NCBI RefSeq assembly: GCF_002868845.1
Contig: NZ_PKUB01000041.1
Coordinates: forward strand, 168,319-218,125
Length of the DNA: 49,807 bases
Reading direction: 5' to 3'
Origin: Desulfuromonas sp.
GTDB taxonomy: Bacteria; Desulfobacterota; Desulfuromonadia; Desulfuromonadales; BM501
In this document: in pieces, positions 1 through 49,807 of the stretch
Layout of the letters: every line of letters begins with the position of its first letter
How positions within the stretch are numbered: the first letter of the stretch is position 1
Position numbers and translations under genes: made by a program
The notes under the pieces: generated by a model
What the model was told of the DNA's origin: nothing
The model's database searches: none
What the model saw: the letters and a program-made list of their open reading frames with translations, nothing else

Positions 1-162
1 TGGGCGCCCCTTTCTTCTTGGGATTGATATGGCATTGGGAGTCAGGTTCTGGAATTCGGCCCGGTCTTAAAACCAGCACTGTGCTATTGGTGAAGCATCG
101 ACAAAAAGTGGCAAGGGAAGATCAGACCCCTCGCCCCCCTTCTTATTCAATTAACTGCGCTA

Positions 163-432
163 TTACCAACCAGATCCGTTCGGGCTACTTTCGGGGTCGT
201 AGATGCCGCCCAAAGTCTTGACTCCTGCCGATTTAAAGGCCATGACTCGGAACTGGTCACCGACATAACTCATGACCTTTGCGGCAGTTTCTCTCAGCAA
301 ATCTTCGTCTTTTGTCTTCAACGTGAATCCCTTGGCCTTAGCTTCGGCAACGACATCAGGCGAAAACAGGATTTCCGCTGCGAGTTTTTTGTCTTTACGC
401 ATGGTGTTGATAAGGTCCTTTAAATCTGCCAT
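163..432 (-). CDS. Nif11-like RiPP precursor peptide (89 aa, putative)
   Basis: Small acidic/basic protein lying 35 nt downstream of a radical SAM/SPASM gene on the same strand. The start at 432 is chosen because AAAGGAGG lies 6 nt upstream of the ATG; a longer frame from 507 would run back into the radical SAM gene. Residues 1-50 (MADLKDLINTMRKDKKLAAE..., then SPDVVAEAKAKGF and a TLKTKDEDLL stretch) resemble the Nif11-type leader of ribosomally made natural products, in which a helical N-terminus ends in an 'AKxxGF.LT.ED' motif. A double glycine at 75-76 (TLGG) would release a 13-residue C-terminal core, IYDPESSPNGSGW. The core has no Cys, so thioether (sactipeptide/ranthipeptide) chemistry is unlikely; Tyr, Trp, Asp and Asn are possible targets. 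No peptidase, transporter or second modifying enzyme is visible in the window. The family call and the processing site are inference. Confidence 0.6.
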   Translation of the reverse strand: MADLKDLINTMRKDKKLAAEILFSPDVVAEAKAKGFTLKTKDEDLLRETAAKVMSYVGDQFRVMAFKSAGVKTLGGIYDPESSPNGSGW

Positions 433-467
433 TTCTTCCTCCTTTATCGTTGGTGAGAAAAGAGCAC

Positions 468-1565
468 CTACCCGGTCGACACCATTGCCTCGCGAGCAAA
501 GGTACACAAGTCAAAGGGGTGCAATGTTTTCATTTGCAGATGCCTGATGCATGGCCTGCAGAGAGATTCGACATAACTGCATTGATCACATGGGGGAATT
601 GTTTTGTAGGGTCGACCGTTTGCTAACTGGTTCTCGTTTACGAAGGATTTGCTCGTCATGATCTGAGCTAATGTTTTCTTGGTCAGGTCGTTATTCTCAC
701 ATGGGTTTGTCCATACCTTACCCGAAGCCTCCATCTCATGAATCTGCTGGCAAGGGTACAAATGTCCATCTGATGAAAGATAGGCCTCATTTGGCAAAGG
801 ACAACCAAAATAACCCGAATCAAGAGGGAAACCCGTTCTGGTGGCGAGGTAGTCACGGGCCAGTGGCGGCAGACAGAAAAAATTGAGTTCCGCCTTAATG
901 TCTCCTCTTATTTTTCCCTCAAGACAGTGGCTAATCGATTCCACAATGTCTTTGGGAGCCACATAGAGATCGTCATAATGATCTAAAGCGCTCCCGACCC
1001 AAGCGACATCCTCAAACAGAATTTTATCGAAGCCTTCGTTTTCAAGAAACTGGCAAACTTCCACTAAATTCAAATAATTGACCTTTGAAATAATGAAATT
1101 GGCCAGTAGTTTTTTTTCAAACTTGCTCTCTACAAGAGCTTTTCTCAGGCCACGTATCGCTTTCATTATGGCGTCAAAAGAACCCGCTCCGTGGACAAAA
1201 TCGTGCATCTCCGCCTTATGTCCTGAAAAAGAGAACGTAATTGATGTCGGTTGGGGCAAGGAAACCAGCTTTTCAATGATTTTGGAGTTTAGCAGGGTAC
1301 CGTTGGTTGTCACAGTTGTGCACAGATTTAGATCGCTGAAAATCTGGAAAACCTCCAGAATGTCACTGCGTAGGAACGGTTCGCCCCCCAACAGTCCAAT
1401 TGCACCCACATTGGCATCGGATAATTTTTTCGCGACATCCCGTATGGCCCTTAACGAAAGATCTAAATATCCGCCCCGATTGATAGAACTCGCGTAGCAA
1501 TGTATGCAATCAAGGTTGCATTTTCGGGTAATATCCCAACGGATTACATCAACATCATTGAACAC
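468..1565 (-). CDS. Radical SAM/SPASM peptide-modifying enzyme (putative RiPP maturase)
   Basis: 365-residue radical SAM protein. The [4Fe-4S] cluster motif CX3CX2C is at residues 16-23 (RKCNLDCIHCY) and the SAM-binding GGEP motif at about 60-63. The C-terminal third has a SPASM-type cysteine array: a CX11GX4C element (from YFGC to YPC), then CX2CX6CX2C (PPCDQC...LCRPC), then a last Cys in FDLC, enough for two auxiliary clusters. Such enzymes make C-C, C-S or C-O bonds or epimerise residues in precursor peptides. The start is GTG, with AAGGA about 6 nt upstream. The gene directly after it encodes a Nif11-like small peptide, the expected partner. Both genes are visibly AT-richer than the following cluster, which suggests horizontal acquisition. 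The enzyme is clear; the substrate and reaction are inferred from adjacency. A non-RiPP role, for example as an anaerobic sulfatase-maturase-like enzyme, is less likely. Confidence 0.8.
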   Translation of the reverse strand: MFNDVDVIRWDITRKCNLDCIHCYASSINRGGYLDLSLRAIRDVAKKLSDANVGAIGLLGGEPFLRSDILEVFQIFSDLNLCTTVTTNGTLLNSKIIEKLVSLPQPTSITFSFSGHKAEMHDFVHGAGSFDAIMKAIRGLRKALVESKFEKKLLANFIISKVNYLNLVEVCQFLENEGFDKILFEDVAWVGSALDHYDDLYVAPKDIVESISHCLEGKIRGDIKAELNFFCLPPLARDYLATRTGFPLDSGYFGCPLPNEAYLSSDGHLYPCQQIHEMEASGKVWTNPCENNDLTKKTLAQIMTSKSFVNENQLANGRPYKTIPPCDQCSYVESLCRPCIRHLQMKTLHPFDLCTFAREAMVSTG

Positions 1566-1930
1566 GGCATTTCCTTGCTTATTAAAAGTAAGAGAGCTTT
1601 TGAAGATTACCCTCTTGCCACAAAGATATTTTAGATATTAAATCAAAACCTCACCATATTGGTCGCCAATCACATATGAATGGCTTCGTCTGGGTTACAT
1701 AGGTTCGCTTTTATCACCTTTTTACGAGGATGCAAGTTTAACAAAGGATGAGGGGTCAGATACTTTCTTAACAACTCCGTGTCAAGTTCCTGCGCGTTCA
1801 GCTGAACGAGTGGCCAGCAACCGACTGCCACCCGTTGCATCAAAAGGCTCGTTGTAGGTCATCACCGCCCCGAAGTTGCGATTTCATCGGAATGGGGTAT
1901 TAGTGATAGGGAACCCGGAATGGGGGCCCC
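1566..1930. other. AT-rich gene-free stretch between the RiPP locus and the lipid cluster
   Basis: About 365 bases with no convincing reading frame. The left two thirds are AT-rich like the radical SAM gene; the composition switches abruptly to the GC-rich style of the next cluster around 1840-1900. A GGGGTCAGATAC string at 1751-1762 resembles sequence often seen beside REP-associated transposase genes in this bacterial group, but no transposase frame remains. The promoter of the radical SAM gene should lie in the first 100 bases; I could not assign hexamers with confidence. Confidence 0.3.
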
Positions 1931-2338
1931 ATGAACGCGCTTTTCTACCTCAAGCTCTACCTGATGACCATCCCGGTCTTTTTCGCCATCGACCTGCTCT
2001 GGCTGGGGGTCGTCGCCAAGAACCTCTACCAGAAGAACCTCTCCCACCTCCTCGCCCCGGCGGTCAACTGGCCGGCCGCCCTCGCCTTCTACTTCATCTA
2101 CATCGCCGGCATCATCCTCTTCGCCGTCCGTCCGGCCCTCGCCGACCCCTCCGTCGCCCGGGCCGCCCTCTGGGGGGCCCTCTTCGGCTTCTTCACCTAC
2201 GCGACCTACGACCTGACCAACCTGGCGACCCTCCGGGACTGGCCGCTCCGGGTCGTCCTCGTCGACATCGCCTGGGGCACGCTCCTCTGCGCTCTCGTCG
2301 CCTCGGCGAGCTACCTCGTCGGCCGCTGGCTGACCTGA
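1931..2338 (+). CDS. DUF2177 family integral membrane protein
   Basis: 135 residues with about four hydrophobic segments (roughly residues 5-27, 47-67, 75-95 and 108-130). The conserved features include FFAIDLLWLGVVAKNLYQ near the N-terminus and ATYDLTNLATLRDWPL in the second half, which match the DUF2177 family. Its biochemical role is unknown, but family members often sit beside CFA-synthase-like, FAD-oxidoreductase, DUF1365 and DUF1295 genes in stress-induced lipid-modification clusters. Here it is convergent with that cluster: its stop codon is only 3 nt from the stop of the DUF2878 gene on the other strand. The ribosome binding site is weak (GGGG-rich). Confidence 0.8.
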   Translation: MNALFYLKLYLMTIPVFFAIDLLWLGVVAKNLYQKNLSHLLAPAVNWPAALAFYFIYIAGIILFAVRPALADPSVARAALWGALFGFFTYATYDLTNLATLRDWPLRVVLVDIAWGTLLCALVASASYLVGRWLT

Positions 2339-2341
2339 CCC

Positions 2342-2896
2342 TCACCTCCCCCCGAACCACCGATATCCCCCCTCCCCCCCACCGATCCGGTCGCTGATCC
2401 GGAGCAGGGCGGGGGTGAGCAGGGCCCAGACCGCCCCGAGGGCCAGCAGGCCGAGGAGCGGGTCCCCGCCGAAGGCGGCGGCCCCGAGGCGGATGCCCCC
2501 CCCGTAGGCGAGAGGCCCGCCGACAAGGCCGAAGAGCCCGGCGAGGAGGTAGCGGCCGGAGAGCCAGAGGAGGGCGTAACGGAAGAGGGTGGCGAACTGG
2601 GCCCAGATCACGAAGACCCAGAGGGGCAGGGAGAAGGGCCAGGCGGGGTCGGCCCGAAAAGCGAAGAGGCCGAGGGCCTGCTGGGCCCCGTCGACGGTGA
2701 CGCCGATCAGGCAGAAGACGAGCATCCGCAGGGCCTCGGCCCCGCGGGAGCGGGCGAGCAGAAGGTGGACGCCGGCGAGCAGCGCCGCGCCGAGGGCGCC
2801 GGAGACGGGGAGGCCCCAGGCGGCGCCGAGGACGCAGCAGAACCAGCCGGCCTGGTAAAGGGCGACGTTGAGGATCTTGGCCGCCAGAGGGTTCAT
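2342..2896 (-). CDS. DUF2878 family membrane protein
   Basis: 184-residue, very hydrophobic protein starting MNPLAAKILNVALYQ. The N-terminal 'N...YQ.GWF.CVLGA' stretch, the LIGVTVDGAQQALGLF segment and the PLWVFVIWAQFATLFR segment are typical of DUF2878. About five or six membrane spans are predicted by eye. The ATG at 2896 is used because upstream codons in this frame overlap the methyltransferase gene; the gap to that gene is 20 nt. It is the last gene of a co-directional run (DUF1295, FAD oxidoreductase, DUF1365-CFA, DUF2878). DUF2878 genes commonly accompany CFA-like methyltransferases and DUF1365, so a supporting role in membrane lipid modification is likely but unproven. Confidence 0.75.
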   Translation of the reverse strand: MNPLAAKILNVALYQAGWFCCVLGAAWGLPVSGALGAALLAGVHLLLARSRGAEALRMLVFCLIGVTVDGAQQALGLFAFRADPAWPFSLPLWVFVIWAQFATLFRYALLWLSGRYLLAGLFGLVGGPLAYGGGIRLGAAAFGGDPLLGLLALGAVWALLTPALLRISDRIGGGEGGYRWFGGR

Positions 2897-2916
2897 CGGA
2901 TTTCCCGGGGAGGCCC

Positions 2917-3669
2917 TCAGGGGGCCTCCGGCTTGGTCAGGACGAGCTGGGCCAGGTCGATGATCTGCGCGGCGAACCCCGCCTGGCAGTAGGACAGGTA
3001 GTACTCCCACTGGCGCAGGAACGCCTCGTCGAACCCCAGGGCGAGGACCTCCCCCCGTCGCTCCAGGAAAGTCCGGCGCCAGATCTCGAGGGTCCGGGCG
3101 TAGTCGCTCCCGTAGGTCTCGAGGCCCGCCAGGTTGAGGGTCGAGGAGCGCGCCATCGCCGCCGAGAGGGCCCCGACCAACGGCAGGTGGCCGCCGGGGA
3201 AGATGTGCTTGCGGAGCCAGTCGCAGCTGGCGCGGTAGGCCCTGTACTTGCGGTCCGGGATGGTGATCACCTGGACCACGGCCCGCCCCCCGGGGGCCAG
3301 GGCCCGGTCGCAGGCGGCGAAGAAGGGACCGAGCCCGGCGTGGCCGACGGCCTCGAGCATCTCGATCGAGACGACCTTCGAGTAGCGCCCCTCGATGCGG
3401 CGGTAGTCGCAGAGGCGGATCTCGACCCGCTCCTCCAGGCCGGCCTCCCGGACCCGCTGCCGGGCGAGCTCGAGCTGCCGGCGCGACACGGTGATCCCCG
3501 TGACCCGGCAGCCGGTCCGGCGCGCCGCCTCGATGGCGAAGCTCCCCCAGCCGCAGCCGATCTCCAGCACGTGGTCGGCCGCCGTGATCCGGGCCTTTTC
3601 GGCCACCCGCCGCAGCTTGTTGCGCTGGGCCTGCTCCAGGCTCTGCTCCGCCCCCTCGAAGAGGGCGCA
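2917..3669 (-). pseudogene. cfa: C-terminal methyltransferase half of a cyclopropane-fatty-acyl-phospholipid synthase, cut off by an upstream in-frame TAG
   Basis: Continues the same reading frame as the DUF1365-CFA protein after a TAG at 3670-3672. It reads CALFEGAEQSLEQAQ..., then the SAM-binding motif VLEIGCGWGSFAIEAA, SIEMLEAVG and the C-terminal domain ending in a QAGFAAQIIDLAQ stretch, all expected of CFA synthases or related lipid methyltransferases. In relatives the junction reads LDP...YSCA; here the Ser codon is replaced by TAG (TCG to TAG would be one change). There is no frameshift and the rest is undamaged. The first ATG after the stop is at 3606, beyond the conserved SCA segment, so independent translation would give a truncated methyltransferase without the lipid-binding N-terminal part. 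Recent nonsense mutation, sequencing error or readthrough are all possible. Confidence 0.7.
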
Positions 3670-4887
3670 CTAGTAGGTCAGGGAGGGGTCGAGGAAGGTC
3701 GCGAAGAAGGCGTTGCTTTGGTCGTAGTGCTCCCGGATGTTGCGGGAGCTTCCGCCGAGCGTGTTGGGCCGCCCCAGGTGGCGGAGGTAGTTGACCAGCC
3801 GGCCGGCCGCCGAGGCGGTGATGCTGCGGTCGTCCATGACCCGCTCGCTGGCCGCCAGCAGGGTCAGCAGGCCGGGCAGGTCCGTGCTCGTCCAGTCGCC
3901 GTCGGTATAGGCCTCGCCGAAACCGATGTCCCCGAAGAGCATGGCGCGCCGGAAGAAGCGGTATTCCCGGACGTCGAGGCGGACCGGCGGCTCCTCCCCG
4001 GCCCGGCCGAAGCGGTGCTCCCGGCCGTCGGGGAGGGTCAGCCTCAACTCGCCCCGGGGCAGGCGGGAGAAGAACGGGAGGACGGCCCTCATGCCGAGCC
4101 GGTCGAGGAGGGCCGGGGGGGCCGGGCGGACGGTCATGGCGCTGGCCGGAACCGGTTTGCGGTACACGGGGAGCCTCCTTTGCCAGTGCAGCCGCGCCGC
4201 CTGCCAGACGATCCTCGGCACCGTCAGCGCGGCGCAGAGGGGGTGGCGGGCGACGGTGCGGGCCAGCTCGCCCGGGGTCAGGGGCCGGGCCTCGCCGCGG
4301 ATCCGGGCGACGAGGGAGAGCTCGCCGCCGAGGTAGTAGGAGATGGCGTTGTCGATCGTCTCGGCGGGCGGGCTGAGCCGGAACTCGTAGCGGCCCTCGC
4401 GGGGGAAGAAGGGGGAGACGTGGAACGCCTTGTCGGCCCGGCACACGATCCGGCCCCGGTCGATCTCCGCCCCCCGGGCGTCGAGGAGGTAGAGGTGCAT
4501 CTCGCCGAAGGTGTTGTTGACCTGGGCCAGGACGCAGGCCAGCTCGCCCCCGGCGTCGTGGCAGTAGAAGAAGCTGATCGGGTTGAAGACGTAGTTGAAG
4601 TAGCGCGCCGCGGTCACCAGGAGGACCCGCCCCGGGGCGTCGAGCCCCGCCCCCTTCAGGACCGCCTCGAGCTTCTCCCGGATCGGGGCCTCGCCGGGAC
4701 GGAGGTAGTCGCGGTCGTGGACCGCGACCGGACGCCGCCGGTTGTAGCCGAAGAGGGGGCTGGCGCGGTCGAGCGCGGCGAGCTCGTCCAGGTCGAGGGC
4801 GTAGAAGTAGAGGGGGTAGGCGAAGCGGTGCCGGACCGGGGAGAGCCGGGCGTGGCTGACCTCGCCGAGGTAGATCCTCGAGTTCAT
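3670..4887 (-). CDS. DUF1365 protein fused to the N-terminal domain of a CFA synthase; ends at in-frame TAG
   Basis: 405 residues. Residues 1-240 are a complete DUF1365 domain (MNSRIYLGEVSHARLSPVRHRF, a YFNYVFNPISFFYC motif, and the AQVNNTFGE motif). After a short linker (PVPASAMTVRP), residues from about 258 onward are the N-terminal domain of a cyclopropane-fatty-acid synthase (FGDIGFGEAYTDGDW, then NIREHYDQSNAFF). The frame stops at TAG right after DPSLTY, exactly where the family continues with SCA, and the methyltransferase domain follows in frame. The start ATG overlaps the stop of the FAD-oxidoreductase gene by 4 nt (ATGA), showing translational coupling. DUF1365, FAD-oxidoreductase and CFA-like genes are usually separate neighbours in stress-induced lipid clusters, so the fusion itself is notable. 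Confidence 0.8.
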   Translation of the reverse strand: MNSRIYLGEVSHARLSPVRHRFAYPLYFYALDLDELAALDRASPLFGYNRRRPVAVHDRDYLRPGEAPIREKLEAVLKGAGLDAPGRVLLVTAARYFNYVFNPISFFYCHDAGGELACVLAQVNNTFGEMHLYLLDARGAEIDRGRIVCRADKAFHVSPFFPREGRYEFRLSPPAETIDNAISYYLGGELSLVARIRGEARPLTPGELARTVARHPLCAALTVPRIVWQAARLHWQRRLPVYRKPVPASAMTVRPAPPALLDRLGMRAVLPFFSRLPRGELRLTLPDGREHRFGRAGEEPPVRLDVREYRFFRRAMLFGDIGFGEAYTDGDWTSTDLPGLLTLLAASERVMDDRSITASAAGRLVNYLRHLGRPNTLGGSSRNIREHYDQSNAFFATFLDPSLTY

Positions 4888-6167
4888 AGCTCCCCCCCGA
4901 AGGCCTGCCCCACCGCCGCCCCGGCCCGGACCGCGTCCTCGTGGAAGCCGTAGCCGAAGTAGCTGCCGCAGTACCAGGTCCGCCGCCTTCCGCCCAGCCG
5001 GGGCAGCTCGGCCTGGGTCGCCATCGATTCGAAGGTGTAGAGGGGGTGGTGATAGTCCATCTCGGCGATCACCGTCTCCGGCCGGAAGGGCGCATCCCGG
5101 TTCAGGGTGACGCAGTAGTCCCTCTGCGCCGAGAGCCCCTGGAGGCGGTTCATGTCGTAGGTCACGAAGACCGGCCGCTCGCCGGCGGCGCCAGCCTCCC
5201 GGGAAAAGTTCCAGGCGGCCCGCGCCCGCCGCTGCCGGGGCAGCAGGGAGGCGTCGGTGTGCAGAACGGTGCGGTTCCTCTGGTAGCGCCAGGGCGAGAG
5301 GAGGCGCCGCTCCGTCTCGCTCGGGTCGCCCAGCAGGCGCAGGGCCTGGTCGGCGTGGGTGGCGATGACGGCCTGGTCGAAGAAGGCCGTCTCGCCGCCG
5401 GCAAGGGCGAGCCGGACCCCTCCGGGCTCCCGGGTCACCTTCCGCACCGGCCTCCGGAGGTGAACGGAGCCCCCGAAACCGCGGAGGAACGCCTTGACGT
5501 AGGCGTGGCTGCCGCCGACCACGGTTCTCCAGTCCGGGCGGTTGCGAAAGGAGAGCAGTCCGTGGTTTTGAAAGAAGCGCAGGAACGGCTCGGCGGGAAA
5601 GTCGGCGACCCGAAGGGCGGGCGTCGACCAGATCGCGGCGCCCATCGGCACCAGGTAGTTTTCGGCCATGAACGGGGAGAAGCGGCCGTCCTCCAGGTAC
5701 CGGCCGAGGGTCACCTGCGGCACGGCCCCCCGGCCCAGGTCCAGCCGGGCCTTTTTGCAGAAGCGGGCGATCTCCAGAAGGAAACGGTAGAAGGCCGGGC
5801 TGACCAGGTTGCGCCTCTGGGCGAAGAGGCCATTGAGATCGGTCCCGGCGTAGACCAGGCCGGTCTGCCGGCAATGAAAGCCGAAGGACATCTCGGAGAC
5901 GCGGGTCGCCACCCCGAGCCGGGCCAGGAATCTCTGAAAGAGGGGATAGGTCGCATCGTTGAGGACGATAAAACCGGTGTCGACGGCGAGCCCCGCGTCG
6001 GGTCCGTCGGGGATCTCGACGGTGTGGGTGTGCCCGCCGAGGTAGCCGTTCGCCTCGAAGAGGGTGACCTCGTGCAGCCCCTGCAGCAGGTACGCGGCGA
6101 CGATGCCGGCCACCCCTCCGCCGACGACGGCTACTTTCTGTCCTCGCTCGAGCCTCTCCGCCATCAC
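4884..6167 (-). CDS. FAD-dependent amine-oxidase-fold oxidoreductase of the CFA/DUF1365 cluster
   Basis: 427-residue flavoprotein. The N-terminus carries the dinucleotide-binding motif VAVVGGGVAGIVAAYLL (about residues 12-28) followed by an acidic FEANGYLGGHTHT segment, typical of the NAD(P)-binding/amine oxidase superfamily linked to CFA synthases. Further family landmarks are VDTGFIVLND, PMGAAIWSTP, FVTYDMNRLQ and TWYCGSYFGYGFHEDA near the end. In other bacteria such proteins are encoded with a CFA-like methyltransferase, DUF1365 and DUF1295 and are thought to oxidise or desaturate phospholipid acyl chains, for example on the way to furan fatty acids. It starts 12 nt after the DUF1295 stop and overlaps the next gene by 4 nt, so it is an operon member. 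Confidence 0.85.
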   Translation of the reverse strand: MMAERLERGQKVAVVGGGVAGIVAAYLLQGLHEVTLFEANGYLGGHTHTVEIPDGPDAGLAVDTGFIVLNDATYPLFQRFLARLGVATRVSEMSFGFHCRQTGLVYAGTDLNGLFAQRRNLVSPAFYRFLLEIARFCKKARLDLGRGAVPQVTLGRYLEDGRFSPFMAENYLVPMGAAIWSTPALRVADFPAEPFLRFFQNHGLLSFRNRPDWRTVVGGSHAYVKAFLRGFGGSVHLRRPVRKVTREPGGVRLALAGGETAFFDQAVIATHADQALRLLGDPSETERRLLSPWRYQRNRTVLHTDASLLPRQRRARAAWNFSREAGAAGERPVFVTYDMNRLQGLSAQRDYCVTLNRDAPFRPETVIAEMDYHHPLYTFESMATQAELPRLGGRRRTWYCGSYFGYGFHEDAVRAGAAVGQAFGGEL

Positions 6168-6179
6168 CCTCAGACCCCC

Positions 6180-6947
6180 TTATCGCCTGGGAAACCAGGG
6201 GAAGAACGCGTTTGTCCGCTCCCGGTACGCCTCGAACTCGGGATTCCCCTCGTACTTGGCCTCGAGCATCGGGATCCCGGAGACCTTCAGCAGCAAAAAG
6301 GCGATCAGGGCCGGGCTGAGAAGGGCGGCCCACCCCCAAGGGGCGCCGAGGGCGATCAGGAACAGCCCCCACCACAGGGTCGCCTCGCCGAAGTAATTCG
6401 GGTGCCGGGTATAGCGCCACAGGCCGGTCTGGATTACATGGCCCCGGTTGACGGGGTCCCCCTTGAAGCGGAGGAGCTGCCAGTCGCCGACCGCCTCGAA
6501 GCCGAAGCCGAGGATCCAGACCAGCACTCCGAGCAGGTCGAGGGGGCCGAGCGGCCCGCCGGAGCGGTCGATGACGGTCAGGACAGGGAGGGCGACGACC
6601 AGGACCACCCCCCCCTGGAGAAGGAAGATCTGCAGGTAGCTGCGCCAGACGAAGGAGTCGCCCCACTCCTGTCTCCACTTCCGGTAGCGGAAGTCCTCCC
6701 CCTCCCCGCGCTTGCGCAGAAAGATGTGGGCCGCCAGGCGCGCCCCCCAAACCGTCACGAGGAGCAGAACGAGGACCTGCCGGGGATGCCCCTCTCCGAA
6801 GAAGAGGTAGGCGCTCCAGCTGGCCAGCACAAAGGCGAGGCCGTAGGCGACGTCGACGATGCTGTTGTCCCGAAGACACAGGGCGAGGACAAAAACCGCC
6901 GTCATGAAAACCAGCAGGACGCCTGCGGCAAGGAGGAAGACATGCAT
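6180..6947 (-). CDS. DUF1295 domain membrane protein (steroid 5-alpha-reductase-like)
   Basis: 255-residue polytopic membrane protein with about seven hydrophobic segments. The C-terminal signature (GLWRYTRHPNYFGEATLWWG, then GIPMLEAKYEGNPEFEAYR and a terminal FFPWFPRR) is that of the DUF1295/isoprenylcysteine-methyltransferase-like and 3-oxo-5-alpha-steroid dehydrogenase fold. RHPNYFGE is the cofactor-binding region in that family. It is the first gene of the co-directional lipid cluster, with ATG at 6947 and an AAAGGG element upstream. It probably acts at the membrane on lipid substrates, with NADPH or SAM as cofactor; the substrate cannot be told from sequence. Confidence 0.85.
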   Translation of the reverse strand: MHVFLLAAGVLLVFMTAVFVLALCLRDNSIVDVAYGLAFVLASWSAYLFFGEGHPRQVLVLLLVTVWGARLAAHIFLRKRGEGEDFRYRKWRQEWGDSFVWRSYLQIFLLQGGVVLVVALPVLTVIDRSGGPLGPLDLLGVLVWILGFGFEAVGDWQLLRFKGDPVNRGHVIQTGLWRYTRHPNYFGEATLWWGLFLIALGAPWGWAALLSPALIAFLLLKVSGIPMLEAKYEGNPEFEAYRERTNAFFPWFPRR

Positions 6948-7429
6948 AGACGGCCCTTTCGCAGCGCCGAAAAGAAGACCGGGGGATCCCTACCGTCCGG
7001 CAGATCCCTGACATTAACAAGCTTAACCGGTCAAGACGGTTTCGCAATATTATTAACTAGTTGATCCCTTGAGGGGACAGCGGATGAGCTCCCGATCCCT
7101 TTTCCCGGACCGGAAGGGGCTCCCCCGGTCGCTCCTTTTGCAGGAAACGGGAAACAGGGCCCCCTAGCGCCCCTTGCACGTGAAACGTTGGGACGGTCTA
7201 CCGAAACGGGGGGAAAGGACCCCCATCCCCGGGGCGGCCCCGGCACCCCCGTCAGCCCCGATCGGCGGGGCTCTCTGTTCTCCTCCAGAAACGAAAGCCT
7301 TCTGAGCGGTTCTTCTGGACCCTCGATTTCAAATCGGCTAAGCTACCAATCATTTGGATGGCCCTAATGTGGTGGTCTGTCACGACCGGGGGGGCTTCAC
7401 CCCGCCAACGTTCGAAAGGAGAGTTTGCC
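6948..7429. other. Divergent intergenic region of about 480 bases
   Basis: Separates the leftward lipid operon from the rightward outer-membrane protein gene and should hold both promoters. Near the operon side, TTGACC on the minus strand (within 7031-7040) is a possible -35, but no well-spaced -10 is obvious. CCTTGCACGTGAAACG at 7173-7188 matches the parS consensus at 12 of 16 positions, with a perfect right half. The rest is GC-rich with many short G and C runs. No riboswitch or RNA gene was recognised. Confidence 0.3.
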
Positions 7430-8197
7430 ATGACTTTGAGGAAAACGCTTTTCTGTACCCTGCTGCTGACCCTGCTGAGCGCTTCGACGGTTCTCGCCCA
7501 GGCGGTTCCGGGCACCGTGCGTCCGGTGAAAATCGAAAGCGCCGCCGTGGTTCCCCTGGGCCAGGTGGCCCTCGAAGCGGGGCTGGCCTTCGAGATGGAC
7601 CGGGAATGGCAGCGCCGCGAATACGACAACGTTCGCCTCGCCCCGCTCGGGGTGCGCTACGGCCTGGCCCCGGGACTGGAGGTCGGCGGCAGTCTCGGAT
7701 TCTCCTCAAACGACGGCGAAGGGGCCGGCGCACCGGACGATTCGGGCCTGGAGGGGCTCTCCCTGTTCGGCAAGATGCAGGTCAATGAATATGCCGCCCT
7801 GCGGGCCGGCCTGATCCTGTTCGGCGACGAAGACGTCTACCCCTACCCGAGCGACGGACTCGACCTGTTCGCCGACCTTGCGCTGCAGCGACGGATTGAG
7901 GGGGGTCTTCTGTACGGCGAAATCGGCTATACGGTGCAGGGCGGGAATCTGGATGACAACCACTATTTCAGCTACGGCCTCGGATACGCCTACCCGGTCG
8001 ACAGGGCCGTGACCATCAACGTTGAACTCGGCGGCGAAGAGGCCCACGAGGGCACCACGGCCAACGTCCTCGACCTTCTCCTGGGCGCCAACGTCCTGAT
8101 TGCCGGCCAGGTGCGCCTGGCCCCCTATGTCTCTGCAGGCCTGTTCGACTCCGGACCGGATTTCGCCCTGGGCACTCTTGCGGAGATGCGTTTTTAA
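7430..8197 (+). CDS. Outer-membrane beta-barrel protein (hypothetical)
   Basis: 255 residues. The start at 7430 is chosen over an ATG at 7358 because it has GAAAGGAG 7-8 nt upstream and gives a clean signal peptide (MTLRKTLFCTLLLTLLSASTVLAQA, cleavage after LAQA or VLA). The mature part is rich in alternating hydrophobic/polar stretches with Gly and aromatic residues (LGVRYGLAPGLEVGGSLGF, YFSYGLGYAYPVD) and ends in MRF, the terminal Phe expected of a BAM-inserted barrel. Its size fits an 8- to 10-strand barrel. No specific family was recognised; it could be a small porin-like or adhesin-like protein. It is a single gene flanked by a long upstream region and a strong palindrome downstream. Confidence 0.75.
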   Translation: MTLRKTLFCTLLLTLLSASTVLAQAVPGTVRPVKIESAAVVPLGQVALEAGLAFEMDREWQRREYDNVRLAPLGVRYGLAPGLEVGGSLGFSSNDGEGAGAPDDSGLEGLSLFGKMQVNEYAALRAGLILFGDEDVYPYPSDGLDLFADLALQRRIEGGLLYGEIGYTVQGGNLDDNHYFSYGLGYAYPVDRAVTINVELGGEEAHEGTTANVLDLLLGANVLIAGQVRLAPYVSAGLFDSGPDFALGTLAEMRF

Positions 8198-8237
8198 CCC
8201 CCCGAAGGCGCACCGCACAACAGTTTCACAACAGAAC

Positions 8238-8275
8238 GACGAAGGCGCCGAGATTGCAATCTCGGCGCCTTCGTC
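8238..8275. terminator. Perfect 38-bp palindrome between convergent genes (bidirectional terminator-like)
   Basis: A perfect dyad of two 19-base arms with no spacer, centred between 8256 and 8257, containing GGCGCCGAGATTG and its complement. It sits between the outer-membrane protein stop (8197) and the end of the leftward ATPase gene (8305), where a bidirectional terminator is expected. There is no clear U-run on either side, so it may instead act as an mRNA 3' stabiliser or as a binding site. Confidence 0.6.
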
Positions 8276-8304
8276 ATTCCGGCGGGTCGAAGGACGAACG
8301 GGCC

Positions 8305-9399
8305 TCAGGAGAAGAGCCGGTCGACCTCCTCAAAGTCGAAGCGCTTTTCGGCGAGTTCCTGGATCAGGGCGATCTTCTGGGTGTCCTCGGCGGAGAGCTT
8401 GGAGACGTCGTCGTTGATGGTCAAAAAAAGGTCGGCGGTGGTGCGGGTGGTGCGCATGTAGGGGATGGCGCTGCGGTCGAGAATCTGTTGGGTGATCCGG
8501 GAGACGGGTGCCACGCCGGGAATGATCAGGCCGGCGATTTTGCTCTTGTACTCGGGCATGGTATAGAGGTTGGCCAGGGTCACCAGGAGTTCGTCCCGGG
8601 AGCTGGTCACCAGCAGAAGAGTCGACTCCTGCAGCAGATCGACCACTCGCTGGGTGGAAGGGGCCCCGATCTGCACATGGTTGACGATGCGCATGTCCTC
8701 CACTGCGCTGCCCTGGATCGGCAACTCAAGAATCTTGGAAATACGGCGCAGGGTCGGGTTGGCCAGGATCGGCTGGTAGTTGAACCCCCCCAGCAACGTC
8801 AGCCCCATCGGTTCGAAGGCGAGCTTCAGGTAACGAAGGGTCTCCTCGCGCTTCTCCGGGATGATCTTGTTGGAGACGATGAGCCGGATCTCCGCCCCTT
8901 CCTGGCGGTAGAGGGCGAGGTTCATCGCCACCGCGTCGACCACGTTGCCGATCCCGCCTCCGGTGATCAGCATGACCGGGGCATCGACGAGGCGGGCGAT
9001 ACGGGCGTTGCTCAGCCCGATCACCGATCCGACGCCGCTGTGCCCCGCCCCCTCGATGACGAGCAGGTCGCACTCCCGCTCCAGGGCCGCCACCGCCGAG
9101 AGGACCTTGTCCTCAAGTTCCTGGGGATTGATCTCGCCGCGCAGCACCTTCTTGGTGGTGCCGGATCCCAGCACCACCGGAGACATGAGCGCCAGCTTCT
9201 CCTCCAGGCCGTAGACCTGGGACATCAGGGCCGGGTCCTTGTCCACCCGGAGACCGTAAAGCTCGATGACCTTCGGACCGATCGGCTTGATGAAGCCGAT
9301 GCGCCCGTATTTTTTCCGGGCCAGGTGAAGCAATGAAAGGCTGGTGGTGGTCTTGCCGGTGTTCTGCCCCGTGGCAGCCACGAAAATCTTCTTCGCCAT
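8305..9399 (-). CDS. P-loop ATPase with DRTGG domain (phosphotransacetylase N-terminal-like)
   Basis: 364 residues. The N-terminus has a BioD/CobB-type P-loop (VAATGQNTGKTTTSLSLL, about residues 6-23), and LLVIEGAGHSGVGSVIGLSNARIARL fits the Walker B/substrate region of dethiobiotin-synthetase-like enzymes. The C-terminal half (from about residue 215) has the pattern of a DRTGG domain, as found upstream of phosphate acetyltransferase catalytic domains, but no acetyltransferase domain follows. The start at 9399 is supported by GAAGGAG 8 nt upstream; an ATG-like start farther out (9525) is not. The role is unknown; a nucleotide-sensing or regulatory ATPase is likely. It is divergent from the ferredoxin gene. 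Confidence 0.75.
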   Translation of the reverse strand: MAKKIFVAATGQNTGKTTTSLSLLHLARKKYGRIGFIKPIGPKVIELYGLRVDKDPALMSQVYGLEEKLALMSPVVLGSGTTKKVLRGEINPQELEDKVLSAVAALERECDLLVIEGAGHSGVGSVIGLSNARIARLVDAPVMLITGGGIGNVVDAVAMNLALYRQEGAEIRLIVSNKIIPEKREETLRYLKLAFEPMGLTLLGGFNYQPILANPTLRRISKILELPIQGSAVEDMRIVNHVQIGAPSTQRVVDLLQESTLLLVTSSRDELLVTLANLYTMPEYKSKIAGLIIPGVAPVSRITQQILDRSAIPYMRTTRTTADLFLTINDDVSKLSAEDTQKIALIQELAEKRFDFEEVDRLFS

Positions 9400-9518
9400 G
9401 AACGGGCTCCTTCCATCGGAATGGGTTGTTAAAAAGGTACCATCCCGGACGCGATTTGTCAGGACCGAAGGCGCCAGGGGCAAAAACCGCGGAGGGAAAA
9501 AGCAGGCGTGCCTCCGAC

Positions 9519-9546
9519 TGGACAAACCCTCAGGAACCGCTATGCT
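9519..9546 (+). promoter_or_regulatory. Sigma-70-like promoter of the ferredoxin gene
   Basis: TGGACA at 9519-9524 and TATGCT at 9541-9546 are separated by 16 bases and lie about 37 nt upstream of the ferredoxin ATG. The match to consensus is moderate (5/6 and 4/6); assignment by eye. Confidence 0.45.
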
Positions 9547-9583
9547 TGTTCACGTTTACACCAAACCACGCAAGGAGGAGAAC

Positions 9584-9757
9584 ATGGGCACTCACTACAT
9601 CACCGACGACTGCACCAACTGCGGAGCCTGCGCCGACGTCTGCCCGGTGGACGCCATCAGCGATACCGGCGAAGTGCATGCCATCGACCAGGACGCCTGC
9701 ACCGACTGCGGCGCTTGCGACGACGCCTGCCCGGTGGAGGCCATCAAGTGGGAATGA
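9584..9757 (+). CDS. 2[4Fe-4S] ferredoxin
   Basis: 57-residue bacterial ferredoxin of clostridial type. It has two CX2CX2CX3CP motifs: CTNCGACADVCP near residues 10-21 and CTDCGACDDACP near 40-51. Each supplies Cys for one cluster, with the fourth ligand shared across the fold. It starts MGTHYITDDC, with AAGGAGGAG 5 nt upstream of the ATG. It is a low-potential electron carrier in the cytoplasm of an anaerobe, serving oxidoreductases not encoded nearby. It is monocistronic, with its own promoter and a strong terminator. Confidence 0.95.
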   Translation: MGTHYITDDCTNCGACADVCPVDAISDTGEVHAIDQDACTDCGACDDACPVEAIKWE

Positions 9758-9788
9758 CCTGTCTCCCACCTCTCGCCCCTCGCGGGCG

Positions 9789-9821
9789 AAAAAAGAGGCC
9801 CGTTGCGGGCCTCTTTTTTTT
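9789..9821 (+). terminator. Rho-independent terminator after the ferredoxin gene
   Basis: The stem GAGGCCCG/CGGGCCTC with a short TTG-type loop is followed by nine T residues on the plus strand. A preceding A-run means it could also stop leftward transcription from the PilZ gene. Confidence 0.9.
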
Positions 9822-9850
9822 GCCGATTGCCCCTTTGGGTCGGCCGGAAA

Positions 9851-10198
9851 TCATCCCATGCGCTTCGCCTGGATTTCGGCACAGTGCCTGAGGTATTCCT
9901 CTTCCCCGGAGACAAAGCGGGAAACGTGAATCCCCATCCCCCCCTTCTGGCCGAGGCGAATGCGGTCCGGGGAGGTCCGCTTGGCCCAGCGCACCGTCCC
10001 CTCCAGGCTGACCGTCTCGCCCCCGGGCAGGCACAGATCGATCTTCAGCTCGGTCTTGGGGGCAAAGATCGTGGCCGTCTTGATGAAAAACCCCTTCGGA
10101 GAAAGATCGTCGGTGAACCCGATCTTGACCGGGCGCTGTTCGCCGTAACGAACCTGCACCCTTTCCTTGAACCGGCTTTCATGGCGCTTTTCGTTCAT
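9851..10198 (-). CDS. PilZ domain protein (c-di-GMP effector-like)
   Basis: 115 residues starting MNEKRHESRFKERVQVRYG. This matches the PilZ N-terminal c-di-GMP motif (RxxxR, here about residues 5-9 or 9-13) followed by the beta-barrel with DLSPKGFFIKT (the D/NxSxxG motif) and GTVRWAKR. It is a stand-alone single-domain PilZ with no fused output domain, so it probably acts by binding a partner. The start is placed at 10198, where GGAGGGAAGGGC precedes the ATG; a longer frame from 10270 has no such signal. Confidence 0.85.
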   Translation of the reverse strand: MNEKRHESRFKERVQVRYGEQRPVKIGFTDDLSPKGFFIKTATIFAPKTELKIDLCLPGGETVSLEGTVRWAKRTSPDRIRLGQKGGMGIHVSRFVSGEEEYLRHCAEIQAKRMG

Positions 10199-10310
10199 GC
10201 CCTTCCCTCCAGCGGCTTTATTCGTTTCACCCCTGTGCCTTCGGCGGGCCAATACGGCTCCGGGTCCCATGCGTCCATTATATTCGAAATCAAGGCTTTT
10301 ATATCAAACC

Positions 10311-11180
10311 TTACCTCCCCTGGCCAAGAGTTATCATAACGGCCCCGGCGACCATAATGCAGGTTCCGGCCAGACGCTCACGAAAGCCCTGCTCGCCGAA
10401 CAGAAAATGCCCCCAGAGCACACTCAGCACGGTGCTGGTTCGCTTGATGGAAATCACGTAGGGAACCAGGGCCATGCTGATCGCGGTCATCTGGCACAGG
10501 GAGGTCATGGCCCCGCAGAAACCGAGGCCCAACAGGGGGGCGAAACTTCCTCCCATGCCTGCCAGTGCGCCCCGGCGCCTCAGCACGAGGGGGAGCATGG
10601 CGCATGCGATGAAGAGATTGACAGCCAGAGCCCAGAACGTCGTAGAGGAGTGGCGCAGGCCGATCTTGTCGACATTGGCGGTGATGCTCCACAACAGGGC
10701 GACCAAGAGCATCAGGCGTGGGCCCGAATCGCCGAGCAGGGCCCGGAGGGGGGCCAGCACCCCCCGGCTGCGCTGCCCGAGATACAGCAGGTAGGAGCCG
10801 GCCACGATCAGCAGAACCCCGGCCAAGCCGACCGGCCCAGGAAACTCGCCCAGGATCAGGGGGGAGGACAGCAGAAGGAACAGGGGGGTGAGGGCGACCA
10901 TGGGAACGGTGAGTGAAAGGTCGGATAGCCTGATGGCCCGGACATAAAGGACCGCGGTCACCACGTTGAGGCCCCCGCTGACCAACAGCGCGCCCCAGAA
11001 GGGAGCCCCCAGAGGGGGGACGCCGACCACCGGAATCAGAGGAAGGAGAAAAGGAAGGGCCAGCAGGCGCCAGGCCCAGGCCACCAGGTATTCGTCGCAC
11101 CTCTGCAGGCAAAGCTTGGCGAAAACGTCCTTGCCGGACTCGAAAAAGGCGGTCAGGAATGCAAACAGGGGCCAGCTCAA
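10311..11180 (-). CDS. EamA/DMT-family permease
   Basis: 289 residues with about ten hydrophobic spans arranged as two EamA repeats, in the drug/metabolite transporter superfamily. Landmarks are FESGKDVFAKLCLQ, VPMVALTPLFLLLSSPLILGE at the end of repeat one, and SVLWGHFLFGEQGFRERLAGTCIMVAGAV at the end of repeat two. The start is set at the TTG at 11180 because GGAGG lies 5 nt upstream. An ATG at 11246 would place a strong 13-bp hairpin inside the coding region and has a poorer ribosome site. The substrate is unknown. It follows the GntR gene on the same strand but is separated from it by that hairpin. Confidence 0.8.
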   Translation of the reverse strand: MSWPLFAFLTAFFESGKDVFAKLCLQRCDEYLVAWAWRLLALPFLLPLIPVVGVPPLGAPFWGALLVSGGLNVVTAVLYVRAIRLSDLSLTVPMVALTPLFLLLSSPLILGEFPGPVGLAGVLLIVAGSYLLYLGQRSRGVLAPLRALLGDSGPRLMLLVALLWSITANVDKIGLRHSSTTFWALAVNLFIACAMLPLVLRRRGALAGMGGSFAPLLGLGFCGAMTSLCQMTAISMALVPYVISIKRTSTVLSVLWGHFLFGEQGFRERLAGTCIMVAGAVMITLGQGR

Positions 11181-11199
11181 ACGGGCCTCCGGAAAGCAA

Positions 11200-11235
11200 A
11201 CGACCGGCGCCCGCTCGGGAGGGGGCGCCGGTCGT
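11200..11235 (-). terminator. 13-bp GC-rich hairpin between gntR and the EamA gene
   Basis: Arms ACGACCGGCGCCC (11200-11212) and its exact complement (11223-11235) enclose a 10-nt loop. On the minus strand it is followed by TTTGCTTT, so it looks like an intrinsic terminator or attenuator after the GntR gene. Confidence 0.6.
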
Positions 11236-11262
11236 ACGGTTTGCATCTATGCGTTGCGTCCC

Positions 11263-11973
11263 TCAGACATCCACGGACCGCCGCAGGACCGATTTCTCAA
11301 CATCGCGCCCCTCCTGCTGGGCCATGCTCTGGATCAGCACCTGGCCGCCGATGGCGGCGGTCTTGCGCACCAGGTTGTCGGCCTTGTCGCCGTGGTGGCT
11401 CTTGAAAGCCTCGATGATCTTGCGGTGCTCCTGAACCGAGATCTGCATCCGCCCGGGCAGGGAAAGGGAGGCCATACGCAGGCGGTTGAACTTCATCATC
11501 AACTGGTTGATGAGTTCCTCGAGCTTCTCGTTGCCGGCGGCACGGATGAACAGTTCGTGGAATTCGTTGTGCACCCTGAAGAAGGTCTTGACGTCCCCGT
11601 CAAGAGCCAGCTGCTCCAGACGGTCGTTGATGGTCTCGAGACGCTCAACCTCCTTCTCACTCATATTCTCGGCGGCCATGCGGGCGGCATAGCCCTCGAG
11701 AATGCTCTTGATGGCGTAGAACTCCTCCACGTCCCGCTCGGAGAGGGAAGTCACGACGGCCCCTTTGCGGGGAATAACGGTCAAGTAACCTTCCGACTCG
11801 AGCTGGCGGAAGGCCTCGCGAATGGGAGTGCGACTGATGCCGAAGCGCTCGGCCAGCTCTGGTTCGGCCACCTTCTCGCCCGGCTTCAGGGCCCCCCGGA
11901 GAATCGCCTCGCGGATCGTCTCGAGGATCTTCTCCCGCAGGGTCTGATGATGTTCCATCGGTTTCTTTTTCAA
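11263..11973 (-). CDS. GntR-family transcriptional regulator with FCD domain
   Basis: 236 residues. The winged helix-turn-helix at about residues 12-75 contains LKPGEKVAEPELAERFGISRTPIREAFRQLESEGYL, the GntR signature. The FCD ligand domain from about residue 85 includes the metal/ligand-binding pattern D/E..FH.... (HNEFHELFIRAAGN) and later His residues (EHRKIIEAFKSHHG). The start is TTG at 11973, with GGAGG 6 nt upstream; an in-frame ATG at about 11958 lacks a ribosome site. The regulator is probably autoregulated: a perfect 15-bp dyad lies between its -35 and -10 hexamers. A near-identical copy of that dyad lies upstream of the ATP synthase operon (21980-21994), so control of ATP synthase is likely. 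The effector is probably a small organic acid, by family analogy. Confidence 0.9.
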   Translation of the reverse strand: MKKKPMEHHQTLREKILETIREAILRGALKPGEKVAEPELAERFGISRTPIREAFRQLESEGYLTVIPRKGAVVTSLSERDVEEFYAIKSILEGYAARMAAENMSEKEVERLETINDRLEQLALDGDVKTFFRVHNEFHELFIRAAGNEKLEELINQLMMKFNRLRMASLSLPGRMQISVQEHRKIIEAFKSHHGDKADNLVRKTAAIGGQVLIQSMAQQEGRDVEKSVLRRSVDV

Positions 11974-12010
11974 TGAAGGCCTCCAGCGATCACAATATTA
12001 AATGGCGTCA

Positions 12011-12038
12011 ATTGTATACAGTATACAGTTTTTGTCAA
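12011..12038 (-). promoter_or_regulatory. Promoter and 15-bp operator of the GntR/FCD regulator
   Basis: On the minus strand, TTGACA (12038-12033) and TACAAT (12016-12011) are separated by 16 bases, an almost ideal sigma-70 promoter. The spacer and -10 are covered by TGTATACAGTATACA (12013-12027 on plus), a perfect 7-1-7 dyad made of two GTATAC units. GTnnAC-type palindromes are the usual GntR/FCD operators. Bound protein would block RNA polymerase directly, hence autorepression is expected. Confidence 0.75.
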
Positions 12039-12139
12039 GGCCTTTCTTCCCCCCCGGGGCTCCCGAAGGGCCTATATTCCCTTGCCTTTCAGCCCTCTCA
12101 AGGCTATCATCCAAATAATTTCAAACGACTGGAGAGGCA

Positions 12140-13153
12140 ATGGATCCCGTTCGCCACCTGCGCTTTTCGCTGTTCATCCTGGTCGCCGTCGTCGGGTGCG
12201 GAACCCTGGGCTACACCTTCATCGAGGGGTGGGGGGTGTTCGACTCCCTCTACATGACCGTCATCACCCTGGCCACGGTCGGTTTCCAGGAAATCCACCC
12301 CCTCACCGATCAAGGCAAGGCCTTCACCATTCTGCTTATCGTGTTCGGCGCCGGGATCATCGCCTACGCGGTCGGCAGCCTGATCCAGCTCATGGTGGAA
12401 GGGCAGCTGCGCAAGCTCATGGGGAGGAAGAAATTGGAAAAAGAGATCGGGAAGCTTCAGGGGCACTACATCGTCTGCGGCTACGGGCGCATCGGCGCCC
12501 TCATCTGCAAGGAACTGCAGACCCGTCCGGTCCCCTTCGTGGTGGTGGAGAAAGACCCGCAACACTGGGAAAAGCTGACGCGGAACGGGCACCTCTTCGT
12601 CCGCGGAGACGCCACCGACGACGAGGCCCTGATCGCCGCCGGCATCCGCCGGGCCAGGGGAGTGGTGACTGCGGTCACGTCCGACACCGACAACGTCTAC
12701 ATCACCCTCACCGCCCGCGGCCTGAATCCCGACCTGTTCATCCTTGCCCGCTCGGGGGAGGTCGAGGCCGAAAAGAAGCTGTTGCGGGCGGGAGCGAGCA
12801 AGGTCATCTCCCCCTACACCATCGGGGCCTCGCGCATGGCACAGGCCATCCTGCGCCCCTCGGTGGTCGACTTCATCGAGATCGCCACTGCGGGACGGAA
12901 CCTGGAACTGCAGATGGAAGAGATCCGGATCGCCCCCGCCTCGGCCCTTAAGGAGAAAACCCTCGCCGCCTCGGGGATTCGCCAGGAACTTGGGATTATT
13001 ATCGTCGGCATAAAGAAAGGCGACGGCAAGATGATCTTCAACCCCGAGCCTGGGGCGACCATCGAGCCGGGAGACATTCTCATCACCCTCGGGGAGCCGG
13101 CCGCCATCGAGAAACTGGAGCGCATCGCCTGCGGGGAGAAAATGGGTGTCTGA
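12140..13153 (+). CDS. Potassium channel with RCK (TrkA-N/TrkA-C) domains
   Basis: 337 residues. There are two transmembrane helices (about residues 8-28 and 60-83) flanking a pore loop with TLATVGFQE at about residues 47-55, then a RCK/TrkA-N Rossmann domain starting HYIVCGYGRIGALICKEL (about 108-125) and a TrkA-C domain at the end (from about residue 250). This is the architecture of ligand-gated prokaryotic K+ channels (MthK/GsuK type). The selectivity filter reads TVGFQ rather than the usual TVGYG, so ion preference may differ. The ATG at 12140 follows GGAGAGG. The next gene overlaps by 8 nt, suggesting co-transcription. Confidence 0.9.
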   Translation: MDPVRHLRFSLFILVAVVGCGTLGYTFIEGWGVFDSLYMTVITLATVGFQEIHPLTDQGKAFTILLIVFGAGIIAYAVGSLIQLMVEGQLRKLMGRKKLEKEIGKLQGHYIVCGYGRIGALICKELQTRPVPFVVVEKDPQHWEKLTRNGHLFVRGDATDDEALIAAGIRRARGVVTAVTSDTDNVYITLTARGLNPDLFILARSGEVEAEKKLLRAGASKVISPYTIGASRMAQAILRPSVVDFIEIATAGRNLELQMEEIRIAPASALKEKTLAASGIRQELGIIIVGIKKGDGKMIFNPEPGATIEPGDILITLGEPAAIEKLERIACGEKMGV

Positions 13154-13919
13154 CCTCCTTCACGTTCACCTTCCCTGGCGCATGGTGGACCAGACCCTGC
13201 CGTTTCTCCTGGAGCGCGGCCTGCAGCCGGAAATCGCCTTCCGGGGACCGGAACTGGACGAGGTGAGCCCGAAGGAACTGGAGCGCGTGGCGAGCCGCCT
13301 GGCCTCGGCGGGCCTGGCGATCACCGTTCACGGCCCCTTCCACGACCTCAACCCCGGCGCCTTGGAGCCGCTGGTGAGCGAGGTCACCCGGTCGCGCTTC
13401 GACCAGACCCTGGAGGCTGCGGGCCGCCTCGGCGCCAGCCTGGTGGTCCTCCATCCAGGCTACGACCGCTGGAAGTACGGCGGACAGGACCACCTGTGGC
13501 TCGAGCAGAACCTGCGCTTCTGGCCTTCCCTCCTGGAGCGGGCCGCCGCACTGGCCTGCCCCGTGGCCCTGGAGAACATCTTCGAGACCCGCCCGCAGCC
13601 CCTGGTCGACCTGCTCGAGGCAATCGACTCGCCCTGGCTCGGGCACTGCTTCGATACAGGGCACTGGAACCTGTTCGCCGACACCCCCCTGCCCGACTGG
13701 TTCGCCGCACTGGGCAGGCGCACTATTCACATGCACCTGCACGACAACCGGGGAGACCGGGACGAACATCTTCCCGTCGGCGAGGGGAGCATCGACTTCG
13801 GCGAAGTGTTCCGACTCATCGCCGAAATCACCGTTCCCCCGAGGATGACCCTCGAGGCCCACGACCGGCCCTCCCTGCTACGCTCCCTGGCCGCCGTCGC
13901 TCCCTTTCTTGCCCCCTGA
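13146..13919 (+). CDS. Sugar phosphate isomerase/epimerase-like TIM-barrel protein
   Basis: 257 residues, GTG start overlapping the end of the channel gene by 8 nt. It contains the metal-binding pattern of xylose-isomerase-like TIM barrels: THVHGPF-like ITVHGPFHD (about residues 59-67), VVLHPGYD, VALENIFE (Glu ligand), GHCFDTGHWN (Asp/His ligands), IHMHLHDNRGDRDEHLPVGEGSIDF and a final TLEAHD. All expected His/Glu/Asp ligands are present, so it is probably an active divalent-metal enzyme; the substrate is unknown. Its 3' end overlaps convergently with the dinB 3' end by 42 nt. Confidence 0.85.
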   Translation: MSDLLHVHLPWRMVDQTLPFLLERGLQPEIAFRGPELDEVSPKELERVASRLASAGLAITVHGPFHDLNPGALEPLVSEVTRSRFDQTLEAAGRLGASLVVLHPGYDRWKYGGQDHLWLEQNLRFWPSLLERAAALACPVALENIFETRPQPLVDLLEAIDSPWLGHCFDTGHWNLFADTPLPDWFAALGRRTIHMHLHDNRGDRDEHLPVGEGSIDFGEVFRLIAEITVPPRMTLEAHDRPSLLRSLAAVAPFLAP

Positions 13920-15077
13920 CGGGCGAGGCAGCAGTGAACCGCGCCGCACCCCGCTCGATCCGAAACGCTCCCGGACCTCGTCTACCGTCCGGTCGAGAAC
14001 CCTGGCACGCTCCCGCTCATGATCGAACAGGTCCTGCTGTCCCGCCCCCGCCGCCCTCAACTCGCTCAGGCTGATCCCGAGAAGGCGCACCGGCCGGCGG
14101 CCCGCCTCCGTGCGGCGGAGCAGGCCCACGGCTTCGCGATTGATCTCCAGGGCGTTGTCCACCCCCAGGCCAAGGGTAATGCTGCGGGTCACGGCCACAA
14201 AATCGGCGTACTTCACCTTCAGGGTCACGCAGCGACCGGCGAGCCCTTTGCTGCGCAACCGGCTCGCGACCTTTTCGGCCAGGGCGAGCAGCTCCAGCCG
14301 CAACACATCCCCCCCGCGCAAATCCTCGCTGAAGGTCTCCTCATGCCCCACGGACTTGATCCCCCCCCGGCTCTCCACAAGGCGGTCGTCCTGCCCCCGG
14401 GCCAAACGATAGAGGTGTTCGCCGTGGCGCCCCAGCCATTCAACCAGGCGCTCCCGAGGCACCCCGCGCAGGTCTGACACAGTGCGCAGGCCGAACCTCT
14501 CAAGTTTGGCCGCGGTGGTTTTTCCCACCCCCCACAGGGCCCTCAAAGGCAGGGGCAGCAAAAAAGCGTCCACCTCTTCCGGAGGGACCTCCATCAAGCC
14601 GTCCGGTTTGCCCGCCTCGGAGGCGAGCTTGGCCAGGAACTTGTTGGGGGCAACCCCGGCGCTGATCGCCAGACCCGTCTCCTGGCGGACATCATCCCTG
14701 ATTGCCTCGGCGATCCGGGCGGGACGCCCGAACAGGCGTTCGCACCCGGACACATCGAGAAAGGCTTCGTCGATGGAGAGGGGCTCGACGCGGTCGGTAT
14801 ATCGCGCGAAAATAGCGAACACCTGCCGGGAGACCTCCTGGTAGCGTTCCATGCGTACCGGCAGCGCAACGGCGCGGGGGCAGAGAGACAACGCCCGGGC
14901 CATGGCCATCGCCGAGTGCACACCGTAGCGCCGCGCCTCGTAGGAGCAGGCCGCAACGACGCCCCGCCCCAGGCTGCCTCCGACGAGGACCGGACGGCCG
15001 CGCAGTTCGGGACGATCGTGCTGCTCCACGGAGGCGTAAAAGGCGTCCATGTCAAGGTGAAGGATACAGCTTTTCAT
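13878..15077 (-). CDS. dinB: DNA polymerase IV
   Basis: 399-residue Y-family translesion polymerase. It has the N-terminal catalytic motif ILHLDMDAFYASVE (residues 5-18), VVAACSYEARRYGVHSAMAM, and the second catalytic motif PLSIDEAFLDVSG (about 98-110), followed by helix-hairpin-helix (LWGVGKTTAAKLERFG) and little-finger domains. The C-terminus (from about residue 340) includes QQDLFD, which resembles a beta-clamp-binding QxxLF peptide. ATG start at 15077. No LexA box was recognised in the short divergent promoter shared with the downstream FadR-type regulator. Confidence 0.95.
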   Translation of the reverse strand: MKSCILHLDMDAFYASVEQHDRPELRGRPVLVGGSLGRGVVAACSYEARRYGVHSAMAMARALSLCPRAVALPVRMERYQEVSRQVFAIFARYTDRVEPLSIDEAFLDVSGCERLFGRPARIAEAIRDDVRQETGLAISAGVAPNKFLAKLASEAGKPDGLMEVPPEEVDAFLLPLPLRALWGVGKTTAAKLERFGLRTVSDLRGVPRERLVEWLGRHGEHLYRLARGQDDRLVESRGGIKSVGHEETFSEDLRGGDVLRLELLALAEKVASRLRSKGLAGRCVTLKVKYADFVAVTRSITLGLGVDNALEINREAVGLLRRTEAGRRPVRLLGISLSELRAAGAGQQDLFDHERERARVLDRTVDEVRERFGSSGVRRGSLLPRPSGGKKGSDGGQGA

Positions 15078-15122
15078 CGGGCACCTCCGGGCGGCCCTCT
15101 TTCATTCGGTTCTCGAAGTGTC

Positions 15123-15163
15123 TTGACCTGAAGTCGGCGCCATGTTAAAAAATGGTCTTACCA
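15123..15163 (+). promoter_or_regulatory. Promoter and operator of the second GntR regulator
   Basis: TTGACC at 15123-15128 and an AT-rich -10-like TTAAAA near 15145-15150 (spacer 16) are followed by TGGTCTTACCA at 15153-15163. This is a TGGT-N3-ACCA dyad of the PdhR/LldR/FadR type. The operator lies about 20 nt upstream of the GTG start, overlapping the expected transcription start, so autorepression is likely. Confidence 0.6.
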
Positions 15164-15183
15164 ATATTCCGGGGAGAAGTGGC

Positions 15184-15915
15184 GTGACCAAACTGTTCAA
15201 ACCGATCCGACCCAAAAAGATCTCCGAGGAGATTGTCGAACAGATCAAAGGCCTGATCTCGAAGGGGCAACTCAAGCCGGGCGACAGGGTCCCCTCGGAA
15301 AGGGATCTGGCCTCTCTGTTCGGAGTCAGTCGCCCTTCGGTGCGCGAGGCCCTGATGGTCCTCGATGCGATGGGCCTGGTCGAGTCACGCCAGGGCGGGG
15401 GAACCTTTGTCCGGTCCCTCACCGAGGCCTCCCTGGCCGACCCCCTGACCACCATGGTTGAGAAAAACCCCCACATGCTCCAGGCCCTCGTGGAGGTCCG
15501 AAAGGGGCTCGAGTGCTGGTCGGCCTATCTGGCCGCCACCCGGGCGACCGAAGAGGAGATCGCCGAACTGGGCCGGATCTTCAATGAGATGAAAGACCAG
15601 GCCGCCTCGGGAGGGTGGGACCCCAAGATCGACTCCAAGTTCCATTATGTCATAACCAACGCCACCCATAACACCATTCAACTCCACCTTCTCAACACCA
15701 TTCACGGCCTGTTCGATGCCACCATCCACGTGGCCCTCACCGAGTTCTACAGCCGCGAAGGGTATCTAAAACCCCTCCTCGATCAGCATCGGGACATCTA
15801 CGACGCCATCGCCCACCGCGATCCCGAGGAGTCCAGAACCAAAATGAGGGAACACCTTGAATTCGTCGAAGAGAAGATGCGGATTCTCGAGGCCGAATCG
15901 CTCAAGGATCTCTGA
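15184..15915 (+). CDS. FadR/PdhR-type GntR-family regulator (FCD domain)
   Basis: 243 residues from GTG at 15184, preceded by GGGGAGAAG. An ATG at 15142 lies upstream of the probable transcription start and inside the promoter, so it is rejected. The DNA-binding domain reads ISEEIVEQIKGLISKGQLKPGDRVPSERDLA in part, then SRPSVREALMVLDAMGLVESRQGGGTFV, the FadR-subgroup winged helix. The C-terminal FCD domain includes DSKFHYVITNATHN and later DQHRDIYDAI, giving the Asp/His metal-site pattern of PdhR/LldR. It probably responds to pyruvate, lactate or another carboxylate. Targets other than its own promoter are not visible here. Confidence 0.9.
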   Translation: MTKLFKPIRPKKISEEIVEQIKGLISKGQLKPGDRVPSERDLASLFGVSRPSVREALMVLDAMGLVESRQGGGTFVRSLTEASLADPLTTMVEKNPHMLQALVEVRKGLECWSAYLAATRATEEEIAELGRIFNEMKDQAASGGWDPKIDSKFHYVITNATHNTIQLHLLNTIHGLFDATIHVALTEFYSREGYLKPLLDQHRDIYDAIAHRDPEESRTKMREHLEFVEEKMRILEAESLKDL

Positions 15916-15938
15916 CCCCCTCCCCCTCCGGAACAACC

Positions 15939-15969
15939 AAAAAGGGCGGCCCTTTCGGACCGCCCTTTT
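15939..15969. terminator. Bidirectional rho-independent terminator
   Basis: An AAAAGGGCGG...CCGCCCTTTT stem between the convergent ends of the FadR-type regulator and atpC. It is flanked by A and T runs on opposite sides, so it serves both strands. Confidence 0.9.
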
Positions 15970-16008
15970 CTTTGAATGTTTCCTTATTTTCCGAAACCGG
16001 GGTGAAAC

Positions 16009-16431
16009 CTAGTGGCCCCGCCGAGAGTCTCGCCCGGCCACCTGGATGCGGATCATGGCCCGCTCCAGGGCCGCCTCCATGACCTTGTAGCCCTTGTCCT
16101 CGGGAGAAAGCTTCTTGAGGGCCTCCTCGGCGCGCCCGAGGGCGGCCTTGGCCCGCTCCAAGTCGATCTCGTCCGCAGGCTCGGCGGTCTCCACCAGAAC
16201 GGTCACCTTGCCAGCTTCAACCTCCACGTAGCCCCAGTTGACAGCCACATGAAAGTCCTCACCCCCTTTGCGGTAGGAGAGCTCACCGATCTTGAGGGTG
16301 GTCAGCATCGGTGTGTGACCGGGAAGAATGCCGAACTCGCCGACCGCACCCGGCGCGGTGATCTCATCAACGTCCTCTGAGAGCACCTTTTTATAGGGCG
16401 TGACCATTTCCAGCTTGAGTGTCTCTGCCAT
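16009..16431 (-). CDS. atpC: ATP synthase F1 subunit epsilon
   Basis: 140 residues, normal length. Epsilon landmarks are LKLEMVTPYKKVLSEDVDEITAPGAVGEFGILPGHTPMLT in segments near the N-terminus (beta-sandwich) and a C-terminal two-helix region (ERAKAALGRAEEALKK). It couples the rotor and inhibits ATP hydrolysis. It is the last gene of the atp operon, 56 nt after atpD, and is followed by a strong bidirectional terminator. Confidence 0.97.
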   Translation of the reverse strand: MAETLKLEMVTPYKKVLSEDVDEITAPGAVGEFGILPGHTPMLTTLKIGELSYRKGGEDFHVAVNWGYVEVEAGKVTVLVETAEPADEIDLERAKAALGRAEEALKKLSPEDKGYKVMEAALERAMIRIQVAGRDSRRGH

Positions 16432-16487
16432 GCCAAACGTCCTTTATCGGTAGGCGGGGCAAGGCTGCCCCGCCGCTGCTGCTTCGG

Positions 16488-18819
<2,332 letters not shown>

Positions 18820-18843
18820 CTATCTAAACCTTCTGTTTACGGT

Positions 18844-20361
<1,518 letters not shown>

Positions 20362-20364
20362 TTA

Positions 20365-20907
20365 TCACCCCTTCTGTAAGGTATCTTCAATCCGCTTCAG
20401 CTGAGTTCTTATTGTTCCGTCAAAGACCCTGCCCCCGATCTGGGCCTGCAGGCCGCCGATCAGCGAGGGGTCGATTTCCACCGTCAATTTCACCGTTTTG
20501 CCGGTCTGCTTCTCCAGGCCGGAGCCGATTGCGCTGACCTGGCCTTCGGCGAGCTGCGCCGCCGAGGTGATATTGGCGCGCAAGGTCCCCGAGAGTTCGT
20601 CGGCCAGGCCGCGAAAATTACCCTCGATCTGGGAAAGGTACTTGAGACGGTCCTTCTCGAGAAGCAACCCGAGGAACTTGACCATTCCGTCCGAGAGCTT
20701 GAGGGCGCCCATGATGTCGCCGAGGATGGCCGCCTTCTTCTCCCTGTGGAACGACGGGCTCTCCAGGATCAGGCGAAGCATGTCCTCCGCGGCCAGCACG
20801 GAACTGACCTGGACGAGCTCTTCCCCGTACGTCTCCATCATCTTCTGCTCCGACCCGAGTTCGACCAGGGCCTTGGCATATCTCCGGGATATCGCGCTGG
20901 TACTCAA
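20365..20907 (-). CDS. atpH: ATP synthase F1 subunit delta
   Basis: 180 residues, TTG start whose codon overlaps the atpF stop (TTGA), with GGGAG upstream; this is translational coupling. It reads SAISRRYAKALVELG at the N-terminus and VKLTVEIDPSLIGGLQAQIGGRVFDGTIRTQLKRI at the C-terminus, the OSCP/delta signature. It joins F1 to the peripheral b/b' stalk. Confidence 0.96.
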   Translation of the reverse strand: MSTSAISRRYAKALVELGSEQKMMETYGEELVQVSSVLAAEDMLRLILESPSFHREKKAAILGDIMGALKLSDGMVKFLGLLLEKDRLKYLSQIEGNFRGLADELSGTLRANITSAAQLAEGQVSAIGSGLEKQTGKTVKLTVEIDPSLIGGLQAQIGGRVFDGTIRTQLKRIEDTLQKG

Positions 20908-21488
20908 TGTAACTCTCCCACTTTCTGCATGTATTCATCGACCAAACGGGTCTGATCCTGTTCGGTGATCTTCTTGTTGAGAATCTCCCTGGCAATCTCG
21001 ATGGCCAGCCGGGCCGCCTCCTGGCGCAGTTCGCCGCTCGCCTTGGACACCTCGAGAGCCGCCGCCTGCTGGGCCTCCGCCTCGATTTTCTTGGCCGTCT
21101 CTTTGGCCTCAGCCAGAATCCTGTCCCTCTCGAGCTCACCCTCTCGCTTGATCGAAGCGTAGATGTCATCGATCTCCGACGATGCCTTGGCGAGCTTCTG
21201 ATCGTACTCGGCGAACTTGGCCTCCGCCGCCTGCTGGGCGACCTTGGCCTCCTGCAGAGACTTTTCGATCCCCTCGCGGCGCCCGGCCAGGCCTTTGCGA
21301 ATCGGCTTGGTGACGAAATAGGCGAGCAGTCCGAAGGTCACGCCGAAATTCAGGCAGCGGTAGAGAAAGTCCTTGAGCAGGGCCCCGCTGTCGGCGTGGT
21401 GCTCCCCGCCCCCTCCTGAAGCCCAGGCGGCCGTAGCCAAACCCGTAACCGCCAGAACCGTGACAATTGCCGTAACATTCCGCTTCAT
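20904..21488 (-). CDS. atpF: ATP synthase F0 subunit b
   Basis: 194 residues from MKRNVTAIV, chosen for AGAGG about 7 nt upstream. An ATG at 21512 overlapping the b' stop is possible but adds only eight residues. The protein starts with a signal-like hydrophobic segment and then GGGGEHHADSG, then a membrane span (FLYRCLNFGVTFGLLAYFV) and a long charged coiled coil (about residues 65-180). It forms the stator with b'. The extra N-terminal hydrophobic segment is unusual for E. coli-type b but is seen in this bacterial group. Confidence 0.93.
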   Translation of the reverse strand: MKRNVTAIVTVLAVTGLATAAWASGGGGEHHADSGALLKDFLYRCLNFGVTFGLLAYFVTKPIRKGLAGRREGIEKSLQEAKVAQQAAEAKFAEYDQKLAKASSEIDDIYASIKREGELERDRILAEAKETAKKIEAEAQQAAALEVSKASGELRQEAARLAIEIAREILNKKITEQDQTRLVDEYMQKVGELH

Positions 21489-21511
21489 TTTCAAACCTCT
21501 GGTCCGCTCCA

Positions 21512-21937
21512 TTAGAGTTTTCTTCCCAGAACCTTGGAGGCGACTTGAGCCGCCAGGGTTTCGCTCTCGCTGCGCAGAGCCTTGCGGGCCCCCTGTGCCT
21601 CGGCAGCCACCTTGCTCTTGATGACCTGAAGCTGGTCGGCCGCTTTCTCCCGGGCTGCGCCGATGATCACCGACTCCTCCTTGGCGGCACCCTGACGCAG
21701 TTGGGCCCGCTCCCGGCTTCCCTTCTGCTTGGCCTCCTGAAGCTGCGCCTGGTAACGATCCATCTTCTCAGCCACCTGGGCCTCGAGGTCCTTGGCCTTC
21801 TGGTAGGACCCGTCCATGGTCTGCTGACGCTGACTCATGATGGCCCGCAGGGGACGATACAGGACGAAGTGGAGAATCGCCATCAATAGGAAGAAATTGA
21901 AAAATTGAAGCAACAAGGTCCAGTCGAGATTGATCAC
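21512..21937 (-). CDS. ATP synthase F0 subunit b' (second b-type subunit)
   Basis: 141 residues, GTG start with GAGGTG upstream. It has one N-terminal membrane span (LLQFFNFFLLMAILHFVLYRPL) and a coiled-coil tail. It is the first gene of the operon, so the operon order is b'-b-delta-alpha-gamma-beta-epsilon. The a and c subunit genes (atpB, atpE) are not in the window, meaning the F0 rotor/channel genes must lie elsewhere. Paired b/b' stators occur in Desulfuromonadales, cyanobacteria and alphaproteobacteria. Its leader contains a probable GntR operator. Confidence 0.9.
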   Translation of the reverse strand: MINLDWTLLLQFFNFFLLMAILHFVLYRPLRAIMSQRQQTMDGSYQKAKDLEAQVAEKMDRYQAQLQEAKQKGSRERAQLRQGAAKEESVIIGAAREKAADQLQVIKSKVAAEAQGARKALRSESETLAAQVASKVLGRKL

Positions 21938-21979
21938 TGCAACACCTCTTCGGGGTTCTCCGGGCCGGAGCCGATAAAG

Positions 21980-21994
21980 AGTATACTGTATACA
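21980..21994 (-). promoter_or_regulatory. GntR-type operator upstream of the ATP synthase operon
   Basis: The minus strand reads TGTATACAGTATACT. This differs at one base from the 15-bp dyad in the promoter of the GntR/FCD regulator at 12013-12027. It ends 43 bases upstream of the b' start codon, compared with 40 bases for the regulator's own site. The TATACT within it may serve as the -10 hexamer, so binding should repress the operon. Confidence 0.65.
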
Positions 21995-22008
21995 AAAAAT
22001 GAATGATT

Positions 22009-22035
22009 AAAAAAATTGCCCCGCCGGAGGGGCAA
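22009..22035 (-). terminator. Rho-independent terminator between the bactofilin gene and the atp operon
   Basis: On the minus strand, TTGCCCC, a six-base loop, then GGGGCAA followed by seven T residues. It separates the parAB-bactofilin transcript from the ATP synthase operon. Confidence 0.9.
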
Positions 22036-22109
22036 AACAGGCAATGCTTACCATGATGCTCAGCGTATTGTCAAGATCTTTTACCATCGTTTCGCTGATT
22101 GCCCGTCTT

Positions 22110-22508
22110 TCAGTCCCCCTCGACCGCGGACGGTTCTTCGCCCGACATATTGAGGGTACCGTTAAAGACGACACCCTCCTCCACGGTCAGGACCGGGGTC
22201 TCGATGCTTCCCTCGACCCGAGCCGGGGCCCGCAACTCCACCCGGGTTGCAGCCTTGATGGTCCCCCGAAAACGCCCGCTCAGGACCAGGGTGCCGACCA
22301 AGACCTCGGCCTGCAGGTCGGCGCCCTCGCCGACAATGAGGGTGTCCTTTGAAGAGATCTCGCCACGAAAGGTGCCGTCCAGGCGAACGATTTCGTTGAA
22401 GACCAGCTTTCCGTCAAATTGACTGCCGGGTCCCAAAAAAGCTTTGATATCGCTCTTTGCGAGGGATGTGTCTTTCTTCATGGGCGCCTTGTCCTTCTTG
22501 CTGAACAT
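22110..22508 (-). CDS. Bactofilin family cytoskeletal protein
   Basis: 132 residues. A short charged tail (MFSKKDKAPMKKDTSLAKSD) precedes a bactofilin core of regular beta-helix turns (GSQFDGKLVFNEIVRLDGTFRGEI, then LIVGEGADLQAEVLVGTLVLSGRFRGTI), with about one turn per 17-20 residues. Bactofilins form nucleotide-free filaments that scaffold polar or envelope processes; in Myxococcus, bactofilins help position ParAB-parS. Placement 23 nt downstream of parB fits a link to chromosome segregation. A terminator follows it. Confidence 0.92.
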   Translation of the reverse strand: MFSKKDKAPMKKDTSLAKSDIKAFLGPGSQFDGKLVFNEIVRLDGTFRGEISSKDTLIVGEGADLQAEVLVGTLVLSGRFRGTIKAATRVELRAPARVEGSIETPVLTVEEGVVFNGTLNMSGEEPSAVEGD

Positions 22509-22531
22509 AAGTGTATGCCGTCTTCGCCGGG

Positions 22532-23383
<852 letters not shown>

Positions 23384-23384
23384 G

Positions 23385-24152
23385 TCAGTGTCCTGATGTC
23401 TGGATGATCTCTTTTGCCAGGTCCAAATAAGCGTTCGAGCCCCGCGAGTTGACATCGTAAAGGAGGACCGGCAGACCGTGACTGGGCGCCTCGGAGAGCC
23501 TCACGTTGCGCGGAATCACGGTCTGAAAGACCTGGCCGTCGAAATGACGGCGGATCTCGTCGCTGACCTGATGAGAGAGGTTGTTGCGCCCATCGAACAT
23601 GGTCAGCAGGATGCCGCAGATACCGAGACGGGGATTGAGCTGCTTCTGGATGAGGCGAATGGTTTTGGTCAACTGGCTCAACCCCTCCATGGCGTAGTAC
23701 TCGCACTGCAGGGGGATCAGCACCGAATCCGCAGCGGTGAGCGCATTGACGGTCAGCAGGCCGAGGGAGGGGGGGCAATCGATAAGGATGTAATCGTATT
23801 CGTCCCGAATCGAACCGAGCACCCCCTGGAGCTTGACCTCTCTTGCGATGGCCGAGACGAGTTCGATCTCGGCGCCGGTCAGGTCAGGGTTGGAGGGAAG
23901 AACGTCCAGATGCTCCAGCGCGGTGCGCACCCGGATCTCCCGGGTCTCCACCTCCCCCAGCAGGGCGTGGTAGATGGTCAACTCCTGGGCCCCCTTGTCG
24001 ATACCGACCCCGCTGCAGGCGTTGGCCTGAGGATCCATGTCGACCAGCAGGGTCCGCTTCTCTGCCGCGGCCAGGGAGGCGGCCAGGTTGACCGCGGTTG
24101 TGGTCTTCCCCACCCCCCCTTTTTGATTCGCGACCGCGATGGTCTGGGCCAT
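23385..24152 (-). CDS. parA: Chromosome partitioning ATPase ParA/Soj
   Basis: 255 residues. The deviant Walker A motif KGGVGKTTTAVNLAASLA is at residues 11-28 with the signature Lys, followed by LLVDMDPQANACSGVG (A') and YILIDCPPSLGLLTVNAL (Walker B). It is a short chromosomal Soj-type ParA without the N-terminal helix-turn-helix of plasmid types. It binds DNA with ATP and drives origin movement with ParB. It is the first gene of the parA-parB-bactofilin unit, after a terminator that closes the rsmG transcript. Confidence 0.97.
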   Translation of the reverse strand: MAQTIAVANQKGGVGKTTTAVNLAASLAAAEKRTLLVDMDPQANACSGVGIDKGAQELTIYHALLGEVETREIRVRTALEHLDVLPSNPDLTGAEIELVSAIAREVKLQGVLGSIRDEYDYILIDCPPSLGLLTVNALTAADSVLIPLQCEYYAMEGLSQLTKTIRLIQKQLNPRLGICGILLTMFDGRNNLSHQVSDEIRRHFDGQVFQTVIPRNVRLSEAPSHGLPVLLYDVNSRGSNAYLDLAKEIIQTSGH

Positions 24153-24220
24153 GCTTTCCTCTCCTTGCGTCCTATTTCGGGGCTCGAAAGATTAACATAT
24201 CGCCCGCACCCCTGAAAAGC

Positions 24221-24247
24221 AAAAAGCTCGCAAAACCCGAGCCTTTT
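24221..24247 (-). terminator. Terminator after rsmG
   Basis: On the minus strand, AAAAGGCTCG, loop, CGAGCTTTTT, then GCTTTT. It lies between rsmG and parA and marks the end of the yidC-jag-mnmE-mnmG-rsmG run. Confidence 0.75.
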
Positions 24248-24301
24248 CAGTCAAATAGCACATATTGGGGATACAGCCCACCCCCACCCCACATCTTGGG
24301 T

Positions 24302-24964
24302 CTAGGGACGGGAGATCGACTCCTCCATCACCACCAGGGTGCGCTCCGCACCCGAGGCGGGCAACCGGAACCGCTCCAGGGACGAGCACCGCAGCCCCAA
24401 AGCCTCCAGGCGGAAAAGATCTTCTCCCAACTCCCTCTCACCTTCGCTCCCCTTCATGGCCACGATCCGCCCCCCGGAGGCCAAAAAGGGCCTGGCCAGT
24501 CGGGCAAAATCCCCCAGGGACGCAAAGGCCCTGGAGACCACCAGGTCGAAACCGGCCGCCCGCCCCGCCTGCCCGGCCAACCCTTCGACCCTGGCATGCA
24601 GGGGCTCGAATCCGGAGAGGCCGAGACTGCGCACCACATGACGCTGGAAGGAGACCTTCTTGCCCACAGCATCCACCGAAACCACTTTCAACCCCCGCAG
24701 GGCGAGCTTTACGGGGAGGCTCGGAAAACCGCCTCCGGATCCTATGTCGAGAAGGCGTTCGGTCCCCTCCAGCAGGGGCACCAGGGACAGGGAATCGACC
24801 AAGTGTTTTTCAAGGGCATCGAGGGGGTCGGTGATGGCGGTGAGATTAATGCGCCGGTTCCAGCGCAGCAATTCGTCCAATAGCCAGAGCATGGGATCGA
24901 GGGCCTCCCCGGGCACCTCGATCCGCAGCCGATCCAACTGCCCGATCAACACTTCCCTGTGCAC
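24302..24964 (-). CDS. rsmG: 16S rRNA (guanine527-N7)-methyltransferase
   Basis: 220 residues. The GTG start has AAGGGGTG upstream, 4 nt past the mnmG stop. Motifs are WNRRINLTAITDPLDALEKHLVDSL, the SAM-binding LLDIGSGGGFPSLPVKLAL and the catalytic-region VVSRAFASL. It methylates G527 of 16S rRNA; loss causes low-level streptomycin resistance. It belongs to the standard mnmE-mnmG-rsmG block. Confidence 0.96.
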   Translation of the reverse strand: MHREVLIGQLDRLRIEVPGEALDPMLWLLDELLRWNRRINLTAITDPLDALEKHLVDSLSLVPLLEGTERLLDIGSGGGFPSLPVKLALRGLKVVSVDAVGKKVSFQRHVVRSLGLSGFEPLHARVEGLAGQAGRAAGFDLVVSRAFASLGDFARLARPFLASGGRIVAMKGSEGERELGEDLFRLEALGLRCSSLERFRLPASGAERTLVVMEESISRP

Positions 24965-24968
24965 GGCA

Positions 24969-26828
24969 TCACCCCTTGCGCAGCAGAACAGCCAAAATAG
25001 CCACCGCCGCAGGGGTAACCCCGGGAATCATGGAGGCCTGCCCCAGGGTCAAGGGCCGCACCTGTTTGAGCTTCTCCAAAACCTCCATGGAGAGACCCCC
25101 GACGGTGTCGTAGTCGAAATCGGGGGAAATCTTCACCATCTCGGTCTTGCGGAACCGCTCCACCTGCTCGAGCTGCCGCCGGATATAGCCAGCGTACTTC
25201 GTAGAGATCTCCAACTGCTCGAGAACCTCGCCCCCCAGCGCCGCAAGCCCCTCGTCCAGAAAGAGCAGGTCGTCGACTCCGATTTCGGGCCGTCGCAGCA
25301 ACTCCTCCAGGGAGGCCCCGTTTTTGAGGTCGCTGATGCCGAGGCGCTCCAGCGTATCGACGGCCGAGGGAGCCACCCGGGCCGATCCGAGCCGCCCCCT
25401 GCCCCTCTCCACCCCGTCCATCTTCGCGGCGAAACGCTCCCAACGCTCATCATTGACCAGTCCGACCCTCCGGCCCAACCCGGTAAGGCGCTGGTCGGCA
25501 TTGTCCTCCCTCAACAGAAGGCGATATTCGGCGCGGGACGTGAACATCCGGTAGGGCTCCGACGTCCCGAGGTTCACCAGGTCGTCGATAAGGACCCCGA
25601 CATACCCCTCGTCCCGCCCGACCACCAGGGGCTCCATGTCGCGAACCCGGCAGGCGGCGTTGACCCCCGCCACCAAGCCCTGGGCCGCCGCCTCTTCATA
25701 ACCGGAGGTCCCGTTGATCTGACCGGCGTGGTAAAGTCCGGCGATAGCCTTGGTCTCCAGGGTCGGGCAAAGCTGCACCGGGTCGACGTAATCGTACTCG
25801 ATGGCGTAGCCCGGCCGCATGATCTCCACCCGTTCGAGGCCGGGAATGGTCCGCAGGAAGGCCAACTGGACATCCGGGGGCAGGGAGGTGGAGACCCCGT
25901 TGGGATAAACCTCGGCGGTTTCCAGCCCCTCCGGCTCGAGAAAGATCTGGTGCTGCTCCTTCTCCGGGAAGCGGACAACCTTGTCCTCGATGGAGGGGCA
26001 GTAGCGGGGACCCACCCCCTCGATGACCCCACTGTAAAGGGGCGAGCGGTCGAGACCGCCAAGAATGATTTCGTGGGTGCGGGGATTGGTATAGGTGATA
26101 TGGCAGGGAACCTGCTTCCGGTCCAGGGGCCCCGCGAGAAAAGAGAAGGGCCTGGGAGGATCGTCCCCGTACTGGGGCTCCAGCACCGAGAAGTCGATAG
26201 AGTGGCTATCGAGGCGCGCCGGGGTTCCCGTCTTGAGACGGCCCACCCGCAACCCGAGGGATGCCAACTGCTCCGAAAGCCCTTCGGAAGACGGCTCCCC
26301 CGCCCTTCCCCCGGAATAACTAGAAAGCCCAACATGAATGAGCCCGCGCAGAAAAGTCCCCGTGGTCAACACGACGGTCCGACCGCGGAAGACGATCCCC
26401 TCACGGGTCTCCACCCCGCACACCCGGCTGCCGTCGACCAGAAGCCTGGCCACCACCCCCTGCTTGAGATCGAGCCCGCCCTGAGCCTCAACCACCCCCT
26501 TCATGCGGGCTCCGTAGAGGCGGCGGTCGGCCTGCGCCCGGGAAGCGCGCACGGCCGGACCCTTCTTGGTGTTCAAGGTGCGAAACTGAATCCCCGTTGC
26601 GTCGATATTGTGGGCCATCTCGCCGCCGAGCGCATCGATCTCCCTGACCAAATGTCCCTTGGCCAGGCCGCCGATGGCCGGATTGCACGACATCTGGGCG
26701 ACCGCGTCGAGACTAAGGTTGAGCAGCAGAGTCCGACACCCCATGCGGGCCGCAGCCAGGGCAGCCTCGCACCCCGCATGGCCGGCTCCAACCACAATGA
26801 CACAATAAGATTTACCGTAGGTTGACAT
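24969..26828 (-). CDS. mnmG: tRNA uridine-5-carboxymethylaminomethyl modification enzyme MnmG
   Basis: 619 residues, family length. The FAD-binding [19 protein letters not shown] is at about residues 12-30; GidA signatures [18 protein letters not shown] and [20 protein letters not shown] are present. The C-terminal helical domain ([19 protein letters not shown], then SIPG-like SMIPGVTPA) binds MnmE/tRNA. It works with MnmE to modify wobble U34 in tRNAs. Confidence 0.98.
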
Positions 26829-26893
26829 TTTCCGATCCGCCCAAATCGAAGACCACCACTGCGCCCCGCCCCCGCCAAACAGAAACGAGGAAC

Positions 26894-26909
26894 TGTTCCA
26901 CGTGAAACA
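26894..26909. promoter_or_regulatory. parS site (ParB binding site)
   Basis: TGTTCCACGTGAAACA matches the bacterial parS consensus TGTTTCACGTGAAACA at 15 of 16 positions. It lies in the 86-base gap between mnmE and mnmG, about 5 kb from dnaA, and parA/parB are encoded nearby, so a functional centromere is very likely. Confidence 0.92.
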
Positions 26910-26914
26910 TCGCC

Positions 26915-28282
26915 CTACTTGCCAATACAGAACCGGGTAAAGATCCGCTCCAGGATTTCGTCGGGTGCGGTCTCGCCGGTGATTTCACCGAGAGCGTCCA
27001 GGGTCTCGTGTAAATCGAGGGCAAGAAACTCGGGGGAAGAGTTCCCCGTCAGCCCCGCCCTAAAAACACCGAGGCACTGGCTTGCCCGGAGAAGCGCCTC
27101 CCGGTGCCGGCGATCGCTCAGAAGGGTCGTCTCGCGCCCCTCGGTGCCGCCATCGCCCCCGAATCGTCCGGCCACGGTCTCTTCGAGTTTTGCGATCCCC
27201 TCACCCGAACGGACCGAAACGGTCACCCGAGGGAGATCCAAAAATGCCTCCGGGAGCGGGACCTGGGGAAGGTCCCCCTTGTTGACCACGAGAAGAACCT
27301 GGGCATCTCGGCAGGCCTGGAGCGCAAGACGGTCTTCGTCCCCGACCTGCCGACTGCCGTCGACAACGAGGAGAACCAGGTCTGCACTCGCCACCTTGTC
27401 CCGGGCCCGCCTGACCCCCTCGGCTTCGACGGGGTCGGTGGTGCTGCGGACCCCGGCGGTGTCGACCAGCCGAAGGGGGAGGCCGTGCAGAACAAGACTT
27501 TCCTCGAGGGTGTCCCTCGTGGTTCCGGGGATGTCCGTAACGATGGCCCGGGCCTCCCCGAGAAGAACGTTCATCAGAGAACTCTTGCCGACATTGGGGC
27601 GGCCGAGAATGAGGACCGCCAACCCCTCCCGCAAGACCCTGCCGGACTCAAAAGTCGCCAGGAGTCGATCCATCTCATCCTGAAGGTGCCGGGCCCCCTT
27701 CTCCAGACGATCGAACCCGGCCGGCTGAATGTCTTCTTCGGGAAAGTCGATATGGGCCTCGACTTCGGCGAGAAAATCGGCGGTCCGCTCCCGGAAGCCA
27801 TGAATGGCACGCGAAAGGCGGCCCTCCATTTGCCCAAGAGCAACATGGGAGGCCGCCTCGGAACGGGCTCGTATCAATTCGACCACCGCCTCGGCCTGGG
27901 CGAGGTCGATCCGCCCGTTGAGGAAGGCCCTCAGGGTGAACTCCCCGGGGCGGGCGATCCGGGCCCCGCCCTCGACCAGCAGGTCGAGAATCCGCCTCAT
28001 GACCACGGGCCCGCCGTGGCAATGGATTTCCGCCACGTCTTCCCGGGTGTAGGAGCGGGGTTTGCGCATCAGTACGGCCATCACCTCATCGACGACCGAG
28101 CCTTCGGACTCCTGAACAAAACCATGGTAAAGACGGTGCGACTCCAGGGATCCGATATCTGCCGTCGGGCGGAAAATCTTTTTCAGCAGGCCTTCGGCGG
28201 CCTCCCCGGACAGGCGGACAATCCCCACCCCGCCTTCCCCAGTCGGGGTTGCGGGAGCGACAATGGTGTGTTCGCGATCCAT
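26915..28282 (-). CDS. mnmE: tRNA modification GTPase MnmE
   Basis: 455 residues. An N-terminal formyl-THF-binding domain ([21 protein letters not shown]) is followed by a helical domain interrupted by the G domain: P-loop [13 protein letters not shown] at about residues 228-240, switch region [13 protein letters not shown], and DTAGVR. The C-terminus is FCIGK, the catalytic Cys motif. Partner of MnmG; the two genes are adjacent, separated only by parS. Confidence 0.98.
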
Positions 28283-28286
28283 CGCC

Positions 28287-28925
28287 TTAATCCTTCCGCC
28301 GGGCGAGAATCATTTTGCGCTCGGGACCGGGCCCAATGGAGCGGACCTCGATCCCGGGCTCTTCCCTGACCAGCCGATGTACGATCTCCCGCTCCCCCGC
28401 GGGCATGGGACGAAGGGTGGCCGGGCGCCCGGACCGCCGGACCTGCCCGACCAGGCGCCGAACGAGGCGAGCAATGGAAACCGCCCGCCGCTTCCGGTAT
28501 CCTTCGGCATCGAGGGTGATTCTGGTGCGCTCGGGAACGACCCGATCCGTCAGGGTCGATACGAGGGACTGGAGGGCATCGAGGGTCTGTCCATGCCGCC
28601 CGATGACCAGGCGGGTATCCTCGCCGGAAATGAGCAGTTCGATCCCCTCCCCCACCCCCTCCACATGGACACTGGCCTGTAGGCCGGCCAGCAGAAGAAG
28701 ATGTTCGGTCACCCTCCGGGCGATACAGGACGCGTCGACAAGGCGAATTCGAGCCCTGGCCGGACGCACCCCGAAGAGGCCGAAAACCCCCCGGGAGGGA
28801 GCCTGCAGTACGTCGACAACGACCTCGGCCCGACTGCACCCAAACTTCTCGAGCCCCATCTCGACCGCTGAGTCGAGACAGGGAGCGCTCGTTTCGATTT
28901 CCAGAAGGTCCTTAACCCGTCTCAT
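28287..28925 (-). CDS. jag: Jag/SpoIIIJ-associated RNA-binding protein (KhpB-like)
   Basis: 212 residues. A Jag-N domain (residues 1-50, with GVFGLFGVRPARARIRL) is followed by a KH domain (ISGEDTRLVIGRHGQTLDALQSLVS, GxxG = GRHG) and an R3H domain (LRPMPAGEREIVHRLV, then IGPGPERKMILARR). It is an RNA chaperone-type protein usually encoded next to yidC, as here, with 19 nt between them. Confidence 0.93.
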   Translation of the reverse strand: MRRVKDLLEIETSAPCLDSAVEMGLEKFGCSRAEVVVDVLQAPSRGVFGLFGVRPARARIRLVDASCIARRVTEHLLLLAGLQASVHVEGVGEGIELLISGEDTRLVIGRHGQTLDALQSLVSTLTDRVVPERTRITLDAEGYRKRRAVSIARLVRRLVGQVRRSGRPATLRPMPAGEREIVHRLVREEPGIEVRSIGPGPERKMILARRKD

Positions 28926-28944
28926 GGCACGGCAATAAACGCTC

Positions 28945-30549
28945 TCAGGCCTTGCGGTGAATCATCACCTGCTGGGCGATAGTGAGCAGGTTGTTGACCA
29001 GCCAGTAAAGAACCAAACCTGCGGGAAAATTGAGAAACAGAAAAGTAAAGACGACCGGCATGAGCATGAACATCTTGGCCTGGGTGGGGTCCATGCTGCT
29101 GGGTGTCATCTTCTGCTGGATGAACATGGTCGCCCCCATGATGATGGGAGTGATGTAGTAGGGGTCCTTGACCGAGAGGTCAGTGATCCAGAGTGCAAAA
29201 GGAGCGTGGCGCAGTTCTATCGTCCCCAGCAAAACCTTGTAGAGGGCAAAAAAGACGGGGATCTGAATCAGCATGGGAAGACACCCGCCGAGAGGGTTGA
29301 CCCGGTGTTCTTTGTATAGACCCATGATCTCACGGTTGAGCCTATCCCGGTCATTCTTGAATTTTTCCCTGATCTTCTGCATCTGGGGCTGCAGTTTCTG
29401 CATTTCCTTCATCGAGGTGTAGCTCTTCTGGGTCAGGGGCCAGAAGAGCATCTTGATGATCACGGTCAGCAGGATAATGGAAACCCCGTAGTTGCCGAAA
29501 AAGGAATAGAAGAATTTGAGGACGGTATGCAGGGGCCGTGCGATGACTCCGAAGAAACCGAAATCTATGGCCAGAGCCAATTGGTGACCCACCTCTTTGA
29601 GGATTGCCACGTCCCGGGGCCCGAAGTAGATCAGGTACTCGAAGGACCCGACCTCTCCCGCCTGCAGGGTGCGCCGGGGAGTTTCCAAAATATTTTCGAC
29701 GGCATCGGCTGTTTTCTGGATGCGCACTCCCTGGGCCCCATCGCCCAGTGGAACGGCCGCGCTCATGAAATACTTGGTTTCAAAACCGGTCCAGACCAGA
29801 TCTTTTCCGTAGGAGACGGCCCCGTCCTCCTCGAGATCCTCGACATCGTCGGTGTGGATCTCCTCGCCGACCAGGGTCGCGGGGCCGACGAAGTCGTAGT
29901 GGGAACCCTTGAGGGATTCCTCCCAAGGCTGCACCATGGAAAGAGCCACCCCTCCGCTCAGGATCTGCCCGGTGCCGTTGGTCATCCGCACCTGCAGGTC
30001 AATCTGGAAACGATCACCGTAAAAGGTGTAGATCTTCTCCGCCTTCAAACCGCCCGGTGTGACAGTGGAAAAGACAACCTGACGGCTGTCCTGCCCGGAA
30101 AGACGAATCTGGGTCTCAGCCGAGGACAAGGCATAATTGGCCTCTGAAGAGAGAGAAAATCCCTCGGTCCCCGCGGTGCGCAGGGTAGCGCTGTCGAGGG
30201 AGGGTGCGTCGATCAGGCTGATAGGGGGTGAGTCGGTATCAGCGCTGGCACGAAAACCGACCAGGGCAAGGCTCTTCAGGCGAGCGCCGCTACTGGTGAA
30301 GATGGCCAGGTAGTGATCGGTCTCCACGACCAGTTCCCGCTCCGGGTGGACTGCTCCGGCGTCTTCAAAGCCGACCGGAGAGGCGACGGGATTGACCGGT
30401 GCCGCAACCGCCTCCGTTTCAACGGCGGCGCGCTGCTCCTGGGCTGGGGCAAGTGGTGCCTGGGGCTTTTCTGCAGGAAAGAGAACGGAAAAGCCGACCC
30501 ATACGGCCAGCATGAGAACAAGGGCGATGATTGTATTCTTATTTTCCAT
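28945..30549 (-). CDS. yidC: Membrane protein insertase YidC
   Basis: 534 residues from MENKNTIIALVLMLAVWVGF; upstream codons to 30585 are excluded because GGAG lies about 9 nt before this ATG. It has the long Gram-negative periplasmic P1 domain (about residues 60-340) followed by five membrane spans with MLFWPLTQKSYTSMKEMQKLQPQ and PLGGCLPMLIQIPVFFALY. The conserved positively charged residue of the groove lies in the TQKSYTS-adjacent span. It inserts membrane proteins alone or with Sec. Confidence 0.97.
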   Translation of the reverse strand: MENKNTIIALVLMLAVWVGFSVLFPAEKPQAPLAPAQEQRAAVETEAVAAPVNPVASPVGFEDAGAVHPERELVVETDHYLAIFTSSGARLKSLALVGFRASADTDSPPISLIDAPSLDSATLRTAGTEGFSLSSEANYALSSAETQIRLSGQDSRQVVFSTVTPGGLKAEKIYTFYGDRFQIDLQVRMTNGTGQILSGGVALSMVQPWEESLKGSHYDFVGPATLVGEEIHTDDVEDLEEDGAVSYGKDLVWTGFETKYFMSAAVPLGDGAQGVRIQKTADAVENILETPRRTLQAGEVGSFEYLIYFGPRDVAILKEVGHQLALAIDFGFFGVIARPLHTVLKFFYSFFGNYGVSIILLTVIIKMLFWPLTQKSYTSMKEMQKLQPQMQKIREKFKNDRDRLNREIMGLYKEHRVNPLGGCLPMLIQIPVFFALYKVLLGTIELRHAPFALWITDLSVKDPYYITPIIMGATMFIQQKMTPSSMDPTQAKMFMLMPVVFTFLFLNFPAGLVLYWLVNNLLTIAQQVMIHRKA

Positions 30550-30581
30550 GGGAAAGGACTCCGGACGGCGGGATAGCAAGG

Positions 30582-30794
30582 TCACTTGACAGGATCATAC
30601 CCCCCCGGATGAAAGGGATGGCAGCGACCGAGCCGCCGCAGGGTAAGCCATGACCCTTTAGTAACTCCGTACTTGCCAATAGCCTGCAAAGCGTAAGAGG
30701 AACAGGATGGATAAAAACGGCAGTTCGGCAGCGTCAGAGGGGAGAGGAAGCGCTGGTAGAAATGAATGAGGCCTAGGATAAATCTTTTGAGCAT
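30582..30794 (-). CDS. yidD: Membrane protein insertion efficiency factor YidD
   Basis: 70 residues from [20 protein letters not shown]. It contains the hallmark [19 protein letters not shown] and ends [17 protein letters not shown]. It overlaps rnpA by 22 nt, as is usual, and precedes yidC by 32 nt. Confidence 0.96.
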
Positions 30795-31153
30795 GGCGTC
30801 TTGGTTGCCGTTCGGTCTATAAGGACCCTCAGCTCTTCGCACACCGCTTTATATTCAACCCTAGAGGCGCCCCTTTTGGCGATGATGGAGAGGTCCAAGG
30901 ACGGCGGAAGGTGATCGTAGTGAATCCGGAAATATTCCCGGAGAAGCCTCTTGACCCTATTACGCACTACGGCCCCACCAACTTTTTTGCTGACCGTCAC
31001 GCCAAGCCTGGTGGGACCGCTTTCCCTCTCCTGCATCACGATGATGAAATGACGGGTATGATGCTTTTTCCCTTTGCTCCAAACCCGAAGGAACTCGCGC
31101 CGACGAAGCAATCGAAGTCGGGAAGAAAAGGTCTGCCCCACCCTCGACAACAC
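30773..31153 (-). CDS. rnpA: Ribonuclease P protein component
   Basis: 126 residues. It has [20 protein letters not shown] at the N-terminus and the RNP motif [15 protein letters not shown] (about residues 61-75). It binds the RNase P RNA, whose gene is not in the window. The start is assigned to GTG at 31153, 12 nt after the rpmH stop; an adjacent TTG is an alternative and the ribosome site is weak. Confidence 0.94.
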
Positions 31154-31165
31154 CGGAATATCGAT

Positions 31166-31315
31166 TTACTTGGTGGGAATGGTGACGACCAGGTTTTTGC
31201 GCCCCCTGGACCGGCGCCGTCTGATGACGGCCTGCCCGGTTTTGCTCTGCATCCGCTTCCGAAAACCGTGAGTCCTTTTCCTTTTGATTCTACTGGGCTG
31301 ATAAGTTCTTTTCAT
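31166..31315 (-). CDS. rpmH: 50S ribosomal protein L34
   Basis: 49-residue, strongly basic protein reading [20 protein letters not shown] at its start, then [20 protein letters not shown], with a C-terminal LVVTIPTK tail. The tail makes it a few residues longer than the E. coli protein, as in related deltaproteobacteria. It is the first gene of the leftward rpmH-rnpA-yidD-yidC run beside dnaA. Confidence 0.97.
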
Positions 31316-31632
31316 CTTCTTGCTACTCCCTATGGTATATTGCTAAACGATTTCTGGCGAAAAGAACAATTAATCACATTTACAGCCTTATGTCAAGACA
31401 AAACCTTGCCGGCCAAACCGGCTCGAGGGAGATTGCCGACAAATAAATGTGTTGCAAATACACGACGCCTTTGGTAGCTTACGGTGAGGTTACCGCCGTC
31501 ATTTCATGATGGTCTACTCAACCCCCCGGAAACTTGGTATTTTTTTGCTATTCACAGTTGTTGATAAAACTGTGGATATTTTCTTTTTTCACCCCTTTTA
31601 CAGCCCCCTTGGGCGACCCCACTAGACGGTCC
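31316..31632. other. rpmH-dnaA intergenic region with DnaA-box-like sites
   Basis: About 317 bases, AT-rich, holding the divergent promoters of rpmH and dnaA. TGTGGATAT at 31571-31579 is one base from the DnaA-box consensus on the minus strand (TTATCCACA), and TATTCACAG lies about 20 bases upstream of it. It ends with T-rich runs just before dnaA. It could be part of a bipartite origin or an autoregulatory dnaA promoter. Confidence 0.55.
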
Positions 31633-32988
31633 ATGAACAGACTCTGGCGCGAAACATTGGTTCACCTGGAACAGACCATGAGTCCCCAGAACTTTACCAC
31701 CTGGATCAAGCCGATCCGTTTCGTCGGCGTTGAAAAGGATCTGGTCCGGCTGGAGGTACCCAACCGTTTTGTCCTGGACTGGATCAGGGAAAACTACAGC
31801 CTCGTCATCCGGGAAACCCTTTCCCAGACCGGGGCCGTCTCTTACCGCATCCAGATTGACATCACCCCCCATTCCCAGGCAGCGACCTCCGATGGCGATG
31901 AAGAAAAGTCACCTGCCCGCCCCTCCCTCAACGAAAACAAAGAAATTCTGACCCAAACGTGGAACGGGGCCTACAATCTCAACGAAAAATATACATTCGA
32001 GTCCTTGGTATCCGGATCGTCCAATCAGTTTGCCTTCGCCGCAGCCATGGCGGTGGCCAATAACCCGGCCACCACATACAATCCCCTTTTCATATACGGA
32101 GGGGTCGGTCTCGGCAAGACCCACCTCATCAACGCCGTAGGCAATGCCATTCTCAAGAAAAACCCACGCATGAGGGTCTGTTACTACACCTCCGAGAAGT
32201 TCATGAATGAACTGATCAACTCCTTGCGCTACGCCAAGATGGACGAGTTCCGAAACAAGTTCCGGTCCATGGACGTTCTGCTTATCGACGATGTCCAATT
32301 CATCGCCGGCAAGGAACGCACCCAGGAGGAGTTTTTTCACACCTTCAACGCTCTTTACGAATCCCACAAGCAGATCGTCGTGACTTCGGACAAGTTTCCC
32401 AAGGAAATGCCCGGTCTCGAAGAGCGGCTTCGATCACGTTTCGAATGGGGCTTGATTGCCGACATCCAGGCCCCCGACGTCGAGACGAAACAGGCCATCC
32501 TCAAAATGAAGGCTGAGCAGAACAGCATTCATCTTCCCGAGGAAGTGACCCTGTTCCTCGCCAATTCAGTCAGCAGCAACGTTCGCGAACTGGAAGGCTA
32601 CCTTATCCGTATCGGTGCTTACGCGAGCCTGACCTCGACTCCTGTCTCTTTAGAGATGGCCAAAAACGTGCTCAAGGATATCCTGGTAGAAAAAAACCGG
32701 GAAATTTCAATAGATGACATCCAGAAAACTGTCGCCTCGCACTTCAATATCAAGGTATCTGATCTGCGCTCCTCGAAGAGGCTCAAAGCCCTGGTTCTTC
32801 CCCGCCAGATCGCGATGTACATTTCACGGCAGCTGACTTCATGCTCCTACCCGGAGATCGGCAACCGCTTCGGTGGCAAGGACCATTCCACGATCATTCA
32901 CGCCATAAAAAAAATAGAAAACAACATGAAAGAGGATTTTCAACTTCGCTCGACCATTAATACCCTTAAAAATTCCATGTCCCAATAA
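31633..32988 (+). CDS. dnaA: Chromosomal replication initiator protein DnaA
   Basis: 451 residues from MNRLWRETLVHLEQTMSPQNF; the frame extends upstream to 31534, but domain I begins here. Domain I is at about 1-80, Walker A GGVGLGKTHL at about 156, Walker B LLIDDVQFIAGKERTQEEFF, and the C-terminal domain IV signature SYPEIGNRFGGKDHSTIIHAIKKI. It binds DnaA boxes and opens the origin; boxes are present on both sides of the gene. Confidence 0.98.
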   Translation: MNRLWRETLVHLEQTMSPQNFTTWIKPIRFVGVEKDLVRLEVPNRFVLDWIRENYSLVIRETLSQTGAVSYRIQIDITPHSQAATSDGDEEKSPARPSLNENKEILTQTWNGAYNLNEKYTFESLVSGSSNQFAFAAAMAVANNPATTYNPLFIYGGVGLGKTHLINAVGNAILKKNPRMRVCYYTSEKFMNELINSLRYAKMDEFRNKFRSMDVLLIDDVQFIAGKERTQEEFFHTFNALYESHKQIVVTSDKFPKEMPGLEERLRSRFEWGLIADIQAPDVETKQAILKMKAEQNSIHLPEEVTLFLANSVSSNVRELEGYLIRIGAYASLTSTPVSLEMAKNVLKDILVEKNREISIDDIQKTVASHFNIKVSDLRSSKRLKALVLPRQIAMYISRQLTSCSYPEIGNRFGGKDHSTIIHAIKKIENNMKEDFQLRSTINTLKNSMSQ

Positions 32989-33228
32989 AAAGCCTTCGCC
33001 CTGTGGGTTGGCAGGGGGACAGGATTGGGGACAGAATGGCCAAAAGGGGTTATCCACAAAATGACCGTTTTCGCCCCTGCTGGGCACACAATATTCTCCA
33101 CAGGCCCAAGCCCCCTAAACATGGGCCTGAGAGAAGGGTATTCACAAATTCACAGCCATTTACTACTATCGACTATCTTTAAAAACAATCTTTATTAAAT
33201 AATAGATCCCTGTGTAAAGGAGGCCTCC
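32989..33228. other. Probable replication origin (oriC) between dnaA and dnaN
   Basis: 240 bases with a perfect DnaA box TTATCCACA at 33050-33058, a one-mismatch box TTCTCCACA at 33094-33102 and a weaker GTATTCACA at 33138-33146. A run of TAC/TAT/CTA triplets at 33161-33176 follows, resembling DnaA-trio elements, and then an AT-rich stretch at 33177-33208 that is a good candidate unwinding element. The order box, trio, AT-rich tract matches the basal unwinding layout described for bacterial origins. Confidence 0.7.
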
Positions 33229-34347
33229 ATGCAATTTAAAATCGAAAAAGAGGTTTTTCTCAAGGGGCTGGGCCGCGTTCAGGGAATCGTCGAAAAACGC
33301 AATACCATCCCCATCCTCTCCAACGTCCTTATCGAAGCCGGCGAGGGAGAAATTTACCTGACCGCTACAGACCTGGAAGTCGGCATGCGTGCCTCTTTTC
33401 CGGCTACGGTCACCACTCCGGGAAAAGTGACCGTTTCGGCGAAAAAGATCTACGAGATCATCAAAGAACTTCCCGAGAAGGAAATATCCTTTACCGCCAA
33501 GGAGAACTGCTGGATCGAAATCCGTTGCGGCAAAGCCCTTTTCAACATCGTCGGGCTTTCTGCCGACGAATTCCCCTATTTTCCTCAACCGGAAAAAGAG
33601 CTTTTCATCCGGATGGAAAGCCCTCTTCTGAAAGAAATAATCGACAAGACCGCTTTCTCCATGTCGACAGACGAAAAAAAATACAACCTCAACGGCATCT
33701 ATTTTCGTCTTCAGGATGAAGAGGAAAACCGGGTTCTTTCCCTGGTGGCCACCGACGGCCACCGCCTGGCCCTGATTCGGAAAAAAATGGAGGCCATTGC
33801 CATTCCGGAACTCCAGAAGGGCGTCATCTTTCCCCGCAAGGGCATTCTCGAGCTGAAAAAAATAGCCGAGGAGGGGGACAGCGACGTACAGATCGGTTTC
33901 ATGGAAAACAACGCTATCGTCAAGAAGGACCAGACGATCGTTGTCATGCGCCTTGTTGACGGAGAGTTTCCCGACTTCAACCGGGTCATTCCCCAGAATA
34001 ACGACATTTCTCTGCTCATTCCCCGGGACCCTTTTCTTCACGCTCTGCGCCGCATGTCGATTCTCACCAGCGATAAATCACGGGGTGTCAAGGTCGCCTT
34101 CAAGGCGGGACTCCTTGAAATTTCCTCCTCCAATCCGGAATTCGGTGATTCCCGGGAAGACCTTGAAATCGATTATTCGGGGCAGGAACTCTCTATCGGT
34201 TTTAACGCTCGTTACCTGATCGATATTTTGCAGTCCCTCGAAGAAGACAAAATCAAGTTGAACGTCAAGGACAATTTGTCGCCCGGCCTGGTAACTCCCT
34301 CGGAAGGAGACGATTTTCTGGCTGTGGTCATGCCGATGCGATTGTAG
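33229..34347 (+). CDS. dnaN: DNA polymerase III sliding clamp (beta)
   Basis: 372 residues, family length. It starts MQFKIEKEVFLKGLGRVQGIVEKRNTIPILSNVL in part and ends FLAVVMPMRL, the conserved clamp C-terminus. It has three tandem clamp domains. AAAGGAGG lies 7 nt upstream of the ATG. It follows the probable origin. Confidence 0.98.
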   Translation: MQFKIEKEVFLKGLGRVQGIVEKRNTIPILSNVLIEAGEGEIYLTATDLEVGMRASFPATVTTPGKVTVSAKKIYEIIKELPEKEISFTAKENCWIEIRCGKALFNIVGLSADEFPYFPQPEKELFIRMESPLLKEIIDKTAFSMSTDEKKYNLNGIYFRLQDEEENRVLSLVATDGHRLALIRKKMEAIAIPELQKGVIFPRKGILELKKIAEEGDSDVQIGFMENNAIVKKDQTIVVMRLVDGEFPDFNRVIPQNNDISLLIPRDPFLHALRRMSILTSDKSRGVKVAFKAGLLEISSSNPEFGDSREDLEIDYSGQELSIGFNARYLIDILQSLEEDKIKLNVKDNLSPGLVTPSEGDDFLAVVMPMRL

Positions 34348-34412
34348 ACCCTTATCCAAACACCAGCGAAAAAGGCCTTTAAAAGAGGCTTTTTCCATGA
34401 GAGGGTTGTGCC

Positions 34413-37905
<3,493 letters not shown>

Positions 37906-37968
37906 TTCTGAAGTGGGAAGCGGGAAACGCCACGCTTCGCGCCTCTGATTTTCCGGAGGAAAGTCTAA

Positions 37969-38397
37969 ATGCTTTCTGAACAGAACAAAGTCAGCGTCAA
38001 TATCGAAGACGAAATGCGCAAGTCCTACATGGACTATGCGATGAGCGTGATTATCGGCCGGGCCCTGCCGGACGTGCGCGACGGTCTCAAGCCGGTCCAC
38101 CGGCGGGTCCTGTTCGCCATGAACGAGCTGAGCAACGACTGGAACAAGCCGTACAAGAAGTCGGCCCGCGTCGTCGGTGACGTGATCGGTAAGTACCATC
38201 CGCACGGCGACTCGGCGGTCTACGACACCATTGTCCGCATGGCGCAGGACTTCTCTTTACGCTATCCGCTGGTCGACGGCCAGGGCAACTTCGGTTCGGT
38301 AGACGGCGATTCGGCGGCAGCCATGCGTTACACCGAAGTGCGCATGGACCGGCTCGCCCATGAACTGCTTAACGACATCGACAAGGAGACCGTCTAA
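37969..38397 (+). CDS. gyrA: DNA gyrase subunit A, N-terminal part ending at an in-frame TAA
   Basis: 142 residues: the start of GyrA ([20 protein letters not shown]), the quinolone-region [19 protein letters not shown], and the catalytic Tyr at residue 121 (AMRYTEVRM). The frame stops at TAA (38395-38397) after DIDKETV, where GyrA normally has Asp followed by F...NYD. The following codons continue GyrA in the same frame without a shift. GyrA is essential, so a true truncation is hard to accept; see the next entry and the findings. GGAGGAAAG precedes the ATG. Confidence 0.85.
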
Positions 38398-40473
38398 TTC
38401 GGGCCGAACTACGACGATTCCCTCGAAGAGCCGTTGGTTCTGCCCTGCAAGTTCCCCAACCTGCTTGTTAACGGTTCCGAGGGGATCGCGGTCGGCATGG
38501 CCACCAAGATCCCGCCGCACAATCTGAGCGAAGTGATCGATGGCCTGATCGCGGTGATCGACGACCCGAAACTCGAAACCGAGGCGCTGCTCCAGCATAT
38601 CCCCGGTCCCGACTTCCCGACGGGCGGTTTCATTATGGGCCGGGACAGCATCCATCAAGCCTACCGCACCGGGCGCGGCATCGTCCTGATGCGCGCCAAG
38701 GCGATGGTCGAGCAGAACAGCCGCACCAGCCGCGAGAGCATCGTGGTGACCGAGATTCCCTTCCAGGTCAACAAGGCGCGCCTGATCGAGAAGATCGCCG
38801 ACCTGGTTCGGGACAAGAAGATCGAGTGTATTTCCGACCTGCGCGATGAATCGGATCGCGACGGCATGCGCATCGTCATCGAGCTGAAACGTGACACCAT
38901 CCCCCAGGTGGTGCTCAACCAGCTTTACAAGATGACCGCGATGCAGTCGTCCTTCGGCATCATCATGCTGGCGATCGTCTCCGGCCAACCGCGAATTCTG
39001 ACCCTGCGCGAGGTCCTTGACAACTTCATCGAGCACCGCAAGGAGATCGTCACCCGGCGCACCCTGTTCGAACTGAAGAAGGCCGAGGCCCGCGCCCATA
39101 TCCTCGAAGGCCTGAAGATCGCTCTGGACAACCTCGACGAGGTGATCCAGGTGATCAAGGCCAGCGCCAACTCGGCCGAAGCCAAAGGACGATTGATGGA
39201 CCGCTTCTCCCTGAGCGAAATCCAGGCCCAGGCGATCCTCGACATGCGCCTGCACCGGCTGACCGGGCTGGAGCGCGACAAGATCGTCGAGGAATACCGG
39301 CAGGTGCTGGCCCTGATTAAACGTCTCAAGGAAATTCTCGCCAGCGAGATGGAAATCCTCAAAATCATCAAGGGCGAACTGCTCGACATCAAGGAACGCT
39401 TCGGAAACCCGCGACGCACCGAAATCATCGCCGTGTCGGCCGATCTTTCCATCGAGGACATGATCGTCGAGGAGGACATGGTCGTTACCGTGTCGCACAG
39501 CGGCTATATCAAGCGCAATGCCGTCTCGCTCTACCGGGCGCAGAGGCGCGGCGGCAAGGGCAAGACCGGCATGCGGCCGAAGGAGGAGGATTTCGTCGAG
39601 AACCTCTTTATCGCCTCGACCCACAGCTACATCCTCGTCTTCACCGACAAGGGGAAGGTCTACTGGCTGAAGGTGCACGAGATCCCGCAGGGCGGCCGCG
39701 CAGCGCGCGGCAAGGCGATCGTCAACCTGCTCAACCTGCAGGACGGCGAGAACGTGATGACCATCCTTCCGGTCAAGGCGTTCGAGGAAGGGAAATTCAT
39801 CATTACCGCCACCAGTCATGGAACGGTCAAGAAGACCGACCTGATGGCCTACTCGAATCCCCGCCAGGGCGGCATCATCGCCCTGACCATCGACGAAGGC
39901 GACAGCCTGATCTCGGCCCGCCTGACCGACGGCACCATGGATATCCTGCTCGCCAGCCGGGGCGGCAAATCGATCCGCTTCCCCGAAACCGACGCCCGCC
40001 CCATGGGGCGGACCGCCCGCGGCGTGCGGGGGATGATGCTCGAGGCGGACGACCAGATCATCGGCATGGAGGTCGTGACCGACGCGACCGCTGCGACCCT
40101 GGTCTCGGTGACCGAAAACGGCTACGGCAAGCGTACCCAGCTCGACGAGTACCGGGTCCAGAGCCGCGGCGGCAAGGGCATCATCACCATCAAGACCTCG
40201 GAGCGCAACGGCAAGGTGGTCGATATCAAGCTGGTCGACGACGATTCCGACCTGATGTTCATTACCGACCGCGGCAAGATCCTGCGGACCCGGGTCGGGG
40301 CGCTCTCGGTCATCGGGCGCAACACCCAGGGGGTGCGGCTGATGGTGCTGGAGGCCGACGAGCGGATCGTGGCGGTGGCCAAACTCGCCGAAAAGGACGA
40401 GGGAGATGGAGATCAAGAGGCTGAAGAAGCAGCTGCTCAGGGAGGAACGGAAGAGGCGCCGGAGGGGCTCTAA
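38398..40473 (+). CDS. gyrA: DNA gyrase subunit A, remainder after the in-frame TAA
   Basis: About 691 residues in the frame of the upstream part, beginning [26 protein letters not shown] in segments and running through the breakage-reunion domain ([12 protein letters not shown]) and the six-bladed C-terminal pinwheel with its GyrA-box region [10 protein letters not shown] (about 39544). The first internal ATG (38434) has no ribosome site. The protein is otherwise undamaged, with normal length when joined (834 codons). The acidic tail ([15 protein letters not shown]) overlaps the start of the next gene by 68 nt. Consensus error, strain mixture or readthrough should be separated by read inspection. 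Confidence 0.8.
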
Positions 40474-41287
40474 GAGCTTCCGCCTGTGGGCCATCGGCCT
40501 TTCCCTGCTGCTGGTTCTGGCTCTCGGCGGCCTGGCCTTTTATCTCCTCAGCCTCGACGAGATCCGCGCCGGGCGCTTTGCCCGGGCCGAGGAGCAGCTT
40601 CGGCAGGGGCGGTACGAAGAGGCGACGAAGAGCTTTCGCGACCTCTACGACAGCGCCCCGGATTTTCACCTGGCTCCCATGGCCCTGTTTCAGAGCGGCG
40701 AGACCCTCAATCTCTTCCTGAAGCGCTACCCGGAGGCCCTGCTGACCTACCTGCTGGTGGTCCGGGACTACCCGGATACCGATCTGGCCCGAGAGGCCCA
40801 GAGGCAGGCGGCGGAAATCTACAAGTACCGCCTTCAGGATTACGGCCGGGCCGTGGTGGGCTACCAGAAGCTGCTCGACCGCGGGGCCCCTGAGGGGGAC
40901 CGCATCCAGTACGAAATCGCTGACGCCTATTTCCGGCTCAACAACTTCGAGCAGGCGCGCATCGAGTTCGACAGCCTGCTCAAGGACTACCCCGACAGCT
41001 CCCTGGTGGCCGAGGTGCAGTACCGCATCGCCGTCACCCTCTCCCTGGAGGGGGCCCTCGATTCGGCCCTGGAGGCTTTCGGGCGGGTGGTGGGCAACTG
41101 GCCGGACAGCCCCTACGCCCTGGAGGCCCGCTTCGGCATGGCCGCGGTGCTCGAGGAGAAGGAAGAGCTGAGCCGGGCACTCCAGATCCTGGAGGCGTTG
41201 CGGGGAAGGTATTCCAACGCCGAGGCTCTGGCCACCAAGATCGACCAGGTCCGGGAGCGCATCCGCAAGAAGAAGAAGGCCATCTAA
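40406..41287 (+). CDS. TPR protein with N-terminal membrane anchor (BamD/YbgF-like repeats)
   Basis: 293 residues. A very basic N-terminus ([15 protein letters not shown]) is followed by one transmembrane helix (about residues 28-49) and then repeated 34-36-residue TPR motifs (RAEEQLRQGRYEEATKSFRDL; PEALLTYLLVVRDYPDTDLA; FEQARIEFDSLLKDYPDSSL; ALDSALEAFGRVVGNWPDSPYA). The positive-inside pattern puts the repeats in the periplasm, anchored to the inner membrane. It is a likely scaffold for envelope assembly. Its start lies within the gyrA 3' end, with AAGGA 9 nt upstream, so translation is probably coupled. Confidence 0.8.
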   Translation: MEIKRLKKQLLREERKRRRRGSKSFRLWAIGLSLLLVLALGGLAFYLLSLDEIRAGRFARAEEQLRQGRYEEATKSFRDLYDSAPDFHLAPMALFQSGETLNLFLKRYPEALLTYLLVVRDYPDTDLAREAQRQAAEIYKYRLQDYGRAVVGYQKLLDRGAPEGDRIQYEIADAYFRLNNFEQARIEFDSLLKDYPDSSLVAEVQYRIAVTLSLEGALDSALEAFGRVVGNWPDSPYALEARFGMAAVLEEKEELSRALQILEALRGRYSNAEALATKIDQVRERIRKKKKAI

Positions 41288-41310
41288 AGAGCACAGGAAG
41301 AGACCGCGAC

Positions 41311-42312
41311 ATGAATATCGGCGTCATCGGTGCCGGCAGCTGGGGGACGACCCTGGCCGACCTGCTGGCCAGAAAAGGCTACCCCGTTTCCCTCTGGGCC
41401 TTCGAGCCGGAGCTGGCCGAGGGCATGGAGCGCAGCCGGGAGAACGACCTTTATCTGCCCGGCTTCACCCTGGCGGAGAACCTCTCGGTCACCTCGGATC
41501 TGGCCGGGGCGGTCTCCGGCAAAGAGATGCTGGTGCTGGTCTCCCCTTCCCAGGTCATGCGCCGGGTGATGGAAGGGGCCGCCTCCCACATCGGCCCGGA
41601 CACCCTGATCGTGTCGGCTTCCAAGGGGATCGAGAACGACACCCTGCTCCCCATGTCCGACGTCCTCGAAGCGGTTCTGCCCGAAGGCCTGTCGGGACAA
41701 CTCGCCTTTCTCTCCGGGCCGTCCTTCGCCCGGGAGGTGGCCGCCGGCATGCCCACCGCGGTGGTCGCCGCCTCCTCCGACGCCGGCGTCGCCCGGAGGG
41801 TTCAGGAGGCCTTCAACACCGACTGTTTCCGGGTCTACACCGGCGACGACGTGGTCGGGGTGGAGCTCGGGGGGGCTCTCAAGAACGTTGTCGCCCTGGC
41901 CGCCGGGGTTTGCGACGGACTCGGTTTCGGCTACAATAGCCGGGCGGCCCTGATCACCCGGGGACTGGCGGAGATGACCCGCCTCGGCGTGGCCATGGGG
42001 GCCCGGCCCGAGACCTTCGCCGGACTGGCCGGCATGGGAGACCTCGTGCTGACCTGCACGGGCGATCTGTCCCGGAACCGGACCGTGGGGATGGAGCTGG
42101 GGCGGGGCCGCAAGCTCGACGATATCCTGGCCGGGATGCAGATGGTGGCCGAGGGGGTCAAGACCACCCTGTCGGCCTACCAGCTCGCCCGCAAGCTCGG
42201 GGTCGAGGTTCCCATCACCGAACAGATGTACTCCATTCTTTACGAGGACAAGGACCCCCGCCAGGCGGTCAGTGACCTGATGCTGCGCCGGCTCAAATCT
42301 GAGGGCGAATAG
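41311..42312 (+). CDS. gpsA: Glycerol-3-phosphate dehydrogenase [NAD(P)+]
   Basis: 333 residues. The N-terminal NAD(P)-binding [20 protein letters not shown] is at about residues 7-26, with [27 protein letters not shown] and the catalytic Lys in [17 protein letters not shown]. The C-terminal domain has [20 protein letters not shown]. It makes sn-glycerol 3-phosphate for phospholipids. It lies 23 nt downstream of the TPR gene. Confidence 0.97.
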
Positions 42313-42332
42313 GAACCCAAGGGAGGATTGTT

Positions 42333-42902
42333 ATGGCTCGTTTGCTTCTTCTTCTGACCCTGTCCCTGCTGCTGGCCGGCACGGCCGCTGCCAAGGAGAC
42401 CGTCGTCATGGAAACCAGTCTCGGCGCCATCACCCTCGAACTCTTCACGGACAAGGCCCCGGTGTCGGTAAAGAACTTTCTGGGTTATGCCGAGGACGGC
42501 TTTTACGACGGGACGGTCTTTCACCGGGTCATCAAGGGGTTCATGATCCAGGGCGGCGGCTTCGGCGCCGACCTGAAGAAAAAGCCGACCCGGGACCCGA
42601 TCAAGAACGAGGCCGGCAACGGCCTGAAGAATGAGCGCGGCACGATCGCCATGGCCCGGACCAACGTTGTGGACAGCGCCACCTGCCAGTTTTTCATCAA
42701 CCTGGTGGACAACGGCCCCCTCGATCACCGGGGGACCAGCTCTTCCAGGGCCTATGGCTACGCGGTCTTCGGCAAGGTGATCGACGGCATGGAGGTGGTC
42801 GATCAAATCGCCGGCCTGCAGACCCAGAGAAAGGGTCCTGCGTTCCAGAACCTGCCGGTGGAGCCGGTGACCGTCAAGAGCGTCCGGCGTCTGAAGCAGT
42901 GA
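42333..42902 (+). CDS. Secreted cyclophilin-type peptidyl-prolyl isomerase
   Basis: 189 residues. The signal peptide [20 protein letters not shown] has a cleavage site after AAA. The cyclophilin domain follows with [15 protein letters not shown] (catalytic Arg), [22 protein letters not shown] and the [15 protein letters not shown] segment. It is a periplasmic folding helper, PpiA-like. GGGAGG precedes the ATG. Confidence 0.95.
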
Positions 42903-42986
42903 TATATCGCCGGCGAAGCGGACGGCCGCCGCGGCGCTGAGAGCCGGCGAAAAAAGGCCGGGCAGCAGTGGGGGGGAGGTTTACGG

Positions 42987-43721
42987 GTGAACACCCTGCG
43001 CATCATGACCTACCACGTTCAGGGATGCCGGGGCGGTGACGGCCGGGTGGACCCCCAGAGGGTGCTCCAGGTCATCGCCGACGGAGCGCCGGACATCGTC
43101 GCCCTTCAGGGTTTGGACACCTCCCCCGGCCAGGACCAGCTCCAGATTCTCTCAGAGCGGCTCGGCATGCGTGCTTACGGCACGGGGCGCAACGGGGCCA
43201 ACGCTTTTCTGTCCTACTATCCCCTGCATGGACTTCAGGATTTCGACCTCGGTGAAGGCGGGCGCTGCAGCCGGGCCGACGTCGATGTGGGCGGCAAGCG
43301 GCTGCACCTTCTCAACCTGCGAATGGAGCCGCCGCCGCGCTGCCGCCGCGGCCAGATCGCCAGTCTGCTCGGGCCCGAACTGCTCGGCAACCCTTCCATG
43401 GCCTGCCCGGCCCTGGTGCTCGGGGACTTCGCCGACACCTTCTGGGGGGCGGGCAACTTCGACCTGGCCCTCGCCCTGCGCAAGGCCCGGCGACCCCTGT
43501 GGCCAGCCACCTTCCCGGCCCGATTTCCCCTCGTCGGCAGGGACCGCGCCTACCTGTGCGGGGATATCCGCATCGTCGATGCCCACATCCAGCGCACCCG
43601 CATGGCCCGCATGGCCTCCTCCCACCTTCCCCTGATCCTGACCGTGCAGGTCACCGACCCCCGCACCTATCTCAAACTGAAGAAAATCCACCGCAACCGC
43701 ATGGAGATCGCTCCCGGCTAG
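42987..43721 (+). CDS. Endonuclease/exonuclease/phosphatase-fold protein with degenerate active site
   Basis: 244 residues, GTG start with GGGGGAGG upstream. The overall pattern is the EEP fold (LRIMTYHVQGCRGGDGRVDP; DIVALQGLDT; NLLN-like LHLLNLRM; LVLGDFADTFWG; TFPARFPLVGRDRAYL; ASSHLPLIL). Catalytic positions of active members are changed: WN-x-x to YH, LQE to LQG, N-T-H to N-L-R, GDFN to GDFA, SDH to SSH. Only the GDF Asp and the last His persist. It is probably not an active phosphodiesterase; a binding role is possible. A short basic tail (KLKKIHRNRMEI) follows. Confidence 0.75.
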   Translation: MNTLRIMTYHVQGCRGGDGRVDPQRVLQVIADGAPDIVALQGLDTSPGQDQLQILSERLGMRAYGTGRNGANAFLSYYPLHGLQDFDLGEGGRCSRADVDVGGKRLHLLNLRMEPPPRCRRGQIASLLGPELLGNPSMACPALVLGDFADTFWGAGNFDLALALRKARRPLWPATFPARFPLVGRDRAYLCGDIRIVDAHIQRTRMARMASSHLPLILTVQVTDPRTYLKLKKIHRNRMEIAPG

Positions 43722-43880
43722 GAGGGCACCCCTGTGGACAAGCCTGTGGAAACGGTTGATAAGCCGCAGGGTTCACCCCTTCTCGATGGGTTCGGCACCC
43801 TCCCCGAGCTGAACGCCGCCCCCCACCCGGTGGCTTGAAAAAGACGGCGCGCTCAAGAAAAACATGAATATCGAGGTGTC

Positions 43881-44531
43881 ATGACCCCCACAGATTCCCC
43901 GGCTGCGGCCCTGAAGGTGCTCGGCCTGCTCGAGGCCACCTACCCCGATGCCGCCTGCGCTCTGCGTCATCGAAACTCCCTGGAGCTTCTCGTGGCCACC
44001 ATCCTCTCGGCCCAGTGCACCGACGTGCGGGTCAACCTGGTCACTGAAAGCCTGTTCCCGAAATATCCCGATGCCGCCGCCTACGCCACGGCCGACCCGG
44101 CGGAGCTCGAGGAGGACATCCGCTCCACCGGGTTTTTCCGCAACAAGGCCAGAAGCCTCATCGGCTGCGCCGCGGCGATCGCCGGTGAGCACGGCGGAGA
44201 GGTCCCCGGCACCCTCGAGGAGCTCGTTCGGCTGCCCGGGGTGGGGCGCAAGACCGCCAACGTCGTCCTCGGCAACGCCTTCGGGGTACCCGGCATGGTC
44301 GTCGACACCCACGTCAAGCGGATCGCCTTCCGCCTCGGCTGGACCCGGCACACCGACCCGGACAAGATCGAGCGGGACCTGTGCGCCCTGCTGCCGGAGG
44401 AGAAGTGGACGCAGGCCGGTCACGTCCTCATCTTCCACGGCCGCCAGGTCTGCAAGGCCCCCACCCCCCTCTGCTCCACCTGCCCGGTGCAGGAGCACTG
44501 CCCGCGGGTCGGGGTGAAGCGGTCGAAGTAG
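43881..44531 (+). CDS. nth: Endonuclease III
   Basis: 216 residues. The helix-hairpin-helix LPGVGRKTANVVLGNAFG carries the catalytic Lys (GRKTA), and the catalytic Asp is in VVDTHVKRIAFRLGW. The 4Fe-4S loop CX6CX2CX5C is present near the C-terminus (VCKAPTPLCSTCPVQEHC). It is a DNA glycosylase/AP lyase for oxidised pyrimidines. It is the last core gene before the mosaic accessory patch. Confidence 0.97.
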   Translation: MTPTDSPAAALKVLGLLEATYPDAACALRHRNSLELLVATILSAQCTDVRVNLVTESLFPKYPDAAAYATADPAELEEDIRSTGFFRNKARSLIGCAAAIAGEHGGEVPGTLEELVRLPGVGRKTANVVLGNAFGVPGMVVDTHVKRIAFRLGWTRHTDPDKIERDLCALLPEEKWTQAGHVLIFHGRQVCKAPTPLCSTCPVQEHCPRVGVKRSK

Positions 44532-44686
44532 GGGCGTCCCCGGCAGAAAGAACGGGGGAGTGTCCCAGGTTTTCTACCCCGAAAAGGTGGAGAAGAAACT
44601 CCATAAGTCTGAAATTACAGGGCTTTGGCCCTTGACTCCCTTTGTGGAATCGGCCAAGATAAAGCTCTTCAAATCATTAAGATTCG

Positions 44687-44778
44687 CCCTTAACGGGATA
44701 TGCGAAACACGCCATATTAGAAAAAGCGGACCTTCGCAATATCTGTTAAAGGCGGCATTCGCCTAATACCTGTTAGAC
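44687..44778 (+). repeat. attC-like imperfect inverted repeat ahead of an AT-rich gene (speculative)
   Basis: Arms 44687-44706 (CCCTTAACGGGATATGCGAA) and 44733-44752 pair with a few unpaired bases around a 26-nt loop. A GTTAGAC heptamer, fitting the integron core-site pattern GTTRRRY, follows at 44772-44778, 19 bases upstream of the next ATG. This is the layout expected at the start of a gene cassette, but the heptamers next to the arms do not match perfectly and no integrase gene is in the window. Confidence 0.35.
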
Positions 44779-44797
44779 GCTACCAAAGGAAGACCTG

Positions 44798-45394
44798 ATG
44801 TTCATTTCATTTCAGAAGATTCTTCAGCGTATTACCGGCATATCAACACCTCTTGGTGGAATCTCATGGTCCCCCCCAGTCAACGAAATCGCTGTTGCAG
44901 AACGGGTCGTTACCATGTGCGAGGATCGGCGGGTAATTACACCACGGTTTGCTCAACTAAACCCTATAACCCCCCTCCGTGCCATCAGTTCAATTCAAGA
45001 AATCAGAGAAATACTTACACGGGAAATGGTTGAGTTATCAAGAGGTTCCGAACTTTTCGAAATTTTAACGCAATTTCGGACAAGTTGTACCGAATGCCTT
45101 AGTGAATTAGAAGTAACAGGGATACATGACAAAGGATTTGCACAAGCTCACACATTGGAAGGTGTGGCTTGCGATTTTTCAGAAACCCCTAACAACTTAC
45201 AACTCAAGCAAATAGTTGAAAGTTTATCGATTTTCCGCACAAGAGTGCATCTAATACTTTTCGCTCTTTCAACGCGATACCATATCGATCTACCTAGTGA
45301 CTATCTTGAGCTGCTACCAAAACTTCCAACTCAAAATCAAGAAGCGTCTAACAAACTAATCAACCGGACGGAAAATGCGTCTGTGCAAATTTGA
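44798..45394 (+). CDS. Conserved hypothetical protein, DUF6650-like (uncertain)
   Basis: 198 residues, markedly AT-richer than the flanking core genes. The N-terminus ILQRITGISTPLGGISWSPP, followed by AVAERVVTMCEDRRVI, recalls a family of small proteins with an ISTP-GG-SW-PP...R.ITFLEDRRVL signature, often in accessory regions; I believe this is DUF6650 but cannot confirm. The rest is mostly helical, with RTRVHLILFALSTRY near the C-terminus. No enzyme motif, signal peptide or membrane span is evident. AAAGGAAG lies upstream of the ATG. The position directly after an attC-like repeat suggests a captured cassette. Confidence 0.65.
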   Translation: MFISFQKILQRITGISTPLGGISWSPPVNEIAVAERVVTMCEDRRVITPRFAQLNPITPLRAISSIQEIREILTREMVELSRGSELFEILTQFRTSCTECLSELEVTGIHDKGFAQAHTLEGVACDFSETPNNLQLKQIVESLSIFRTRVHLILFALSTRYHIDLPSDYLELLPKLPTQNQEASNKLINRTENASVQI

Positions 45395-46060
45395 AAAGCA
45401 AAATCTAAAATTGCGGTGGTTGGCGAGCAGCTCGTCGCCGCCGGTTATCACGAACCGTGTACGAGGTTTCAAGACCGTAATCTCGCAATCTGAAAGGAGA
45501 TTGCCACACCAATTGCCCTTTTTGGGTGTGTAGGCTGGGGGCGGGTCGTTCTGGTAACAGGGCGGCTGAACTTGCCCCGACATTGTGCCGCGAAGGCGAC
45601 CGTCGATCTGACGGCCGTCGTACTCAGCCCGGGGTGCTCGCCAAATCCGCAGGCCGTAACATAAAGTGAATGGTGCAGCCTCGTCAGATAAGACCGGACG
45701 GAAATTGCTGAGAGAGTCCGGTAGCGGGATAAACCCGTGCAATCGGGATACACGCCGACCCACTACGGTTTTGGGGAAGGCCAGTGTCTGCAGGGAAGCA
45801 AAAGGGCACGCGCACCTGCAGAGGACCCGGGGTAAGGCCATCGGCATGCGGAGACAGAATACGGAACCTTGGACCTGAAGTCCTACCGTCCCCGCCGTTC
45901 TTCGACGGCGGAAAGCCCGCCTCAAGTCGGATGAAACCGGCAAGTCGCAGGTGACGGGCGGAGGGATGTCGGAGGGGCCCTGAAGTGATGACGGAAGAGA
46001 CAACATAACTCTTCTCGAGCGTACGGCCCTACTTCGACCGCGTTTGTCTGCAAGATAAGG

Positions 46061-47341
46061 ATGCATGAGTGCCCTATGGCTAGGAACATGCGATTAAAAG
46101 TCCAGTCTTTGCAAGGCAAACTCTCCCGTGCAGCGAAACAGTCGCTGGATAGGAGGTTCGGCGCCCTCTACGACAAGCTTTATCGTGAGGACGTACTGTG
46201 GACGGCCTGGAAACGGGTCAGGGTCAATCGCGGCGCCCCCGGCGTCGACAAGCAAACCATCGAGCACATCGAAGAGGTCATCGGTGTCGAGGCGTTTCTC
46301 GCCGATCTTGGCGAAGAACTCCGAGGCAAGACTTACCGGCCTCAAAGTGTGCGGCGATGCTGGATCGACAAACCGGGTAAAGCCGAGAAGCGCCCGCTCG
46401 GGATTCCGGTCGTCAAGGACCGGGTCGTGCAGATGGCTGCCAAGCTGATGCTGGAGCCGATCTTCGAAACCAACTTCCTCGATTGTTCCTGCGGTTTCCG
46501 CCCCGGGCGCAGCGCCCACATGGCGATCAAGAAGATCCGTTCCGCGATCACCTTTGGCAGGAAGACGGTGGTCATTGACGCCGACATCAAAGGCTACTTT
46601 GATGCCATTCGTCACGATATCCTGATGCGGTTGGTACAAAAGCGCGTCAGCGACCCGCGGATGCTCAAGCTGATCCGCGGATGGTTGACAGCCGGGGTCA
46701 TGGATGAGGGGCAGCATGTTAGGTCCAGTGCCGGAACGCCACAGGGCGGGGTCATCTCCCCGCTGCTGGCGAACCTGTACCTGCACTGTTTCGACGTGAT
46801 GTTCGTCGAATCCGGCATCCCCGGCACCCTGGTCAGGTACGCGGACGACTTCGTCATCTTGGTCCATCTGGACGGTGAGAAGGTGCTGGCAAAGGCACGA
46901 GGGATGCTCGGACGACTCGGGCTGGAACTGCATCCGGAGAAGACCCGGATTGTCAGTGCCGACGACGGGTTCGACTTTCTCGGAATTCACCTGCGGCGCA
47001 CCCCGACCAAATCGCCCAAAGCCAGGATGAAATACGTTACCCGCCTCTGGCCGTCTGATCGTTCCCTGCGGGCAGTTCGGGAGAAAATCAAGCAGACGTT
47101 CGGCAGAAGGTACGGCAGCAGCCTGGAGGAGATCGTTGGAAAACTGAACCCGGTGATCCGGGGATGGAACAACTATCACACCGCCATCCGGCCCGTACGC
47201 GAGCGGCTCTTGAAGCTGAACTATTATGTATCGGAGCGAATCCGAATCTTTCTGAAGCGGAAGTACAGCGATGAGACGAGGGGCTATCGAAGGGTCCACG
47301 GCGAGATGATCACGCGACTGGGTGTATGCCAGTTCGGCTGA
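46061..47341 (+). CDS. ltrA: Group II intron reverse transcriptase/maturase
   Basis: 426 residues. Reverse transcriptase blocks include RPLGIPVVKDRVVQMAAKLMLEPIFE, YFDAIRHD, TPQGGVISPLLANLYL and the catalytic RYADDFVIL, followed by the maturase (X) domain with RLWPSDRSLRAVREKIKQTF in part and the WNNYH motif. There is no HNH endonuclease domain at the C-terminus, so retrohoming would rely on nicks or single-stranded DNA, as in class C and similar introns. All catalytic residues are present and the frame is intact, so it is probably functional. The start is uncertain; ATG at 46076 is an alternative. Confidence 0.93.
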   Translation: MHECPMARNMRLKVQSLQGKLSRAAKQSLDRRFGALYDKLYREDVLWTAWKRVRVNRGAPGVDKQTIEHIEEVIGVEAFLADLGEELRGKTYRPQSVRRCWIDKPGKAEKRPLGIPVVKDRVVQMAAKLMLEPIFETNFLDCSCGFRPGRSAHMAIKKIRSAITFGRKTVVIDADIKGYFDAIRHDILMRLVQKRVSDPRMLKLIRGWLTAGVMDEGQHVRSSAGTPQGGVISPLLANLYLHCFDVMFVESGIPGTLVRYADDFVILVHLDGEKVLAKARGMLGRLGLELHPEKTRIVSADDGFDFLGIHLRRTPTKSPKARMKYVTRLWPSDRSLRAVREKIKQTFGRRYGSSLEEIVGKLNPVIRGWNNYHTAIRPVRERLLKLNYYVSERIRIFLKRKYSDETRGYRRVHGEMITRLGVCQFG

Positions 47342-47397
47342 TCGCGAAGACTTCAACGACAAAGGTTGCTGATAAGCACACGGGGAAGGTCGTCGGT

Positions 47398-47430
47398 AAG
47401 CCGTAACGGGGAGAACCCGACTTACGGTTT
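47398..47430 (+). ncRNA. Group II intron domain V
   Basis: 33 nt folding as AAGCCGTAA paired with TTACGGTTT, a two-base AC bulge, and an upper CGGG/CCCG stem with a GAGAA loop. The AGC catalytic triad and the bulge are in the canonical places. It lies 56 bases after the maturase stop. Confidence 0.88.
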
Positions 47431-47584
47431 GACGAGGGGACTAAGGGAAACGGTAAATACGTGGGCACCGCCAGGTGCTTAATGGACAGGGCCGAGCCGA
47501 AAGGCCGAATTCGCCAGACGGTTTACTGTGCACTGAGGTTCTACTCTACTAACCAAAAGCACACAAAAACATCGAAAGTCTGAC

Positions 47585-48208
47585 ATGACACTTGAAATCA
47601 AAGCGGACCTTATTAAGCCCAAAGTTTTGGCTGTCGGTGCCAGTCCCCGGAAAGGCGGGAACTCCGATGTCCTCCTCAGTCACTTTTGCGCGGGTGTGAA
47701 TCAAGCCGGACTTGAAACAGAGGAAGTTCAACTGAGGGATTGTCAAATTACCCCATGCATCGGTTGTGAACTTTGTCGAAAAACCGGCGAATGTTCCCGT
47801 TTTGATGACGACATGGTCGGTATCTACCAAAAAATCGTCGAATCTCGCGGTCTTTTTTTGATTTCCCCCGTACACAATTACAATGTCACGGCATGGATGA
47901 AAGGCTTTATTGACAGGCTCTACTGTTTCTATGATTTCGCCGAGCCTCGACCGGGTCACTGGAGCAGTAAACTCGCAAACCAGGGCCGGAAAGCGGTCGT
48001 CGCAGCCGTTGCCGAACAGCGGACCAAGGAAGACATGGGGTTCACTCTCGAAGCGATGCAGATGCCGCTCGAGGCCCTGGGTTATGAGGTGAGCCGGAAG
48101 TTCCCCGTTTTGGGCATTTTTGAAAAAGGCAAAGTCGCTGGCTGCCCAGAGATAATCCGTACTGCTGAAGTGTACGGTGAAAAGCTGGCCAAAGAGATCA
48201 TGCAGTAA
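47585..48208 (+). CDS. Iron-sulfur flavoprotein / NADPH-dependent FMN reductase family
   Basis: 207 residues with the flavodoxin-like fold: phosphate-binding VLAVGASPRKGGNSDVLL (residues 14-31) and SPVHNYNVTAWMKGFIDRL for the isoalloxazine loop. A compact CX2CX2CX5C motif at Cys58, 61, 64 and 70 is the [4Fe-4S] motif of Isf-type iron-sulfur flavoproteins. It is likely a cytoplasmic electron-transfer or redox-stress enzyme in an anaerobe. It sits directly behind the intron 3' end and has a weak ribosome site, so its expression may depend on upstream transcription or on intron splicing. Confidence 0.85.
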   Translation: MTLEIKADLIKPKVLAVGASPRKGGNSDVLLSHFCAGVNQAGLETEEVQLRDCQITPCIGCELCRKTGECSRFDDDMVGIYQKIVESRGLFLISPVHNYNVTAWMKGFIDRLYCFYDFAEPRPGHWSSKLANQGRKAVVAAVAEQRTKEDMGFTLEAMQMPLEALGYEVSRKFPVLGIFEKGKVAGCPEIIRTAEVYGEKLAKEIMQ

Positions 48209-48310
48209 TTTCAATAGGAACTGCGGCTAGCCATCAGACCGGGGCATCGGGGTCATGCTCGCACCGCCCGGCATCGCTTAACGCCTCAACGCGAAGTAAA
48301 TGGGTGATGA

Positions 48311-48544
48311 ATGAAATTTGAACTGGACAAAGAACGATCCAAGAAAACGATCGAAAAAGTTCAAATCTATATAAAAGAAGAATTCGGTGAGTCCATTGGG
48401 GAGTTGCGGGCCGGTTTTCTTCTGGAGTTTTTCCTGAAGGAAATCGGCCCATCCATTTACAACCAAGGGGTCAATGACTCCCAGGCCTTCATCCAAGACA
48501 AGTTGATTGACCTTGAAGGTGCCTTGTGCATGGAAGAAGACTAA
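48311..48544 (+). CDS. DUF2164 family small protein
   Basis: 77 residues, MKFELDKERSKKTIEKVQIYI then EEFGESIGELRAGFLLEFFLKEIGPSIYNQGVNDSQ in segments. This matches the DUF2164 family, where an 'IGxLxAxxLLDFFxxxIGPxxYNxGVxDA' region is conserved. The function is unknown. GGGTG lies 4 nt upstream of the ATG. It is a small stand-alone gene between the flavoprotein and a tiny membrane-protein gene. Confidence 0.88.
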   Translation: MKFELDKERSKKTIEKVQIYIKEEFGESIGELRAGFLLEFFLKEIGPSIYNQGVNDSQAFIQDKLIDLEGALCMEED

Positions 48545-48586
48545 AACACCCGAACCTCTACAACACCGCTCAGGAAAAGGATAACC

Positions 48587-48676
48587 ATGTCAAAAATTCT
48601 CGTATTCGCCATACTGGCGCTTGTTGTCACCCTCGCTGCGTTTCTGGCCTACACCCAATTCGCCATGCTGAAATAG
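48587..48676 (+). CDS. Small single-span membrane protein (29 aa)
   Basis: Short frame MSKILVFAILALVVTLAAFL followed by AYTQFAMLK. One membrane helix (about residues 4-21) with a Lys near each end. AGGAAAAGG about 7 nt before the ATG is a good ribosome site, and the gene follows DUF2164 by 42 nt. No known family was recognised; codon choice and spacing make real translation plausible. Confidence 0.55.
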   Translation: MSKILVFAILALVVTLAAFLAYTQFAMLK

Positions 48677-48819
48677 GCCCATTCGCTGGCCCAGTCCCCG
48701 GGGAGGGTTCCCCGGAACCTAGACCGGCGAGGAGCCTCCCTCCGGCGCCGCTCGGGTCTCATGGGATCGTCCTTCCCTCCCATCTTGCGCCATCCCCCAA
48801 AATCGTCTAATCTCCATCC

Positions 48820-49807
48820 ATGTCTATGGACCAGATCTTCATCGAGGCCGTCGTCTGCGAACTGCGCGACACGCTCCGCGGCGCGGCGGTCAACAAGGTG
48901 CACCAGCCGGGGCCCCACGAGATCGTGTTGCGCCTCTGGAACGGCCGGGAGAACCTGCGCCTGCTCCTGTGTACATCACCCGCCGCCAGCCGCATTCACC
49001 TGACCGAAACGAAACTTCCCAACCCCCAGAACCCGCCGCGCTTCAGCCAGCTGCTGCGCTCGCGCCTGACCCGCCTGCTGGAGATCGAGCGGGTGGCCGG
49101 CGAGCGGATCGTGCGGATGGTCTTCGCCGGGGAGAAGGGCGAGGGCCGCTGGACCCTGGTGGCCGAACTGCTCGGGGCGCGGGCCAACCTTCTGCTGCTC
49201 GACGGCGAGGGGGTGATCGTCGATGCCCTGCGCCGCAGCGAGGAGAAGGGGAGGGAGATCCGCCCGGGGCAACCGTACCTGCCCCCCGAAAGCTCCTTGC
49301 GCGCCGACCTGGAGGCAGCAGTGCCCACGATCCCCCGGGACGTGACCTTTCGCACATGGCTCCTCGAGAACGTCTCCCCCATGACCCCCCTGGTCGCCGA
49401 GGACCTTGCCTCCGCTGTCGAGGCAGGAGCTTCTCCCGACGAGGTTCTTGGCCGGTTCCGCCGGCGCTGGTTGGAGCGGGAATTCAGCCCCTGCATCGCG
49501 TCCCTGAAGGGCAAGCCGTTGCTGTCCGCTTTCACCCCCGAGCACATCGCTTCGGAAGACGTCCAGACATTCCAGAGCGCCTCTGGGGCGGCCGATGCCT
49601 TCTTCGGGGAGGGGAGGGTCGACGAAGTTTTCGGCGGCGGGCGGACGGAGGTGGATCGGGTCGTCCGCAAGGCCGTCAAAAAGCTGCGCAAACGCCTGGA
49701 GCATATCTCAGGGGAGCGTGACGAGGCGCTGCAGGCCGAGCGCATGCGGGAAACCGGCGATTTGCTCCTGGGCAATCTGCACCGGATGCGGAAGGGGATG
49801 GCCGAGG
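48820..49807 (+). CDS. NFACT-family protein (RqcH/Rqc2/FbpA-like), partial at the window edge
   Basis: At least 329 residues, open to the right edge. It starts MSMDQIFIEAVVCELRDTLRGAAVNKVHQPGPHE in segments, then RLLLCTSPAASRIHLTETKLPNPQNPPRFSQLLRSRL and GRWTLVAELLGARANLLLLD. These are the N-terminal NFACT-N (formamidopyrimidine-glycosylase-like) landmarks. A coiled coil begins at about residue 290 (KAVKKLRKRLEHISGERDEAL). Members add alanine tails to nascent chains on stalled 50S subunits. The second Met (48826) is an alternative start; no clear ribosome site is seen. Confidence 0.88.
   Translation, partial: MSMDQIFIEAVVCELRDTLRGAAVNKVHQPGPHEIVLRLWNGRENLRLLLCTSPAASRIHLTETKLPNPQNPPRFSQLLRSRLTRLLEIERVAGERIVRMVFAGEKGEGRWTLVAELLGARANLLLLDGEGVIVDALRRSEEKGREIRPGQPYLPPESSLRADLEAAVPTIPRDVTFRTWLLENVSPMTPLVAEDLASAVEAGASPDEVLGRFRRRWLEREFSPCIASLKGKPLLSAFTPEHIASEDVQTFQSASGAADAFFGEGRVDEVFGGGRTEVDRVVRKAVKKLRKRLEHISGERDEALQAERMRETGDLLLGNLHRMRKGMAE

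Follow-up and report, generated by a model that had tools for sequence, protein, structure and literature searches.

Two adjacent genes near the left end of the window (the whole 49,807-nucleotide stretch of Desulfuromonas sp. DNA that was analyzed) most likely form an orphan radical SAM peptide-modification pair, an arrangement that is itself of a known kind. The first encodes a radical SAM enzyme with a SPASM-like C-terminus, and the second encodes a cysteine-free peptide with a remote likeness to Nif11 leaders. We favor, with moderate confidence, a compact maturase–precursor pair in which the enzyme would act on its neighbor. An earlier note on this DNA had suggested that the enzyme modifies the adjoining peptide. 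The anatomy of the pair is still best read in this way, and the likeness to Nif11 is greater than that of shuffled sequences, although the action itself is something that we infer.

Organization of the gene pair

Both open reading frames lie on the minus strand where the earlier note placed them: the SPASM-like radical SAM gene (468–1565; 365 amino acids, GTG start) and, 35 nt after its stop codon, the ATG of the 89-residue candidate precursor (163–432). An AAGGA ribosome-binding site precedes the enzyme (1572–1576, minus strand), and a search for promoter-like sites upstream of it on the same strand returned none. The strong ribosome site ascribed to the peptide is there, as AAGGAGG (438–444, minus strand) 5 nt before the ATG. 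The pattern AAGGAGGN{4,9}ATG occurs four times in the window against 0.90 expected, a count reached in none of 100 shuffles. This site, together with the tight same-strand spacing, argues for a maturase–precursor pair. Judged by the codon use of the enzyme, the peptide frame is the best of the six only marginally, which counts against that reading.

A terminator-like hairpin of nine pairs with a T-rich tail (110–135, minus strand) lies 3′ of the peptide gene, 27 bases past its stop codon. The surrounding stretch (98–162) folds with −22.1 kcal/mol (z −2.03), and 7 of 200 shuffles were at least as stable. These data suggest a likely terminator whose position fits a closed two-gene unit, and to that extent the hairpin supports the pair. 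The evidence is modest because terminator-like sites are hardly more common in positions 1–2000, both strands counted, than in shuffles (3 versus 2.1), and this frequency weighs on the opposite side.

The enzyme

The enzyme is a member of the radical SAM superfamily: it carries the CxxxCxxC motif of the radical SAM cluster (Cys16, Cys20, and Cys23; 1497–1520, minus strand), and its Radical_SAM domain scores 72.7 bits against a Pfam cut-off of 29.5. Its C-terminal part (residues 255–354; 504–803, minus strand) has a SPASM-like set of cysteines at positions 255, 272, 289, 326, 329, 336, 339, and 354, arranged as C-x11-G-x4-C (the glycine being Gly267) and then C-x2-C-x6-C-x2-C-x14-C. The Pfam SPASM model matches residues 260–329 with 19.2 bits, slightly below its cut-off of 21.5. 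The core spacing of x2-x6-x2 is close to, and differs from, that of the C-x2-C-x5-C-x3-C motif, which PMC3023750 associates with peptide or protein modification. The nearness of the two cysteine sets favors a maturase.

The enzyme matched 77 NCBIfam families, and none of the best 25 by E-value, to which the following scores refer, exceeded its cut-off. NirJ1 came first (94.8 bits; cut-off 650), and the heme-pathway models NirJ1, NirJ, and AhbD all score above the peptide maturases, which counts against a peptide substrate. Enzymes of peptide systems are nevertheless among these weak matches and speak for one: ScmE (77.3 bits, cut-off 400, residues 10–280), PapB (63 bits, residues 11–279) and, over the N-terminal half only, WgkB (78 bits) and the mycofactocin enzyme MftC (69.6 bits, cut-off 265, residues 8–171). 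TIGR04103 scores 45.6 bits, below its cut-off of 725, and TIGR04064 is absent from the best 25 of the 77. A sequence search of the PDB returned 17 matches at E ≤ 1, the best being cytosylglucuronate decarboxylase (39.7 bits, residues 13–167), and PHROGs returned generic radical SAM matches. A single-sequence structure prediction was too poor for use (pLDDT 41.6). Judged by sequence, the best matches of the enzyme amount to generic radical SAM similarity.

The peptide

The GG at residues 75–76 and the 13-residue C-terminus described in the earlier note are both present, as is the complete lack of cysteine in the 89 residues. The putative leader comprises residues 1–76 (205–432, minus strand) and ends in the GG. 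The putative core, residues 77–89 (166–204, minus strand), is IYDPESSPNGSGW, with NGSGW as its last residues, if cleavage occurs after the GG.

The Nif11-like character of the leader holds in part. An HMM search against leader models, which the earlier note had proposed, found a match to TIGR03798 with 18.6 bits (E 0.0017; 17.9 bits in the genome search), below the cut-off of 32.3. None of ten controls (nine shuffles and the reversed peptide) matched this family, and their best E-value to any family was 0.019. On an in-house profile of 18 Nif11 peptides that occur in the same phylum (from 20 loci, two left out), the peptide scored 10.8 bits with residues 1–41 aligned. This score was equaled by one of 5000 shuffles, about 172 of which received no score. 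The domain E-value among the 5001 sequences was 0.25, so the signal is weak by itself. What stands is a remote likeness, above shuffles, that spans residues 2–42 and ends there; it thus covers the first half of a Nif11 leader only. The second half is missing, in that the stretch preceding GG 75–76 could not be aligned with the LSEEDLDKVAGG-like stretch after which the leaders of the other peptides end in GG. The likeness above shuffles favors a precursor, while the score below the cut-off and the stop at residue 42 without the second half weigh against one. The earlier note had also placed Nif11 leaders in proteusin systems; proteusin leaders are known to be of the nitrile-hydratase-like class, not of the Nif11 class.

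Other searches with the peptide gave little. Six PDB sequences matched at E ≤ 10, the best being a designed helical barrel (E 0.001, residues 40–70). E-values of this size can therefore stem from helix-like composition, which is a further point against the pair. Pfam gave a weak match to the BrnA antitoxin (E 0.065) and PHROGs an E-value of 0.043; the single-sequence structure prediction was again unusable (pLDDT 52.5).

Genomic context

The AT-rich patch noted around the pair is borne out by a GC content of 0.459 for positions 1–1900, compared with 0.615 over the remainder of the window. Upstream of the enzyme lies a 3′ remnant of an IS110-family transposase gene with a presumed insertion-sequence end (1752–1873, minus strand). 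Over 122 bases it shares 83% identity with the 3′ end of a longer copy, located on contig C40, for which Pfam matches to DEDD_Tnp_IS110 and Transposase_20 were obtained. The contig of the window (C41) has a single N immediately before the first base of the window, 162 bases downstream of the peptide stop codon. We take this N to be an assembly join, so the sequence truly beyond the left edge is uncertain. The AT-rich DNA that holds the pair is bounded by a transposase scar on one side and by the presumed assembly join on the other.

The right-hand neighbors encode a DUF2177 protein, a cyclopropane-synthase-type protein, an amine-oxidase-type flavoprotein, and a DUF1295 protein. The 3′ portion of a gene whose product has Mg_chelatase domains, and which we take to be comM-like, lies to the left of the N, and a stretch resembling the 5′ part of such a gene, recognized by a motif, is found at about L003:9015. 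Genes for BrxA, BrxB, and BrxC and a resolvase lie between the two parts. A BREX-bearing island (about L003:9015 to L002:17916) thus appears to split the comM-like gene.

The sequence GGGGTCWGAT occurs in inverted orientation at 121–130 and 1752–1761 (two copies in the window against 0.33 expected; two copies in 4 of 100 window shuffles) and at eight places in the genome, against none in the backward control. We considered whether the two copies might bound a small mobile element as its terminal inverted repeats and judged this unlikely: the left copy is inside the terminator-like hairpin, the right copy forms the end of the IS110-type remnant, and ends of this same IS110-type repeat make up two more of the eight places (on C40 and C33).

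The peptide might instead be a small helical partner or regulator, or a chance neighbor retained in such a mobile and scarred region, with the target of the enzyme elsewhere (for example, a heme intermediate or another protein). The insertion-sequence scar and the assembly join are consistent with this, as are the heme-pathway enzymes at the top of the NCBIfam matches, the Nif11 score below its cut-off, the weak BrnA match, and the resemblance to a designed helical protein. We nonetheless consider a peptide that is not the substrate unlikely: the family matches of the enzyme, heme-pathway models included, are all far below their cut-offs among the best 25 of 77, the Nif11 likeness exceeds that of shuffles, and the layout is operon-like with a terminator-like hairpin at its end.

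Leader recognition and export

The enzyme frame is open for 24 codons upstream of the GTG before a stop is reached. These codons are too few for a leader-binding domain of approximately 80 residues, so the enzyme cannot accommodate one. PqqD gave five matches at E ≤ 1 in the same genome; the two above the cut-off are on contigs C23 and C51, and neither is on the contig of the window. The missing domain and the location of these matches are points against a maturase–precursor pair. On C23, the PqqD-domain gene adjoins a second radical SAM gene (L079:4722–6195).

C39 peptidases are common cutters at GG leaders. The draft genome (99.84% estimated completeness) had no Peptidase_C39 match at E ≤ 0.01, whereas a control search found matches in 8 of 14 genomes; a C39 peptidase or peptidase-transporter, which an exported GG-leader peptide would call for, was thus not found there. 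No transporter was found in the five right-hand open reading frames scanned (up to 8.2 kb) or in the eleven scanned to the left (L002:7076–17916). The earlier claim that none is adjacent therefore agrees with the neighbors scanned, with the left side left uncertain by the assembly join. Its suggestion of remote export is weakened by the C39 result and may still apply, the exporter search having been one for Peptidase_C39. Given that the genome has no C39 match and the unit no export gene, the product is probably intracellular or trimmed by a housekeeping protease.

The most specific rival to the pair proposed here is a mycofactocin-like cofactor system, in which Trp89 would be oxidatively decarboxylated, and perhaps linked to a neighbor, to give an intracellular redox-active fragment that is not exported. 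The peptide does end in an aromatic residue (Trp89; tyrosine in mycofactocin), and the chemistry of MftC, an oxidative decarboxylation at that residue, is described in PMC8326336. No transporter or immunity gene was found among the neighbors scanned, as is said of mycofactocin in PMC3023750, and the lack of a C39 match and the MftC score over residues 8–171 are also in keeping with such a system. According to the same paper, a Cys-Gly-Val-Tyr tail is invariant across the mycofactocin family, and this tail is absent from the peptide. The unit (two open reading frames and a terminator) has no MftB-like gene, and the MftC score is far below the cut-off and confined to the N-terminal half. A variant of this kind is, in our view, improbable.

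A viperin-kind defense enzyme near the BREX island, making a chain-terminating nucleotide, is very improbable: the PADLOC pVip models match residues 7–164 with 63.2 and 47.7 bits, the weak PDB matches include viperin chains, and genes for BrxA, BrxB, and BrxC are present on the left, but those genes are across the assembly join, heme and peptide-maturase models do at least as well over the same core, the score on the curated viperin model is 51 bits (cut-off 180), and the enzyme has a Cys-rich SPASM-type C-terminal region, which viperins are not known to have.

Relatives of the pair

A search of 98 genomes, the source genome included, for the peptide at E ≤ 0.01 found its own copy only. Pattern searches yielded 391 stretches in genome_contigs and 45 in viral_contigs, none of them confirmed; being based on short peptide patterns, they reach close relatives only. 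The plasmids held no match at E ≤ 1, and phmmer found none at that limit among the open reading frames of the loci gathered, own copies excluded.

For the enzyme, only its own copy was recovered in 136 genomes of the order (E ≤ 1e-35) and in 395 of the phylum (E ≤ 1e-28); these thresholds are strict, and at most five candidates per genome were scored in the 395 genomes and at most seven in the 277 genomes of the class. At 1e-19, 34 of those 277, the source genome included, contained matches. Six proteins of the source genome matched the enzyme, itself included, the next being 31% identical over residues 8–152. Searches with short peptide patterns, which again reach close relatives only, yielded 20 stretches in genome_contigs and seven in viral_contigs, none of them confirmed, and plasmids gave no match at E ≤ 1e-15. 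A three-protein alignment found 17 loci in viral_contigs (best 32% over residues 12–92), and nine phage records matched the enzyme (best 24.9% identity over 96%, 85 bits).

The next best match in the class (34% identity, residues 11–206, 87.8 bits) is a ScmE-like protein at locus L050 (159.3 bits on the ScmE model, cut-off 400), in tandem with a ScmF-like protein (314.8 bits, cut-off 400). This tandem occurs in two genomes of one genus (L050:5912–8786 and L051:5739–8484) with two small genes. One, scanned in L050, is PqqD-like and scores below the cut-off. The other encodes a 55-residue, cysteine-containing candidate precursor (MKDYFSPNIN...CVHG; 49 of 55 residues alike), which had no NCBIfam match at E ≤ 0.001 in L050.

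Nif11 peptides above the cut-off were present in 13 of the 395 genomes drawn from the phylum. The 20 Nif11 loci gave no phmmer match to the peptide (E limit 10) or the enzyme (E limit 1e-3), and seven of them, from four genomes, have a CxxxCxxC-bearing open reading frame of more than 150 amino acids by pattern. In three genomes (L065, L066, and L067), Nif11-type peptides end in NPAKRQIWWV or NPAKRMIWWV with no GG near the end; that of L067 scores below the Nif11 cut-off.

No second example of the enzyme–peptide pair was found in the collections searched, and this counts against a maturase–precursor pair, although distant relatives may exist. No mention of the pair was found in the literature, which was covered in part and in which an unnamed pair cannot be sought by name.

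Proposed mechanism

In the maturase–precursor pair that we favor, the enzyme would bind directly to the Nif11-like N-terminal region of the peptide, which is probably helical. S-adenosylmethionine would be cleaved by the cluster held on Cys16, Cys20, and Cys23, a hydrogen atom would be taken from a residue in the cysteine-free tail, and auxiliary iron-sulfur clusters of the SPASM-like C-terminal part would finish the oxidation. An intramolecular cysteine thioether is impossible because the peptide has no cysteine. Most likely, the enzyme would form a C–C or C–O link or introduce an oxidative modification, with Tyr78, Asp79, and the C-terminal Trp89 as candidate positions. The modified peptide would probably stay in the cell, or a housekeeping protease would trim it.

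A new RiPP type, as the earlier note put it, is possible. We hold only tentatively, as a doubtful prospect, that the pair represents a RiPP family of its own, with no leader-binding domain, a half-Nif11 leader, a cysteine-free aromatic motif, and a product that is retained in the cell, possibly as a cofactor; the identification of that motif as Tyr-Asp-Pro or the C-terminal Trp belongs to this reading and is just as tentative. If the enzyme does modify the tail, radical SAM peptide enzymes would gain a cysteine-free substrate motif and a two-gene system small enough to reconstitute directly. The pair would also put to the test whether a leader-binding domain is dispensable when a SPASM-type enzyme reads a Nif11-like leader.

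Comparison with known systems

The pair shares its leader class with the Nif11-derived peptides that are served by lanthionine or azole machinery in PMC2887384. It differs from these in its cysteine-free tail, in the lack of a lanthionine or azole synthetase among the neighbors scanned, and in a genome without a C39 match. The SynChlorMet cassette is comparable in that the ScmE model covers residues 10–280 of the enzyme and the best genome match (L050) is ScmE-like, but here there is one enzyme, not two, the unit has no PqqD-like gene, and the peptide is cysteine-free, unlike the cysteine-containing 55-residue peptide of L050 and L051. With mycofactocin (MftA/MftC) the pair has in common a short peptide with an aromatic end, one SPASM-type enzyme, and no transporter seen; it differs in the tail, in the lack of MftB in the unit, and in an MftC score of 69.6 bits against the cut-off of 265.

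In some known systems, a radical SAM/SPASM protein is the sole candidate maturase of Nif11-leader peptides (TIGR04064 in PMC3023750; TIGR04103 in NCBIfam). Compared with these, the peptide here scores below the cut-off for Nif11 and has no second leader half, the enzyme reaches 45.6 bits of the 725 that TIGR04103 demands, and its cysteine spacing is x2-x6-x2, not x2-x5-x3. The two-part layout, a Nif11-type leader peptide beside a single radical SAM enzyme that has cysteines for auxiliary clusters, is the same.
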